This document shows, piece by piece, positions 1 to 64,000 of a DNA stretch of 64,000 nt. The notes beneath the pieces were generated by a model. It ran no database searches, had not been told where the DNA came from, and saw nothing but the letters and a program-made list of their open reading frames with translations. Positions within the stretch are counted from its first letter, which is position 1, and each line of letters opens with the position of its first letter. The stretch lies in contig VWRR01000007.1 of NCBI GenBank assembly GCA_013995675.1, forward strand, positions 598,212 to 662,211. Direction: 5' to 3'. This stretch comes from Cyanidiococcus yangmingshanensis (lineage: Eukaryota; Rhodophyta; Bangiophyceae; Cyanidiales; Cyanidiaceae). A program made the position numbers and the translations under genes.

Positions 1-66
1 ACCGACGGATCATGCTCCACATGCACTGTTCGTAGCGGCAGCGTCTGCAGACGGCGTTCTAAACGG

Positions 67-929
67 TCAAGAAGAATGCGTGTTTGGGTCGAGCGCACAT
101 GCACACTTCGCGACCACGGAAGCGCCCGCCGAAAAAAAGGAGCCATGCTCGGCAAAGGCTTCTTTGGTGAGGATGTTCTCGCCGCTGACAGTATTCCCGT
201 GGATGGGCGTGCCGGCACGACTATCGTCGGCAGCAGCTGCTGCAAGCGCTCCGAGTTTGGTCCAGGTCTGTAACGGACCATTGGGGGCGCTCTTCTCTGC
301 GCACCAGGCCAGAGGGTCCTTTGGGTGACCCTCCGAAGGCTCTCGGCCCAGTCACTCTCGAGAATTCGATTCTGGACAAAACGTACTAGGTTTGCCGCGA
401 AGCCTCGACGCGGCTTGCTCGACATGGAGCAGCGCACTCTCCGCGTCGCTGTCTTCGTTCGCTGCCGTTTCGAGTGACCATGTGCTTGCAGTGAGGCTCT
501 CAGCAACTCGCCAGAGTAAACGAGGACGCGGCGCGCTCCCCTGTCCCTCCCGCGTTGTTGCTCCGGCCCACTCGGGCTGCACTGTCGGCGCCACCGTCTA
601 CAGGGACGCACAAACACTCCAGCCGCACTAGCCCCAGGTACCGAAACGAAAAGGGTTTCCAAAGACGCTTCAACGTTCGCCCGAATGGCCTCGTTCAGCG
701 GCCTCTCGAGCGGCAGCTCGTCAAGCGAGGCGCAGTTCACGGTTGCCGGGAACGGGAGTGACCGTTTTCGTTCCCAAGAGCGCAACATGCCGGCCCCAGT
801 GCTGACCCTTGGACCAATAGTCCCAGTGAAACGTGTGGAAATAGGGGTCAAAGCGCGCAACCTCAAGCAAAGAACGTGACCAGCCACAGGGCAAAAGCCC
901 TGAACCGTCGCAGATGCGAATAACGAGTC
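67..929 (-). pseudogene. frame-broken unknown gene candidate
   Basis: No family is recognised. On the minus strand, protein-like sequence appears in pieces. One frame is open from 929 to the window edge, with its first ATG at 788, and reads plausibly to about 600 (a segment beginning SLDELPLERP). A different frame looks better from about 594 down, containing SLETAANEDSDAESALL, then a TGA at 354-352. That frame resumes with a well-balanced stretch (AGTPIHGNTVSGENILTKEA) ending at a TGA at 69-67. A gene with several indels, a decayed gene, or GC-rich noncoding DNA would all look like this. The call rests on amino-acid composition only, so confidence is low. Confidence 0.22.
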
Positions 930-1442
930 TTACGATAACGCGACCTTGAGCGCTCAATCTCGCGCGCTGCAGCGGCCGCAGCAACACGGCCGGGCGCCGT
1001 AAAATCCGGCGTGTGCCTGCGCGAGACGGCGCCCGCGAGTTGCTTGATGGATACTCAGGAGGGTTCGTGGAACCTTTGCCTTTGGAACTGCGGTAGCTCT
1101 CTTGTTGGACTGCCATACCAAAAGTAGTATGGTTGGTGAGTCTTGAACAGGTCGAGGTATGCGTCAGCTCGCATTCAAGGGGGCGTTTGCTTCCAGTGCT
1201 CTTGAACGATCTTCGGAGGCGTCGTTCGGGAGCTCGCTCCGCAGAGACACTACTGAGCGACAAGGAGGTGTAAAGTGCGCCGCAGACGGACTCGCATTGC
1301 TGTCGCTTCTGTCGCGGCTTTATTGGTTTTGATTCTTTTGCAGACAAGTTCCGTTGCTCCGGACTCAAGACCAGGGGACAGGTGATCGACAGAGCGCGGA
1401 GAGGTTCTTGTCCCTTCTCGTCTGGTCGATAACCGTGACACT
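930..1442. other. intergenic, upstream of NAA30
   Basis: About 0.5 kb with no gene that can be supported. A minus-strand open frame runs through it (1368 to 721) and contains one protein-like patch (RFDPYFHTFHWDYWSKG) near 800-860, which may belong to the broken candidate to the left. Otherwise nothing is seen. Confidence 0.4.
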
Positions 1443-2006
1443 ATGACCGATACAATAACTGAGGATGACGTTGAAATCGTTCCTTTTGGTGAGGAGCAGC
1501 TGCACTTGCCTCTGGTGAAACAACTGATCGACAGTTTACTAAGTGAACCGTATTCCACGTTTACTTATCGGTACTTTTTGCGTCAGTGGCGCGACCTGTG
1601 TTTTTTGGCCTTTCGAAAACGTCGAGAAGCGGACGCCAATTCCCCGCCGGTTGCGGACGATCTCTTTGGTTGCATTATATGTAAAGCAGAGGTGCATAAG
1701 CAGACTTTTCGAGGGTATATTGCCATGATTGCGGTGGACAAGGCTCACCGCCGACGTGGTCTAGGCACCCGTCTCGTTCAGCGGGCACTGCAAGCCATGC
1801 AGGCCCGCGGTTGTGAGGAGGTCGTCCTCGAAACTGAAGCATGCAATGAGGCAGCCCTGCGAATGTATGAAAAGCTGGGTTTTCTTCGGGACAAGCGCCT
1901 TGAGCGATACTATTTGAACGGCTCGGACGCTTTTCGGCTTCGTCTCCGATTTCGACACCTAGGTGGCCGTTCGAAAGATACCGATCAAGACCGAGTTGCA
2001 TCGTGA
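1443..2006 (+). CDS. NAA30: NatC catalytic subunit, Naa30/Mak3-like N-alpha-acetyltransferase
   Basis: This is a 187-residue GNAT-fold acetyltransferase that would transfer acetyl from acetyl-CoA to the N-terminal Met of nascent proteins with a hydrophobic second residue, as part of ribosome-bound NatC. The N-terminal half has the family signature around LLSEPYSTFTYRYFL. It is followed by FRGYIAMIAVDKAHRRRGLG, whose R-R-x-G-L-G is the acetyl-CoA pyrophosphate loop. Then come the VVLETEACNEAALRMYEKLGF strand and helix and a final YYLNGSDAFRLRL strand typical of Mak3/Naa30. The length matches yeast Mak3. The start is the first ATG of the frame. The gene stands alone, with the U6-like sequence and MLH3 downstream on the same strand. 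The family assignment is secure. Confidence 0.9.
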   Translation: MTDTITEDDVEIVPFGEEQLHLPLVKQLIDSLLSEPYSTFTYRYFLRQWRDLCFLAFRKRREADANSPPVADDLFGCIICKAEVHKQTFRGYIAMIAVDKAHRRRGLGTRLVQRALQAMQARGCEEVVLETEACNEAALRMYEKLGFLRDKRLERYYLNGSDAFRLRLRFRHLGGRSKDTDQDRVAS

Positions 2007-3575
2007 CCGCTTGGGTTTTATCAGCAGCTTGCGAATGGATGGGGTGCATCGCTCGAAGCTAGTCCGGAAGAGTCGGAGCTCGACTTGAATCAAGCCTCGA
2101 GGCATAGTGCGAGGCTTCCCCAGACGGCTGGCTCATCAGGGTGGAGGCGCTTACTGAGCTCGGAACATGCGAACGGTTTCGGATCCTGATTCGAAAGGTT
2201 GAGATGGCGTCCCACCGAGGCGGTGGCTCGCTCCGTCTGGGTTCATACCCTTTTTTCGCAACGAAAAGTTCAACACGTCTGATTTATATCAGCTTTGGAT
2301 AAAAGACTCTATGCCCATCGTCTGCGGCTCATGAGATGCGCATTCGATCAGAGCGCCGGACCTGCGGGCTATCGACCTGGGCTTGTGCGCACTGAACGTT
2401 GGAGCATTCGCTGTGAAGCATTCTATATCTTCCACATTACATACAGACGTAGGTGACAAATGCCATACTGTGTTTGCATGGCCCCGGTTGAGGATGACAC
2501 TTCAGCAGGCTCTCCGATGAACACCGCATCTCTCAGCCGGTCATGCCCGGATGAACATGAGATAGGTAGACTGCCATGGCTCGCCGGGCCAAAAGCGATC
2601 GGCTTGGCTGTTTTTGATCGTTGGTATCACCAACCTTGTCGGAACGGGACCTCTCGTCGGAGATGCCACACAGACATGAGGATGCGTTGACCACAAGACC
2701 ATCGAAAACGCTGTCGGAATCTGTCACCTCCTTGCCCTCAAGTCGTGAATCTGAAGTGCGTGCATCTCGAGCTGATCAGCTTCTTCCACAATGGATGTGG
2801 TTCCGCGCTCGAAATAACTTCTACCGGGCTTGTTTTTTTGTTGTTGTCGACTCATGAGAACTACGAGATGACCAGAATCCAAAAGTTTGTCACTGTAACT
2901 TGCACCGAATTCCGAAAGATTTTTCTGGAGGAGGCACACGCGTCTCTGTGCCATAGCTGTTGCAGCTGGCGCGTACCAGTGAATAGAGAAGGGATCGTGG
3001 AAAGCTCCCTCCCCACCTCGGTTGATTGAGAGAATCAGGCCGCTTGAAGATCGTTCACACGGATTCTCCCCTCTAAACACATTCATTCAATCTCCTGCGC
3101 AGCCTCTAGAATGCGAATGAGTCCCTTACAGTTCCACTGGGACTCTTCAGCTCGTATCCAGAAAACGGTGCTCGCCTGCATTGCTTCCTGTTCACATACA
3201 AAGGGATTTACGTCTGGTTACAGGTGTCCTTGTCTGCTCATGTACCCGTGCATGCAATCACCATTTTGGGTTTCGTCTCCCGCGAATGAATTTTACGGTC
3301 CATGCGTCCTCACAGGCGTGCATTCCTGGACACACGACCGGCTACACGTGTTCTCATCTGCTCATGCATTGCCTTCTGCATGCATCGTCCCATGCACGGA
3401 TAGCTCTATGATGCAATCGGCGACATCGATGCGTGAGTGGGTACTAGAGTTTGCATTTGCAGTTGGCGTGTGGTACTGGTATTCACTGGAGGTGCCTTCA
3501 TCCTCCAACCGGCTGCATTCACTGCTTGACAGAAAAAGTCGTCTCAAATCCGGGGGTCTACGCTGTTTTGTTACC
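2007..3575. other. long intergenic with U6-like patch
   Basis: About 1.6 kb between NAA30 and the preferred MLH3 ATG. It contains the U6-like sequence listed separately and a T5 tract at 2611-2615. The open frames here look random. The MLH3 frame is open from 3111, but residues encoded before 3576 resemble no MutL sequence. Confidence 0.5.
2476..2500 (+). ncRNA. U6 snRNA-like core (gene, relic or pseudogene)
   Basis: The stretch has GCATGGCCCC, five bases, then AGGATGACAC. In U6 snRNA the same two ten-base blocks flank a six-base loop and form the internal stem-loop region. This is nearly the most conserved part of U6. The blocks just upstream do not match: the ACAGAGA box is not in its usual place (ATACTGTG stands there, and an ACAGAC lies 24 bases upstream), and the catalytic AGC triad would read TGC. 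A TATA-like CTATATC lies at 2423-2429 and a T5 at 2611. It may be a U6 pseudogene, a diverged U6 or a coincidence. The comparison is with U6 from memory. Confidence 0.33.
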
Positions 3576-5546
3576 ATGAATGAAGGGCAAGCATTCCGCT
3601 TGACCGAGTCAAGTACGCAGCTGTGTGGCGTACCGCAGGTGTCGCTCGTTGAGCTCATCGATCGACTGCTGGCAGATCTGGTCGTCTTCGGTTCGGCGTC
3701 ACAAATCGTGATTCGTTTCGATTTTGATGCGGCTCGACTGGAACTGGCAGCTGATGCGAGTCTGGATATCGCGAACTTTATTGAGCGTCAATGGGAGAAC
3801 TGGCTCCGATCTTTATGTGCTAGCGTGGCCCTCAAAGGCAACACTTTGCTGCTGGAGGAAGTTTTCGATCGTTTCCCCGTGGTCCAGCGGGGAATACGTG
3901 CCCAGGCAGGGCGCGAGGCTTCAGATTTGTTCTCGACGGTTTTTCGACCCTGGGCACTACTGCATCCGGAGGTATCTTGGGACATTTACGTAAGCGGTCA
4001 GGAAACGCTCGGGATTCCGCGGCATCTGCGCTGGAGCGTTCCGAAAGCCGTGTTGGGCACTGAGCCCATCTGGCTCCTGCGCATGCGTCAGGTGCTCGAT
4101 GAATCTACCACTGCTGTTCAGTACGAGGAGCACACATCCGAAGCGACGGCCAGTTCAGCACCATCAACGCCGATCAACAGGCAGTTCAGCTGGAGTTTCG
4201 CACTCGCCCGTGGATTCCATGAACGTCTCTGGGTTTTCGGATGGAATGGTCGGCCCGTAAGTCTCGGCTCACCGGGCTGGGATCTCATGGCACCCATCCG
4301 GCAGTTCAGCGATTCCGTAAGCGGCATTGTCCATGGACGCCTTCCAACGGTGATCTCATCGGAAAACGGACGGCGGCGAACAGATCCATATCTCGTTCCG
4401 AACGAGAATATACACTCGTGCAGCATTCGTGCAGTCGAGTCGCTTTACACTACGCTGCGGGAGACACTCCGTGCTCCTGGGCTTTCAGCTGGCGAAGACT
4501 TTGCTCAGGATACTCTTCCCAAAGAGACCAGGGCGTGTTGGTGTCCGGCCAGACCCAGCTCCTCTACGTCTGGCTACGGTCGTGTTCGGCCTTCTCACCA
4601 GCGCAGAGACCTCTTTGATTGTGTGCTGTCCAGAAAGACTGTTGGTGTAGATGCCCAGTTTGCTCTATGTGAAGCTCTTGGTCGACCGCCTGCTCCACAG
4701 AGTCGTCGTCGTAACCTTGAGGTTGAGTCACCGGGGGAGCGCAGCACGGAAGCGACGCTCGGCCTCGAGCCAAGAAAAAGAGTCTCCACACGCACGCTCG
4801 AGTCCTTGCAGACCGGTTGGGAGAGTGACCTTTTCGGGACGCGGAAGGATTGTTCCGTGCCGATACTACCAGAGTTCAGCGCCCTGTCTCATTGTTTTGC
4901 TGCATCAACAGCGACTACGGAGTTACGGACTCTGGACCTCCAAGAGGCTCGTGTCATCGGTCAATTCGATCGCAAGTTCATTGTGTTTCGAACGCAGAAT
5001 GGGGTTTTCCTTCTAGACCAACACGCAGCTGATGAGCGCGTTCGATTCGAACATCTATCGAGACTCTACCGAGCATCGCTGGGCCATACGGAGCGTTCCC
5101 TGATACCTCCAAACGTTTCCCTGCGAACTCCGCTCAAGGTTAATCTTGGCCCGCGATGCCTCTCCACGTCCATGTACGAACAGTTGCGGCGCTTCGGATG
5201 GTCTTGGGAAGCGTCACCGGCAGGCGCGCTTCTTCGAGGCACGATGATTCTTCGAAGCGTGCCATGCATCCTCGGTCAGCAACCACTCATGGCGGCTGAC
5301 GACCTTCTCGAGTTCATCGACCTGATGCTTGAGACCGACGAGGTCATCACCACGGTCCCTGCAGCAGAGCGTGTTCTTGCGACGCTCGCGTGTCGCTACG
5401 CAATCATGTTTGGTGACCGCTTGGAGCCGGCTGAGTGCGAAGCGCTCTTGCATCGTCTCGCAAAGTGCCAATTGCCATTCCAGTGCGCCCATGGAAGGCC
5501 ATCCGTTGCGGTTCTCGCTTGTCCGACAAACGCGCTGCCAAAGTGA
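3576..5546 (+). CDS. MLH3: MutL homologue, MLH3-like, degenerate ATPase
   Basis: This 656-residue protein is a MutL-family mismatch-repair or meiotic crossover endonuclease subunit. The C-terminal domain is convincing. Residue 481 begins DQHAADERVRFE, the metal-binding DQHA-x2-E-x4-E motif. An ACR-like LACRYAIMFGD follows, and near 637 there is LPFQCAHGRPS, the C-x-H motif in its MLH3 form. The N-terminal half keeps only the fold: an LLADLVVFGSASQI helix, a strand, an F-DRFPVVQR segment and a transducer strand with WNGRPV near 224. Residues expected for ATP binding (E and N of the ELxxNSLDA helix, DxGxG, GFRGEAL, and the Lys after NVHP) are not seen. The frame is open from 3111, but the 155 codons before ATG 3576 look noncoding. 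MLH3 normally pairs with MLH1. Confidence 0.8.
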   Translation: MNEGQAFRLTESSTQLCGVPQVSLVELIDRLLADLVVFGSASQIVIRFDFDAARLELAADASLDIANFIERQWENWLRSLCASVALKGNTLLLEEVFDRFPVVQRGIRAQAGREASDLFSTVFRPWALLHPEVSWDIYVSGQETLGIPRHLRWSVPKAVLGTEPIWLLRMRQVLDESTTAVQYEEHTSEATASSAPSTPINRQFSWSFALARGFHERLWVFGWNGRPVSLGSPGWDLMAPIRQFSDSVSGIVHGRLPTVISSENGRRRTDPYLVPNENIHSCSIRAVESLYTTLRETLRAPGLSAGEDFAQDTLPKETRACWCPARPSSSTSGYGRVRPSHQRRDLFDCVLSRKTVGVDAQFALCEALGRPPAPQSRRRNLEVESPGERSTEATLGLEPRKRVSTRTLESLQTGWESDLFGTRKDCSVPILPEFSALSHCFAASTATTELRTLDLQEARVIGQFDRKFIVFRTQNGVFLLDQHAADERVRFEHLSRLYRASLGHTERSLIPPNVSLRTPLKVNLGPRCLSTSMYEQLRRFGWSWEASPAGALLRGTMILRSVPCILGQQPLMAADDLLEFIDLMLETDEVITTVPAAERVLATLACRYAIMFGDRLEPAECEALLHRLAKCQLPFQCAHGRPSVAVLACPTNALPK

Positions 5547-5924
5547 CCCCAGACACCATTCGACTCAATCCAAGTCCGTGTTCCATCGAAACGCAGCTGC
5601 CTCACGGCAGACCAAACTCTCATGATACCTATCTTTTCTTCAAAAACACGGACGTGCGCATTTGAGAGACGCATCCTTCATGCACGAGAGCGCTCGATCA
5701 GTCCATAAAACCCCGGCAACATGCTGAGTTTGTGGCTCCCATCTGGAACTATTGCAGGGGCTGGGCGTTGTCTGCTCCTTCGCTTACAAGTTTGTTGCAG
5801 CGCTTGGTATACATCCATCGAGCAAAATGCAGGCCGTAAACGACGCCTCTGCACGGATGCGGTCTAAGACGGAGCCATGCTTAGGCATGACTCTCGATCG
5901 ATGCCTCTGTAGCCTACATTTCGA
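5547..5924. other. intergenic between convergent MLH3 and guanylate kinase
   Basis: 378 bases between two convergent stops. No gene, RNA or repeat is seen. Confidence 0.5.
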
Positions 5925-6693
5925 TCAGCGTTGGCCGTGCAATAGCGCCAGCACGACTCGGCGAAGTTTGCCGTAGGCAACTTCAAAGTCTTCGTTCACG
6001 ATTCGTATGTCGAAGTTGGGCGAGCGGTCTGCACGTTGCATCTCCTGACGAGCAGCAGCCAGACGTCGAGCCAGCTCTGTTGGGCTTTCTGTCTCTCGTT
6101 CGCGAAGTCGACGCTCGAGTTCATGCAGCGAAGGTGGCGCTATCCAGATGAAGAAGGCATCTAGGCTTTGACTGGACATCATCGTATCGACACCTTGCAA
6201 ATCCAGACTCAGAAGGCATATCCGGGGAGGCGACGCCTGGGTCACAGCCCGGACGGCAGTCAAAGGTTGTGCCATAGTAGTTTCCATAGACAGAGGCATA
6301 TTCGATGAATTTTCCTGCTTCGACATCAGCAAGAAACTTTTCTTTCGAAACAAAATGATAGGAGATCCCATCGATCTCTCCAGAGCGGGGAGCTCGCGTT
6401 GTCGTCGATACGGAATAGCCGAGATGGGTCGGAAATTCCGCCAACAGTCGAGCAATGAGCGTTGATTTGCCGACTCCTGACGGGCCTGTTACGACAATGG
6501 CCTCGACCGGTGGCGGCACCCTAGATAGGTCAGGTAGGTTCCTCGCGAATCGCACTTGACGCTTCAAGAGGGCTTCTGAACTACCACTACGCTCGACACT
6601 CGCAGCAGCCGATGTGTCTCGGTCATCCAATCGTTGTCGGGCAGAGTCTACGAATTCGCGTATCGACTGCGTACCAAAGCGGGATTTTGTAAG
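5925..6693 (-). CDS. GUK1: guanylate kinase, frameshifted and without ATG
   Basis: Guanylate kinase phosphorylates GMP to GDP with ATP. The P-loop GPSGVGKST, the GMP-binding STTTRAPRSGEIDGISYHFV and the YGNYYGT motif are in one frame. The sequence then continues in another frame as TAVRAV...ICLLSLDLQGV and the C-terminal FDIRIVNEDFEVAY helix. Dropping one base next to the run at 6261-6264 restores a normal kinase, so this is a one-base insertion by sequence error, real mutation or recoding. The first frame is open back to a TGA at 6696-6694 and has no ATG before the P-loop. It overlaps the end of the CGL160-like gene, which suggests the two may be one fused protein. An acidic and basic linker precedes the kinase. 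Confidence 0.8.
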
Positions 6694-7702
6694 TCAGAAA
6701 GCCCAGAATACAAGCGAACACTTCCCTAGGGGTTAAGGATCCTTTTTGGATCACAAACAGGCCCAAAATCAATAGGAAAGGTAGTGCGTATCGGGCGACA
6801 GGGAAGACGGGAGCTATATGCTGTCGCTCGCCATCCTCGTCCGAAGCGGTTGTCGCGATAGGTTGCTCCGGCGAAAGCGCTGCTGGACGTATGCGATCAA
6901 CGGACCTCTGCAGCAGAGTCAAGTAGAGGACACCAGCAAGGGAGCCGGCAGCGAAGGCGATGGTCTCAACGACTCCGTTTCGCACCGCGTAATATGCTGT
7001 TCCCAGAGCGGATGTCGCCACCGTTCCCTGTATCAGCCATCGCTTGAGTCGTTCATATTCCTGGAGACCCTGATTGCGTTCTACGAGCGACAGCTGCCGG
7101 TTTTGGTCGTCGGCCATCAGAGACGGTAGCGCCGGCAGGTGCCACACCTTGTTCTTCTCGTCGTACTCAGCGTCATTACAAGAGATGACGTCACCGCTCT
7201 CCATCCAGACTGCTTTTCGTTTCGCGCCCTCGACATATGTACTAGTTTGACCTAAACGCTGCAACGGCTGGATATCGACAATAGAACGCGCTGCGGTTTC
7301 ACGGCTCGTCACGTTTTCCACAACGCCTACGCGATGTTCACCTGGCCACTTGCCCGGAAAGAGCACAATGTCACCAACTTTGGGCTCGTATAACTGTTCT
7401 TTATCCAGATCTTCTTTGAGATCACTTGAAGTCTCGTCGCTTTTCAGCACTGTGGCCCGACTTGATCGCTGAGAACGAGTGCGAACAGCCATCGTTGACT
7501 GGGCCTTTTTACCAGTTCGTGGTCGAAGCATCATTCTTCGCACCAAGGAAAACTTCTCCTCCTGATCACATGCAATTTTTCTCTTCATTAATTTGTCTTT
7601 TGAAGCAGATCTAACAGGCAGGAGAGCTCCCACGAATCCAGTGGCGTTCTCACGAGCTTCACCATGCCGGACATCTCTGCTGCCTGTCTCGAGAGCAGCC
7701 AT
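6623..7702 (-). CDS. CGL160: CGL160/Atp1-like plastid ATP synthase assembly factor
   Basis: 359 residues from the ATG at 7702; the frame extends to a TTG at 7735. The N-terminus is rich in Arg, Ser and Ala and could be a plastid transit peptide. A soluble part follows with YEPKVGDIVLFPGKWPGEH, which resembles a small beta-barrel. The C-terminal membrane region has ERLKRWLIQGTVATSALG, then AGSLAGVLYLTLLQRSVDR, then two more hydrophobic segments (ALPFLLILGLFVI and ACILGFLTYKIPLWYAV). That layout and the GVLYL-x-L-x-RSVD motif are those of CGL160, which helps assemble the c-ring of the chloroplast ATP synthase. The stop overlaps the guanylate kinase frame. The natural C-terminus may instead be REFVDSARQRLDD in the kinase frame. 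The domain match is from memory and moderately secure. Confidence 0.6.
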   Translation of the reverse strand: MAALETGSRDVRHGEARENATGFVGALLPVRSASKDKLMKRKIACDQEEKFSLVRRMMLRPRTGKKAQSTMAVRTRSQRSSRATVLKSDETSSDLKEDLDKEQLYEPKVGDIVLFPGKWPGEHRVGVVENVTSRETAARSIVDIQPLQRLGQTSTYVEGAKRKAVWMESGDVISCNDAEYDEKNKVWHLPALPSLMADDQNRQLSLVERNQGLQEYERLKRWLIQGTVATSALGTAYYAVRNGVVETIAFAAGSLAGVLYLTLLQRSVDRIRPAALSPEQPIATTASDEDGERQHIAPVFPVARYALPFLLILGLFVIQKGSLTPREVFACILGFLTYKIPLWYAVDTRIRRLCPTTIG

Positions 7703-8878
7703 CGCTTTGGGACACACATTTCTGACCGGATTCAACCAACCGACTCGATGATTTATTCGATCGACGCATGTCCGTGAAGACTACGAATATACGAAGTAAT
7801 AAGAGCCAGGGTCTCCTACTGTGCTTGCTCGTTCAGCGACCGCAAAACTGTTATCGCGCTTGCCAAGCGACGGGCGACGAAACGGTGACTGCCCTTGGCC
7901 GGCGACTCAAAACGGGTCTGCCGATGCCCTGGACATGTTAGGCGCTGATCGACCATGCTTTGGTGCGAGCGGAGGGCATCCGTCATGACTCGCTCCAAAA
8001 CTCGTCTCTGCGAATAGTCTAGATGAAGTTCAGTTTGATGGGCGGGTATTCAACGAACCTGCAGCGTAGCTTACGATACGAGGCAGTCTTAAACGTGCCG
8101 ACAAGGGGCTGCTTGTAACCACTGGGAGATCGGCTCCGTATCATCCCAGTTTCGAGTTGTCCGAAATCCGGACGGCTGAAGAGTGCTGCATGGATAACCG
8201 GACGTTTCTATGAGAAAAATGAAGGTCCTTTTTGGTGGACATATAAGGATTGAAGGCAAACCAAATGCTGTAGAGGGGAGTTTATGACATTTCGACGCAG
8301 TGCCACTTTCTTTTCTTGCGAGACCAAGAGCGCTGGTAACGAGTTGTTGCTCGCTACTGGTCAGCTCTCCGATACGTCAAAAAACGGCTTGCACAGGTTT
8401 GAGTGGCTTTGACCAGTTATGAAAAAATCGGCACTGTTGCAAGATAGAGATCGGCTGAGGTGGTCGAGGTATATTGGGTGCTCTTGCAGCTCATTTGATG
8501 ACTCAAGCGACGACTCTACAAAACCGCTCGTGCATACATGGACGCAATGAGGATCGACTATTTTTATGATACACGAATGGAGTCTGCCATGGAGAACCTA
8601 GAGGACTTGCGGTCGCTGTCGCGGATCCTTTGCTCATCGGAGAAACCTGTACAAACACGTTTCATTCTTGAGATGTGAGCTACCGAGAGAAAGAAGCTTG
8701 TCTGCGCATCGCGGCACTATATCTCGCATGTTCTGCAACGAAGCTTGTTTGATTTTTGCACGAGAAAGGATGCCTATTCATCCGTGTATAGACTGGGCAT
8801 CCTCTGGTGCGAATCGACCACGGACAGATACCATCTCTCGACCGAACATGACAAGCTTCTTATACTGCACCAATCCTG
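7703..8878. other. intergenic
   Basis: About 1.2 kb between two minus-strand genes. Short open frames on both strands have no recognisable composition. Nothing else is seen. Confidence 0.5.
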
Positions 8879-9913
8879 CTACTCTTCATCTTCGCTTGGT
8901 TCCGAATAAAATTCAATTTCGTCATCCATCGGAGTATGATTCGCCATTACCCCAGTCTTGGCGGCAAGACGAGCTCGTCTCTTTCGTTGCGTGCGTTTAC
9001 CGCCACCGCGACCGCGTCTCCTCTCCCATGGTCGTGGTATTGGAAGTGCTCGAGCGTGCCCAAACAACGGATGTCCAGTCGTTTCATCGACAGAATCATC
9101 CCATTTTGAGGAACGCACCTCTTTGCGCCATAGGGATAGCAACTCGTTGCGAGCCCTCGTGCCAGCTAAAACGTCATTCCGATGCTCTTTTCGTTCAAAG
9201 CAGTCTACGCGGGCAACAAAGGCAATCCTGTTTCCCAACTGGCGAGCCATCCGACGTATCAACCTCAAGTCGGTACCTGCGCACTTGATGCCTGCACGTT
9301 CCATCTCTGTGAGCATATCGCGCAGCAAGGGGCATTCAAAGAGCAGGCCACGCAGACGCCGCGGCCCATAGAGGACAGAGATGTCCCGCGCACCAACCAG
9401 CCTCAACTGGTCTGCGGGTAACTTTACCAGAGCCAGGAGTCCACCACACCATCCCAGAACACGTGCGGCAAAGTTCTTCCCAGTGAGGGCGCAGAGATTC
9501 GGTGCAACACTATCCACGCGGTCACACAGACTGCTCATTCTCTGCTTCTCGAGCTTGGCGAGTTTTTTCCCTTCTTGAATCAGCTGTTCTACAGCTTCCC
9601 AGTCCGATAGAGGACGCCCAAGCCGTCTGATCAAAACCGCTAGACCCATGGTAATCTCTGGTGGCCATGAGCTTGTGTCAATAGCCATGATAGACAGTGG
9701 AGGCGCACGGTTCCCCAGCGACTCTATGACCTCCAAACCACACTGCGGATCCGTTGTAAGCGTCGATATCCCCGGCAAGCGCTCTTCATAGCGGTCGAGG
9801 ACGCGACCGTATATTGCCAGAAGTGCCTCATGAGCGCTTCGTATCGCTGCTGCTTCCAGTTCGAAACGCTCGTGTGTTTCGTGAGCCTCCCGGTGGAGCG
9901 CACCGAACTCCAT
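8879..9913 (-). CDS. PRP31: Prp31-like U4/U6 snRNP protein
   Basis: 344 residues from the ATG at 9913; the frame reaches a TTG at 9940. Prp31 binds the U4 5' stem-loop together with Snu13 and bridges U4/U6 to U5 in the tri-snRNP. The protein starts with a helical NOSIC-type region (ALLAIYGRVLDRYEERLPGI). Next comes a coiled-coil insertion and the Nop-domain signature APNLCALTGKNFAARVLGWCGGL with LALVKLPADQLRLVGA. After NRIAFVARVDCF comes a basic GRGGGKRTQRKRRARLAAK segment, the Prp31 GGRR-type motif that separates it from Nop56/Nop58, and an acidic tail. It is shorter and more diverged than human Prp31 (about 500 residues). This fits a reduced splicing machinery in an intron-poor genome, which is inference. 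Confidence 0.82.
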   Translation of the reverse strand: MEFGALHREAHETHERFELEAAAIRSAHEALLAIYGRVLDRYEERLPGISTLTTDPQCGLEVIESLGNRAPPLSIMAIDTSSWPPEITMGLAVLIRRLGRPLSDWEAVEQLIQEGKKLAKLEKQRMSSLCDRVDSVAPNLCALTGKNFAARVLGWCGGLLALVKLPADQLRLVGARDISVLYGPRRLRGLLFECPLLRDMLTEMERAGIKCAGTDLRLIRRMARQLGNRIAFVARVDCFERKEHRNDVLAGTRARNELLSLWRKEVRSSKWDDSVDETTGHPLFGHARALPIPRPWERRRGRGGGKRTQRKRRARLAAKTGVMANHTPMDDEIEFYSEPSEDEE

Positions 9914-10050
9914 GACGCGGTCATGTTGACGAAGCGGCAACGGGCGTCGACGGCGGGCGGCGCCGATAACCGGCTCGTGCTTATGGGTACCAGCTTAGCG
10001 CATGTGGCTCTTGTTCTCGAGTGCCTATTTCGAATTTCCGGAAGGTATTG

Positions 10051-11634
10051 ATGGGATCTGCAAATCCACTGAAAAGATCGAATACATCTGAGATCGGATG
10101 TGAGATGGACGGCGAACGAGAAGCGCTCAACGAGCCCTGGCAGCCGATAGCGTTGGCTCCAGCGCGTCTACGGAGCTCCCGGCACAGTGCTTGGGACGCC
10201 GCGGCGCTCACAGACACGGTAAGTGAGCTCCAGGACCCGTGGTCCATCTTGTCTACGGAATCACGGCGTCTTGTAGAGAAGAGCCAAACTGAACGACATA
10301 CGCGCGTGTATGATTCCTCTGCGCCCTCGCAGGACTCGTCGGTGGAGTTTCTCGCGCCTGCTGAAGGTCTCTCGTTGAGCTGGCAGTCCACAGCAGGTTT
10401 GAGAAGCTTTGGCCTGAGAAATCTGGGGAACACTTGCTACGCCAATGCGGTCTTGCAGGCGCTCATGCACAGTCCGCCTCTTGTTTCTAGTTTGCTCTCT
10501 GAAGACTGGCAAAGTGAGCACGAACCTGGCTCTCCCTTTGATGCAACCCGCGCACTTACCTGTCTATGTAAGCAGATGCAGGTGACTCGCCCATCGAGTG
10601 CGAATCTTTTGGCTCCATCACATATAGTTCGCAACCTGCCAACCATATGTCGACGATATCGCGTCGGAAAACAGGAGGACGCCCATGAGTTTTTGCGGTA
10701 CTTTATCGACTGCATGGCCAACGCCTCGAGTCGTTGCAATCGAAGCCCCAGCAAGCGCAGAGCAAACAACGAGCTGATAGCATCTGAAAGCGATGTGCAT
10801 GGGGGCACCTTGGTCACTCGAATTTTCGGTGGCCTCCTACACAACCGAATTGTCTGTCAGGAATGTCAACATGTGTCGCAGAGAACGGAGAGGTTTCTGG
10901 ACCTCAGTCTGGATGTTCGGCAGGCAGCCTCAGTGCCAAAGTCATTGGAGCACTTTACTGCAAGCGAGATGCTGACAGGTCGGAATCGCTATAATTGCCC
11001 TCGATGTCGCTGTCACAGAGACGCTGAGAAACGCTTGTGCATCCGACGAGCACCTGTCGTACTCACTCTGCATTTGAAACGATTTATCGCCCATCGAAAA
11101 CTCTCAGGCTTTATTAGCTATCCAGAGTGGCTGGACCTACGGCCGTATATGGTTGAGGAGTTTGACGGAGGTCCAATTCTGTACCAGTTGTATAGCGTCA
11201 TTATTCACGAAGGGCATTCGTTGCATAGCGGTCACTATTACGCGTACGTGCGAAGCCCCAGCGGTACCTGGTTGCGATGTAACGACGAACATCTTTCTCG
11301 AGTCGCTGTAGGTGTGGCACTCGCGCAACCAGCCTACCTGCTTTTCTATCTTCGCTCAGCATCGCTCAGCAACGGCTGTTCCGTCGAAGCAGCCGGTGCA
11401 TCACCTGCGAGCGGTGGATCTGAATACGTTCATTCGAGCTCGAGCGCGTCATCAAGCCCTGCATCGAATACGCAACAAAAGAGACCTCGGGTCTTCTCGG
11501 ATCGAAGCGAAGCAGTGAGGCATGTTGGTGTCAGCTCGCTTCATTGTGCTGCGAAGACGATCACGTTTCGAGTCATTGCAGTGCGGAATGCAGTGCGCTT
11601 CCGCGCGAGTTGCGCTCAGGCAGCCTTCATGTAA
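10051..11634 (+). CDS. ubiquitin carboxyl-terminal hydrolase, USP family
   Basis: 527 residues from the ATG at 10051; the frame begins at a GTG at 10021. This is a cysteine protease that removes ubiquitin from substrates. The Cys box FGLRNLGNTCYANAVLQAL carries the catalytic Cys at about residue 129. QEDAHEFLRYFIDCM follows in the finger-palm region. Two zinc-binding pairs, CQECQHVSQRTERF and CPRCRCHRDAEK, are intact. The His box is EGHSLHSGHYYAYVR, followed by WLRCNDEHLSRV and LLFYLR at the end of the fold. The N-terminal 110 residues and the Ser/Ala-rich tail are low complexity. The Cys box resembles USP36/USP42 and plant UBP23-type enzymes, but the subfamily is not certain. The start lies only 137 bases from the divergent Prp31 start, so a shared promoter region is likely. 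Confidence 0.9.
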   Translation: MGSANPLKRSNTSEIGCEMDGEREALNEPWQPIALAPARLRSSRHSAWDAAALTDTVSELQDPWSILSTESRRLVEKSQTERHTRVYDSSAPSQDSSVEFLAPAEGLSLSWQSTAGLRSFGLRNLGNTCYANAVLQALMHSPPLVSSLLSEDWQSEHEPGSPFDATRALTCLCKQMQVTRPSSANLLAPSHIVRNLPTICRRYRVGKQEDAHEFLRYFIDCMANASSRCNRSPSKRRANNELIASESDVHGGTLVTRIFGGLLHNRIVCQECQHVSQRTERFLDLSLDVRQAASVPKSLEHFTASEMLTGRNRYNCPRCRCHRDAEKRLCIRRAPVVLTLHLKRFIAHRKLSGFISYPEWLDLRPYMVEEFDGGPILYQLYSVIIHEGHSLHSGHYYAYVRSPSGTWLRCNDEHLSRVAVGVALAQPAYLLFYLRSASLSNGCSVEAAGASPASGGSEYVHSSSSASSSPASNTQQKRPRVFSDRSEAVRHVGVSSLHCAAKTITFRVIAVRNAVRFRASCAQAAFM

Positions 11635-12724
11635 AGAGACCTGGAATCCGCGACAGATCTCATTTCGTGATCGAATCCGCAAACAGAACGAAGCATTGGG
11701 AGCCGCTGTCACCTGATTTGACCTCTTGGTGCCTTTTCCTGTTCAACGAAATCTATACTTAGGCAGCAATGCGAGCGCTCTTCTTTTTGAAGCCCGGAAC
11801 GCTGACGCCTCCAAAGAGCTGTATTCGCTGAAAAGCAGCTCAACTTGATGTTTTGAATGTGCCTATGGCAGATCAAGAAAGCGTGAGCACTTTGCGGCTG
11901 AAATCTTACGACATGCGTTGGCTCGCAGAACGGGACCATGCAACCTGCTAATGGCATTCGCCGATACGAAAAAAGCGATAGCGTATCCAGCAGATTCCAG
12001 CTCTTTCTCTCTTGTTGAGAAGCGATCATGGGTCCACTGCCAATGAGTCGACCATTTGGTGGATTTGCGCTTCAACGTCAACGTTTCAGCGCCGTGCGCC
12101 TTCCAACGCACGCTGCATCTCCGGCATGCTTTGTAGCAACCAGCGAAAACCCCATTGACTTGTATCCGCCGCCTCAACAAGGGACGGTCGGCTGGAACGA
12201 GTGGCAGCACGAAAGCGTTCATGATCAAAAAGAGTAACCGACCTCTACGGCCAGCGAAAACGTCAGCGCATCATAGAATATTGGCTGCTTCAGTGCCGCA
12301 GACGAGCGCGCGCTTGCCTGTCCCAAGTCACGACGATCTATATCGGCTGGCAACCATTGCGCACGGCACGACGTACTGCCGTTTTCCCATTCGAAGCAAA
12401 CAGAATCGTTATCCGACGCCACAACGTTACATTTCAGGGATGCATTGTACGTGTTGTTCAAGCGCTCAGAGGGGACACGGACGATCAGCATGAGCTCATC
12501 CTACCTGACCCTTTCTTCGGCGAGGCTGCTGTCGCCGTTCGGCACCGCCACGGCTCGGACGCACGCGATCAACACTGCGCCGCGCGCAATCTCGATTTCC
12601 CGCTGGTGCCGTGGTCCCAGCGAGCGGCTGGGCCTGTCCCGAGATGCGTCGCCGCTTTCGGGCATTGGTTTCGCGCTCGCAGACGTCAACGCGGAGTACG
12701 GTACGACAAGCTGCTTTCCCAACC
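11635..12724. other. intergenic with one small open frame
   Basis: About 1.1 kb between two plus-strand genes. Apart from the 69-codon frame at 12028-12237 listed separately, the open frames on both strands look random. Confidence 0.4.
12028..12237 (+). CDS. possible small protein, 69 residues
   Basis: No family is recognised. The frame begins with an ATG and a basic, Ser/Ala-containing N-terminus that could be an organelle-targeting peptide (RPFGGFALQRQRFSAVRLP). It ends with a compact polar tail, NPIDLYPPPQQGTVGWNEW followed by QHESVHDQKE, whose composition is unlike the random frames nearby. A small mitochondrial or plastid subunit is conceivable, but length and composition are the only support. 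Confidence 0.22.
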   Translation: MGPLPMSRPFGGFALQRQRFSAVRLPTHAASPACFVATSENPIDLYPPPQQGTVGWNEWQHESVHDQKE

Positions 12725-13111
12725 ATGACAAGCGAAGACAACACGAGAAGTTCCCAAGACTCCGGAAGGCCAAGTCGATTACAGGATATGGCGGAGCGCT
12801 TTATGGCTGCTGGCGTGGGCACCTCACGAGCCGGCTTTGACTTTAAACCAGAGAATGAGAAGCGAACTGATGCGAGCGGGGTGCCAATCCCAGGGGCGAG
12901 CTCGCCTCAGCGGAGTTCCAGTCCTCAGGCACGGTCCCCATCGCAAGAAATCTGGAGGAGCACGTTCCATCCTGGAGGTCGGTCGCCGCCGGGTGGCAGT
13001 TTGTTTGATAGCGACAAGGACCACGTCGAGGGTTCAGCCAGCGGCCAAAGTGTGAGCGAAATTTATGCCCGTTCTCGTAACCAGTATTATGTGCCTCCAC
13101 GCAAGGACTGA
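12725..13111 (+). CDS. small DRM1/ARP1-like (auxin-repressed/dormancy-type) protein
   Basis: 128 residues from the ATG at 12725; the frame is open upstream from a GTG at 12611. The protein is Ser/Pro-rich and apparently disordered. Near its end it has EIWRSTFHPGG, a short gap, GGSLFDSD, and later SVSEIY. Plant dormancy/auxin-repressed proteins end with VWRSVFHPG, a Gly-containing spacer, LFD and a VYDW-like box in the same order. The molecular role of the plant family is unknown, so no function is proposed. The resemblance covers only about 45 residues and needs a profile search. Otherwise this is a hypothetical protein with good coding composition. Confidence 0.5.
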   Translation: MTSEDNTRSSQDSGRPSRLQDMAERFMAAGVGTSRAGFDFKPENEKRTDASGVPIPGASSPQRSSSPQARSPSQEIWRSTFHPGGRSPPGGSLFDSDKDHVEGSASGQSVSEIYARSRNQYYVPPRKD

Positions 13112-14457
13112 ATCGTACTGTCTCTTCGATTTGGAAAAAAGTTCATGGCATGGATGAAGCGAGAGCACCGACGGCGTTTGGCAAGGTGCAGCGACGCGCG
13201 GCTGGCTGTGGCCGTCTTGGCGGCACTCCTGGCTGCGTGACCCTGTCATGCTTTCAGAATGCAGTCGAGCTTTTTGTTCTTACTTTTTCTCTTGAAACGG
13301 GGCATAACTTGGAAAAATTCCGGTGAAATCGTCATACTGGGGGTGCGTGTGCTCTTTCGGAGGCTTGGAGTTGCAGTCGCGCGTCGCCAAGCGCCATCGT
13401 GATCATGCTCTTTTTGGTGACTGCTCAGGCAGCGCCGGTCTGAAGACGGGCGCGAGCGCTCGGAAAGTGATTTGGGAAAGGTGTTTGACAGCCGCGGCGT
13501 ACAGGGGAGTACCAGCATAATCCGCAGCGACCGCGACTCAGGCCAGAGAACCAGTCGCTCCAAGTGGTTTATCAACGAAACAGTTTCCCGCTAAATCTCG
13601 TGCATCGCATGCTTGGTCTCGTCTATCTTGACTGATGACGTAACGGTTGCTCGTTGAATATAAATTGTGACTGTTGGATACGTGTGGTGAATAGGAAGTT
13701 TACGCGAAATGCGATCTTGAAATTTATCAGTAGGAGCGAAATCCCCGAAACTTTGAGATGATCTCGATCACGATCGCGTTTCGGTATGCTCACCGTCACT
13801 GGCCAGCTTTCGTATCCAAGGGATATCGCGATGGTCGTGAACCCACTGGAACGACGAGAAGTGCAGCTCGTTGGCGCCACTCATCTGGATGCTCTGGAAC
13901 AGAGCTCACCTTCGACTGGGGGTACGCTCTCAGAAGTTACAAGTCGCCGATGCCACGAATGGATCTGTCTGGATGCGCGTCTCGCAACAGCAATATCATC
14001 AAAATGTCTGCGCACTGCTTTTGGCGACCGAATACCTCATCGTATGGCACGCCGCTCTTCATCGTGATGCACCTCGAAACTTAATACAATGAAGGAATGA
14101 CGGAAAACAAGAAGCAGACTATCAAAGGTGAGCATGCATAACCAACGTCAACATGACTCTACAGCCATCAAGCTCGTTTCCGAACTCGATGCCGCCACCC
14201 AAATACCTCATTCGATGATCGATGAACAGTAAAAAAATTCGCCGATACAGCCTGTGCTGCCCCTCTTCTTGGGAGAAACCTCTCTCTGCACGCACGGTGA
14301 CGGCACGAATCCGCCCCATTGTTACAGAAACAAGGGGCGAGCATGAAGCGAGAGAATCGTTCACGCCGATTGCGTCTGCATCCTGCAAGCTGCCGCTTCG
14401 ACAGTACCGCTCATGGTTAGATGTGCGATCCGAATGCTCGTTGATCAGCCTCAATCA
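13112..14457. other. intergenic
   Basis: About 1.3 kb. Several open frames of around 100 codons exist on both strands, none with recognisable domains. Nothing else is seen. Confidence 0.4.
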
Positions 14458-14646
14458 TCACTTATTCAGTGATGAAAAGATTTCATAGAGCCTGAAAAGC
14501 CTCAAGCCACCGCAGACACCAGCCAGTGCGGAGAACATCCATCCACCATACGCTATGTTGGCGCTCGAATCGATCCGTCCCGGTGGTGTCCCGCGCGGCC
14601 CGCCACCGATCCGTTCGAATCCGCGGGTCGCAGCCGAATACACCAT
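14458..14646 (-). CDS. possible small one-helix membrane protein
   Basis: 62 residues from the ATG at 14646. The sequence has a basic start and a Gly/Pro-rich stretch (FERIGGGPRGTPPGRIDS). It then has AYGGWMFSALAGVCGGLRLF, a plausible single membrane helix with Arg at its end. It would be transcribed divergently from the transporter at 14716. No family is recognised. Small respiratory-chain or import subunits look like this, but that is speculation. It could also be chance. Confidence 0.27.
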   Translation of the reverse strand: MVYSAATRGFERIGGGPRGTPPGRIDSSANIAYGGWMFSALAGVCGGLRLFRLYEIFSSLNK

Positions 14647-14715
14647 CGAGTGACACCGACAGAGCGGGTAGGCGTGTCGAGCGCGCTTTCGACTCGGCTC
14701 AACCACTGGGAGACG

Positions 14716-15806
14716 ATGTTGTCAACGCAAACGTCGCTTGATGTATCGAAAGAGAGCCATCAAGCTTCTATGGATAGAGGAAACGAAGAATGGACTCGTG
14801 AACGACCCAGTTTATGGAAGCGGCTTGCTCAGATGAACGCGGCTGAGTTGGTAACGGCGGGAACGATGACCTTGAACTTTCTCTCCTCAACGTGTATCGT
14901 CGTGGCGAACAAGTACGCGATGGATAGCATGGGGTTCCATTTTGGTTCAACACTTACACTATTCCATTTTATATGCACCTCTGCGCTCCTCTACGTGACC
15001 ACTCGATGTCTTGGACTGTTTGAGCGCAAGCCGTGCGACCTTCGCAAGATTGCGAAACTCGCTGCAGGCGCTGCCGGTTTCGTGGTGCTGACGAACCTTT
15101 CGCTTCAGCACAACTCGATTGGGTTTTATCAGGTCATGAAAGTCATGACAACGCCCACCATCGTGGTCATTGAGGCGATCTTTTACCAGAAACACTTGGA
15201 GAATAGGTTGAAACTGGCACTGACGCCGGTCTGCCTGGGTGTTGTTCTGACGACAACCACTGACTTTCGGCTCAATTTGACGGGGACGCTCATCGCCACA
15301 GCTGGCGTTTTGGTCACGTCCTTGTACCAGATCTGGTCTGGAACGTTGCAAAAATCGCTTCAGTTGAATGCTCTCCAGCTGCAGTACTATACTTCACCGC
15401 TAAGTGCCGTGTTCTTGCTGCCGTTTGTGCCACTGCTGGACAACTGGCGCCCGAGACACGTGGACAGTATCTTCAACTATGACTTTACGATCGACCGACT
15501 GGCGGTCATCTCAGTCACCGGTCTCCTGGCTTTTTGGTGAACGTGAGTATCTTTATGGTTATCGGGCGAACCAGTCCTGTTACTTACAATGTCCTGGGTC
15601 ATGCGAAAACGGCTGTGATCATTGCCAGTGATTTTCTGTTCTTTGGTCGGCCGACAGATCTGCGAAATATTGCCGGGGTGGTCCTTACCATGGCTGGTGT
15701 AATCTGGTACACCCATTTGAAACTGGAAGACCAGCGGAGCGGAGGCCAACCATCGGCAGTCGCGCCCACGAAAGGCGTTGACAAATCCGACTCGACCAGT
15801 CTCTGA
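14716..15806 (+). CDS. TPT/SLC35E-type sugar-phosphate or nucleotide-sugar transporter, frameshifted
   Basis: This is a multi-pass transporter of the triose-phosphate/nucleotide-sugar family. The first frame (14716-15540, ATG at 14716; a GTG at 14650 is also open) carries about eight hydrophobic helices. These include MTLNFLSSTCIVVANKYAM, FHFICTSALLYVTT and FYQVMKVMTTPTIVVIEA. It ends with LLAFW and a TGA. The next frame begins LVNVSIFMVIGRTSPVTYNVLGH, the most conserved part of the family, then AGVVLTMAGVIWYTHLK. Adding one T to the T5 run at 15531-15535 rejoins them as LLAFLVNVSIF. The sequence is closest in feel to SLC35E3-like Golgi members rather than plastid TPTs, but the substrate cannot be told from sequence. 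The break is either an assembly error in a homopolymer or a recent mutation. Confidence 0.8.
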
Positions 15807-17214
15807 TGTGGTCGCTCTTTCGCTGGCATCTGTTGGGTGGCGCGATGAGTACGGCATCACCGTGATCGATGTTTTCTAAAGATCCGTACGCAGGGTTCTT
15901 TCAAGTCTATGACCGTGGCTTGCTTGCCATGTGGATAAAAGCCCTGGTGCAGGTTGGTTGCCGAAGCAGATAAAACGAGGTAGAGGCTGAGACCCGCTAC
16001 CAGGCGAGCGGCTTCGAGCTTTTACGTGTTCACTAGGCTGCGAGCTTTCGTTTTGGAATGCCGTCGCCAATGCGGCGTAACCCGGCAATGGTTTGGTTCC
16101 CTAAATTGGTGGTCTCTCTCGCCCGATACTTCACGGGAAATGAGTCAGAGCATGAGACGGAACATGCCATCATTGCAGGGAAATGGAGACGCGTTTTCGC
16201 CCTGGGCTCGTTCACCCATCAAGGAATCAGACCAATTCATCAATGGTGATGAATCTGAAAATCCTACTCACCCAGCTACGGAATTAGTTTGTCACCTCCT
16301 GGCGTCTCAGAGCGAACGCAGGCGTCCGTAGGAATCTGAGTGCTTTATGCGGGGAAATCATTTCGACAGTTACAACCACATCGACACTTCATGGAGCACG
16401 ACGGCCACATGGACGAAGAACTTTGTTGATTTCACGAGGGCGTGCCTTACGTGAAACATTCATGGCGGATACAGATTCGATATCGGATACAATCGCATCG
16501 AGAATTCATGGAGCACGACGGCCACATGGACGACGAACTTTGTTGATTTCGCGAGGGCGTGCCTCACACGAAACATTCATGGCGGATACAGATTCGATAT
16601 CGAATTGGTCCGATGGTCTCCATGCGCTCCCGCTGGGGAAATCGACCGAGACTCTCCACCGGACAGAGTCCTTTCTCAGTCTGTTCGACTGATTCCGCAG
16701 GGATCTGGTTCGTGATCGCTCTTTCTCAGTGGGCAAACTAAGCGAACCGTTCTCGAAGTTCTTAACGCCCGTTACCAAGTCAGGATTTTTCTAACCCGGT
16801 TGAAAGTATAGCATGTTCACACTCATACAGAGTTGGTCTCTGGATTGGATTTCATAGTCTTACCCAACAAAGGGGTAATTCATGTACAAGATGAAGCGAT
16901 GCATTGCTCAGCCGAACGCTTATCAGGTCATGAACGTCTGCAGGCGCCGCAAATCTTGCGCTGGCCTCCATCGAATGACGCCCGCATGATGTGTATGATC
17001 GTTTGTACTGGGGCTCAGGGCGATCCCACCCCAGGCCGATTCGACTGTTGACAGAGGTGAGACCGCATCGCGTCAAGCCAAAGTCGGCATGAGCAATGCT
17101 CATCGGCAACTTCGACGTTGAACAGGCGTCACTCGCTTGCAAGGGCGGTTCCGACAGCCAACAATTCTAGCACACGTCACTTAAACATCATCTCATTGAG
17201 ATAGGCATCCGGTT
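15807..17214. other. intergenic with a direct repeat pair
   Basis: About 1.4 kb between convergent genes. It holds the two repeat copies listed separately. No gene is supported. Confidence 0.5.
16388..16601. repeat. two imperfect direct copies of a ~97-base unit
   Basis: The unit beginning TTCATGGAGCACGACGGCCA runs from 16388 to 16484 and recurs from 16505 to 16601, with a few substitutions and a 20-base spacer (period 117). Both copies contain GAAACATTCATGGCGGATAC and end in GATTCGATATCG. There are no terminal inverted repeats or coding content, so this looks like a local duplication rather than a mobile element. Confidence 0.9.
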
Positions 17215-18291
17215 CTAAGAAAACAAACGGCAGAACGAGGCTCGTTCCAGGTTCGCCTCCATCGCCTTGGTTGCGGACAAGTAATACCACTCCTTCTTGT
17301 TTTCACCGGTTAGATAACTCTTCGCCTCGCCATATTCAAAAAAGTAAGGTGGCCAAAGTACTCTAGTGGTCTCCTTGTTGTATATGACATCCACGTCGGC
17401 GACCCCGCCTGAACGGATGACCTTATTGACATCGATCGTGTTGAGGCTCCCCTCCAGGCGAAAGCGTTGGAGGATTTGTTCCGCTCCCAGCGCTGACAGT
17501 GCATATGCCGCTGTGCCATAGGTCAGATGCCGCACATGGGGCAGCACAAAACGCGCTGTGCAGTTGATGCCCAGCGTTTCAAGCTTCAGCTCATCGGAGT
17601 ATCCACCGCGCAGAAGCGAGACAAGTTTCAGCTCCATCTGAAGGACTGGGCGGCTCTTCGTGCATGCTGACGCCACAATATCCGCCACTGCGTTATCCCA
17701 TAGCGGCAAAATCTCTAACGACGCGTCGTCTTCAACCACCAGGGTTGTGCGGCAGCCGGCACTGCGAACCCATAGTAGTGCCATGAGATGGGATACGGAA
17801 CAAGCCAGCGGCGCATTGATTTTTTCGCGTTCCACACTGCTGGTGAATGCAAAGAAACGCTCTTGCCTCTCAGCAAGAGATGAGGTCTGATTAGTGTCGT
17901 TCGCGTAGGCGTCCTCGAGGTCGCGGACGGAAACGCCCCGAAGGTGCAGCACGTTCGGTTGCTGACCAAACCACTCGACCACGCGTGCGAGACCCGGACT
18001 ACGCGGTTTCGCGTCAAGGCCAACTATCGCAAAACAATGATCGCTTTTATCAAGGGAGAGTTTCTTCCAGACTTGGTTTTTCAAGTCGTCGCCCACGTGC
18101 CAGACACGGAACGCTGGTTTGTCCGGCTGCAAACTCGCCTCGCGGTTGGGTCTACCTTGAAGCCATCGGTCTCGCCAAATTATCACCAGAACAAGCACGC
18201 ACAAGGTTACTGTGACCAGAAGCACAAAACGGCACCACTGTCGTGCTCGAGGAACAGTCCTTGGGCTCGCCCAGTGGCCGTTTTCTCGCAT
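17215..18291 (-). CDS. GT25-like type II membrane glycosyltransferase (copy 1)
   Basis: 358 residues from the ATG at 18291 (a GTG at 18306 is also open). One membrane anchor near residues 22-40 (CRFVLLVTVTLCVLVLVII) is followed by a lumenal domain, the type II topology of Golgi glycosyltransferases. The domain has SPGLARVVEWFGQQPNVLHL, then ACSVSHLMALLWVRSAGC. It then has TLVVEDDASLEILPLWD, where the ED-D cluster is the GT25-family acceptor/metal motif seen in LPS galactosyltransferases and collagen Gal-transferases. The later NCTARFVLPHV...YGTAAYALS pattern fits the end of the fold. Donor and acceptor sugars are unknown. A clear paralogue lies at 40608-41672. Both probably act in glycan assembly in the secretory pathway. 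Confidence 0.68.
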   Translation of the reverse strand: MRENGHWASPRTVPRARQWCRFVLLVTVTLCVLVLVIIWRDRWLQGRPNREASLQPDKPAFRVWHVGDDLKNQVWKKLSLDKSDHCFAIVGLDAKPRSPGLARVVEWFGQQPNVLHLRGVSVRDLEDAYANDTNQTSSLAERQERFFAFTSSVEREKINAPLACSVSHLMALLWVRSAGCRTTLVVEDDASLEILPLWDNAVADIVASACTKSRPVLQMELKLVSLLRGGYSDELKLETLGINCTARFVLPHVRHLTYGTAAYALSALGAEQILQRFRLEGSLNTIDVNKVIRSGGVADVDVIYNKETTRVLWPPYFFEYGEAKSYLTGENKKEWYYLSATKAMEANLERASFCRLFS

Positions 18292-19028
18292 GGCGCGAGA
18301 CCACACAAAGGACGCACGCGTACGCTAAGCGAACTACGCACAAACGCACGCAAGCGGTCCTGAATCCGTGCATCGGCTCCGCGGACACGTGTCATCATCC
18401 TCGTCGATGTTTCGGGGGTGGCGTGGCGCCCCGATGATGCGCCCCGCCTCGGGGTGTCGAGGCGCCGCCCACTGGGAGCCGCATCCCTAAATCCAGGAGT
18501 TCTACAACCACCGTCTCTAGTTGAACATCACCAATATTTAGACACATGATTGGATACCATATCACAGACAAATACGTTGTTATGACGCACGCGACGCTGG
18601 TTATTCGTGTGCACGAACGGCGACGACCTGTTGCGCGTCGTACCGGGACGACAGCGGCCTTGGGCGGGACACGCCCGAGTCGATGACGCGCAGTCCTGTC
18701 TTGTTGCCGCCGCGATCGGCGCGCTCGATGCCGCACGCGGTGGCGCACGGCCTGGCACAATCGATGGCCCTGCGGCACGACGAGGCCTGGCCTTGAGGTG
18801 TAGCGCGAGCGCCTCTGGACGCTGTCTCGGCCGACAGGCACGGCGTTCGTCGGTCGGCGCCGCTGCCTCGACGGTTGCGCTGGTCGATCTCTCGAGGCCA
18901 CGGATGTGTTTGTGTGCGAATGTGTGGGCAGGCGCGCACCGACGACCTAGCGTGGTCGCTTCGAACGTGTTCGTTTCATCGTTCTTGAGAAGCTCTGTCT
19001 GTGGACTCATTCAGGTGAAACGTTAGCG
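18292..19028. other. GC-rich divergent intergenic region
   Basis: About 0.7 kb between the divergent GT25-like and SSU1-like genes. The part from about 18590 to 18960 is visibly GC-rich and Arg/Ala-biased in every frame, which argues against coding. It probably holds both promoters. Confidence 0.45.
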
Positions 19029-20210
19029 ATGGTGTTGAAAATACCTCGACCGCTTACGAAAGTGGCGGGTCCGAAGGAAATTGTCCGCCAGTTCGTACCG
19101 AGTTGGTTTGCTGTCACCATGGGTACGGGCATTCTCGCGGTGGTGATCTATGATTTTCCGTTTCCCTTCTCTCACCAGTCTGATCTAGGCTGGGCGTACT
19201 GGTTCTTCAATGTCGGTTTGTTTTCACTCTTCAGTGTCCTGTTTTTGAGTCGCTGGATATTTTTCTTCAAGGATGCAGTTCCGATGTTTCAGCACCCAGT
19301 GCAGTCGATGTTTCTGGGCGCGATACCTATGGGCCTCGCGACGATTGTGAACGGGCTCGTTCTTTTTGGAACGCCACACTGGGGGAATGCAGCAACTGTC
19401 GCCGCGATAGCCCTTTGGTTCGTTGATGTTGGTTTGTCGGTTCTTACCGGACTCTTGGTACCCATTTTCATGGTGACTTCGCATGACCATACTCTTGAAA
19501 TGATGACTGCAGTTTGGGTTCTGCCTGTTGTGCCTGCAGAGGTCGCCGCAGCGAGTGGTGGGCTCTTGCTGTCCGTGGTTCAGAATCAGCGAATGGCTCA
19601 GTACATTGCTTTTATAAGTATGCTTTTGTGGGGGTTCTCGGTTCCGCTCGCGTTCAGTATTCTGGTCGTGTTCTTCCTGCGCCTTGTATTGCACAAACTT
19701 CCACCGTCAGATCTCATCATTAGCTGCTTGCTTCCGCTGGGTCCGATCGGCACGGCCGCTTTGGCCGCGGCGGAACTTGGTATCAATGCGCGTCGCACGT
19801 TTGAGGTCAGTGGTGATGGCCTCGCAGCGTACGCATTTCGGAGCCTCGCTGAAGCGAGCCCAGCAATCGGCATCTTGGTTGCCTCTGTCCTATGGGGCTA
19901 TGGAGCTTGGTGGCTTGTGGTTGCCATCTTCGCTATTGGAAGGACGATCAAAAAGCAATTGCCGTTCAATCTGGGCTGGTGGGGCCTTATCTTCCCGCTG
20001 GGCGTATTCACCGCAGCGACAGTGGATCTGTACAAACTGACTGGCTTCTATCTGTTTCGAATACCCGCAGCTGTCTTTATTTGTGTGTTGTTTGTGCTTT
20101 GGTGGATTGTCATGATCCACACTTTTATGCGGGCGTACTCGGGGGAGTTGTTCTATGCACCATGCCTTGGACCGAGACAGGTTTGCACTCAGAATGAGCT
20201 TGAGATATAA
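19029..20210 (+). CDS. TDT-family exporter, SSU1/Mae1-like
   Basis: 393 residues and about ten membrane helices. The start FVPSWFAVTMGTGILAVVIY is the first-helix signature of the tellurite-resistance/dicarboxylate transporter family. FQHPVQSMFLGAIPMGLATIVN and EMMTAVWVLPVVPAEVAAAS match the fungal sulfite exporter SSU1 better than malate permease Mae1 or plant SLAC1. These proteins move small anions such as sulfite, malate or chloride out across the plasma membrane. Sulfite export would make sense in a sulfurous spring habitat, but the habitat is inferred. The ATG at 19029 leads directly into the cytosolic tail before helix 1, and the length is typical. There is no frame damage. Confidence 0.85.
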   Translation: MVLKIPRPLTKVAGPKEIVRQFVPSWFAVTMGTGILAVVIYDFPFPFSHQSDLGWAYWFFNVGLFSLFSVLFLSRWIFFFKDAVPMFQHPVQSMFLGAIPMGLATIVNGLVLFGTPHWGNAATVAAIALWFVDVGLSVLTGLLVPIFMVTSHDHTLEMMTAVWVLPVVPAEVAAASGGLLLSVVQNQRMAQYIAFISMLLWGFSVPLAFSILVVFFLRLVLHKLPPSDLIISCLLPLGPIGTAALAAAELGINARRTFEVSGDGLAAYAFRSLAEASPAIGILVASVLWGYGAWWLVVAIFAIGRTIKKQLPFNLGWWGLIFPLGVFTAATVDLYKLTGFYLFRIPAAVFICVLFVLWWIVMIHTFMRAYSGELFYAPCLGPRQVCTQNELEI

Positions 20211-21966
20211 GGCTGAAATTGCTTGTGGCATGTACGGTACAACCGAACGATATCAGGGTTACTCAAATGATCAGCGTTACTCTGAGGTGTTCAGAGCGGC
20301 CTCTAAAAGACACGGTCAGTCGGATACGTGAAGGTTTCCCGGTTCGGGGCCAGATTCACCTCCAGCCTAAAACGTGTATGCGAATCGCTGCCATTACTGA
20401 GCCGGAACTTGATGTGTCTTCGAAGAGAAGCATTCATGATAATTATGGTACACTATCTGGACCGATTCTTCGATAATCGCAATCCCATCACACCTCTCAT
20501 CCCTAAAAAGGCCATTGATGAATCGCTTGAACCGGGGCTGGAGACGAAACCATCTCGCATGGTTCTTTCAGAGGTGCTTTTGACGTCAAGACCGGAAGAG
20601 AATATAAACTGCCGCTCAAGGTAGTCTCGGAGCACGTTCATCGACGAGGGTTGCCAAGCTTGATTCCGTTTCCCTGTTACCGGTCACCAGATAATCGTCA
20701 GGCGAAACCAATAAACCGAAAGGGAGTACGGCTGGATCTTCTCAGATGAAGGCCTCAGTCAAAGTGACAAAGCGCCATCCACGCAATAGCTCACCGTGCT
20801 CGCTGCTCTACCTTTCCAAGTTCGCACCAAACCCAATTCATAGGCGCTCTATATAGGGATCCATCTCCTCTCTGTTCAAGCTAGACATCCTTCGAATTTG
20901 GGAGCGAAATTGAATATATTCACAAAGAAATTCCCACGATTGCGTTTCATCCACTGCGGAGGATCGCGGTACCACTTCCAAGGGTCTCGTATTCGTCCGC
21001 GCTTCACCCATCCGCGGGAATGGAATTTTTCTCTGCTGCGCACCAGCTTCGATGATACCGATACCAGCGAAAATGTCTCGCTTTAACCAAAACAATGCCT
21101 GCCCCAAGGTTTCTAGGTTTCGTGCTTGCGCAATTTTAGGTCCGCCTCGGGTGCGGTTTCCGTGCAAGCGACCATCGCTAGGCTAGGAAGCTTCAAGCTC
21201 CACACATGGGTTGTTTCCGGAGCTCGTCAACTACTCTAAAAACTCTTACACAATTCAACAGAAGAGAAAATGCACACTGGGAATGGCAAACAAGTACCAC
21301 GAAAGTTCGCGTCTAGCGTACCCGCGTTCCCAAAGGTTAAAAACCCAAACTTTTCGGAAAATGATCAGGAAAAAGAGCCGGTTTCAAGTCCCTCATCCAA
21401 CAGACCTTATACGCCAAGAAAGGTAAGTCGCCTTGAAGCCTAGCGCATCAAGCACGCGGGTCGAACGAAAGTATGCGACGCTGACGAAAACTGTCTTGAC
21501 TTGTTCATTCTCTCTGGGTGTTTACCTATGGCAACCTTCAGAATAGTGGGATTTCACAGTTTCAGTTTCGTGACTTTGACGCGGACTCTTTCGTGCATCT
21601 CCCGAGAATATCGAACGTTAAGCTCTTCCATATTTTCGTTCTCCCATTCATCAGAGACATACATTTAAGCTCTTCCATATTTTCGTTCTCCCATTCATCA
21701 GAGACATACATATTGCTTGGATCGCGCGCTCGGTCCGAGGCCGCACCGAGTCGATCGAGAAGAAAACGTTTTCGATTGAAGCCCTGGTGGCCATCTCGGC
21801 GAATAATAGGCATTGCGACCGGTGCTTCTTGAACGCGCACCTGTTCGTATCGTGTCTGCACACCAAGAGGCCCATAGGAACCCGATTCGGGAGAGTTTCT
21901 GCTTCACGACGCTTTCACAACAAGACTTGTTTGCTGGTTTGTTCGGATCCAGTGAAGGTCTCGCTG
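20211..21966. other. long intergenic with a 47-base tandem duplication
   Basis: About 1.75 kb between the SSU1-like gene and OS-9. It carries the duplication at 21618-21711. Open frames at 20328-20624 (plus) and 20453-20641 (minus) overlap each other and neither is convincing. Confidence 0.4.
21618..21711. repeat. 47-base perfect tandem duplication
   Basis: The unit starting TTAAGCTCTTCCATATTTTC occupies 21618-21664 and is repeated without a gap at 21665-21711. Identity appears complete. It lies about 255 bases upstream of the OS-9 start, so it could fall in the promoter or 5' UTR. Perfect identity implies a recent duplication or an assembly artefact. Confidence 0.95.
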
Positions 21967-23316
21967 ATGCTCACCCGGCGGTTTCTGGCCAGGTCAGTCG
22001 TACTCCTGCTGCTGCTCGAAACAAGCACGCTTCTCTCGTGGTCTAGATCAACGCTGTTTTTGGGAGCGAGTGCTGCTACGCTTCCAATTGCGGAAGAGAT
22101 TCTGCGACCAGGGTTCAGACTCTTTCCACGCACTCAACAGTCTGAGGCCAACGCGATTTTCTTTCGTGACTTGCTGCTCCCGACGGTCACCTATAGTATC
22201 CATGATGCGCCGGATTCCGTTCTGTATCCGACGGAAACCACAGCGACAAACTTTGCGCAGCCAACGACAGAGACCTCATTTTTCGATGCAAGGAACTGGA
22301 GCGAGGTTATAAGAATGAATGACTCACAAGGCAGGTTGCATATTTGCCGAAGCCCAGGCGAGCAGCGTTCAGCCACCAACGTCGATCTCGCTGGAGGCCC
22401 GGACTCGCACCAGAATGCAACGGTTGACATGGACGAGCTACTCTATCGTCTTCTGGCAGATAAGTGTTTCTATCGCCAGGAAGGATGGTGGGTTTTCGAG
22501 TTTTGCTTCCTGAGACACGTGCGACACTTCCATTGGGAGAGACGTCGTTCGAGCCCCCGGGAGCAGCAATTGCTTCGCGAGGAGCTCGCATCGCTCTCTA
22601 ATCAGCACAGTTTTCCAGAAGGAGCCAACGGTGAGGCTGGGCGGAAACGTTTCCTCAAATTGCTTCTGCACGCGCAACATATTCCTATCGATGGAAGTGT
22701 CAATCTGGTAATGAAAGACGAGGTCTGTATGGGTCATTACGACAAGTCCCTCGATCAGGAAATGAAGAGAAATCGGACACTTGAAATGTATCCTTCGTCG
22801 GTAGTGAATCCAGGCGAGTATTCATCAATATCCAAGGAACCGCTCCTTCCGATGGCCTCGCCGCTGAATGATACAGAAAAGTCTTCGGAGGCGGATGGTC
22901 GCATACTGCGCGGCCTGGACGGCCTCGCTCGCTCCACCCATCTTGTTCAGCCGTACACCAAGGATGGGGACTTTTGCGATGTAACTGGCCGACCACGTCA
23001 CACCAAAGTTCTCTACCGATGTGTCGACGATGTTCCGGGGTTTGCACTCGCCACCCATACCATGGCGGGCGCTTCGTTTATTGCATCCGTACAAGAACGA
23101 AGCACCTGTGAATACGAGTTGGTTTTTGTGACCGATGCAGTCTGCATGCACCCCGCGTTTGGTTCTTCAGCACGTCGCTCCATCCCCATTGTCTGCGAAC
23201 GTCTAGAAAAAGCAGCGTCTACAATCAACTTCGCGCCAGATGTAGACATTGAAAATGAGTCTCGTCGTTCGACGGAGGCCGGAGCGCGTGAGTCACACGC
23301 CGATGTTGTTCGATAG
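21967..23316 (+). CDS. OS9: OS-9/Yos9-type ER lectin with MRH domain
   Basis: 449 residues from the ATG at 21967. The frame is open from 21787, but this ATG starts a proper signal peptide (LTRRFLARSVVLLLLLETSTLL). OS-9/Yos9 proteins reside in the ER lumen and read trimmed N-glycans on misfolded glycoproteins for the Hrd1 ligase (ERAD). The MRH domain is split as in the family. CFYRQEGWWVFEFCFLRHVR begins it, with Q and WW sugar-contacting positions. After an insertion comes VQPYTKDGDFCDVTGRPR, then VLYRCVDDVP, then ERSTCEYELVFVTDAVCMHP. The Cys pattern and the final C-x-HP box are intact. No HDEL-type ER-retention tail is seen. The C-terminal 45 residues are not conserved. A UBC7-type E2 of the same pathway is at 49596-50111. 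Confidence 0.85.
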   Translation: MLTRRFLARSVVLLLLLETSTLLSWSRSTLFLGASAATLPIAEEILRPGFRLFPRTQQSEANAIFFRDLLLPTVTYSIHDAPDSVLYPTETTATNFAQPTTETSFFDARNWSEVIRMNDSQGRLHICRSPGEQRSATNVDLAGGPDSHQNATVDMDELLYRLLADKCFYRQEGWWVFEFCFLRHVRHFHWERRRSSPREQQLLREELASLSNQHSFPEGANGEAGRKRFLKLLLHAQHIPIDGSVNLVMKDEVCMGHYDKSLDQEMKRNRTLEMYPSSVVNPGEYSSISKEPLLPMASPLNDTEKSSEADGRILRGLDGLARSTHLVQPYTKDGDFCDVTGRPRHTKVLYRCVDDVPGFALATHTMAGASFIASVQERSTCEYELVFVTDAVCMHPAFGSSARRSIPIVCERLEKAASTINFAPDVDIENESRRSTEAGARESHADVVR

Positions 23317-23660
23317 ACGGACGTTGCGGGACGTTACGTCAGCGAGATGTGTGCTAGAACCTCACGAAAGCGTGTTACGAAAAGAAAAGGAACCGATTTC
23401 GTTGCTGACATTATCGAAAGCTGCTGCAACTGTATATGTGGTGGTCTCGCGTATCGCTGCTGATGAGTCGTTCTTTGATTTAGAGGCTTTGGCTCGCTTC
23501 GTAGATAGCCAAAGCGGGGTCAAAATCACGAAACGATTCCACGAAAGCGACGCAGAGTCCAAAAAGGCCCAACAAGCTAGCGCACTTTGGGTCTGGTTTC
23601 GAGCACAATGATTCATGGTTGCGTTTTGTGCCATTGAAAATCCGAGGGCAAAGTCGTTAT

Positions 23661-23966
23661 TTAGTTGTGAATTTGGTCGAAACGGCGAGTTTCTGACACG
23701 AATTCCACGTTTGCAGCGAGGTCCGTACCAGTTCCTTGACCACCGGCGGGAGCCCGGACAGTAAAGTCATTGCATCTGTTTGGATGGAATCGTGCAGGAT
23801 ACTGACCCCCGAGCACATTGCCGAGCTCGATGGGGCTCGATCCGTCCTTCATGCCGATGATTTGGATCTCCCTGTCCGAACGTGTTCCTATCAATGACCA
23901 CTGGCAACCATTTGAGTGAAAGTTGATCTGGGGATGCTCTGTGAGTGCCTGGTAAAAGACATCGAA
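23661..23966 (-). CDS. coding-like orphan segment, possibly a 3' exon
   Basis: No family is recognised. The frame is open from a TGA at 23969-23967 to a TAA at 23663-23661 and encodes about 101 residues with unusually balanced composition. It includes ALTEHPQINFHSNGCQWSLI, GMKDGSSPIELGNVLGGQYP and TDLAANVEFVSETRRFDQIH. The only ATG lies well inside the frame, near 23850. Just at its 5' side, minus-strand TTTTACCAG could be a 3' splice site, so this may be the last exon of an intron-containing gene whose first exon lies toward 24300. A minus-strand patch containing RLVATPSIGWILVVFEARYD near 24090-24160 may be part of it. Treat it as hypothetical. Confidence 0.35.
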   Translation of the reverse strand, partial: FDVFYQALTEHPQINFHSNGCQWSLIGTRSDREIQIIGMKDGSSPIELGNVLGGQYPARFHPNRCNDFTVRAPAGGQGTGTDLAANVEFVSETRRFDQIHN

Positions 23967-24780
23967 TCATCGCAAGGCAGCCTAAAATCATGTCGTCTCG
24001 AAGCGACCATGTTCACCTCTTGTTCAGGTGCACACGGATGGACATGTTTCGTTATGAACCCCCGATGGGGTCATATCTGGCCTCAAAGACTACGAGAATC
24101 CATCCAATCGATGGAGTCGCTACGAGCCGTGTTCGAAGGATGCTCGAGCAGGACACCTCTTTTTCCAGTCCACAACGGAGACAACATGGCACTGTCTACA
24201 AGGACGACTGGAGTCTTTCGGCGGCGGATGCAAAGTCCCAGCCAGTATGCGTGACCTCACCCTTGCGTGCCGTAGAACATTTCTGAAATATCTTGAAGGG
24301 AATGTAGAGACATGTCAGAGTGGCGGTAAAGAGATACAGAGTCCTCAGTGAGTTGATCATTGTCCAATTACTGAGAGCGTCGACAGCGAAGCAAACATGC
24401 ATTGGATGCGGACGCACACATCTTAAGCACGTTTATCCTCAGTAGCGTGTTCTCTATTCGTCTTTGTTTCGTTATCGACGCACGCTTCGCCTCTTTCCAC
24501 CAATATTTCCCACGGAGCTCGTTCGATCGAGCTTACAGAATTCTTTGCACTGACGGCGTTCATCATTCGAAATTCCGTGCGCGTCCACGCCCAAGCAACC
24601 GCACAAGGCCGACAGGAATAGGAACCGGAACCTGAGCATTTATTCCAGAGGACACGCTCATGGTTTGCGTTTCTGCTGGCGCTTGTGCTCCAGAAACAGA
24701 ATGAGAAGCGAGTTTGTGGCACCAACCGTTTCGCATTCAGCGCCAACACACCTCGGGTTGCAGTTCGAAATGGCGACACC
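23967..24780. other. intergenic or upstream exon region
   Basis: About 0.8 kb. Apart from a short protein-like minus-strand patch near 24090-24160 that may relate to the orphan segment, nothing is seen. Confidence 0.35.
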
Positions 24781-27114
24781 CTACGGTTTGCTCCACTGAA
24801 TGATGCTCACCCCGTCGCGAATCGGGAGAATGACTTGAGTAACCCGGGCGTCTTCCTGGACGTGCTTGTTGAATTCATGGACTGCTTGCATGAGCTTGGT
24901 GCTGCGAAGGGCGATTCGCTCGGCCCGATCCCCCAGTTCAACGTCCTCTAGGTCGGCATGCCTCTGTTTTCCGTAAAGTGGCCTGAACAGAACATTGTCT
25001 ACAAGAAGCGCTCCATGAGGTGCCAAGAGTCTACGTTCCAAAATGAATTCATAGTACGCAATATACTGTCGCTTATCTGCGTCAAGGTAGATGAGATCAA
25101 AGGGCGGCTCTTCGTGCTCCCACAAAAGCTGTAAAACGTCCAGTGCAGCACCACGATAAAGTCGAATCGGAGCCATGCCCTCAGTTGCGCGTTGAAAGAA
25201 GTGCTCTGCAATGTCCGCAGATTCTGGATCCCGCTCCACAGTGACAACCTGGTTGACATTGTTGGGACCCATTGCCCCAGCAAAACATAACGTGGCATAG
25301 CCCGTAAACGTGCCGATCTCGAGAACTCGTTGGGCGCGCGAGAGCCTGGCCACAGCCTGAAGGAGTGCGCCTTGAACAGGTCCACTCATCATGTGAGCAG
25401 CTTGGGGGAAACTTCTGTACGTTTCGGCCGCGAGTTCTTTGAGAATCGAGGCCTCAGTTCCCCAGGGTGCTGTGCGATTCATGCTTTGCGTGTACCAGTG
25501 AAGCTCATTGGTCGCGCTAGCCAGGGCTAATTCGAGACCTCTCTGACATTCGGAGCTACAACAGCCCGATAGGCGATGTCGACAGTTTGGACATTGAATC
25601 AGGCGCCGATGACACGGCACATGGGCGCAGTGCAGAATATCCTGGGTGGGCCCACCGCACGTCTCACACCGACTCAAGACATCGTTTGTTACAGGCGCCT
25701 TGAGTCTCTCGTCGAAGACATAGACGGATCCTTTGAACTTGGGCTCCCATCCGTGCCTCTTTGCCTCGGCCGCATACGATACAATGCCGCCACCGAGTCT
25801 CTCAACCCGCTGGAAGCCGAGACGACTCTGAAGGTACGCTGCCGCTTTCACACAGCGAATACCGCCAGTGCAAAAGGTGAGTACCCGTCGATCGCGCGGT
25901 TCATTGGCGAGTCGTTCCTCTAGCGCCTTCCAGGTCTCCCGGTAGGTGCGTGTATTCAAGGGACGCGCATCGCCCGCACTCTGAAAAGTGCCCAGCTGGG
26001 TCTCATAGTCATTTCGCACATCGAGAAGGATCGCATGAGGATCTTCCAAGGCTTTCTGCCATTCCGCAGGACTAAGTTCTCGTCCGACTTGCGCCAAGTC
26101 CAATGGCTCTTTCAGGCCATCTGCAACAATTTTCCGTCTGCATCGTATGTGTAGGTTTCGAAATGGTGGTTGCTCGGCAAACTGGGCCGCCGACAGGCGA
26201 TACGGATCCATATTCAGGTAGATGCCGGCAAGTTCAGTCAGATGCGGAGCATCAGGAGCGAAGAGTTGCTGGAAAGCATCCAGGGAGCTCACGGGAACCG
26301 CAACTTGCGCATTGACCCCTTCTGTGGCGATATATATACGTCCTCGGACAGCGAGTGGTTTCAGGTAGAAGCGCAGACGGGAAGCCAACTCCTCCGGCTC
26401 GGAAATCGACACGAATCGATAAAAGGAGAGCATCTGGATGTCATCCGTTAAAACGCTGGATTTGTTCATCGGATAGAATGGAGGCAGCTGTCTCGTTTGC
26501 AGAGTGGTTCCCCCAAAGCGAATACCACGCGGTCGCTGCCGAAACTGTTCGATCAAAGATGGATCGAGCTGGGGGTCAAATCGTAGGTAGAGCGGTACCT
26601 GCATCTGACTAGTTTCTTTCAGTCTCGCGTCTGAGTCAATCACCGCATTCGAGTCTGGTTTGCCGGAAACCAGGACCACACGCAGCGGAGTACCATGTAG
26701 TTTCTTCAATGCGACAAAACGTTCTCGAATGACGGCGTGAAGCTCGTCGAGTTTGGGTTCGGCTCCGGGCACGAACACTCGTCCTTTACGCTCGCTGCTG
26801 GCAACACGCAACGCTGCGCGGAGCTCTGGAGCCAGATAGACCCGAAACACCCATGATGGACCGCTCGGCTGCTTCTCAAGATGCTGTTGCGGCTCCGCTG
26901 CGCGAACTTGATCGGAAGTTTGACCACAAAGGCGCCAAACAACTCGGCGAGTCCTTTCTCCATACCAAAAAGTACCTCTGGTTGCAGCAGCAGCAGCAGC
27001 AGCAGCAAATCGACCCCATTGAAGCCCTTCTCGCAACCGCGTACAGCGGCTTGTCTGTACGAAAAGAGCACGACTTGGAACCGTGCGGACCGGCGTAAAC
27101 CCTCGCAGGAGCAT
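24781..27114 (-). CDS. TrhO (tRNA U34 hydroxylase) fused to TrmR/YrrM-like O-methyltransferase
   Basis: A 777-residue protein. Residues 1-60 are Arg/Ser/Ala-rich with an Ala8 run and look like an organelle transit peptide. Residues 90-200 form an unassigned domain. Residues 225-330 hold the acylphosphatase-like part (SFYRFVSISEPEEL, GRIYIATEGVNAQVAVP). Residues 345-455 are a rhodanese domain with active-site CTGGIRC (Cys415) and LLDVRNDYE. Residues 483-523 are the Cys-rich UPF0176/TrhO tail. Residues 555-777 are a class I SAM methyltransferase with RVLEIGTFTGYATLCFAGAM, LIYLDADKRQY and GALLVDNVLF, as in CCoAOMT-like and TrmR/YrrM enzymes. TrhO makes 5-hydroxyuridine at tRNA position 34 with O2, and TrmR methylates it to 5-methoxyuridine. 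The fusion could carry out both steps, probably in an organelle. The substrate is inferred from the pairing. Confidence 0.85.
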   Translation of the reverse strand: MLLRGFTPVRTVPSRALFVQTSRCTRLREGLQWGRFAAAAAAAATRGTFWYGERTRRVVWRLCGQTSDQVRAAEPQQHLEKQPSGPSWVFRVYLAPELRAALRVASSERKGRVFVPGAEPKLDELHAVIRERFVALKKLHGTPLRVVLVSGKPDSNAVIDSDARLKETSQMQVPLYLRFDPQLDPSLIEQFRQRPRGIRFGGTTLQTRQLPPFYPMNKSSVLTDDIQMLSFYRFVSISEPEELASRLRFYLKPLAVRGRIYIATEGVNAQVAVPVSSLDAFQQLFAPDAPHLTELAGIYLNMDPYRLSAAQFAEQPPFRNLHIRCRRKIVADGLKEPLDLAQVGRELSPAEWQKALEDPHAILLDVRNDYETQLGTFQSAGDARPLNTRTYRETWKALEERLANEPRDRRVLTFCTGGIRCVKAAAYLQSRLGFQRVERLGGGIVSYAAEAKRHGWEPKFKGSVYVFDERLKAPVTNDVLSRCETCGGPTQDILHCAHVPCHRRLIQCPNCRHRLSGCCSSECQRGLELALASATNELHWYTQSMNRTAPWGTEASILKELAAETYRSFPQAAHMMSGPVQGALLQAVARLSRAQRVLEIGTFTGYATLCFAGAMGPNNVNQVVTVERDPESADIAEHFFQRATEGMAPIRLYRGAALDVLQLLWEHEEPPFDLIYLDADKRQYIAYYEFILERRLLAPHGALLVDNVLFRPLYGKQRHADLEDVELGDRAERIALRSTKLMQAVHEFNKHVQEDARVTQVILPIRDGVSIIQWSKP
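26985..27006. repeat. CAG trinucleotide run
   Basis: Seven CAG units plus one base on the plus strand. On the minus strand, in the frame of the TrhO fusion, they encode the Ala run of the putative transit peptide, so length changes would be tolerated. Confidence 0.9.
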
Positions 27115-28150
27115 CTCTGGGTGAGTTGCCTTGTTTAACGCGAGAGCACCGTTGAAAACAGCCGGTCACACTTGATGTGATGCTTTCGATGCGAGCCTCT
27201 CACAAACACCGATGAAAGGATAGAATCACGTTCAAGTTCCTTCAGTGTACTGAACCAAGGTACTTGTCGCGGTGTGCCGATTCCATCAAACGCTGCTATG
27301 AGCAGCGCGATCCAGAGAGTGCTCCCCAAACAGCTCGAACTCGATCCTTTCCAGTTTAACCGATCGAGTGCAGACACACACCTCGCGGACAGAAAGGTCC
27401 TAGACGCCCAAGTTGCCTCCCAAGAAAGCGGCTCGTTTGTCAAGCTATAGCGAGTGCGTTGCTACGTTGAGACGGAATGCTGCAGGCAGCGTAGACGCTG
27501 GCTAGTTGCTTTCCCCTCGGCGGTGCTCGGCCCGAGACGTTATCATCTGGTCTGGCGCCTTGATCTCGTCGCACCGGTCGGTGCGATCCGGACTGCAGGT
27601 ACCATCTCGTTCTGTGAATCTCTATATTCCTGGTAGTTTGGAAGCACGGATGGTCGCCTCGTATCCGTGCATGTCAATGCGAACTCGGATGCAGATTCCA
27701 TAGCCCTTCAGGCACCCTGGGATTCCTGGACTCGCCTGCGAAGCCTTCGTCACGCGTCCGTATCTGGACACACCATCGCGCCATGAGCGTCGAAACAGTC
27801 ATGTAGTGGCTTTATTCACGGACGCAACCTGCAATGCACAGAAGCCGTGTCGCTTTTGAAACTCGAACATACCGTACCGATACAGGCAAACGAAATCGAA
27901 TGGCATCGAACACGATCATCTCGTACGAGTGCGACACGCGTGGACACGACCCGTCGCCGAGTCTCGATTCTTTGGTGGCAGCTAGGACCACCGGATTTGC
28001 CGCCTTTGTGTTTGCACGATCAATCTGGGGCACTCCGAAGCACCGTCCGGCTCGGTTGTGGCTCTGGCGAGGGCCCCAACTTGCCGACCTACCCTGAACA
28101 GTGCCCTTGCTCATATATACGTGGCGCCGTTGAGAGCATAGTCAACCGAG
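27115..28150. other. divergent intergenic region
   Basis: About 1 kb between the TrhO fusion and Lunapark. It probably holds both promoters. No supported gene is seen. Confidence 0.45.
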
Positions 28151-29464
28151 ATGGGGTTGTGGTGGTGGTGGCGACACGGCTCTGTTTCGGCACGAGAGCC
28201 ACGCGAAGGTCGTCGCCTCGAGCAGCTCGAGAGGCGCATCTCGTCTCTGAGCCGTCGGTTGGACGCTCGGAAGCGACGTAAAGAACGCACGCTTGCAGCG
28301 TTTCGCCTGTATGCCTTTTTCTTTGTAAGTTTCTGGACGGCGTACGCGTTTACTTTTGGAGACTTGCTCTTTCTAGGGGCGTTCGCAAACAGTCGTCTCA
28401 AGGCTGCTATTGTCGTGACGACAAGTGCGGCAGCGTACCTGTTCCTGTATCGGATAGCGTCCCTGTGGTACCGCTGGCGCATCGAGTCGGCGGAAGAGAA
28501 ACTGTCAAGATATCGAGAATCGAAGGCTGAACTACTGGAGCAGTTGAAGCAAAACACTCGATTCTATGAGACCATGAAACTGCTTGAAAAATATGGAGGA
28601 GTTCCAGAGGTCTCTGGCTCTGGTCCGGTAACCGATCCAGCCAGTGCAGCACGCTCGCCGATTCGCGGAGAGCAAGAAATAACTCGCTGCTCCGGTGAGG
28701 CGGCGTCGCAGGCGGGGAAAGGTACGACCATGGTCGCAGACAGCGTCGGCGAGTCTCCGCACGGCTCTACCATGGCTCGCTTGACGGGTCGCGTTGTTGA
28801 GCTGCTCACAAAAGAAGATGATGATTGGACTGAGCCGACCACCGCTAGGGAGGCGGTACTCATTCAACACATACGCGAACTACAACAAGCGCTGGAGCGG
28901 GAACGCAGCCAGTGCCTACAATTGCGGGGTACATTGGAGAGCCTCGAAGTCCAGCTTCGTGGGACGTGCGCTCTTATTGGCTCGCCAGGCGCGGAAGCAC
29001 GCCCTGCTGCAGCGGAGGCTTTAGATGAGGATGAGGGTCCAGAGGGCTCGTTCCCTCGGCTGCCTGAGCAGGAAAAGACGGCTGCGGAACCAGCTGTGGA
29101 CACTGCAGTGCTTCCGCTTCGGACGGATGATCCAACGTCAATGTCGCTCGTTGGATCATTTCAAAAACGGTCTCGACGATCTGTTGATCGATCCATATCA
29201 TCATTCGAAGAGGACGAGAGCAACACAGTCGATGCTGCACCTCAAGATCGTGTCCGGAGTCGTTCGGGCATCGCGCAGAATTCATCGGAAGTTTCTACGG
29301 TGCCGACCACCAAATCGATGATATCGGACGAAAAATCACCAAGGGAAGCGCCGAGCCCACAGTCCAGCGCCCTTCATCCTGGTACCAGTGCGAGGCAGTC
29401 GCCCATGCAGACCATGCAAACGCTTCGACGTCAACGCCCTGCAGGTTCGACAACCGGAACCTGA
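28151..29464 (+). CDS. LNP1: Lunapark-like ER membrane protein
   Basis: 437 residues. Lunapark stabilises three-way junctions of the tubular ER, counteracting atlastin-type GTPases. The N-terminal part matches the family in order. A basic coiled coil comes first (LEQLERRISSLSRRLDARK). Two close membrane helices follow (AAFRLYAFFFVSFWTAYAF and AAIVVTTSAAAYLFLYRIAS), then a second coiled coil with the hallmark EEKLSRYRESKAELLEQLK and NTRFYETMKLLEKYGG. The rest is disordered and Ser-rich, with one more heptad region (LIQHIRELQQALERERSQCL). The C-terminal CxxC...CxxC zinc ribbon found in animal and yeast Lunapark is not present before the stop, nor obvious in the other frames just downstream. Confidence 0.75.
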   Translation: MGLWWWWRHGSVSAREPREGRRLEQLERRISSLSRRLDARKRRKERTLAAFRLYAFFFVSFWTAYAFTFGDLLFLGAFANSRLKAAIVVTTSAAAYLFLYRIASLWYRWRIESAEEKLSRYRESKAELLEQLKQNTRFYETMKLLEKYGGVPEVSGSGPVTDPASAARSPIRGEQEITRCSGEAASQAGKGTTMVADSVGESPHGSTMARLTGRVVELLTKEDDDWTEPTTAREAVLIQHIRELQQALERERSQCLQLRGTLESLEVQLRGTCALIGSPGAEARPAAAEALDEDEGPEGSFPRLPEQEKTAAEPAVDTAVLPLRTDDPTSMSLVGSFQKRSRRSVDRSISSFEEDESNTVDAAPQDRVRSRSGIAQNSSEVSTVPTTKSMISDEKSPREAPSPQSSALHPGTSARQSPMQTMQTLRRQRPAGSTTGT

Positions 29465-30421
29465 GCGCTCAGAGCAGAATGAGTCAATCTGACCAACGCG
29501 CATTGTTATTTTTCTTTCTGGAGATTTCTGGATGGAATGTCCGACAAGATCGCGAACAGTTTTTGTTTCGCAACCGACCACGGGTGCTTCCTTGTGCGCG
29601 ACACGCCTTGACTAGGAGCCGACGGCAGCAATTCATCCATACGGTAGGTGAATGGTCCTTAAATGTAAATGAATATTCGGTCATCGGTTACGGGGTCCCG
29701 CATCGTTTCCAAGCAACGAGGGCATCAGCGCTGTACTGAAAGGACATTTCACGGGAACGAAGGCGAACGGAACGCGAGCCTCAGATAGTCACAATTCCTT
29801 GACACGCTCATGCTTCCTCGAACCGTAGCGATATGAACGTGACCAAGCCCGGACGCAGTGCTGGCGGTCACACAAAAGCGCCCATCCCTAGCACTACTGA
29901 ATTCACCGTGCCCATTCGTAGTGATTCCTTTCATTAGGGGATCCAATCTGGGGCGTTTGTGTATCGTTTGGCGCTCGATCATTCCAATAAAGACACGCTT
30001 GCGGTCAATTGCTCTCTATCAATTTCATGAGTATATACCTCTACCGGGTTCGCTGCGCTTCGAACGTCGCTGGGGATTGGATGACTATGTTGGCCGAGGC
30101 CATTTTCGCAGCGCAATGATCCGGTCTCGACGCTCGTCCGAACGCTTCCCAGTGTATTTACGTTGTCACAATTTTCACGAACTTGTTCCATGGATGGCGG
30201 TTCTTCGCCCCAGAACGGTCCCAGTTCAGTCTCTCAGAATTGTGGTCTCATCAGTAACGAAGGGTTCCGAATTCCCATCCCAAACAGCCTTGCGTACAAC
30301 GAGCCTTACCGCCAGCGATGATCGTTGACCGAAGCAACGTTCGCAAGGGCACCAAGCGATTCGCAGTACCACTGCATGATCCTCGTCCTGATACGAGACG
30401 TCAACAGCTCAGAGAACGTTT
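29465..30421. other. intergenic between convergent genes
   Basis: About 1 kb. A 156-codon plus-strand frame at 29858-30328 has random-looking composition. Nothing else is seen. Confidence 0.45.
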
Positions 30422-31939
30422 CTAAGTTGGGGGTTCATGCTGGGACACCTCGTCCGCCCTTGACAGTGGTGCGTTATCGAGGCCATCGCGAAAATTGTTC
30501 GCGTTCACAGCGATCATCTTATTCGCATATAGATAATCAAAAATGCGATACGCCTTCTTATCATCGATGCCAAGCAGCGAACGCACGTCTTTTCGACGAA
30601 CTGTGCTGTAACGCGCATTCTCGCGAATGAGAATCTCCTTACACACCAGGTACTGGTGCGGCGAGAGTCGTAGGCTCGCGCAGAGTTCGATTTCGTTCCT
30701 CGTTAGAAGCTCAATACCATCCGTACAGAAGAGCTCTGGTCCCGACTGGCGACGCAGACTGCTCACTTGGCCATTCCAGTAGGTGTACAAATCCGTTCCG
30801 TTGACTTTCAGGACGCGCTCCCGTATTTTCTCAGCCTGAGGACCGGTGATAGCCCCGTATACTCGCTGCAAGAGTGCCTCTGGGCTGAGCAATTGTCGCC
30901 CCTGTCCTGGTGTCAGTTTGTAGCGACCAGCAAAGGGAGCCGTTGTTGCAAGTTCTGTCGTCTGCATCTGAATGCGAGCTTGGTAGAGCTCTTGGATACG
31001 TTCGCGAAGTCGCCGTTCTTGAAGAATGTTCTCCAGGAGATCTTCATGGATCTGGGGACTCGGCGCGTGTCGAAAGAATGGCTTGGAGCGTTCCCAAACT
31101 TCACGCAAATCAGCCTGCATAGCCTTTTCAATGCGAGCTTTGGCCTTCAGATCACAGAAACCAGAGCCGAGCGCGAAACGTTTGCGTTCTTCTCGTTCAT
31201 CCAGACAGTGGTTGTAGATCTCCATGACTCGCGTCTTCAACTCGACATCACGAGCATTCTCGGTGCGCTCAATCTCCATATCCGCAATAGCCTCTTCTCG
31301 TTCGTTGTCCCATTCGTATATAAAGTCGCCGCGTTTGGGCATGTAGCCCGACATTTCATCGATAGTATATTCGTGCATCACTTTGAGGCTCTTGGGGTCA
31401 GGTTCAGGAGGTTCGGTTATCTCCTCCAGAGACGGGCGCGGATACAACACCATTCGATAGAGGTCTGGGATTCGATCCGGGGTGCCGTCCAGGTACACAC
31501 GCCGATAATGTAGTCTCGCAGAGGCGGCGTTCTTGCCGCCGCCAATCATGGTGGAGACATCGGCCCAGTTCCCGATGCCGTAGTACTCGAGGGCCTCAAG
31601 CAGGCGCTCCTCTTCCGCACCCGTCCAGCTCTCTTCGAATACATCCAAGTCAACGACTTCGAGAATGCGATAATCGTGCTCACAACGGTGGTCATCAGTC
31701 TCCGCTCCAATTGAGAAACAGTCAATACAGAGATCGTACTCCACGCACACAGCACAACGTATTCGAACAGTGTCTGAAATGTCCCTTGCACAGTTGTTGC
31801 AGTGGTATCGACCCGAGGTACTCGTCTCAGGCTCTTTGGTGGACTTGCGTGGTCCACTTCGGCGTTTGCGAGAGCGTTTTCTCTCGAGTTCGCGCAAGCT
31901 GCTGTCTCCGGCGGAGTCGTTCATCAGATTTGGCTCCAT
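30422..31939 (-). CDS. ADA2: transcriptional adaptor ADA2
   Basis: 505 residues. ADA2 links the Gcn5 acetyltransferase to SAGA-type coactivators and stimulates nucleosomal histone acetylation. The domain order is complete. A ZZ zinc finger lies at about residues 44-92 (YHCNNCARDI, IRCAVCVEYDLCIDCF, then H-x-CEHDYRI). A SANT/Myb domain at about 105-152 has SWTGAEEERLLEALEYYGIG and NWADVSTMIG. The ADA2-specific central region follows (MPKRGDFIYEWDNEREEAI). A C-terminal SWIRM domain has LSPHQYLVCKEILIRENARY and DDKKAYRIFDYL. The ATG at 31939 begins the frame, and the N-terminus is basic. Its 5' end faces THADA across about 0.7 kb. There is no frame damage. Confidence 0.93.
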   Translation of the reverse strand: MEPNLMNDSAGDSSLRELERKRSRKRRSGPRKSTKEPETSTSGRYHCNNCARDISDTVRIRCAVCVEYDLCIDCFSIGAETDDHRCEHDYRILEVVDLDVFEESWTGAEEERLLEALEYYGIGNWADVSTMIGGGKNAASARLHYRRVYLDGTPDRIPDLYRMVLYPRPSLEEITEPPEPDPKSLKVMHEYTIDEMSGYMPKRGDFIYEWDNEREEAIADMEIERTENARDVELKTRVMEIYNHCLDEREERKRFALGSGFCDLKAKARIEKAMQADLREVWERSKPFFRHAPSPQIHEDLLENILQERRLRERIQELYQARIQMQTTELATTAPFAGRYKLTPGQGRQLLSPEALLQRVYGAITGPQAEKIRERVLKVNGTDLYTYWNGQVSSLRRQSGPELFCTDGIELLTRNEIELCASLRLSPHQYLVCKEILIRENARYSTVRRKDVRSLLGIDDKKAYRIFDYLYANKMIAVNANNFRDGLDNAPLSRADEVSQHEPPT

Positions 31940-32627
31940 CTTCTCATGAGCGGGCTAGGTTCTCAGTCCAGTTCAATAAAAACCTTCGTTCACCGCTCCA
32001 GACCAGATAGGATGTTCTGCTTCTCCAAGTACAGGTTGGCTCTCTGTTGTATCGGCCCGACCTCTTGTCATTGGGTCTTGGTGGAACACACCTGCGACAG
32101 AGCGTAAAACGCCGTGTTGCAGCGTATCGGCCGCGCCCCGTACTGGCGCCGGCCAAAAGCTTGGTTGTTTCGACCAAGGCGAGGCTGCTGGCTCGAACGA
32201 AGCCTTTCATAGTGCATGCCATCTATGAAAGAGGTCCACGAAGTGAATCTTCTATTCGTTTTCGACCTGGAGTAGCGATCACTTCAGCGAGACTGAGACT
32301 AGGGACTCGCTCGTCGGAGATAGAGCCGAAGATCGGCACTGTCATCTGTCGAGCAGCGTTGCTAACGTGCTTTTGTTCTGCAGCGTTTATTGAAAAAGTC
32401 ACTGTTTCAGTGCGTTCAAACTGACAAAACGTAGAACTTAGCCTTCGGCTGCACGCTGTCTTCTTTGACAGTCTGTGCAGTGACAAAGCTTGCGGCGCTT
32501 CGTTGCGGCCCAGGAAGCCGGTGTTAAGGTTGGAAAGCAAGCAACGAACGTTTCCGCTTCCACATGCTCCATTACGCGCAGCAGTTCAGCAACAGCAACC
32601 TTGTCGGTAAGCACCACACATCCAAAG
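31940..32627. other. divergent promoter region ADA2/THADA
   Basis: About 0.7 kb between the two divergent starts. The THADA frame is open from a TTG at 32490. No other gene or element is recognised. Confidence 0.45.
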
Positions 32628-35600
32628 ATGCGCTTGATCGAGTCGCGAGCTCAGAAATGGAATTCATGTACGGTTGGTGCACTACTGCCTCGGGATCAGG
32701 CAGGCCCGATTCTCGAGTTCCTGTGGACGGCGCTTCACCACCCATGTACTTGTCTCGACCTGAGGGCTGCAGATCAGTCTGTTTACGTAGGGGATCTTCC
32801 AGCACTGCGCATGGAATCTGATGCGCCTCGCACAACGGTGGACTCGCCCACGATGAAGGCCACGCTCACGATGCCTCGTGAAATTCGAACAGCGCTAGAT
32901 CACATGACTCGAGCGCGAACTCCGGCAGAGCTGAACGCGTGTATTCGACAGTTGATGGGTAAAATGATCGAAGTGACAGGAACGAAAATGAATCATAATG
33001 CAATGGTTTCGCGGCAGGCGCAGCTGCATATCATGGAGGCAGTGCTCCTGCTCACTGATTTGCTCCTGTTCGGAACTGTCCAGGTATCGTCATCAGTACA
33101 ATGCACATGGATCAAATGGCTAGATCGTTGGGTGGATGTATGGGTTCAGCGATGGAGTACCGACGCGGCGAGCGTTCCATTGACCGATGCTTTGGCTGAC
33201 TGGCGAGATCCTCGACTGGAATCGTGTGCTGCAAATGGAGCAAGATCCTTTGTCCATCGAGTTTCGTCTCCATCTAGTGAAGCTTGTTTCGTCTTGGCAA
33301 CGCGTGGATCGGTAAACATGCAAGGACAAAATGGTGCGTCAGATTCGCTTGCGAACGAGTTTCATGCAGATGTTGATCGGCTTTATCGCGAGAGACCGAC
33401 TACACGGCTAGCTGCTGACGCTCACCAACGCACAGACTGCGATTCGAATGATTTGGATCCCCGTTCATCGATCGGGGATCGTGATACGGATGGGGAGCGG
33501 CCCGAAAAGGATCCAACGACTCTCGGAAACGACGAGTGCAGCGTAGTCGGCGACGGCTTGTCTCGGGGAGCCCCTGCTAACGACGTTGAGCGTGATGGCG
33601 CTTCGCGAGCTCAAGCGCTGACGCAGGCGGTTTCACTTGCGAAAAACGCCGCACCATTCATGGCGGCTGACTACTCATTCAGGGACTGTTCAAGTGCACA
33701 AAACCCTGTGATGACGCGCACCGAGCAGATTCCAATCCACGGAATACAGCACTCTATCTCTGAGCGGACAGAGATCGAGACTCCAGCGTTGCATGCGGCC
33801 CCCAAACCCTTTTTGACAAGTAACCGAGTAGAATGGCTCCTGGAAACGATCCTTGGTCGTTGCGCGATGAGTGTCTCTGCGGATCCGGATAGAGCCAGTA
33901 CCAAGCGAGCGGTCCGCTTTGGATGCGCAGACTCACTGCGACCAGACCAACTCCGTGGCCTGTACGCACTTACAACCAGCGTTACGTTTCGATCAAGACT
34001 TGCAGAGACGAGCTTTTGGAATCGAACGGTTCCAAGCGTCGTGAACGAAACGCTCCGCTCCTACGTGACGATTCTTGCGATACGTTGTGGACTACACAAG
34101 GGACATACTCAGCCTGCGGCGATACAAGAGCCGCTCGGCTCGCATCCTCCCGAAGCAGTGGACGACATTGTACGTTGTGCCTGTCGACTCATCGCTGACT
34201 TGGACGCCTCGGTCTGTGAAGATGCTCTACTTTCGCTACTCGCTGAAGATGCTGTTCCACGCAGCGTCGTCTGGAATGCCGCAAAGTCGCTAGCATTGCA
34301 CGACCACCAGCAAGGCTTGTGTTCTGAACGTCGCCTGCAGATGAACAGACTAGCCGCATTTAGCCAGTTGGCCTACATCCGTAGCAGGTTTGAATGCGAT
34401 TTGACGGAAAGATCCTCTACTGATCCAGCACCGTTTTCTGTAGTATTGGACGGACCATCCCCTGTTTCAGATAAGGTCGTCGGTCGATCAACACAGTTCG
34501 ATCACGTTTTGCCTCTGTTGGAGAGCATCTACCGAGAGAATCCATGGGACCTTTCGTTACGCTCTGTGGCCGCAGAAACGATGATCATTCTGCTGGAGCA
34601 TGCTCCCCTGGACTGCGTCCCGAATACGCTGCTCGTCAGTATGCTTCTTGAGACAACGAATCTCTCGGATCGATTCTTTCGCCTATATTTTCGACGGATG
34701 CGTCCTGAACTGGAGAAAAAGAGCGCCTTTGTGGAAGCGATCAGACATGTCTGTACCGAGACACCCACTTTGGCGCCCTCCCATTTCCGTCTGCTTCGAA
34801 TGCTCATTCGAGAAGATGGAATTGGCTTTCTGGAGGATATCGCTGATCAAATCATACCGCGTACGCTGCGATCGATGATGATGACGACTTCCCTGCAGCT
34901 CGTCAAGAGCGCGACGGGTTTTTTGGACGCCTGGTACACCACTGAACAACGCTCAAAGACGCGTGGTCGGGTCTCCCCAACCCAGTCTCTACCGCTGCGT
35001 GTGGGCCGATTTCTGCGTCATTATCTGGCTCAAGCACCGAGCCAGCACTATGAGGACGCTTCACGCGTTGCTGTCTCTGTCCTACCGATGCTGCTCAAGC
35101 GCGGTGCTCGAATCGTCACGCTCGTGGACAGTATCTTAACGAATTGCGATGATGCTACACCGCCTGCATTGAGTGACCCCGAGGCGCAAACCGCGTACAA
35201 GTGCTCGATGCTGCTTGTGCTTGCTACGCTGGTGCGAGCGCGTGCGATATCCACCATTGAACTCGTTCCTTGCATTCCGTCGACCACTGACCACAGAGGC
35301 GATGCCCACGATGATGCCTGCTCCCTCAACGTTGCTGTTGACAGTGCATCGGTATCGTTGAATCTCATGCGGTGGGCACTCGCTCGAGCCGAGGAAGCGC
35401 TTACACTGGACGCACTCTACGTGCTCACGCAACCGCAAGCAATGACGACTGCGCCAATCTCCTCTGCGCATATGGACTTGTTGTTGGACTCGATTCCTGC
35501 TCTACTCGTCGGTCGTATATCCCAGAAGGCGTCGCAAATGATATGTCAATTCTTTATCAAGTACATCGGTCCTGCATGTTTTGCCATCAGCCAGCAATCC

Positions 35601-38600
35601 GGATACTGGGCCACGGCTGCTTGCGCGGCGTCTCAGAGCCAGTACAAGGCCGAAGATCATGAAGCCACCGGAAACCAAGCATTCTTGGAATCATGCTCGC
35701 CGGAGAGGCGCACTGTTCACCAGCAAGCTGGGCCTGACAAGAGTCCCCAGGGATATGATCGTAGCGAACATGATTCTCGGGGCAAGTCCGGAGATATCCT
35801 ATGCTTGATGCGAAACAAGCGTGTGGAGTATGCCCAAAGTCTGGGAAACTTTTTAGGTTGTTGGATACGGCTTTTGGCTCGCGAGGTTGGGCCTGGGGTA
35901 AGTCCTGAACGACGTTTTGGAGCCATTGCTCTGCTAGACGCCGTTGGCCCTGAGGTATGGTCCTTCATGCAGCAGTGGTACGCTGAAAATCAGTCACTGT
36001 TGCCAGAGGTATGTGCGGTCGTTCTGGGTTGTTTCTTGGACCCCTATGACCGAGTTCGAAGGCGGGCCTACCTCCTGCTCCTTCGACTCGCAGACTGGAT
36101 GAATGTGCAACCAGTTGTGCCAACGATGATCTCGTTAGGGTCAGTGTTGGTTCATTCATGGACGCGACGTCGTGCCGACGCAGGTGCTTTGCTCCTCCGA
36201 GCAGCCGTCACGCTGACTGACGTGCAAACAAGGGTCTCGCACGCTTCCGTAGCGCACCCAATGGATGTATGCGACCAGCGAATACCTCCAGCGCGCTCGG
36301 TACGATCTGCGTTGCTTCTCGAATTGATGCTTCAGGTGGATCAGCACTCCCTGGTTCATGGGCATTTATTGACGCTTCGTTACCTGATCACGGATTGCAT
36401 TGATCCGTCAACAGGTCGATGGAGGGAAACAGCGAAACTCGGCCTAGAGACCATCGCTCGACTCTGCCTCGGCTGTATGCGTATCATCAACAGGTGCACC
36501 GAGACGCTCCGCGCTGCTGGTGGTGAGGATCCAACGAACCTGGCCTGTTTTGAGGAGCTTGTAGCGAACGGTTTTCTGGATCGATCGACGACCTATGCAA
36601 AGTCGCTAGTTGGAGACGACGCCGAACCAGTGACGGACGATACCGAAGCAGAATTCGGACGTCGCAGCACGCTGCATACCGTCTTCCTCACCGTGAAAGA
36701 AGTTTGCCATATCGCCTCTGCCCTTGTCGGTATCATCTGCAGTGAATGCGCACCCAATGATCGTATCGAGTGGGATTCATCTTCGATGCTCAACGCCTGT
36801 GGTGCGGCTCTGGCGGACACCAAAACTGCATTTGATCTGGTTCGTTTGCTCTGTGATCTGCTGGTCGGTGTGCTGCTCTCCTACCGTCATAATGGTATCT
36901 GTGGCCATGCCTCTGTCTGCTGGAACGACGTCTGCAAGCGTCTAGTGAATGAATCCAACGCGCTATTGCAGCAACTACCGAACCATTACTTGGATGATGT
37001 TCTGGAACGAATTCGTGAACACAGTCTTTATGTCCTTCGTCGCTCTGCCGGCATGCCATTGCTCATTCTAGGTGTTCTTAGCGCAACCGTGGCTGCGCCT
37101 TTGGAGTTGATAGCGAATACCCTGCTCCCAATGTGTCAATCATGGCAGAGCGGAGAAACAATACCCAGTGTGCACGCGATGCATGTCTTGCGAGCGCTTC
37201 TGCAGGACGCGAACCTCACGCAGCGAACCGAGTCGTTGGTGGTAGCATCCTTCATTGAGGCACTGGAGAGCTTCCGATCATCAGCTCCCTGGATGGTGCG
37301 AAATGCCGCCCTGCTGCTCCTGTCGGCATGCATTCAGCGGATGCTGGGTCCGCAAACAATTCCTCCAATGCCTCGTACGCATGAACGGAATCTTGTCTGC
37401 CTCGAGACCGACAACCTCAGGCGAGACGCCCCACCGCCGGAGATGATGGTGGCAGCAGGCTCCACTCGAGCGAATACTCCCTTCGATTTGGAGCCGTTTT
37501 GGAAGGATCCGCTGTTCGTGCCATCTTCGTCGCTTACTATTGATACATTTCTGTCGCGTTATGCTGCCGTCTTGCCGTCTGTGAATCGTACGCTTGCAGA
37601 AGCTGCTGAGAACGACTCGGAGCCCAATGCGGCCGTGTTTCCCCTACTGATCCTGCTTTCGAGTCTGGTTCCATCGGCGAGCCTGGAACGTGTCGCGGAG
37701 AACGCTTTTCGTAACACCGACCGCAACGATATTTTCGGAGACGCCGAAAATCTCCGCGCGGTGAATTGGTCTGGACGACGAGCCCTTTTGGGAACGTTAT
37801 TGGACTCGTTGGAGCGTTTAAGCTGCTCCTCTGACTATTCCGTACGTAGAAAAGCGGCGCTTGCATGGGCTCGAATTCAACAGACCTGCAGTCGAAGCCG
37901 CTCACTGGCCGAAATATGGCCTGAAGTGATTCCTTCAGCGAATGCTCTACAGGGGGCACTTTTGCGGCTGCGCTATTTGCATGCCTGTGGTGCGTTGTCT
38001 CGGGATATTCGCGAGGAGTTTCATCGACGATTCCAACCGTTAGCGTTTGCGAAAGCGTACGGCTTCATGTCGACAATGGAAGCACTTCGCCTGTACCTAG
38101 AGCTGGGCCTCGGAGGCGGGCCCCTGTGGTTGCCCTTTTGTCAGTGGGTGCTCACACATACATCCCAATGGAGCGTTGGTGCGATTATTGTGGCAGCACT
38201 AGCGCTCGAGTGTCTCTGCATCCTGCCTGCAGACGTTTCGTCCAGCACCACCATCTGTGCCGGGCATGCGGGTGTGTCTTCTTTGAACGCAAATGCAGAG
38301 TTTCTTTCTGCTGAAGAAGACCCTGAACCACTGACGGACGAATGTGCCCGATTGCTTTCGTATTTGCACTCGCTGGTTGTGTCGACCGAGGTCCCCGAAC
38401 TGGCTGCGACGGCGATTCGTCTCGCTCAAAAGTTATCACCCGATGTAATACCGACCGACTGGTCTTCAGTGCTTCTCGATTCGTTGCAGCAGCGTGGAAC
38501 CCTCTATGTGCAGGCCAACGCACTGAGGTGGATCCTAGGGTCTGATCGAAAGGACCCCAAGTTCTTCGATGCAGTTTGGTCGCTGTTTCGAACTCGTGCC

Positions 38601-40085
38601 CGCGGCAGCACGGTGCTCGGTGACCTAGCGCTGGAGGCGCTCGGTTGCCTGGTGCATGACCTGGCCTCGGTGCAGTGCTGGATCGATGGTCTCGAGTCTC
38701 TGTTTTCGGAGGACGCTGGTGTCGATGGCGGTGTCGCTGTAGAACGTCGCCTGGCTTGTGCTCGATCCATTCAGAGAGCAGCCGGCAACGATATTTGTAG
38801 GATCAGCATGAATCCCATAGACGCGTGGAGGGATACCCACATTCAAAGACGTCTTGGACGACTGTGCTGGCGACTTCTCGACGACGATGAAGAGATGGTT
38901 CGGAACGAGGCCCGCATCGCAGTCGCGTGCTGCACTGGGCTCTCGCGCTACGGATCGCTTCGTTCTGGATTTCTGGAATGGCATTTGGCAGGGCAACTCG
39001 CCTTTCTATTCGACGAGCCGGAAGAAGAGGTCTCGTACTGTGAGCATCTTGCCGAGTCGGAGAGCGCACCAGGGCCGCTCAATGATCGCGAACATCATGG
39101 AAGAAGCGCTTGTCAGTCGGACAGTGTGGAGGGTTGGATTCAGACGCTTGAGGCGCCCCGTCCGGATGATCGCTGGGAGCAGACCCACCTGCAGGATGAG
39201 CGATGGCGATTACTGTTCGGATCCGAAGAACCTAACGTTGCCCATTCAGAACCATTCGTTACGGAACAGCTCAATCTTTATATGGCATACCTAAGGAAAT
39301 ATCGGAATCCTCGCGACGGTCTTGGCAGCTCGCTCCAAGAGAGCGCGACTGAGGAGCGATTGTCATCTCACGGGCAAGCATCCCTCGTTCGTGATGCTGC
39401 GACCAGGCCTCAAGGCTCTGGACACCAACCAGTATCGTCTTGCTTGAACGGAGCAAGGTATCAAAGACTGGAGCCGCAGCTCGACCGAGCGAACCTGGAT
39501 GATACGGGTCATCGACCTGAAACTGTGACAGTAAGGGGCATTGGTCAGGTATCTCAAGCGGACGCCTTTTGCTGCGCCATCAAAGCACATCTTTTGCGAG
39601 CATTGTCCAATAGCCATGACAAAGAGCCGGACCACCAATCCCTGTTGGAAAATGCCACCAAATCTGCGGCAGTCAAGAGACCATGGACCGGTGGGCGCAT
39701 GCAATGCGCTGCTCATTCTCTGCTCGAACAGCTCGTTCTCGGGCAGTTTCGGGCCATGCTTGCTCCAAGAGCGTTCTGTAAGCGCTATGCGATGGTTGCA
39801 CGTCGCGTATTGGCGCTATCCGGTGCTGCAGAAGATGGGACGAGTCAGATGAGCTGTATGGATCAGGCACCGGCGCTACGATCCCTATGCCAACAGCTCC
39901 GTCCAGACGTTCCAGGGAAACTGGCCGCTGCGGGGCCCCACAGCGTGCTCCAGATACCTTGTGCTTTCGGCAACGGAGCATTTGACGTGCACGAGTCCAA
40001 CGCGTGGCATCGTATGGTTTGGTTTCTTCTTCCGGCATCGTCGACAGCTTGGATCCCCGATGATACCAAGGCTGTATGGAGGTGA
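32628..40085 (+). CDS. THADA: THADA/Trm732-like giant HEAT-repeat protein
   Basis: 2485 residues from the ATG at 32628, larger than human THADA (about 1950) and yeast Trm732. Helical ARM/HEAT-like repeats run through most of the length. The diagnostic DUF2428 block lies near residues 1357-1560. It begins VKEVCHIASALVGIICS and includes SYRHNGICGHA. It continues with LRRSAGMPLLILGVLSATVA, then HAMHVLRALLQDANLT, and ends PWMVRNAALLLLSACIQRMLG. Trm732 is the partner of Trm7/FTSJ1 for 2'-O-methylation of position 32 in the tRNA anticodon loop, so the expected role is as a scaffold for that enzyme. The N-terminal 350 residues are rich in Ser and Asp and poorly conserved. The whole frame is uninterrupted for 7.4 kb, which argues against a high error rate in this part. 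Confidence 0.85.
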   Translation: MRLIESRAQKWNSCTVGALLPRDQAGPILEFLWTALHHPCTCLDLRAADQSVYVGDLPALRMESDAPRTTVDSPTMKATLTMPREIRTALDHMTRARTPAELNACIRQLMGKMIEVTGTKMNHNAMVSRQAQLHIMEAVLLLTDLLLFGTVQVSSSVQCTWIKWLDRWVDVWVQRWSTDAASVPLTDALADWRDPRLESCAANGARSFVHRVSSPSSEACFVLATRGSVNMQGQNGASDSLANEFHADVDRLYRERPTTRLAADAHQRTDCDSNDLDPRSSIGDRDTDGERPEKDPTTLGNDECSVVGDGLSRGAPANDVERDGASRAQALTQAVSLAKNAAPFMAADYSFRDCSSAQNPVMTRTEQIPIHGIQHSISERTEIETPALHAAPKPFLTSNRVEWLLETILGRCAMSVSADPDRASTKRAVRFGCADSLRPDQLRGLYALTTSVTFRSRLAETSFWNRTVPSVVNETLRSYVTILAIRCGLHKGHTQPAAIQEPLGSHPPEAVDDIVRCACRLIADLDASVCEDALLSLLAEDAVPRSVVWNAAKSLALHDHQQGLCSERRLQMNRLAAFSQLAYIRSRFECDLTERSSTDPAPFSVVLDGPSPVSDKVVGRSTQFDHVLPLLESIYRENPWDLSLRSVAAETMIILLEHAPLDCVPNTLLVSMLLETTNLSDRFFRLYFRRMRPELEKKSAFVEAIRHVCTETPTLAPSHFRLLRMLIREDGIGFLEDIADQIIPRTLRSMMMTTSLQLVKSATGFLDAWYTTEQRSKTRGRVSPTQSLPLRVGRFLRHYLAQAPSQHYEDASRVAVSVLPMLLKRGARIVTLVDSILTNCDDATPPALSDPEAQTAYKCSMLLVLATLVRARAISTIELVPCIPSTTDHRGDAHDDACSLNVAVDSASVSLNLMRWALARAEEALTLDALYVLTQPQAMTTAPISSAHMDLLLDSIPALLVGRISQKASQMICQFFIKYIGPACFAISQQSGYWATAACAASQSQYKAEDHEATGNQAFLESCSPERRTVHQQAGPDKSPQGYDRSEHDSRGKSGDILCLMRNKRVEYAQSLGNFLGCWIRLLAREVGPGVSPERRFGAIALLDAVGPEVWSFMQQWYAENQSLLPEVCAVVLGCFLDPYDRVRRRAYLLLLRLADWMNVQPVVPTMISLGSVLVHSWTRRRADAGALLLRAAVTLTDVQTRVSHASVAHPMDVCDQRIPPARSVRSALLLELMLQVDQHSLVHGHLLTLRYLITDCIDPSTGRWRETAKLGLETIARLCLGCMRIINRCTETLRAAGGEDPTNLACFEELVANGFLDRSTTYAKSLVGDDAEPVTDDTEAEFGRRSTLHTVFLTVKEVCHIASALVGIICSECAPNDRIEWDSSSMLNACGAALADTKTAFDLVRLLCDLLVGVLLSYRHNGICGHASVCWNDVCKRLVNESNALLQQLPNHYLDDVLERIREHSLYVLRRSAGMPLLILGVLSATVAAPLELIANTLLPMCQSWQSGETIPSVHAMHVLRALLQDANLTQRTESLVVASFIEALESFRSSAPWMVRNAALLLLSACIQRMLGPQTIPPMPRTHERNLVCLETDNLRRDAPPPEMMVAAGSTRANTPFDLEPFWKDPLFVPSSSLTIDTFLSRYAAVLPSVNRTLAEAAENDSEPNAAVFPLLILLSSLVPSASLERVAENAFRNTDRNDIFGDAENLRAVNWSGRRALLGTLLDSLERLSCSSDYSVRRKAALAWARIQQTCSRSRSLAEIWPEVIPSANALQGALLRLRYLHACGALSRDIREEFHRRFQPLAFAKAYGFMSTMEALRLYLELGLGGGPLWLPFCQWVLTHTSQWSVGAIIVAALALECLCILPADVSSSTTICAGHAGVSSLNANAEFLSAEEDPEPLTDECARLLSYLHSLVVSTEVPELAATAIRLAQKLSPDVIPTDWSSVLLDSLQQRGTLYVQANALRWILGSDRKDPKFFDAVWSLFRTRARGSTVLGDLALEALGCLVHDLASVQCWIDGLESLFSEDAGVDGGVAVERRLACARSIQRAAGNDICRISMNPIDAWRDTHIQRRLGRLCWRLLDDDEEMVRNEARIAVACCTGLSRYGSLRSGFLEWHLAGQLAFLFDEPEEEVSYCEHLAESESAPGPLNDREHHGRSACQSDSVEGWIQTLEAPRPDDRWEQTHLQDERWRLLFGSEEPNVAHSEPFVTEQLNLYMAYLRKYRNPRDGLGSSLQESATEERLSSHGQASLVRDAATRPQGSGHQPVSSCLNGARYQRLEPQLDRANLDDTGHRPETVTVRGIGQVSQADAFCCAIKAHLLRALSNSHDKEPDHQSLLENATKSAAVKRPWTGGRMQCAAHSLLEQLVLGQFRAMLAPRAFCKRYAMVARRVLALSGAAEDGTSQMSCMDQAPALRSLCQQLRPDVPGKLAAAGPHSVLQIPCAFGNGAFDVHESNAWHRMVWFLLPASSTAWIPDDTKAVWR

Positions 40086-40607
40086 TCACAGTCAATGCTC
40101 CAACCGATATGCTGCGTGTCGACTCTAAAGACTGGTGCAGTTGCGTAAAACATGGTACCGATCTCTCTCTTAGGCTTCTTGGAGGCGTTTTTAACTCGAT
40201 GGGGCTGATCGAGCAGTTTTTCAGGCACACTCCTATTCGGACCAAAGGTTTGGTTGATGAGTCACGCATCGTGGACCCAGTTCGATATCGCAACCCGAGT
40301 AAAACGAGGCCCAGCAGTCGTTCTATGAGATGACTCGCCATTCATCCTTGAGTTCCCACCAAAAGCGCATCGGCGAGGAAGCGTTTCGCGCTCCACGATC
40401 GGTCAAGGTTCGGTATTTTCGTGTCTCGCCAGATTGGGTATCGAACGACTTTGATGCAATCACGGGTGGATGCATCTGGAGACTCAGCGCTTGGATGCGT
40501 AGCTCGAGCTCGGTATCTTATCGCTCAAAGCGCATTTTTCAGTTACGCTGCCGGTGCCCTCTCGGTAGATCTAAGCGATGCCGGGCACGCCACCGCCCAA
40601 AACGCGC
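40086..40607. other. intergenic between convergent THADA and GT25 copy 2
   Basis: About 0.5 kb; no gene or repeat is seen. Confidence 0.5.
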
Positions 40608-41672
40608 CTAGTGTTTGGGCATCGGAAAAGAGCGCTCCAAAGCCTGCTCATAATGATCATAGCCCAGAAGCGAGCAGGCTGCAGCCCGCCGAATATTGAC
40701 CGACATTGCCACCAACGCAGACGCATGGTGGACGTTCTTGTGCCAGTTCTGTTCGCCACTACTCCAGGCAACGCTTGAAGAGGAGCTCCATTCCATGGCA
40801 TAGGGCGGCCAAAGAAACATGGTGTCATCATGACTGAAGAGCATATGCGCATCCGGTGCAGAGGACTTGGACATGACCAGGCTCACGTCAATCCGGTCTC
40901 CGTCGCCAAACTTGTGCAGAAGCTTCTCTGCACCGGCCCTAGACATGAGATAGGCTCCAGCACCCCAAGTGATCAGGTCGCGATGGCGTATCCAGTAACG
41001 CTCGGTGCAGTTTAGCGGTAACTCCTCGAGTTTCAGGTCACCCGAACCTCCGCTCTGGAGATGAAAAGCATCCAGCTTGAGTTCAAGCTGGAGCGCCACC
41101 CGATCAGGAGGGTGCAACTTTTTCGCCAGTTCCGCTACCGGCTTGTCCCAGAATGGCAGGAGGTCGAGCGACGTATCGTCCTCAAATACCGCGATGGAGC
41201 TGCAACCGCTCCGAAGCATCCACTGCAAACACAGCAGATGGGACACCGAGGCGGCAGCAACATTATTCACACCAGCTATATGTTCAGGGTTCGAGAAGAA
41301 CAACAGGTTTGAGTGTCGCGCGAGTCCCAGTGTTCGCAACGTGTCTGCAGTCATGCCATGCAGGTAGCGCACGTGCCAAGCTGGCTGCCTTCCAAACCAC
41401 TGCACCACTCTGGCAAGTCCCGGATACCTTGGCTCTTTGCTCAATCCAATAATTGCTGTACAGTGGCCTGGAGTACCCACAGAGAGTAGACGGCGAACTT
41501 GATCACGAGCGGTTCTCTGCGGTGGCCACTGCGTCGGCCTCCGCCAAGTAGCACCTTGTCCTCCGAGTGACCTGAAGAGGACTACCCCAAGAATGCATCC
41601 CAGAAAGAGAAGAACTACTAGTAGCCGTCTCCTCGAAGAAGTGCTCTCACCAACCAACAAGCTCGGAACCAT
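40608..41672 (-). CDS. GT25-like type II membrane glycosyltransferase (copy 2)
   Basis: 354 residues from the ATG at 41672. The frame continues to an ATG at 41831, but that would overlap only weakly coding sequence facing ThiE. A membrane anchor at about residues 17-34 (LLVVLLFLGCILGVVLF) follows a basic cytosolic stub. The lumenal domain repeats copy 1 point for point: YPGLARVVQWFGRQP, ASVSHLLCLQWMLRSGC, AVFEDDTSLDLLPFWD with the ED-D cluster, LELKLDAFHLQSGG, LNCTERYWIRHRDL and LWPPYAMEW. The donor and acceptor are unknown. The shared blocks with the gene at 17215-18291 show an old duplication within this 24-kb interval. Confidence 0.68.
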   Translation of the reverse strand: MVPSLLVGESTSSRRRLLVVLLFLGCILGVVLFRSLGGQGATWRRPTQWPPQRTARDQVRRLLSVGTPGHCTAIIGLSKEPRYPGLARVVQWFGRQPAWHVRYLHGMTADTLRTLGLARHSNLLFFSNPEHIAGVNNVAAASVSHLLCLQWMLRSGCSSIAVFEDDTSLDLLPFWDKPVAELAKKLHPPDRVALQLELKLDAFHLQSGGSGDLKLEELPLNCTERYWIRHRDLITWGAGAYLMSRAGAEKLLHKFGDGDRIDVSLVMSKSSAPDAHMLFSHDDTMFLWPPYAMEWSSSSSVAWSSGEQNWHKNVHHASALVAMSVNIRRAAACSLLGYDHYEQALERSFPMPKH

Positions 41673-41837
41673 GGAGAACGGTTTCGCAGAAATGGTCGAC
41701 AAGCACGAGAGAGAACATGTGTTGCGCCAGCGGGTGCGCAACGCTCCGCGGTGACCGAGAAACGTTGCTATGGATACTCGCCCTAGTAATGTACTGTCTT
41801 GAACAGCACGAGGCCTCTTGTCCAGAAACATTGACGG

Positions 41838-42578
41838 ATGTGGTTAGGTACTTGTACAGAGAAGGATCATGGTGCGCATCGGTTCGCTTTAGCGTTTGCT
41901 GTTACTGCACGGCCCGTCGTCGTCTGGGTTACACCGGACGGCTTTTGTCGCCATCCGTGTCTTCCGATCGTCTCATACGCCAAATCGTTTTCTGACAGCG
42001 ACCAACCAAGTTTAGGGCGAGAGGACCAGCACACCATTGCCCCTGATCTGGTCATCATCCGCGACCGAGACGCAACCACTGCCGCTCGTGTTTGCGCCGT
42101 GGACCGAGTAGGACGGAAGCGCGCCGTCGTGCACTCGGGTGGGCGTCTTGAAGCTTGGGGCAATTCGACGCCTTTGAAAAATCTACACTTGCCCTGGAGT
42201 GTATTCTATGAACTGTCACGGCAAGAGCAACGACGACATGAGCTATCTCAGTTTGAGCTGATTGGAACTTCAGTTCACGCGGTTTCTGAGGCAGTTTTCG
42301 CAGCCGAAACCGGACTCGTTTCCTATGTGCTTGTCGGGACGATGTTTCCGACGCCATCGCATCCTGAAAAAGAGGGCGATGATCAAGTTGAAGGTGTTGC
42401 GCTGATGCGCGCGGTATGCGAGGCCCTCTCGGGATCGTCTCTGCAATGTTACGGCATTGGCGGCATTACTGCGGCGAACATGTCGATGGTCCTCGAGGCT
42501 GGTGCCCATGGCGTAGCCACAATACGAAATATTGAGGCAATCTTGGGCCACGTGGCGAGGCAGTACGGACGAACCTAA
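41838..42578 (+). CDS. thiamine-phosphate synthase-like (ThiE/TenI fold)
   Basis: 246 residues. ThiE joins the pyrimidine and thiazole halves of thiamine, normally in the plastid in algae. The TIM-barrel signature is clear in the second half. There is FELIGTSVHAVSEAVFAAET, then VSYVLVGTMFPTPSHPEKEG, the F-x-T-x-S-HP phosphate and pyrimidine loop. YGIGGITAANMSMVLEAGAHGVATIR follows, with the GIGGI loop. The first strands (VVVWVTPDG, APDLVIIRDRD) are diverged. TenI-type thiazole tautomerases share this fold, and the shortened N-terminal half makes that alternative possible. Its ATG sits 166 bases from the divergent GT25 start. Confidence 0.75.
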   Translation: MWLGTCTEKDHGAHRFALAFAVTARPVVVWVTPDGFCRHPCLPIVSYAKSFSDSDQPSLGREDQHTIAPDLVIIRDRDATTAARVCAVDRVGRKRAVVHSGGRLEAWGNSTPLKNLHLPWSVFYELSRQEQRRHELSQFELIGTSVHAVSEAVFAAETGLVSYVLVGTMFPTPSHPEKEGDDQVEGVALMRAVCEALSGSSLQCYGIGGITAANMSMVLEAGAHGVATIRNIEAILGHVARQYGRT

Positions 42579-42989
42579 CCTGAGGCCACGTCCGCTGAGA
42601 AGCGTCACCATGATATTCCACATACGGGTCTCGTTCTCATCGAATCCATGACGAGCACGTCCGCGCATCGAGATGTCTGCGGACAAGGGCAAACTCGGGA
42701 TTCACTTTCAAGATCAAGGTGCGGCGTTGTACATGTCGAGTATCCAATGCCAATTCGCTCCGCGTTTTCCTGAATCAGGACCAGCAAGCGCTTTGCTGCT
42801 TGTCTTGCAGCCTGCCATCCAAGGTGGCGATTTGCACCCGAGCGTTTTCACCATATCAAAGGTAGTTGCGTCACTTTCTGGAGTCAAAGTAACTAGAACG
42901 CGTTGTTCGTATTTCGTGCAACGATCTCATGGTGCGTCCGTTCCCGTGCGATGACTGTGCGCTCCCCGAGGTAGCCTCGATGCCGCATT
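42579..42989. other. intergenic between convergent ThiE and mL43
   Basis: 411 bases. Nothing is recognised. Confidence 0.5.
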
Positions 42990-43544
42990 TTAGGAACTGG
43001 CTTTTCGGTCCTTTTGGGCGAGAAGTCGCACTCTCTGGAAAATGCGAGTTGCCCGAGTCATCCCTACATCCTCCACAATCTCTTCGAAAGAAGGAATGCC
43101 TGATCGTGTTCGTGCTTCTGCGAATGCCTTTTGTGCGAGCTCAGTAAGCCAATTCGACGTCAGATGCGCTACCCTAGTCATACCTTGAATCGAAGGCGAG
43201 CGCGAAACCACACCATAGGAGAGTTGTGAGGGGGGCCTTTGCTTATTCCCCAAGCTATTGATCAGATAGTCTAAACGTTCTTCAATCTCGCTGGTGTCTT
43301 GGTTGCTGAGCTCGAGAGTTCGTTCATAACCGTTTCGATAGCGCCCCACGGCGATAGGGTGCTGTCGCGCCCGTAACTCAACCGAAAACTGCACGTCTGG
43401 GTGCTTGCGGGCATAGGACAACAAGTTGCTTGCCAAAAATGAACGTACGCCCTTCGAAGATCCTCCGTGCGTGCAAAAAAGGATTCGAACCAGCTCTATT
43501 CGGAGCCGCTGAGCTGACTTGGACAGCGCTCCAGTCGCGGCCAT
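42990..43544 (-). CDS. MRPL43: mitochondrial ribosomal protein mL43
   Basis: 184 residues. mL43 is a mitochondria-specific protein of the large ribosomal subunit with the L51/S25/CI-B8 thioredoxin-like fold. ELVRILFCTHGGSSKGVRSFLAS is the family signature (Cys, GGSS-x-G-x-R-x-FL). LLSYARKHPDVQFSVELRARQHPIAVGRYRNGYERTLEL follows with the HP...Y-x-NG box. The domain fills residues 10-115, and the remaining C-terminus is a non-conserved extension. There is no obvious cleaved presequence, as for other mL43 proteins. A tRNA-like GGATTCGAACC on the plus strand near 43481 is just the reverse complement of this coding sequence. Confidence 0.85.
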   Translation of the reverse strand: MAATGALSKSAQRLRIELVRILFCTHGGSSKGVRSFLASNLLSYARKHPDVQFSVELRARQHPIAVGRYRNGYERTLELSNQDTSEIEERLDYLINSLGNKQRPPSQLSYGVVSRSPSIQGMTRVAHLTSNWLTELAQKAFAEARTRSGIPSFEEIVEDVGMTRATRIFQRVRLLAQKDRKASS

Positions 43545-44133
43545 GTCTGTCGCCGAGTCAGGTGCACTTTAAAAAAGCTTCTCGCCGTCGAAAACCTACA
43601 ATCAATCAATTGACTCACCGTATACCTACCTGATCCGTCTGTGCGCGAGACCGTTTCGCAGCAGGTATGACACAGGCTGTCGCTCGACGCGCTGCTCAAC
43701 AAGTTCCCAGCAAGCCAGCGGGCCGCTTTGACAACCCAGACACAATCGATCGATCATGGAAAAGCGTTTGCATTCGTGGCTCGCTGACGAACCTACTATG
43801 TTCCAGTTCATGTTCTCGAGCTGTTACGTTTCTTTCACGCACTGACGCCTACCCTCTTTCTGAAGAGGCTGATTGGATGCGTATCGCCGAGAAAGTGGGT
43901 TAGCATACCTAGTTCAGGTTCTGCACGAGCTCAGACGTCGCTCGGTTGCGTTACAAAAGTGCGCTCGAGAAGTGAGCAACGGTTCATCGCTCAACGAGAG
44001 GTCGCTCCGCCGTAGCGGTGCTTTAATCCATAGTTACGTTAGGCTGAGACTCAAGGATTTGTCCTCGATCCAAGACTGCTGGGAGCACTCACGCAGCTTC
44101 GCTTGATTCTAACCTCGTACCTGAAGAGCACTC
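43545..44133. other. divergent intergenic region mL43/cyclin H
   Basis: About 0.6 kb between divergent starts. It probably holds both promoters; no other element is seen. Confidence 0.5.
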
Positions 44134-45048
44134 ATGGCTTCCTATCAAGTCTCTACTCAACGTCGTTACTGGAAGTTCTCTTCACTTGAAGAACTCGAAA
44201 GTCTCCGACAGATCTCAAGATCTCGATATCAACAGAAATATCCTCAGAAAAATTCGATCGATCCGGAGCGGGAGGCCGTGTTTCGCCTTGGGTGCTCATA
44301 TCGGTTGTATCGGCTGGCCCGGGCCGAGCCAATATCCTTACCACGATATGTCGCTGCCACCGCAGTCGTGCTATTCAAACGTTTCTGCTTGTATAATTGT
44401 ATTTTGGAGTGGGATCTGGATATACTGCTTTGCACGCTAGTCTATATCGCCGCCAAGGCGGAGGAGAATTACCGAGCCGCATCGCAGATATCGTTGCAAC
44501 TGGAGCGAGAGATTCTCTCCACCGAGATACCGCTTCTAAGCAGCATTCATTTTCAGGCCGTCTGTTATCATCCATACCTCCTGATTCGAGCGGCATTTCC
44601 CGAGTTCCATACTTGGCACCGCATTGACGAAGCAGTTATTCGGACTGATGCAATGTTGCTGATGTCACCAGCTGCCTTTGCGCTGGTGTTACTCGGTCGA
44701 GATCAAGGATTCCATCATTCAATCTGGCAAGATCATGAAGCGGAGCGAGAACGCTGCTTTGAACTCTACGAATACATGATGCAACACACCGAGCGCTTCT
44801 TTGAACACGGTGGATCTGGTACGGAGCCACGAGGCACGAGCGCCTTGGAGGAAGAGTTCGAACGCCTCCGCGCATGGTACCTCTCTAACCGTGATCCCTT
44901 ACTCGATAAGGATTCAGCCGAGTCACGACAACGTCAAGAGGAGGAGAAACGACAACTGGAACGCCAAAAACGGCGGCATCTGCGTATGGTCGAGGAAGAG
45001 GAGCGGAAACGCCAGGCGCTGCTCTCTTCCGGAAAAGTGGAAAAATAG
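44134..45048 (+). CDS. CCNH: cyclin H, CDK-activating kinase subunit
   Basis: 304 residues. Cyclin H with CDK7 and MAT1 forms CAK, which activates cell-cycle CDKs and phosphorylates the RNA polymerase II tail within TFIIH. The very N-terminus YQVSTQRRYWKFSSLEELESL is the cyclin H signature helix. The first cyclin box has LPRYVAATAVVLFKRFCLYN and then LLCTLVYIAAKAEENYRAAS, with the conserved Lys and Glu. The second box (YHPYLLIRAAFPEF) is followed by AFALVLLGRDQGFHHS. A charged coiled-coil tail ends the protein, longer than in animals. The ATG start is fixed by the family N-terminus. Confidence 0.92.
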   Translation: MASYQVSTQRRYWKFSSLEELESLRQISRSRYQQKYPQKNSIDPEREAVFRLGCSYRLYRLARAEPISLPRYVAATAVVLFKRFCLYNCILEWDLDILLCTLVYIAAKAEENYRAASQISLQLEREILSTEIPLLSSIHFQAVCYHPYLLIRAAFPEFHTWHRIDEAVIRTDAMLLMSPAAFALVLLGRDQGFHHSIWQDHEAERERCFELYEYMMQHTERFFEHGGSGTEPRGTSALEEEFERLRAWYLSNRDPLLDKDSAESRQRQEEEKRQLERQKRRHLRMVEEEERKRQALLSSGKVEK

Positions 45049-45697
45049 CGCTGGTCCAGAGCAGAGAAGGCACGCCTCGTTCTTGTTCCGCAACCTATGC
45101 CCATAGCAGTACCCGGAGCCAAAATTGGACGTTTTTGTGCTCCTCCCACATAGCTCTTGAGTGCGTAGAAAGTTGGCCCTGGAGGGGGAGCCGCACACCA
45201 GCGCGGAATCGCGGAGATATGCGAAACACTGATCCCGACTCCCAGAGCGCCTCTAACGATCCAGAGATCAGTGGCAAAATATTCGTGAGAAACAACTGGG
45301 AATGAGCTTCCGAGAGCTCGCCTCACTCTAGGGGCGCGTATCGCCACCGCCACCGCTCTAGTCGTCCTTGAACGTGATTGCGACATGGAAAACAGTCCGC
45401 AAATTACTCGGATGGCCTCGCAGGCATTTTAGGGTCAAAATATTTGCACATCGAATGCCTTTAATGGAGAATCGCTAAAGAATGAACGGGCATCGTCCAA
45501 AAGCCGCTGGTATTTCGACACATTCCTAAACCAACTTGACCAGAGGTCAGACTACGATAGGAGATTCGCCCGGCTTGTTCATCGAGATGCACCCCCAGTC
45601 ACTACTGTCCTATGGAAACATTCATTGCTGCTCGTTTCCGTATCTAAACGATGCATGATTGCTTGTCTTAACGACCAGAGATTGGCCCTGGTCGGGG
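45049..45697. other. intergenic between convergent cyclin H and carrier
   Basis: About 0.65 kb. The minus-strand open frames continue antisense to the cyclin H tail and look spurious. Confidence 0.5.
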
Positions 45698-47030
45698 TCA
45701 TCCTCGCGTTTGGGGCATGGAGCTCGACTCAAGCGCTGCATCAACTGGATTATTCATCGATATCGGATTGTGTGCGAACCATCGCTTCATCTCTTCGAAT
45801 GTAACCATCATAATCCCCGATGCCGGGATTACCTTGATGACGCGAGGCACGACTCCCCGAAAGAGGCCAGCGAAACCCTCCTGACGCAGAAGTTGTGATA
45901 GCGCCGGCCAAAACCGCTGGGTCGGTGGACCTGCGCTTCCAGACTTGGATCTGCTTGGATGGACGTCCTTGTCTGGGTTCGCGGCCGGCAGCGCTCCTGG
46001 CCACGACTGGTTCCGGGTCTTGACGACATCAGCCGGGTTTGTAATGACCGCAGCAGTGACGCCAGCGATCACTCCACAGGCGAAGTGAAAGGAGCTCCGA
46101 ATGGCTGGAGACTGGTCCCATCGTTGCGTTTGTCGAAGCCCTCCCGCGGAACAAATATCATCGGAATCTCTGTCGTGAATCATGAGAGACCTGGCAACTT
46201 TGAGAGACTCGTAGACGCCCCAGTATATCGCTGAGAACGGGGCATCTCGCCAGAGCGTTGCTGCAAGCCCGGACCATAGAGCACGCGTGCCGCCACCTAC
46301 CTGTACAGTTCGCCGAAGCGTTTGCCACATGGATCCACCATTGGCCTGCATCGATGTTCGGGCCATTTCCAACGGCGAGACAGCCGTAGCAACAACACAG
46401 CGCATCACTGCGCCTGTGATGGGGGCAACGAACACGGGATCCGCAGAAAGACTACCTCCAGCGCATGTGACGAACAATATACTGCGTGCTCTGCTCGTAG
46501 AGGCCAAAGTAAAGACCGGTGGCCGGAACAATAGTGAGAATGGAGGCACTCAGGCCGCGCCAGAGTCCAATGATGCCGTAGTCCCGAACGACGGCACGCA
46601 CGGTGCCCAAGACACTCGGACGGGTCCAGTCGAGACGAGTGCTGCAGTGCTCAGGGCCTCTAACAGTCCAGTCGTGGCTGCAATTCTCAACAGACGGTGA
46701 GTTCACCTGCATTTTTCGCAAAATCTCTGTAAGGTTATAGGAATTTCGCCGGATCTGAGCAGTGGACGCGGCCGTTAAAGGACTCGTTCCGCCAGGGCGT
46801 GGCTCATTTGCCATAGTAGCCCAGGAGCTCGGATATAGACCGCACTTTGGACAAGCTTGTCGACCCTTAACGAGCTCTCTCTCCCGTCCATTTCCCATAC
46901 CCGAGTCTTGGGCCTGCATGGTCACTTTAATCACGTCGATAGGGTTCAGAACCAGTGCAGTTACGAGTGCTCCCGTGGAAGCAGCAACCACAGACTGCCA
47001 GAGCGAGAGCTCGTACTCCCTCTTCTCCAT
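45698..47030 (-). CDS. Mtm1/SLC25A39-like mitochondrial carrier, frameshifted
   Basis: A three-repeat carrier of the inner mitochondrial membrane. The first frame (47030-46452) has helix 1 with NPIDVIKVTMQAQ, a long matrix loop and GLWRGLSASILTIVPATGLYFGLYE, then a stop. The next frame supplies SPLEMARTSMQ, LWSGLAATLWRDAPFSAIYWGVYE, TNPADVVKTRNQ and LFRGVVPRVIKVIPASGIMM. Skipping one base near 46452-46462 joins them. WRDAPFSAIYW and the long first loop mark the Mtm1/SLC25A39-40 group. This group is linked to glutathione import and iron-sulfur or manganese homeostasis. The loop contains CPKC and two further Cys (ENC, EHC), reminiscent of the iron-sensing loop of SLC25A39. The frame break is probably a sequence error, since both halves are otherwise intact. 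Confidence 0.82.
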
Positions 47031-47517
47031 TTCTGCAGGCTCCTTTCCAAGTCTCTAGGACCATCGATCACTGGTTCTTTTCTATAAGGCTGCCTCTATC
47101 GACGAGATAACAATGTTTCCCAGGTTGTTCTCTGTTTAGAAAAGGCCCCAAGACGATAAATGTGATGCCACCGCGTCGCTGAACGCTGCCGGGTGTTGTT
47201 CGACGGGTGGCGAGCCTTGCGCTCTGGCTGACCGGCGGGCGCTGCGGCACGTTCTGTGTTGGTGTACAAGCGCTTTCGTCAGCGACACTTTCCTTGGGTT
47301 CGTTGACGACGAGAACAGGTCGTTTGCAGCAGTGAAGGTTCCTCACTAGATAGTTGGCAATTGAGTGTTTGGTAGGAAGCGTGCAAGTACGCTGAGACTT
47401 TGGCGTTGTGGTGGACACGTTGGAAAGTCGCTCTGCTCGCCGAGTGAGTCAGCCTCTGTCCGTCTTCGCCCGGCTGAAAACAGTTTCGAAGCTACCCACC
47501 TTGGAAATTAATCGGAA
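47031..47517. other. divergent intergenic region carrier/EF-Tu
   Basis: 487 bases between two divergent genes for mitochondrial proteins. It could allow joint regulation. No other element is recognised. Confidence 0.5.
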
Positions 47518-48900
47518 ATGAGCACTTACCTAGGAGGTATGCTATTGGGAGGTATTTTACGTCGTGCTGGCCATTCCTGGTCTTCGGGAACGCACTTGTT
47601 CACACGCTTGTCGACGCTGGACCTGGTTCCAACCAGGGGTCCCAGCGATGCACTCCGCTGCTTGAACGGGCTAGCGCAACGCCGTCACTTGGTTGCAGAG
47701 GCTGCGGCAGCGAGCGCTGTGAAACGCAAGCCGCATTTGAATGTCGGTGGTATGGGACACGTGGATCATGGGAAGACGACGCTGGCTGCGGCGATCACCA
47801 AAGTTCTCGCCGAGTCTGGTGGAGCGAAATTCACTGCCTATGAAGAGATTGATAAAGCGCCAGAAGAGCGAGCACGTGGAATTACGATCAATGCTTCTCA
47901 TCTGAAGTATGAGACGCCATCTCGGTCGTACGCACATGTAGATTGCCCGGGACATCGAGATTTTGTGAAGAATTTCATCACTGGCGCTGCCCAGGTAGAT
48001 ACGGCGATACTCGTTGTGAGTGGCGCTGACGGGCCCCAACCTCAAACGCAGGAGCACGTCCTTCTTTCGAAACAGGTAGGTGTTCCGAACTTTGTTGTCT
48101 ACCTCAACAAGTGTGATATGGTTGACGACTCTGAACTCCTGGATCTGGTTGAACTCGAGGTGCGCGAACTGCTGAGCAAGTACGAATACGATGGCGATAA
48201 CGTGCCAATCGTTCGAGGCTCGGCGCTGAAAGCGCTACAGGGAGACCAAGGAGAACTCGGGTACGGATCAATACACAAACTGCTGGAGATTCTTGATCAG
48301 GTGCCTATTCCCAAACGTGATCTCGAGAAAGCGTTTCTGATGCCTATTGAGGATAGTTTTAGCATCACTGGTCGTGGAACGGTCGTAACTGGGCGCGTCG
48401 AAACAGGGATTCTTCGTCCCGGCGATGAAATTGAAATTGTCGGTCTGCGTCCACCAGAGGTGGCACCGATGCGCACGATTGTGACGGGTATCGAGACCTT
48501 CAAGCAGACGCTCCCCTATGCAGAGGCTGGCGAAAATGTTGGTTGCTTGCTGCGCGGCGTGAAGCGCGAGGACGTTCTCCGTGGCCAGGTTCTAGCAAAG
48601 CCGGGGACGGCAAAGGCACATCGACAATTTGAGGCAGATGTTTACATTCTCACAGAAGAGGAAGGAGGGCGGCACACGCCATTCTTCAGCAATTATCGGC
48701 CCCAGTTCTTTGTGCGAACGGCAGATGTTACAGGCCGCTTCATACTACCACCAGATGTAGAGATGTGCATGCCTGGAGATCACGTGCGATGTTCCGTTGA
48801 GCTGATCTATCCGGTTGCTCTGCAAGAAGGTCTTCGGTTCGCCGTTCGCGAAGGTGGTAAAACGGTCGGCGCCGGTTTGGTTACGAAAATTATCGAGTAA
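47518..48900 (+). CDS. TUFM: mitochondrial elongation factor Tu
   Basis: 460 residues. EF-Tu delivers aminoacyl-tRNA to the mitochondrial ribosome using GTP. Residues 1-70 form a basic presequence without acidic clusters. The G domain has GHVDHGKTT (G1), the RGITIN effector loop (G2), DCPGH (G3) and LNKCDM (G4), and SAL serves as G5. Domains 2 and 3 are complete ([21 protein letters not shown]-type [21 protein letters not shown], and [16 protein letters not shown]). The G1 region reads [11 protein letters not shown] instead of the usual NVGTIGHVDHG. It is nuclear-encoded here; the plastid EF-Tu of red algae is normally plastid-encoded, so a mitochondrial location is preferred. The ATG begins the frame. 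Confidence 0.93.
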
Positions 48901-49595
48901 AGATACTGCGCGTGAGATTCAGCAAGTGGCCGTGGATGTACTGATAGCCAGCGCCGGCACCGGAACAGGAATGATTCGTACCATTGATCGCTAAGTGGGA
49001 TCCGCCACGGATCTGCATCGCCAATCGGCATCCGTTGATGACCAATTCTACCGTACAGACGAGGTGCGTCTAGTAAGAATCACCAGCCGGATGAACGATG
49101 TCGCCATGAACACGAGTCCGCCTACAAACGGTTCGAGTGCTTTTCATGATTCATGGGCTGCTAATACGCACTCGATCACTTTCGATCGGTCCTCAGACAG
49201 TGCGAATCGTAATCATTGGAAACGCGAATCAGCCTCATTGGTCATAAAAGCAAACGTCTTCGAGAGCATGCGATACGTCAAAGGTTGCCGTCGCAACGTT
49301 TCGTGAACATGGTTCTATTTCCGAATGGTGCTGACCGAGTCCAAACCGGTGCCCTTGCCTTCTAGACTGCCCATACCCGGGTCGATCTACTAGTTGCCAC
49401 AGCGATGTGGACATCCAAAGCTGAAAGATGCAGTGTATTCGACGGACCCAGTGTAGCCAGCTCTCGGAAGAGGGTCCATCATCATGCTGCGCTCAAGGCT
49501 AGCACTCGCAGACTTCATCACACTCTAAAATACTCGTTGGCGGCGATTGGGTACTTCGTCCCAGTGTTCGCCATGCGAGCCTGTTTCAATGCTGC
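48901..49595. other. intergenic between convergent EF-Tu and E2
   Basis: About 0.7 kb; nothing recognised. Confidence 0.5.
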
Positions 49596-50111
49596 TCAAG
49601 CTTCTTCGAGCGTTTGACGTACAATGATCCGCACGCGCTTTCGATACGCTTCTGGTTGCTCGCGCCACTCTTTCGCGGCATCGATGTTCGCCGGAGACTC
49701 GTCATTCGGTGACGCCAACATGCTGATCACAGAGAGAAGTATCGACTCCACTGTGTGCACCGGTGACCAACGTTCACCAGCCATTTCGTATCCATGAGGG
49801 TCATCCCCTGGAGGATGAAGAATGCTTATGCAGACCTCGCCGTTTCGGTAAACGTTCGGATGCCAGGGAATTGGTGGTAGAAACTTCATTCTTGGCGGCG
49901 ACATGGGATAGTCTGTAGGAAAAACCAGCTCTGCTCGAAAGAGTCCACCTTCGAAGGGCGTCTCGGGAGGACCTAGAATCGTTACGGCCCAGCGGAAGGG
50001 GTCATCCTCCGAAACGAGCCCAGCACTGAAACCGTCTGCAGAGCTCTTGTTCAAGTCACGCAGCTGTCGGGTTAGAAGCAGTGCTGCTCTCGAAGAGTTT
50101 CCTGCCATCAT
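49596..50111 (-). CDS. UBE2G2: ubiquitin-conjugating enzyme, UBC7/UBE2G2 type
   Basis: 171 residues from the ATG pair at 50111/50108; the frame is open to a GTG at 50174. It accepts ubiquitin from E1 on a Cys and works with ER ligases of the Hrd1 type. RFRAEL-type GLFRAELVFPTDYPMSPPRMKF and HPNVYRNGEVCISILHPPGDD give the E2 core, with the active Cys in EVCISIL. The acidic insertion PPGDDPHGYEMAGERWSPVH just after the Cys is specific for UBC7/UBE2G. Then VESILLSVISMLASPNDESPANIDAA matches UBE2G2 closely. It is a good partner for the OS-9 lectin in this window, though linkage between the two genes is not implied. Confidence 0.93.
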   Translation of the reverse strand: MMAGNSSRAALLLTRQLRDLNKSSADGFSAGLVSEDDPFRWAVTILGPPETPFEGGLFRAELVFPTDYPMSPPRMKFLPPIPWHPNVYRNGEVCISILHPPGDDPHGYEMAGERWSPVHTVESILLSVISMLASPNDESPANIDAAKEWREQPEAYRKRVRIIVRQTLEEA

Positions 50112-51169
50112 CCAAAAATCTTCCTGAAGGCAAAAACCTGTCAAGCTCGTGACTTGAAGCTCTGAACAACGCACCGCAACTTCTTCTGTGCACCGCTAAA
50201 AATATACCGAGCGGATGAGTTTGCGAAATGAACAGCTAGCAGTTTCGGCGCAGCGGCATGACTGCCTTGTCTGATCTTGTTGTTTCCGCAGAGGGATCCA
50301 GACGAGGCGCCGCCTCCCTGCGCGCATGCGATGAAAGGCGACTTTGCGCTCAAATTGTGAAATCTTGATATTCATTCAAACGCTTTGAGGAGCGACGCTT
50401 GTGAGACTTGGAAAAAAGGTCCGTTGTATACAAAGGCGTGTAGGGGAACTTGGACATGAAGCATTCAGGATGAGGCGGGTCCAAGGGCTCAGCGCATCTT
50501 TGAGACAGTTTTTTCAGAACATGATTCGGATGATGGGCTCAATCCCAGCTCGATGATAGAGTGCACCAGGTTTGGGTATGCCCCGAAACAGGTTTTACCC
50601 GACTCTAGTGCGTTTAATCACAACGTGGTTGGACGTTCTGCCAGCTCATGGTGGATCGTTCCGAATGCTGACCCATATTGGTACCGATTCATGATACGGG
50701 TCTGTCGGACGCGGTTACGGTCTTGCACGCGAGCCGCATCCTCTCCGATATCTGCGTCGAGAGAGCAACGAATTGCACTGAAGACAAACCAGCGAACCAG
50801 GACAAGCCTTTCCAAGATTGCGAGAACGCTGATTCAGTTTCAGCGACACTCATGCGTCACCTTGTCTTGATGCATGTGTGTGCATGCGTGATTGAAACAC
50901 AGGCGTGCTTGATCACGTGCATTTCGATGGGATTTCGAACTCGCCAAAGGAGACATTTTATTGTCGATGCATTGATTGTGTTGCATTTGGTGCTTTCACA
51001 GACGCTCTATGGCCGATTTACTGATTCCGTTGCATTTGATGCTTTCCGCGTCTGTGATTTGAGCACCAGCGAGCGCGTTCATAAACGTTCGTGGTTCATT
51101 CGGTTTGCCTATAGACTCAATTACTGATGTAGCAGTACGTAAAGTGTAGCGTTACTTGTTGCAGCTCAC
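50112..51169. other. intergenic
   Basis: About 1.05 kb. A plus-strand frame at 50678-51127 of 149 codons is Cys-rich and unconvincing. Nothing else is seen. Confidence 0.4.
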
Positions 51170-51806
51170 ATGTCGGAGACTTTGGCCACGGCAGACCAAT
51201 GCCTCATGATGGTGTGCACCTATCTGCTCGATGCGGGACGTACAATGGGCGGGGTGCTGCAACCTGCAGCGAGCTTGGGCATCGCAACGCAGATCATGGA
51301 GAGAGTCAGCAGCGACGCCTGCTCCGTTACGGGTCGAGAAAACCGCCTGGTTGCTGGTCCAGGACGCAAGCGCCTTGATGGCGATTCGAGCGCCCAAACT
51401 AGGCTGGAAGGTTGCACCCTCTTGTTTGTAGCATCTTGTGAGCTTTCTTCGAACACTCACGCCTGCAGAGGTTCTAAAACAGGTTTTTGGCGATCAGTTC
51501 GTGTTCTTTGGCTGCCTCCAGCAGAGGATACATCGGGGTCACCAGCTTCACGGTCGACGCGACGTCTTGTCTAGTCAGCTTCTGGATAGAGTTCATGGAT
51601 GGAGCAGAACAAGCTCAGCATCCATTGCCATGCTCCCAGAGCGATGCATGGTCGGTGGCCGCGTGCACGAACTCGCTTTGTTTTGTTCGCACTTCTCGAT
51701 GACTTGTTTGGTTCATCGACACGCTGCCTGCCAGATGCAGTTCTCGTTGCATCCTCATCGCACAACGTTTCGCACTCCTGTTTCTGTGCCTCAAACACAG
51801 ACCTAG
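51170..51806 (+). pseudogene. possible cyclin-like gene broken across frames
   Basis: Weak call. The first frame starts with an ATG and reads LMMVCTYLLDAGRTMGGVLQ, then PAASLGIATQIMERV, which resembles the first helices of a cyclin box. Later in that frame comes LEGCTLLFVASCE, like the cyclin LAGKVEE helix. A second frame then continues FLRTLTPAEVLKQVF, like RTRDIINV. A third frame has SDAWSVAACTNSLCFVRT, like the second-box AW...SL-x-T helix. The order is right for a transcriptional cyclin (cyclin K, L or Q type), but three frame changes are needed. It may be a decayed gene, a gene with introns or indel errors, or wishful reading of random frames. Confidence 0.22.
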
Positions 51807-51879
51807 CACAAGAGGCGTTCCGTTCAGCGATTCATCGCAGAAGAATGTACGCGCCCTCATCGTTTCAGGTGCACGTGCA

Positions 51880-53877
51880 CTATGGCATAGCACTGACGTT
51901 TGCCACGTCCCACGGCTGCTGATCATTATCATTATCAATGTCTTCTTCTTCTTCGTCATCGTGGCCTGTATTCAACCCTGATTGACCTCGATCCATCGGG
52001 CTGGTATCGGTGCACCTTTGAGGACTCACGTCCATGCGATCCATTCGGATTAAATTCCGAATTTGCCACATATGGCCACTAGAGCTGAGCCAATCTCGAA
52101 ATCGCTGATGAACCAGCTGCTGAACACTTCTCGTGGCACCCTTCGTGCCGGCGAGTCGTACCCGAAAGACTCGGCGCGTACTTTCGGCTCGAGCGTATCT
52201 CTGCTGGTACGCTTCGAGGTAATCGCTCGGCACTGGCCACGGCGATGTGGTAATATCGCCGGCCCCCTGCCAAGCTAGGGTCGGTGGCCAGTACAAGTTC
52301 GGCGGCAGGATTGCGACTTTGGTCGATGGCGGAGTTCCGCCTGTCTCTACATCAAAGGGTTCGTTCCAGCGATTCCGCTCTAGCTGAAATCCGTGTGCCT
52401 TCAGCACGAGGTCGATACCTGGAAATGAGAAACCAGCCGGGGCTATGGATACCAACCGGTTGTCGCCGAACACGGTTGGCCGTTCGTTGCAGAAGACAAA
52501 TACGTTGCAGTCGAAGCTGTTGATGATACGCACATCGGCGCGCACCGCAGCAAGCACGGTGACCTTCTCGCTGGAGACGATCGTCAGCGCATCGCACGCG
52601 CCAACAAATACCGTGCATCCCAAGCTTTGCCTGATGCTAACGATGCGCAGCAGCGCTGTCGGTTGCGGGATCAAGTCCAAGGAGCAGTCCTGACAGCCCC
52701 GAATGTCCACGTGCTGTATGTCGTCATGCACTACGCGTTTGACGATGCTGGATCGGCAGAGTGCCGAGAACTCCCAATGATGCGGATACAGGTCCTCGAG
52801 GAGACGCACCCCAGCGATCGAGCGTACATGTAGCCAGGGGATGGTGGCATTCCTCACGAGACATGATCCGACGGCGATGCCCCCTATGTCAGTCAAACAT
52901 GTCACAGCGTCTGCAAACGATACACTTGGCTCTCGAGCGGGATCTGTGCGCGGTTCTGTGAGCCAACCTGCAGTCAGCGGCACGTCCGACAACTCATAGA
53001 GGAAGCGCAAGTGCTCGAGACAAGATAACGGAATAGAGATGTCGTTCCAGTCGATGTCGATGCCTTGGTATTCCTGGCCTTGTGGCGGTCGCAATGGCCA
53101 TGGTGGTACTGCATCTGCACAAACTACACCAGCGCGGGTGGAGAGTCCCAGTGAAACAACGAGAATTTTCAATATCTGAATAGAGTTGTACTCAAACATT
53201 TCAGGATTTCTCCGCAACGCGGCGATAAAAGAAGGCGATCTCCAATTGTTCGACTGACTTTTTTCCAGGTGAAAACGCTTCATCTGGGAGACCGCTAGAT
53301 TTCGCATGTCTTGAATGCTTCTCTGGCTGAGGGGTATGCTCTCGACCCCACGCTCATTCAGATCGATCACTTGCGTCGAGTTTTCCGGTAGCAATTTGCC
53401 GCCGATGCCACGGACCGAAGCATCTTCGATGATCGTATCGGGTGCTGGCGGATCCATCCAGGCAGCCTCAAGCTCGCGCGTTGGCGGCCTTGGTATGATG
53501 CATGAGAGGAATAGCACCACTCCAAATCTAATGAGCGGCATTGAACTCGAATCTGAGAACAGGTCCGCTGAGAGCCACGGGCGTCTCCGACAGTCGATCT
53601 CCGCGTTGAGCGCGCCCCGCCATAGGACCCGAGCTCGTTCTCGGCAAAGTCCGAGCTCCGAGGTCGCTTCTTCCCAGGCTTCCCAACTAAGGCGTCCATT
53701 GACTCCACCAAGTCTTAAGGTTTTCTTCCTCAGGTAGGCCACGAAGGAGACAAGTCCGGCTGACTCGTAGAGTGGTTTCAGTTCGGGGACTTGGTGAAAC
53801 GCGTTGGTCAGTCCGTTATCCAGTAACGCTGCGTGGACGCGCAGCGCCCTCTTGCAGTTCGGCTCGACACGAGACAT
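51880..53877 (-). CDS. TBCCD1: TBCC domain-containing protein 1 (TBCCD1)-like
   Basis: 665 residues. TBCCD1 proteins contain a CARP/TBCC beta-helix domain and position centrosomes, basal bodies and the Golgi in flagellates and animals. The helical N-terminal half includes SLGLSTRAGVVCADA-type segments and LEHLRFLYELSDVP. The TBCC domain begins near residue 392. It runs IRGCQDCSLDLIPQPTALLR, then GCTVFVGACDALTIVSSEKV, SFDCNVFVFCNERPTVFGDN, RLVSIAPAGFSFPGIDLVLK and LERNRWNEPFDV. The repeated C-x2-C/V turns are typical. An Arg finger, as in tubulin cofactor C, is not evident. The acidic tail (DDEEEEDIDNDND) is low complexity. A role without flagella is unclear. Confidence 0.75.
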   Translation of the reverse strand: MSRVEPNCKRALRVHAALLDNGLTNAFHQVPELKPLYESAGLVSFVAYLRKKTLRLGGVNGRLSWEAWEEATSELGLCRERARVLWRGALNAEIDCRRRPWLSADLFSDSSSMPLIRFGVVLFLSCIIPRPPTRELEAAWMDPPAPDTIIEDASVRGIGGKLLPENSTQVIDLNERGVESIPLSQRSIQDMRNLAVSQMKRFHLEKSQSNNWRSPSFIAALRRNPEMFEYNSIQILKILVVSLGLSTRAGVVCADAVPPWPLRPPQGQEYQGIDIDWNDISIPLSCLEHLRFLYELSDVPLTAGWLTEPRTDPAREPSVSFADAVTCLTDIGGIAVGSCLVRNATIPWLHVRSIAGVRLLEDLYPHHWEFSALCRSSIVKRVVHDDIQHVDIRGCQDCSLDLIPQPTALLRIVSIRQSLGCTVFVGACDALTIVSSEKVTVLAAVRADVRIINSFDCNVFVFCNERPTVFGDNRLVSIAPAGFSFPGIDLVLKAHGFQLERNRWNEPFDVETGGTPPSTKVAILPPNLYWPPTLAWQGAGDITTSPWPVPSDYLEAYQQRYARAESTRRVFRVRLAGTKGATRSVQQLVHQRFRDWLSSSGHMWQIRNLIRMDRMDVSPQRCTDTSPMDRGQSGLNTGHDDEEEEDIDNDNDQQPWDVANVSAMP

Positions 53878-55532
53878 TCGCAGCGTGCATACGCGGGTGT
53901 TCAGTATACAGGTGCTGGCGTCACACAGCCCGGGCAGGGAAACGTCCTAGGCAAGAACGCGGTGTCGCTGCGTTTTCTAAAGCGGTGTCTTCGAGCTCGG
54001 TTGGGTCTCCTTACACGCTCGTTTCAGTTCTCGTCCAAGGTCGTGAAGCATACCCAGCTGGTCAATGTACGTAGAGGAACTCGAGCCAGGAGGAAAGCTG
54101 CGTCCTTGCTTACCAGCTGGTTGCCAAGCCGCAAGGTGCTGGGAAACTTGGAAAGTGTGCTATCCAGCGCGATCGGCAATGGCAAAGTGTTGGCGAGCGT
54201 TGTCGCTTCTGAGCCGCCTTTCTCGCCCGATCATTGCCCATGAGCACATAGACTAAGCTGTGCTGTTGTTCCAAGTGCCTTGAGGCCACGATCAAGACGA
54301 GAAAAAGCGATGGATGATAGTCATTGGAAGATAAGCGGATGGCGAATAGAGATAGCTGCGGAAAAGATTTATTCTAGCGAGAGCACCTCAGGTTATATCT
54401 CGAGTTCCTTGAAAGAGACGGGGATTCATAGATCCAAAGTTGTCTCTGAAATGGTCGGGAACATTAGCATCAAGAAAAAAAGGCAAACTTGTTCATGAAT
54501 ATACGGTCCTCTTGATCATTTTTCATAGAGTCAACATGAATGCTCACAAATGCTCCTGGGGAATACCGAAGAATTATTTAGAGTCTCGAATTCGATTGTC
54601 TTAAGAGATATTCACAGTCGCAGTGAGCATTCTTCGGTGTGTTTCGGATCTCACTATAATTCTAGAAATGGCCGGATACGCTCGCTTCAGTGACTCTTGA
54701 TGTCGCGATCGATCAAAAAGTATGAAATATATGTACGTATGCTTTGTAGACGAGAGGTGGTGTTTGTATCCGTTCGTTCCTTTGGTACATAAAACAAGAT
54801 ACTGTTTTATATGGCTCCCGTACGCCGAAATCAACAAGAACAGAGGTACATTCTTTGTCTTTGCATCGGTTCCGTTAGAGTCGTGTGTGCGGAACAGGTA
54901 ATTTGAAGTAACTATGGGGCATCTGTCGATGAACGAGAGCCGACTTCAAAGTCTGGCATTCATCTTTGGAGACAAGAAGCCTCTCTCGCGTCAGCGTAGA
55001 AAAAAGGAGGCAGAGCTTTTCAGACATATTGGAGTTGGTGCTGAAAGCCTGATCTCGTATTTGTCCACTCCAAGATGGGTGTCATTGGATACTGATAGAC
55101 ATAGGACTCTCTTCACTGAGGTTGTTTGACCTTTCACCAGGTTCTCTACACACAACCACAAGGAATCATTACAAAACTTCCACATGTATGAGGCTCGTTT
55201 TGAGTGTCCATTAGTTTCTCTTTCAAGTAGAGTAGCCGACAGCTCCAATCTTGGAAATCTTATCACCTTCCACGACACAAAACCATTCCATCTTCGACGA
55301 CGGGATTCGCGAACGAAACGGAAATCATACGCGTTTTGAATTCCCGCCGTGGCTTGGCGCGCACCGCCAAACGGACGGTTATTCTGCTCTTGCTTTCGTG
55401 AGCTTTATTGTTCTCACTGGACACGTCGATTACACTCGTGTTCACAATACATACTCCTACTGGTGGTGGTTATTTACGTATTTATAGAAAAGAAACAAAG
55501 TTGTTCATAAGAAACCGGGGGTGTCTGTCTGG
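53878..55532. other. long intergenic, AT-rich in its right part
   Basis: About 1.65 kb between divergent TBCCD1 and the kelch/trefoil gene. From roughly 54260 to 55500 the DNA is visibly more AT-rich than the rest of the window. No gene is supported. Confidence 0.5.
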
Positions 55533-56979
55533 ATGAATCACTCACGTTTCTGGGTGTCTGCTCTATGGGTGGCGCTCCTGTTTTCGCTGGCGGTAACGTC
55601 TCCCGAGAGGGTTGTGGCCACGCCAGCCCCTGTGAGTGCTGTCAGCTGGACATGGATCGGCGGAGAGACCGGGATTGATAACCGTGGAAAGTATGGAACG
55701 CTGAACGTGACCTCTGCGGGCAGTGTTCCTGGAGGGCGTTTTAGTCCGGCTGGGTGGGTTGGAAGCTCAGGTTTGGTCTATTTATTCGGTGGATTTGGTT
55801 ACGACATTGCGGCAGGTCCAGCATATCTCAATGATTTATGGTATTTTAACACAAGCTCCCTGGAGTGGACGTGGATCGGGGGCAACTCAACCGCCAACCA
55901 GGCTGGAGAGTACGGAACGTTTCGTGAGGGCAGCCCGACGAATATTCCAGGGGCACGTACTGAAACGGCGTTCTGGCAGATTGATGAGAAACATTTCTGG
56001 TTGTTCGGTGGACTTGGATATGATAAGAATGGCAATCGTGGCGATCTGAATGATATGTGGTTGTATGACACAGTGAGTGGCAACTGGGCCTGGGTAGCAG
56101 GAAATGACACTATCGATGCTGCGCCTTTCTACGGTCCGAACGGCATCTACGGCCCTAACTATAACCCAGGTGCCCGGCTGAGCCCCGCCTTCTGGGCTGG
56201 GTCAGATGGATTACTATGGTTGTTTGGGGGACAGAACTCTGAGGATGAGTTTCTTTCGGATCTGTGGTCCTTCAATACTTCTTCGTTTGAATGGGCATAT
56301 CAAGGTGGCTCTACAATGCCCAATCAACCAGGCAACTACAGCGCGCCGGGTATGGTGAATGCCTCGAATGCACCAGGTGCACGTTATGGTCCTTCCTCGT
56401 GGGTAGACTCTGAGGGAAACCTCTGGCTGTTCGGTGGGGATGGATACGGAAACAGTACAGACCAGTTTGGTTACCTGAATGACTTATGGGTCTACAACAC
56501 GAGCTTCTCCGTCTGGATTTTTGTGGCAGGAAATGTTACGAGCGATAATCCTGGAGTATACGGCACATTCGGTGAGCTGTCTCCAGCCAATTATCCTGGT
56601 GGGAGATTCTACAGCCTGAGCTTTGTCGATGCTCTTGGAAATTTGCAGCTTTTCGGTGGATTCGGCCATACGAACTCATCCAGAAATTCCGACTTACTGA
56701 ATGATTTGTGGGTCTTCGACATCGAGCTGCGACAGTGGGCATGGATCAACGGAAGCACACAGTTGGGCGCAATTGCTGACTATGGTATGTTTAACGTTTC
56801 CAGTCCAAATGTTGTGCCTGGTGCTCGTTACGGCTCCGTCCTCTGGAACACCAACGGCAACGATCCGATCCTTTTCGGAGGCTTTGGAAATTCGAACTCA
56901 TCCACGACAGGACCAGGATATCTCAACGATGTCTTCGCACTTGCGGAGGTGCTGCCCACGCCCACGCCCACACCCACAC

Positions 56980-57010
<31 letters not shown>

Positions 57011-58244
57011 GACGATAACAGCGACAGCCTCTCCGACATCCACTGCAACAGCAACGCATTCATTGACAATCACGCCAACACCCACTCCGATCTGCACCAA
57101 TGAAGTGTGCGGCTCACCTGGCCAGTACAACAACCAGGATGCCTGCCAGCAAGTCGGATGCTGTTTCAATCCCACGACGAATGAATGCACCTTGAGGAGC
57201 GTTTCTGCTGCCTGCAGTGCCGTCTCTGTGTCGCAACGCGTGCCCTGTGGCTGGAGCTACATCTATCCCGACGAGTGCATCGCAATTCCTGGATGCTGCT
57301 GGCAGCCGACCGCCAACGGCATCCTGGCACCCTGGTGCTACTACGACATCAATCATGCCCCACAGGCCTCGGTGGCACTACAGGAAGTGCAAGCGCCTGT
57401 GCCCAAGTGTCCGTCGCCAGGTAGCCAGCGCCAGCCGTGTGGGAACGCAGGCATCAACCAGTTCACCTGCTACGCCCAAGGGTGCTGCTACGACTCGCAG
57501 GTGCAGAACCAGTGGGTGCAGAATGGCAAGCAGCCGAGCGAGTTTGCGACGGACCCGTACTGTTTCCAGCCCGAGAAGACGTGTGTGGTGCCCGAGTTTG
57601 AGCGCCAGCCCTGCAACAGTGTGCCGCAACAGCAGCAACAGCAACAGCAACAAAACAACAACCAGTTGGTGCGTCTGTTGCACTCGATCCTCTATGGAGA
57701 CGATAAGATCACGGAGCGGACGTCGACGTACACGCCCCAGCAGTGTCTGGACGCGGGTTGTTGCCTCGGCTTTGGCGGTGAGTGCTATCAGCGGGTGACC
57801 GAGTACGTCTGCCAGACCTATGGTTACGTGTCGAACTCGCTGAGCGGTATGAACAGCAACACGTCGAACGCGACCTACATAGCGTGTGGCCCCGAGTGCT
57901 GCAACGCCGAGACGCAGAACTGCACCTACAGCCCGTTCAGCAGCAATAACAACAATATTGTTCAGCAGCAGCAAGAACAGCTGCAGCAGAGTCAAGTCGT
58001 CTTGCCCTCGTTCTGCGTCTGCAAGGACCCGACCAAGCAGTGCGGTACCTATCTGATCCCTTCGGATAACCTGGTGAACAAGGTGCGTTGCTGTCGCTCG
58101 AATGAGGAGTGCATCAACAACGAGTGTGTAGTGGTAAGTCCGATACCAACACTGACCCCGACCCCGACCCCGAGTCCGACGGTATCGCCTATTGTATCCG
58201 CAACTACTTCAGCGTCTGCGACGACGTTGGCTACGACTGTGTAG
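55533..58244 (+). CDS. secreted kelch-repeat / trefoil-domain protein
   Basis: 903 residues from the ATG at 55533 (a GTG at 55521 is in frame). A signal peptide (FWVSALWVALLFSLAVTS) is followed by about seven kelch-type repeats to residue 470. Each has a P-GARF/GARY, a WLFGG-like strand, YLNDLW-x-YNTSS and W-x-W-x-GG-type core. They probably form a beta-propeller, with many N-x-S/T glycosylation sites. A Pro-Thr/Ala-Thr linker follows (475-515). Next comes a Cys-rich region with four trefoil (P-type) units, each with C...R-x-PCG...C-x-x-GCC-x(n)-C. It is interrupted by Gln/Asn runs, and another Pro-Thr stretch lies at the C-terminus. An extracellular or cell-wall role in binding glycans or proteins is likely; the exact role is unknown. 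Confidence 0.8.
56948..57018. repeat. coding low-complexity run (CCACGC / CAACAG)
   Basis: Short-period repeats within the kelch/trefoil gene encode the Pro-Thr and then Ala-Thr linker. They are the sort of sequence that varies in length between strains. Confidence 0.85.
57627..57662. repeat. coding CAA/CAG run (poly-Gln)
   Basis: CAACAG-type units encode about nine Gln and then Asn between the halves of the fourth trefoil unit of the kelch/trefoil protein. Confidence 0.85.
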
Positions 58245-60001
58245 GTGCCTCCACCAAGCGTCAGGTTCCTTCGAGCGGTCGTTCTATCGGATATTCTAGG
58301 TTGGGGATTGGAACGTACGATGTTCAGAGGGCAACGATACATTCGCAAGGAGCCAGTCTATCGAGCATTACATGCTTCTGTGCAACATTTCGAAAACGTG
58401 AAAACGAGCATTAGAATAGGTCTTAGTGAGTATACGCATCAAGGTATGAGCGTCGCGCTGCTGTCCAGAACGAACACGAATTTCGACCAAGAATTTGTAG
58501 AATCAGATTTCGTCCAAGTCTCCACGATGATTTGATCGAGCAGCGTGCTGCGATCGTAGACGCCTAGCATCCGTCCAATCTAGGCCTGAAAATCAGGGCA
58601 TGGCTGACTGGTCGCCCTCGCTGTCTGTACGCTATCCTGCCATACAGTACACAACCACCAAGGCCACTCGCCACTTGGCCCTGATGAAGAATGCTTGGCA
58701 TCATGCCTAGATCTGAGTCTGTATACGAGGTGTCGAACAGGACTCGAGGCCTTGCCGGTGCTTTTCGAGATGGCTGTGTCTAGGGTTCTGAATGCATCAC
58801 TGATGTTTGCGTTACTGAAGCTTCAAATCACAATGGCACCATCTATGCACCAGGAAATAGCCCAAAGACGCCAAAGCGTCGAGAAACTGGTCTCTATCGT
58901 CGCTTCATACTGGGCTCTCTGCACTTGTTACTCGATGAGTATCTGTGAAAGAGATGAATGTTTCGCGGAAGGAAACGAACAAAAGCAATGGGAATGTTTA
59001 TGAAAAGTCCGCGAAAAGGAATGTAAAAACTGGACCGATATGATCAAAAGAATACTGTTTGTCCATCATGATTGGAAGAGCGCGTGAGCCGAGCGTCTTC
59101 AGATCACTGCTGTGCAGCCATACAGTCATAAAGCCTTGCAACCATCCAGCCATGCAGGGCCCAGATCGCGACAGAGATTCCGATGAGGTCGAGCGCATTC
59201 CCGGAGACGTGTGCCCTCTTGGGATATCCCTGGATTGCGGACACCGTGCTTCAGTTACTCAGTAACATCTCGGTTTGGTTCCCATTCAGAAACAGGTCTA
59301 TTGGAATGAATATCAAGCATCAAGTAGAATCGACGTTATCTCTACGCTGCTTTTCCTAGAACAGAAAACGAGACGGGCCACCAGGCCCGGAGCGCTCATG
59401 ACACCACCACAAACACGCCGGGGCCGAGGCATCCTCTTTGATTGTGTTTGCCCGTGCAAAACGTCTCGACGTATGTACGGAAGCAGTCTCGATGAATATT
59501 GGTCCAGTTCTAGAAATCGCTGTTATTCACTGAGAAAGCGAACTCGAAGCGCTCCAATCAGTCATAGAACTCATAAATGCCTGATTGCCTCGGAGAAGCG
59601 TTGGGACCTACCAGTCGTTCCTCCGGTTGGCCACTGCGTTGGAACGTAGTTTCTTCTTGCGATCATCCCTACTGTCCATATCTCTTATGTTGAGCGAGCT
59701 GGAAAGTCTATTCTACGAGAGCAGCCCAGCCCTGATATTTTCGTAGCAAACACGCTCTGCTGCTGAACTGAACTACGCATGATGCATTGGTTTTCAATGA
59801 ATCAACGTCACTTCGAAGCGACATTGAGGTGTCCGAAGCATCTTTGCTCGACGGGAACATGAAGACGTTTCAGAAGCAACACACCTATCCAAGTGGAGAG
59901 CTACTGAAGAAGTCAAGATAGAATGAGGAACAATTCTCTCTCTATCGTGGTTACGATAGCTGTAGCGCACCGCGGGTTGCGGAAACGATCTGACTCGTTG
60001 A

Positions 60002-60043
60002 CTCTCTATCTCTCTGTCTCTCTCTGTCTCTCTGTCTCTTTGG
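60002..60043. repeat. CT-rich microsatellite
   Basis: CTCTCTGTCTC-type units in tandem, pure pyrimidine/GT on the plus strand. No gene overlaps it. Confidence 0.9.
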
Positions 60044-61302
60044 CTCTCTGAGGCTCCACGGCAGATCTGTCGATAGATCCCGTTTTATCATGAACTGTGG
60101 GTGCACCGAAAAAGAACAGATCTGATTCACGTGGCAAACTCGAGCGGTCGCTGGATTTCAGAGAGTTCTCGAACGTCTCTGGAGGGATCGCTGGGACATC
60201 ACCGACTCGTTTCGAGACAAGGCTGGTGCTTTGACTTATCAGCTGGTGTGCGCCAGCACCGAGTGTTTCATGATGCATCTTGGATTATGAGACAGAAACC
60301 GATGCATTTCAGAGGGCGCAGCTCGAGCACTATGTCCGTGCATCGCCCGAGACTCTTGATGAAAGCCGCGCAGCGATCGAGAAGAATGGAACGAGACCTT
60401 AGCCGCCTGTATGGCAACGGGCGGTATCTCTATGGGAGAGTACGGGACAAGGGGATGCAGAGGCATCGCTTTTCAGGTGATGGATGTTCCCAGTCCCTTG
60501 ATGGTACTCGCCTCTGTTCCATTGAATGGAGCCGTGGCTCTAACGCTTATCTCAAGCATGATTCTGCGTACCAAAAGAAACTCCAGAGATAGTGTATTCA
60601 GAAAGAAATTTGTGACCATACTAGAATGCGTTCATTCAACGTCCAGTGGTTATCACTGGGAATCGCCACAGAGACGAAGGGAAAGAATCGGCCCGTCGCA
60701 TGATCGTTGAGCACGAGGGAGACACATTGGTGGCGCCCACGGCTGCTGGAGATCATGGCCACATCGCCGCTGGTGAGCAATGACCAGACCATTGCAATCG
60801 AGGTGTAGCAGCGCGACCGATGATGGTTCATGGTTTCATTGTTCCATTGCTTACGTGACAAGGAGGTTTATTGGTTTGTTGTTCAATCGATTCATTGGCT
60901 CATTGTTTCATCGGACCATTGGATCGTCGGCTCATTGCGACATCATCGTTCAAGAGCCATGGCTCAGCTGAATAGATCATGAGATGAGCGTTCAGGGAGC
61001 CAGGAACGTGCATCCTCCTTCCGCCGTCACCACTGGTGATGCGGCATGATGCACCATGCGGTCTTCAGTATACAGTGACCAATTCCAAGATGACCCATGG
61101 TCGGCATCGTATGGGCACGAAGCCAAGAGAGGATGCCACCATGGATAGGAACGGAACTGAGTATGGATGTGTGTGAGCGCTACGGGCGATCGCTGGTCGG
61201 GACAAGGATGTAATCTTGGTACTGGCGATCAACAGCGGGAGACTACCGTTCTTGTTCATGATCATGATCTTGATCATGATCTGGCGTAGAATTGGGCTTG
61301 AG

Positions 61303-61332
61303 CTGGGGCTGGGGCTGGGGCTGGGGCTGGGG
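61303..61332. repeat. (CTGGGG) hexamer repeat, quadruplex-capable
   Basis: Five CTGGGG units give five G4 tracts separated by CT, a textbook G-quadruplex pattern. It is preceded at 61258-61281 by overlapping palindromic TGATCA words. Confidence 0.9.
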
Positions 61333-62430
61333 TGCAGAGCCACCATCGTCACCCATGGAATCGGTATCGGAGCTGCAGGCCGGGCGGCGAGTCGATGTTC
61401 AGGAAATGGTTATCCCAGAAGCGCATCTGTCAGGCGGTCGGCAATCCATGATCGAGCTCTTCACAGCGGCATGCCGACAGGCGTATCCTGGTGACAGGAA
61501 TCGGCATCCGGCTGAGCGCTGACGGAAGGCGGGCTCATTGAATCTGGACCCAGCGCCAATGGATCCAGCAGCCAGGCTGGAGTCAACGCGTACCAGTCGA
61601 TATGGTTCTAGCTGTAACATGCATCGATTTTGGTTTTCTAGTTTGGTTTGGTAAAACTATTCATTTCTTTTTTTTCTCGTTTAGTTTTGGAGAAGGTTTT
61701 GTCTATTGATATGGAGAGGTTGCGCTGGGGCTGACTGAATTTTGTGAGCGTCAGGGTCGATCAGCCTCGCCGGGCGGGTCCGTCGGTCCAAGTACGCGCT
61801 AGCGCCATGAGGCTGCATAAAGAAAGGGGTCTCAGTTTTCGACAAAAAAAACCGTGGGTCGTTCTGGAAGTTTGTGACCTCACTCTGATAATTACATTCA
61901 TATTTGAGGTATTTTTTTCTGGAATTTACTGGGCAGCTCCCTAGATCTGGTTGTCCGTCTTAAGATCAGATCCCAGATCTGGTCGGGTCCCAGATCAGGT
62001 CCCACTAGACTACGTGTGTGTGCGTATCGGTCCCGAAGCAGTGCGCTGTGTCGAACAGCTCTACGACTGGAGAGTGCAGCACAGCAAAGATCGACTCTGT
62101 TCAGCTCAGTCTGTTCTTTTCAGTTCAGTTCAGATCAGGTCTGAGCAGTCTAGCTCACGCCAGCATGGCAGGCCGCTGACCGTCTCCCCCTAGTGCTGTT
62201 TTGTTTTTGTCAGGTTTCATTCCGGTCTAGAGCAGGGTAGGTTTCTGGACGATTGTTGATTTTTTTCTTACCGACTCTTGGTCGCTTCGTTTTGTATTGT
62301 CTAGTCACCATAGGTCCGTTCCTAGTGTTCATGGCGTCGGTTCCTACTGTGATCGATGCTGGCACCGGCAACTGCGCAATCCCTGTGAATACCGTCGCTG
62401 CTGCTACTGTTGCCGCTGTTGGCCATTGCG

Positions 62431-62470
62431 ATCGGCATCGGCATCGGCATCGGCATCGGCATCGGCATCG
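62431..62470. repeat. (ATCGGC) hexamer repeat
   Basis: About six and a half tandem copies of a six-base unit, encoding His-Arg in one frame, with no gene context. Confidence 0.9.
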
Positions 62471-62558
62471 ACAATCAGTCATCGGCCATCGCTGAAATCG
62501 TCTCCGTCTGGCGCTTCGTGTGGATCTGGAATCGATGATCCTAGATGGCGTTTGCTGG

Positions 62559-62592
62559 AGCTGGCGCTGGCGCTGGCGCTGGCGCTGGCGCT
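62559..62592. repeat. (CTGGCG) hexamer repeat
   Basis: Five to six tandem copies. Together with the neighbouring hexamer arrays they show a preference for six-base periods in this end of the window. Confidence 0.9.
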
Positions 62593-62932
62593 GTGGTGGC
62601 CGACGAAACGACCTTAGCTCGGCGAATTGGGTCGGCACCCGCGGATTGGCGACAGACGCGGCTCGGCTGGGGTGCGCGCCGTGTCCGTCTGTCAGTCGCA
62701 GGACGTCGTGGCGCAGCAGGTGCTGTCCTGGGGAGCTGTCAGGGAATGATGTCTTGGGGAGTTGTCACGTTGATCCTGTGACGGTGAGCTGTCTCGTGGA
62801 CGCTGTCCCGTCAGAGGCGGCGGCGCATCACTGCTGGGGGCGGCGCATCGATTGCTCGTGCGAGCGTTCGCTGGCGTTCGCTGGCGATCGCGTGCGGCGT
62901 CGCAGCGTCTGTCCATTTTCGGTCAGGCAAAA

Positions 62933-62963
62933 GCGTGCGTGCGCGTGCGCGTGCGCCTGCGCC
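62933..62963. repeat. (GCGTGC) alternating purine-pyrimidine repeat
   Basis: Five imperfect units of alternating purine and pyrimidine, the kind of sequence that can adopt Z-DNA. Confidence 0.85.
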
Positions 62964-64000
62964 TAGGCGTTGGCGGGAAATGCGCGCCGCGCGATGGATC
63001 TGTCGCGGCTAGTCGTGTCCAATTCTGTGCTGTCCAGTCCAGTCGTGGCCTGGCGATCGACAGCGGCGCAGGATGCGTTCGCTGTTCTCAATCGCCGACC
63101 GACCGAGCGTGTCCGAGGTGAACGATCGTGCTGTTCGCTACTCCCCAGAGGTTTCCATAACTGATATTCATTGAATACGACATAGCATAGCATGTCGTCA
63201 GTTCGAATAATATTGAGAAAGCGCCAATACCAATCATTGTTCATTCAGACTAGACAACCATGGGTCTATTCAGATGTTAAGTAGTCAGTTGGTCCGATCA
63301 ATCTATATTTGAGCAGTTGGGCACAAAAGAGTAAGTCAGAGCGAAACGAAAACCTTGAAGATCTATGCGAGTCTCCAACGATTCATGCTGTGGTCGACGA
63401 GCGCACCAGCATCGTTCAGATCTGCATGGGTCCTTGGTTGTGCAGCCATTCGCCAGCTCGTTATTGTCTCAAACCGGAAAAGATCCCTGCAGGAGCGTCT
63501 AGGCCAGGCAGCGGCGTCGTGGAGGATCGTAACTGTGGTCCCATCTGCGACGTCGAGGGCTCGTCCGAAGCAACCCCGATCGGCAGCATGCCTATCCAAG
63601 ATGAGCAGGCGCCATTGGGCCAGCGAAGTATATCCAAGAGATCAGGATGGACGCCGGGCCTCTGGGATGGGAGCGGCGGCATCGCAGAACGGCCAAGGAG
63701 CGCCGAATCGATGGCGGCGATGGCGGCGCCAGCATAGCACCCCTGGGCTACCTAACGAGTACCGTGTGATCCGATGGTTGTGCGCAAGGAGGTGCGCTAT
63801 CGAATCTGGAATCGAATGATCCGCGACGAGTAACCCTGGGAGCGATCCAAATCCGAGGCGTGCGCCAGCGCTGCGTCCAGTATGCATGCCCAACGGCGGC
63901 GAAAGAGCACTGAGGATGAAGATCTGAACAAGAGCACAAAGATTGACAATACGAAACGGTTCCCCAAACCGAGAAGCAACCTACTGGTAAGGATCTAGAC

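Follow-up and report, generated by a model that had tools for sequence, protein, structure and literature searches.

The red alga Cyanidiococcus yangmingshanensis possesses a gene which encodes, in one uninterrupted reading frame, a complete TrhO followed by a SAM-dependent O-methyltransferase. The product is probably a bifunctional enzyme catalysing the two steps of mo5U34 synthesis, most likely on plastid tRNAs. In the proposed mechanism, the TrhO half would hydroxylate C5 of U34 with O2 to yield ho5U, and the C-terminal O-methyltransferase would move the methyl group of SAM onto ho5U, giving mo5U34. The substrates would most likely be the plastid UNN four-box tRNAs (Ala, Pro, Ser, Thr and Val, a set which we assume to be the same as in bacteria), where mo5U34 could widen decoding when one tRNA must read several codons.

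Gene layout and distribution of the fusion

The ORF is located on the minus strand of the window (the whole stretch of 64,000 nucleotides that was analysed), from 27114 down to 24781, and comprises 777 codons with no internal stop. The first-pass annotation of this DNA had correctly given the coordinates and the unbroken frame and left the strand unstated; it had read there a rhodanese/UPF0176 module with a CTGGIRC loop (Cys415) followed by a SAM methyltransferase, and both the order of the Pfam domains and the sequence agree with this description. The Pfam matches are far above chance and, with the structure model, define the following features:

24781..27114, minus strand: whole ORF, TrhO-methyltransferase fusion, 777 aa (translation; single genome match)
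26863..27114, minus strand: disordered Arg-rich leader, residues 1-84, possible organelle presequence (pLDDT <50; composition)
26515..26862, minus strand: predicted beta-grasp (ubiquitin-like, PB1-like) domain, residues 85-200 (structure model and Foldseek)
26128..26436, minus strand: UPF0176_N acylphosphatase-like domain, residues 227-329 (Pfam E 3e-20)
25768..26073, minus strand: rhodanese domain, residues 348-449 (Pfam Rhodanese E 1e-7)
25852..25872, minus strand: CTGGIRC active loop, residues 415-421, Cys415 corresponding to E. coli Cys200 (alignment)
25543..25734, minus strand: Rhodanese_C and Cys-rich tail, residues 461-524 (Pfam E 2e-16)
25456..25542, minus strand: linker, residues 525-553, mostly helical (structure model)
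24799..25455, minus strand: Methyltransf_3, class I SAM-dependent O-methyltransferase, residues 554-772 (Pfam E 2.5e-35)
25285..25326, minus strand: presumed SAM motif VLEIGTFTGYATLC, residues 597-610 (sequence)
25072..25083, minus strand: DADK, residues 678-681; DAAK in the TrmR group (alignment)
24994..24999, minus strand: DN, residues 706-707, with D678 the expected metal ligands (alignment)

The complete TrhO thus corresponds to residues 227-524. The whole ORF was matched once in the genome (12.07 Mb, 20 contigs), and a separate C. yangmingshanensis record contains a 777-aa protein with 99% identity to it over the entire length. UPF0176_N and Methyltransf_3 were found together in one chain in at least 33 database proteins, namely 11 of the 13 proteins of the first listing (P0002-P0012) and 22 among the best 120 of 368 (P0135-P0156). 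The named carriers are Cyanidiococcus, Agarophyton chilense, Gracilaria domingensis, Gracilariopsis chorda, Nitzschia sp. and Ochromonadaceae sp. CCMP2298, so that the lineages represented among the named matches are red algae, one diatom and one further ochrophyte. The search of other red algae for the same fusion, which the first-pass annotation had suggested, was therefore successful in Agarophyton, Gracilaria and Gracilariopsis; no protein of Cyanidioschyzon merolae or Galdieria occurred among the named matches listed (13, and the best 120 of 368). P0142, of MMETSP source, is a complete transcript ORF, and one mRNA therefore encodes both halves in that organism. The public name of the G. 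domingensis protein (P0010), "SAM-dependent O-methyltransferase", omits the TrhO half, and the fusion is for this reason under-annotated.

Elsewhere in the window, a 2531-codon ORF on the plus strand (32490-40085), separated from the fusion by about 5 kb, carries a THADA/TRM732 domain (PF10350, E 3e-35) and is presumably a homologue of this tRNA methylation partner. EF-Tu with its three domains is encoded at 47518-48900, also on the plus strand. The Rfam and tRNA scans of the 64-kb window gave no matches.

The two catalytic halves

The TrhO half scored 189.8 bits against the NCBIfam TrhO equivalog NF001133 (cut-off 170), the profile search of the rhodanese/UPF0176 half proposed at the outset being thus in favour of TrhO. 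UPF0176_N, rhodanese and Rhodanese_C are present in TrhO order, and sequence and fold comparisons with the PDB both ranked first the tRNA-Ala complex of B. subtilis TrhO, 9j5o (TMt 0.81). In the part of Sakai et al. (PMC6599085) dealing with E. coli TrhO mutants, C200, T201, G203 and R205 are essential, R114A gives no rescue and K112A hardly any. These six needed residues are all kept in the ORF, K112 being replaced conservatively by Arg; R324 and R326 occupy the positions of K112 and R114 in the alignment. C200, T201, G203 and R205 are identical in the 23 fusions aligned (out of 34, the Cyanidiococcus ORF included), in which the K112 position is occupied by Arg in 19 cases and by Lys in 4. 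The motif of the loop, CTGG(I/V)RC, was detected in 33 of the 34 fusions, the exception, P0012, being a model without that stretch. In an 11-row alignment, C483, C486, C496, C501, C508, C511, C519 and C523 are invariant, and the Cys-rich tail is common to the fusion and to Bacteroidota TrhO.

A TrhO tree was built on fusion, bacterial and partial eukaryote rows, TSTD2 and the plant relatives not being among them; part of the rows had been shortened, either at the Cys-rich tail or by a trimming script. The TrhO halves of the fusions and three partial eukaryote models formed one clade (100/98), whose neighbours are the TrhO of Bacteroidota and of E. coli (98/96). A clade restricted to the 23 fusions was rejected (p 2e-9) because P0157, P0158 and P0248, which have no methyltransferase domain, are nested within it; either truncated gene models or losses could account for them. 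The TrhO identity given by the first-pass annotation is in agreement with the equivalog score, the 9j5o match and the needed residues, and these sequence data strongly support that the fusion protein would carry out the TrhO hydroxylation step.

In the methyltransferase half, the SAM motif, DADK and DN are all present, and DN and D678 should be metal ligands if, as we assume, their role is that known in CCoAOMT. The PDB search gave 85 bits with SynOMT (3cbg), 77 with SafC (5lhm), 65 with COMTD1 (2avd), 63 with PFOMT (3c3y) and 62 with CsFAOMT; B. subtilis TrmR (5zw3) reached 48 bits, 8k1f 43, and the sorghum and alfalfa CCoAOMT 42-43. The TrmR set of the methyltransferase tree consisted of 5zw3, 2gpy, 3ntv, 8k1f and a Listeria gene flanked by mltG and udk, the activity being demonstrated for B. 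subtilis 5zw3, the name of 8k1f being that given by its depositors and the three others being assigned by kinship. The free eukaryotic rows were one Tetraparma protein and five taken as eukaryotic; 7cvu (129 aa), the gammaproteobacterial row L110 and the distant Bacteroidota rows L112 and L113 were dropped. The TrmR rows formed their own group (99/98) with the fused methyltransferases outside, and all five have DAAK versus DADK in the fusion, a motif defined from these same five sequences. The fused methyltransferases grouped with free eukaryote-like copies and with fungal proteins of Zychaea, Phascolomyces and Chlamydoabsidia. Three free fungal O-methyltransferases (P0016, P0023 and P0031) cluster with the cyanidiophyte fused domains (96/86). 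In the best tree, the fused domains are placed outside the CCoAOMT/SynOMT group (85/96). The AU test rejected none of three deep placements, with TrmR (p 0.59), with the OMT/CCoAOMT set (p 0.46) or with Bacteroidota (p 0.54), nor did it reject a clade made up solely of the methyltransferases of the fusions (p 0.14). As no deep placement is rejected, the sequence proves neither a TrmR nor a phenolic kinship. The first-pass annotation had called this half TrmR-like, to be abandoned if it clustered with phenolic or catechol OMTs and not with TrmR. As a function, TrmR-like remains plausible; as a description of the sequence it is not demonstrated, the domain being outside the TrmR group, with lower bits for TrmR than for SynOMT, SafC and COMTD1 and DADK in place of DAAK, and on the clustering itself the AU test rejects neither kinship.

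The Cyanidiococcus genome was then considered as a whole. Family searches, carried out exon by exon on the best candidates only, so that a split gene could escape, gave one TrhO match and one OMT3 match, both in the fusion ORF, and no match to PF08003 or PF01136 in the 12.07 Mb. We take PF08003 to be the CmoB family and PF01136 to be U32, the family of the hydroxylase TrhP. With a single OMT3 and no match to these two families, the fused domain would therefore be the sole candidate, among methyltransferases of these kinds in the genome, for acting on the ho5U made by the fused TrhO.

Seven of the eight named bacterial rows among the 120 listed of 4570 methyltransferase matches belong to Bacteroidota. 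Named Bacteroidota isolates chosen for their TrhO contained exactly one strong OMT3 in 24 cases out of 24 (155-198 bits), and a strong OMT3 was present in three of the four gammaproteobacteria examined. In a sample of 118 genomes from the phylum of Flavobacterium limicola, a strong OMT3 (E up to 1e-25) was detected in 59 of the 67 genomes with TrhO versus 10 of the 51 without it (Fisher 4e-14, kinship ignored). U32 runs opposite, OMT3 occurring in 25 of 60 genomes with U32 versus 44 of 58 without. Its association with TrhO and its inverse relation to U32, both uncorrected for kinship, suggest that the strong OMT3 of Bacteroidota is the ho5U methyltransferase there.

Gene neighbourhood was also analysed. 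No OMT3 gene was found near bacterial trhO in the 80 best loci (flanks of at most 10 kb; the locus was at least 20 kb long in 47 cases and 3.6 kb in the shortest), the same seven queries recovering OMT3 in 24 of 24 known loci as positive control. Operon evidence for a TrhO-OMT3 pairing was dropped in view of this result.

N-terminal region, compartment and alternative readings

The region of about residues 90-200, left unassigned by the first-pass annotation, matched no Pfam family above cut-off. Modelled alone, this domain reached a pLDDT of 89.4, and the top Foldseek match was the PB1 domain of Bem1 (2kfk; TMt 0.74, prob 0.99, E 0.1), accompanied by other beta-grasp proteins (molybdopterin synthase small subunit, UBX and more), none with E <0.001. 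A beta-grasp fold is now suggested by the model, in which residues 85-200 look PB1-like; such a domain could have a docking role.

The leader (residues 1-84) contains 13 Arg, 1 Lys and 5 acidic residues and is without signal peptide. A leader pattern in which a small-residue-Phe motif comes after a hydrophobic stretch, as in diatom plastid leaders, was observed in 9 of 21 further fusions (P0135-P0155), those of Nitzschia and Ochromonadaceae being among the nine, versus 1.1 expected from shuffles, with a pattern defined after the sequences were seen and on N-termini of which some are possibly incomplete. In the controls, the pattern was found in none of the 10 fusions from red algae or of red-like type (0.4 expected), in 1 of 90 bacterial TrhO and in 1 of 120 free methyltransferases. 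Two of the 21, P0135 and P0145, cluster in either tree with the copies of Gracilaria type. These leaders hint at plastid tRNAs as the target. Targeting to an organelle, proposed by the first-pass annotation, is therefore hinted at in the diatom-like and ochrophyte relatives, whereas the red algal leaders do not display the signal-peptide pattern. As primary red plastids do not need a signal peptide, both plastid and mitochondrion are possible for the red algal copies. Oomycetes have no plastid. Since they carry the fusion, according to the sentence of Sakai et al. on such genes (PMC6599085), plastid action would not be universal. These oomycete proteins, together with the Arg-rich, Lys-poor leader of Cyanidiococcus, would be compatible with a two-step U34 enzyme acting on mitochondrial or cytosolic tRNAs in place of plastid ones, a variant which we count within the main reading and consider rather unlikely in view of the plastid-type leaders of the nine further fusions.

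Three observations lead us to infer the methyl step: the fusion itself, the single TrhO and single OMT3 of a genome without CmoB or U32 match, and the co-occurrence in Bacteroidota. The mo5U34 synthase reading is supported by the equivalog score, the 9j5o match, the kept residues and the single TrhO clade, and its plastid side by the leaders described above. It is also supported by the same architecture in red algae, diatom, ochrophyte and P0142, and in Phytophthora and Phaeodactylum as far as stated in PMC6599085. It is weakened by a methyltransferase which lies outside the TrmR group and has better bits with other OMT3s, some of them plant phenolic enzymes, by the 80 loci without neighbouring OMT3 and by the 8 of 67 TrhO genomes without strong OMT3.

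The other explanations differ in what they leave of this reading. An assembly chimera or a pair of adjacent genes can be practically dismissed because of the separate record, of the 33 listed homologues with both domains, which come from several sources and include a complete transcript ORF, and of the 777 codons without stop. Rhodanese chemistry in general is sulfur transfer, and older database names indeed read "sulfurtransferase"; that this half is a sulfurtransferase and not a hydroxylase is nevertheless very improbable, given the full TrhO architecture with UPF0176_N and the Cys-rich tail, the equivalog score and the needed residues. It is also conceivable that the TrhO half makes ho5U34 while the methyltransferase acts elsewhere, on a catechol, a small molecule or another RNA site, the fusion serving only to share targeting or regulation. 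The higher bits with SynOMT, SafC, COMTD1, PFOMT and CsFAOMT than with TrmR, the DADK motif and the AU result for the OMT/CCoAOMT set are compatible with such a substrate, but the fusion is kept from cyanidiophytes to diatom and ochrophyte, its free bacterial relatives are found together with TrhO, grouping with TrmR is not rejected by the AU test either and the alfalfa and sorghum CCoAOMT (43 and 42 bits) score no higher than TrmR; we therefore judge it unlikely.

The mo5U34 synthase reading may be carried further. A plastid enzyme would have been inherited across the red-type plastid lineages, its methyltransferase would represent a third, DADK-type ho5U34 lineage apart from Bacillota TrmR and CmoB, and the PB1-like domain would dock a partner or the tRNA. 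This extended proposal is tentative, our doubts slightly exceeding our confidence; if true, no eukaryotic route to mo5U would have been defined earlier. In plastids, few tRNAs serve to read the four-codon boxes, and the fusion bears on how this is done as well as on a lineage of methyltransferases which possibly plays the part of TrmR in Bacteroidota. With both steps in one gene, single in a tiny algal genome, the xo5U modification suggested in eukaryotes from TrhO homologues, as worded by Sakai et al. (PMC6599085), becomes directly testable, the Cyanidiophyceae being called genetically tractable in the relevant part of a 2026 paper (PMC13353863).

Comparison with known systems

The first-pass annotation knew of no described fusion of this kind. 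Fusions of trhO (yceA) with trmR had in fact been reported in Phytophthora sojae, P. ramorum and Phaeodactylum tricornutum by Sakai et al. in 2019 (PMC6599085). The search of open-licence papers recognised no further description, in red algae or elsewhere; the fusion is of a known kind, extended here to red algae. As to the nucleoside, the portion of a coconut tRNA survey devoted to it mentions ho5U alongside two TrhO homologues from plants (PMC10298058), and a 2020 review, in its entry on ho5U, assigns it to bacteria and eukaryotes (PMC7694415).

The Cyanidiococcus protein shares UPF0176_N, rhodanese, Rhodanese_C, the CTGGIR-type loop and the tRNA basic residues with the TrhO of E. coli and B. 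subtilis (YceA, UPF0176). The E. coli enzyme (350 aa), however, stands alone and lacks the leader, the predicted beta-grasp domain and the methyltransferase. With the TrmR (YrrM) group, the fusion has in common the Methyltransf_3 fold and the DN motif, most red algal copies reading DNVLFR, which resembles DNVLF(K/R) in TrmR; TrmR differs by DAAK, forms a separate group and is less similar to the fusion than several other OMT3s. The single-copy OMT3 of Bacteroidota, which co-occurs with TrhO, is mostly of the DADK type like the fusion, but these are free proteins, none near trhO in the 80 loci, with DNVLW in most aligned rows.

Among eukaryotic relatives of TrhO, human TSTD2 and plant STR6/STR7 are known (PMC10135228, PMC10298058); TSTD2, compared here by description, is without methyltransferase and of unreported function in the account given of it (PMC10135228). 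The stramenopile genes of Sakai et al. likewise join TrhO and an O-methyltransferase in one protein, and are cited there, in one sentence and one figure legend which term them bacterial, as fusion evidence for the role of TrhO (PMC6599085). Set beside that description, the Cyanidiococcus gene is that of a primary red alga and adds an N-terminal domain, beta-grasp by its model, and a leader.
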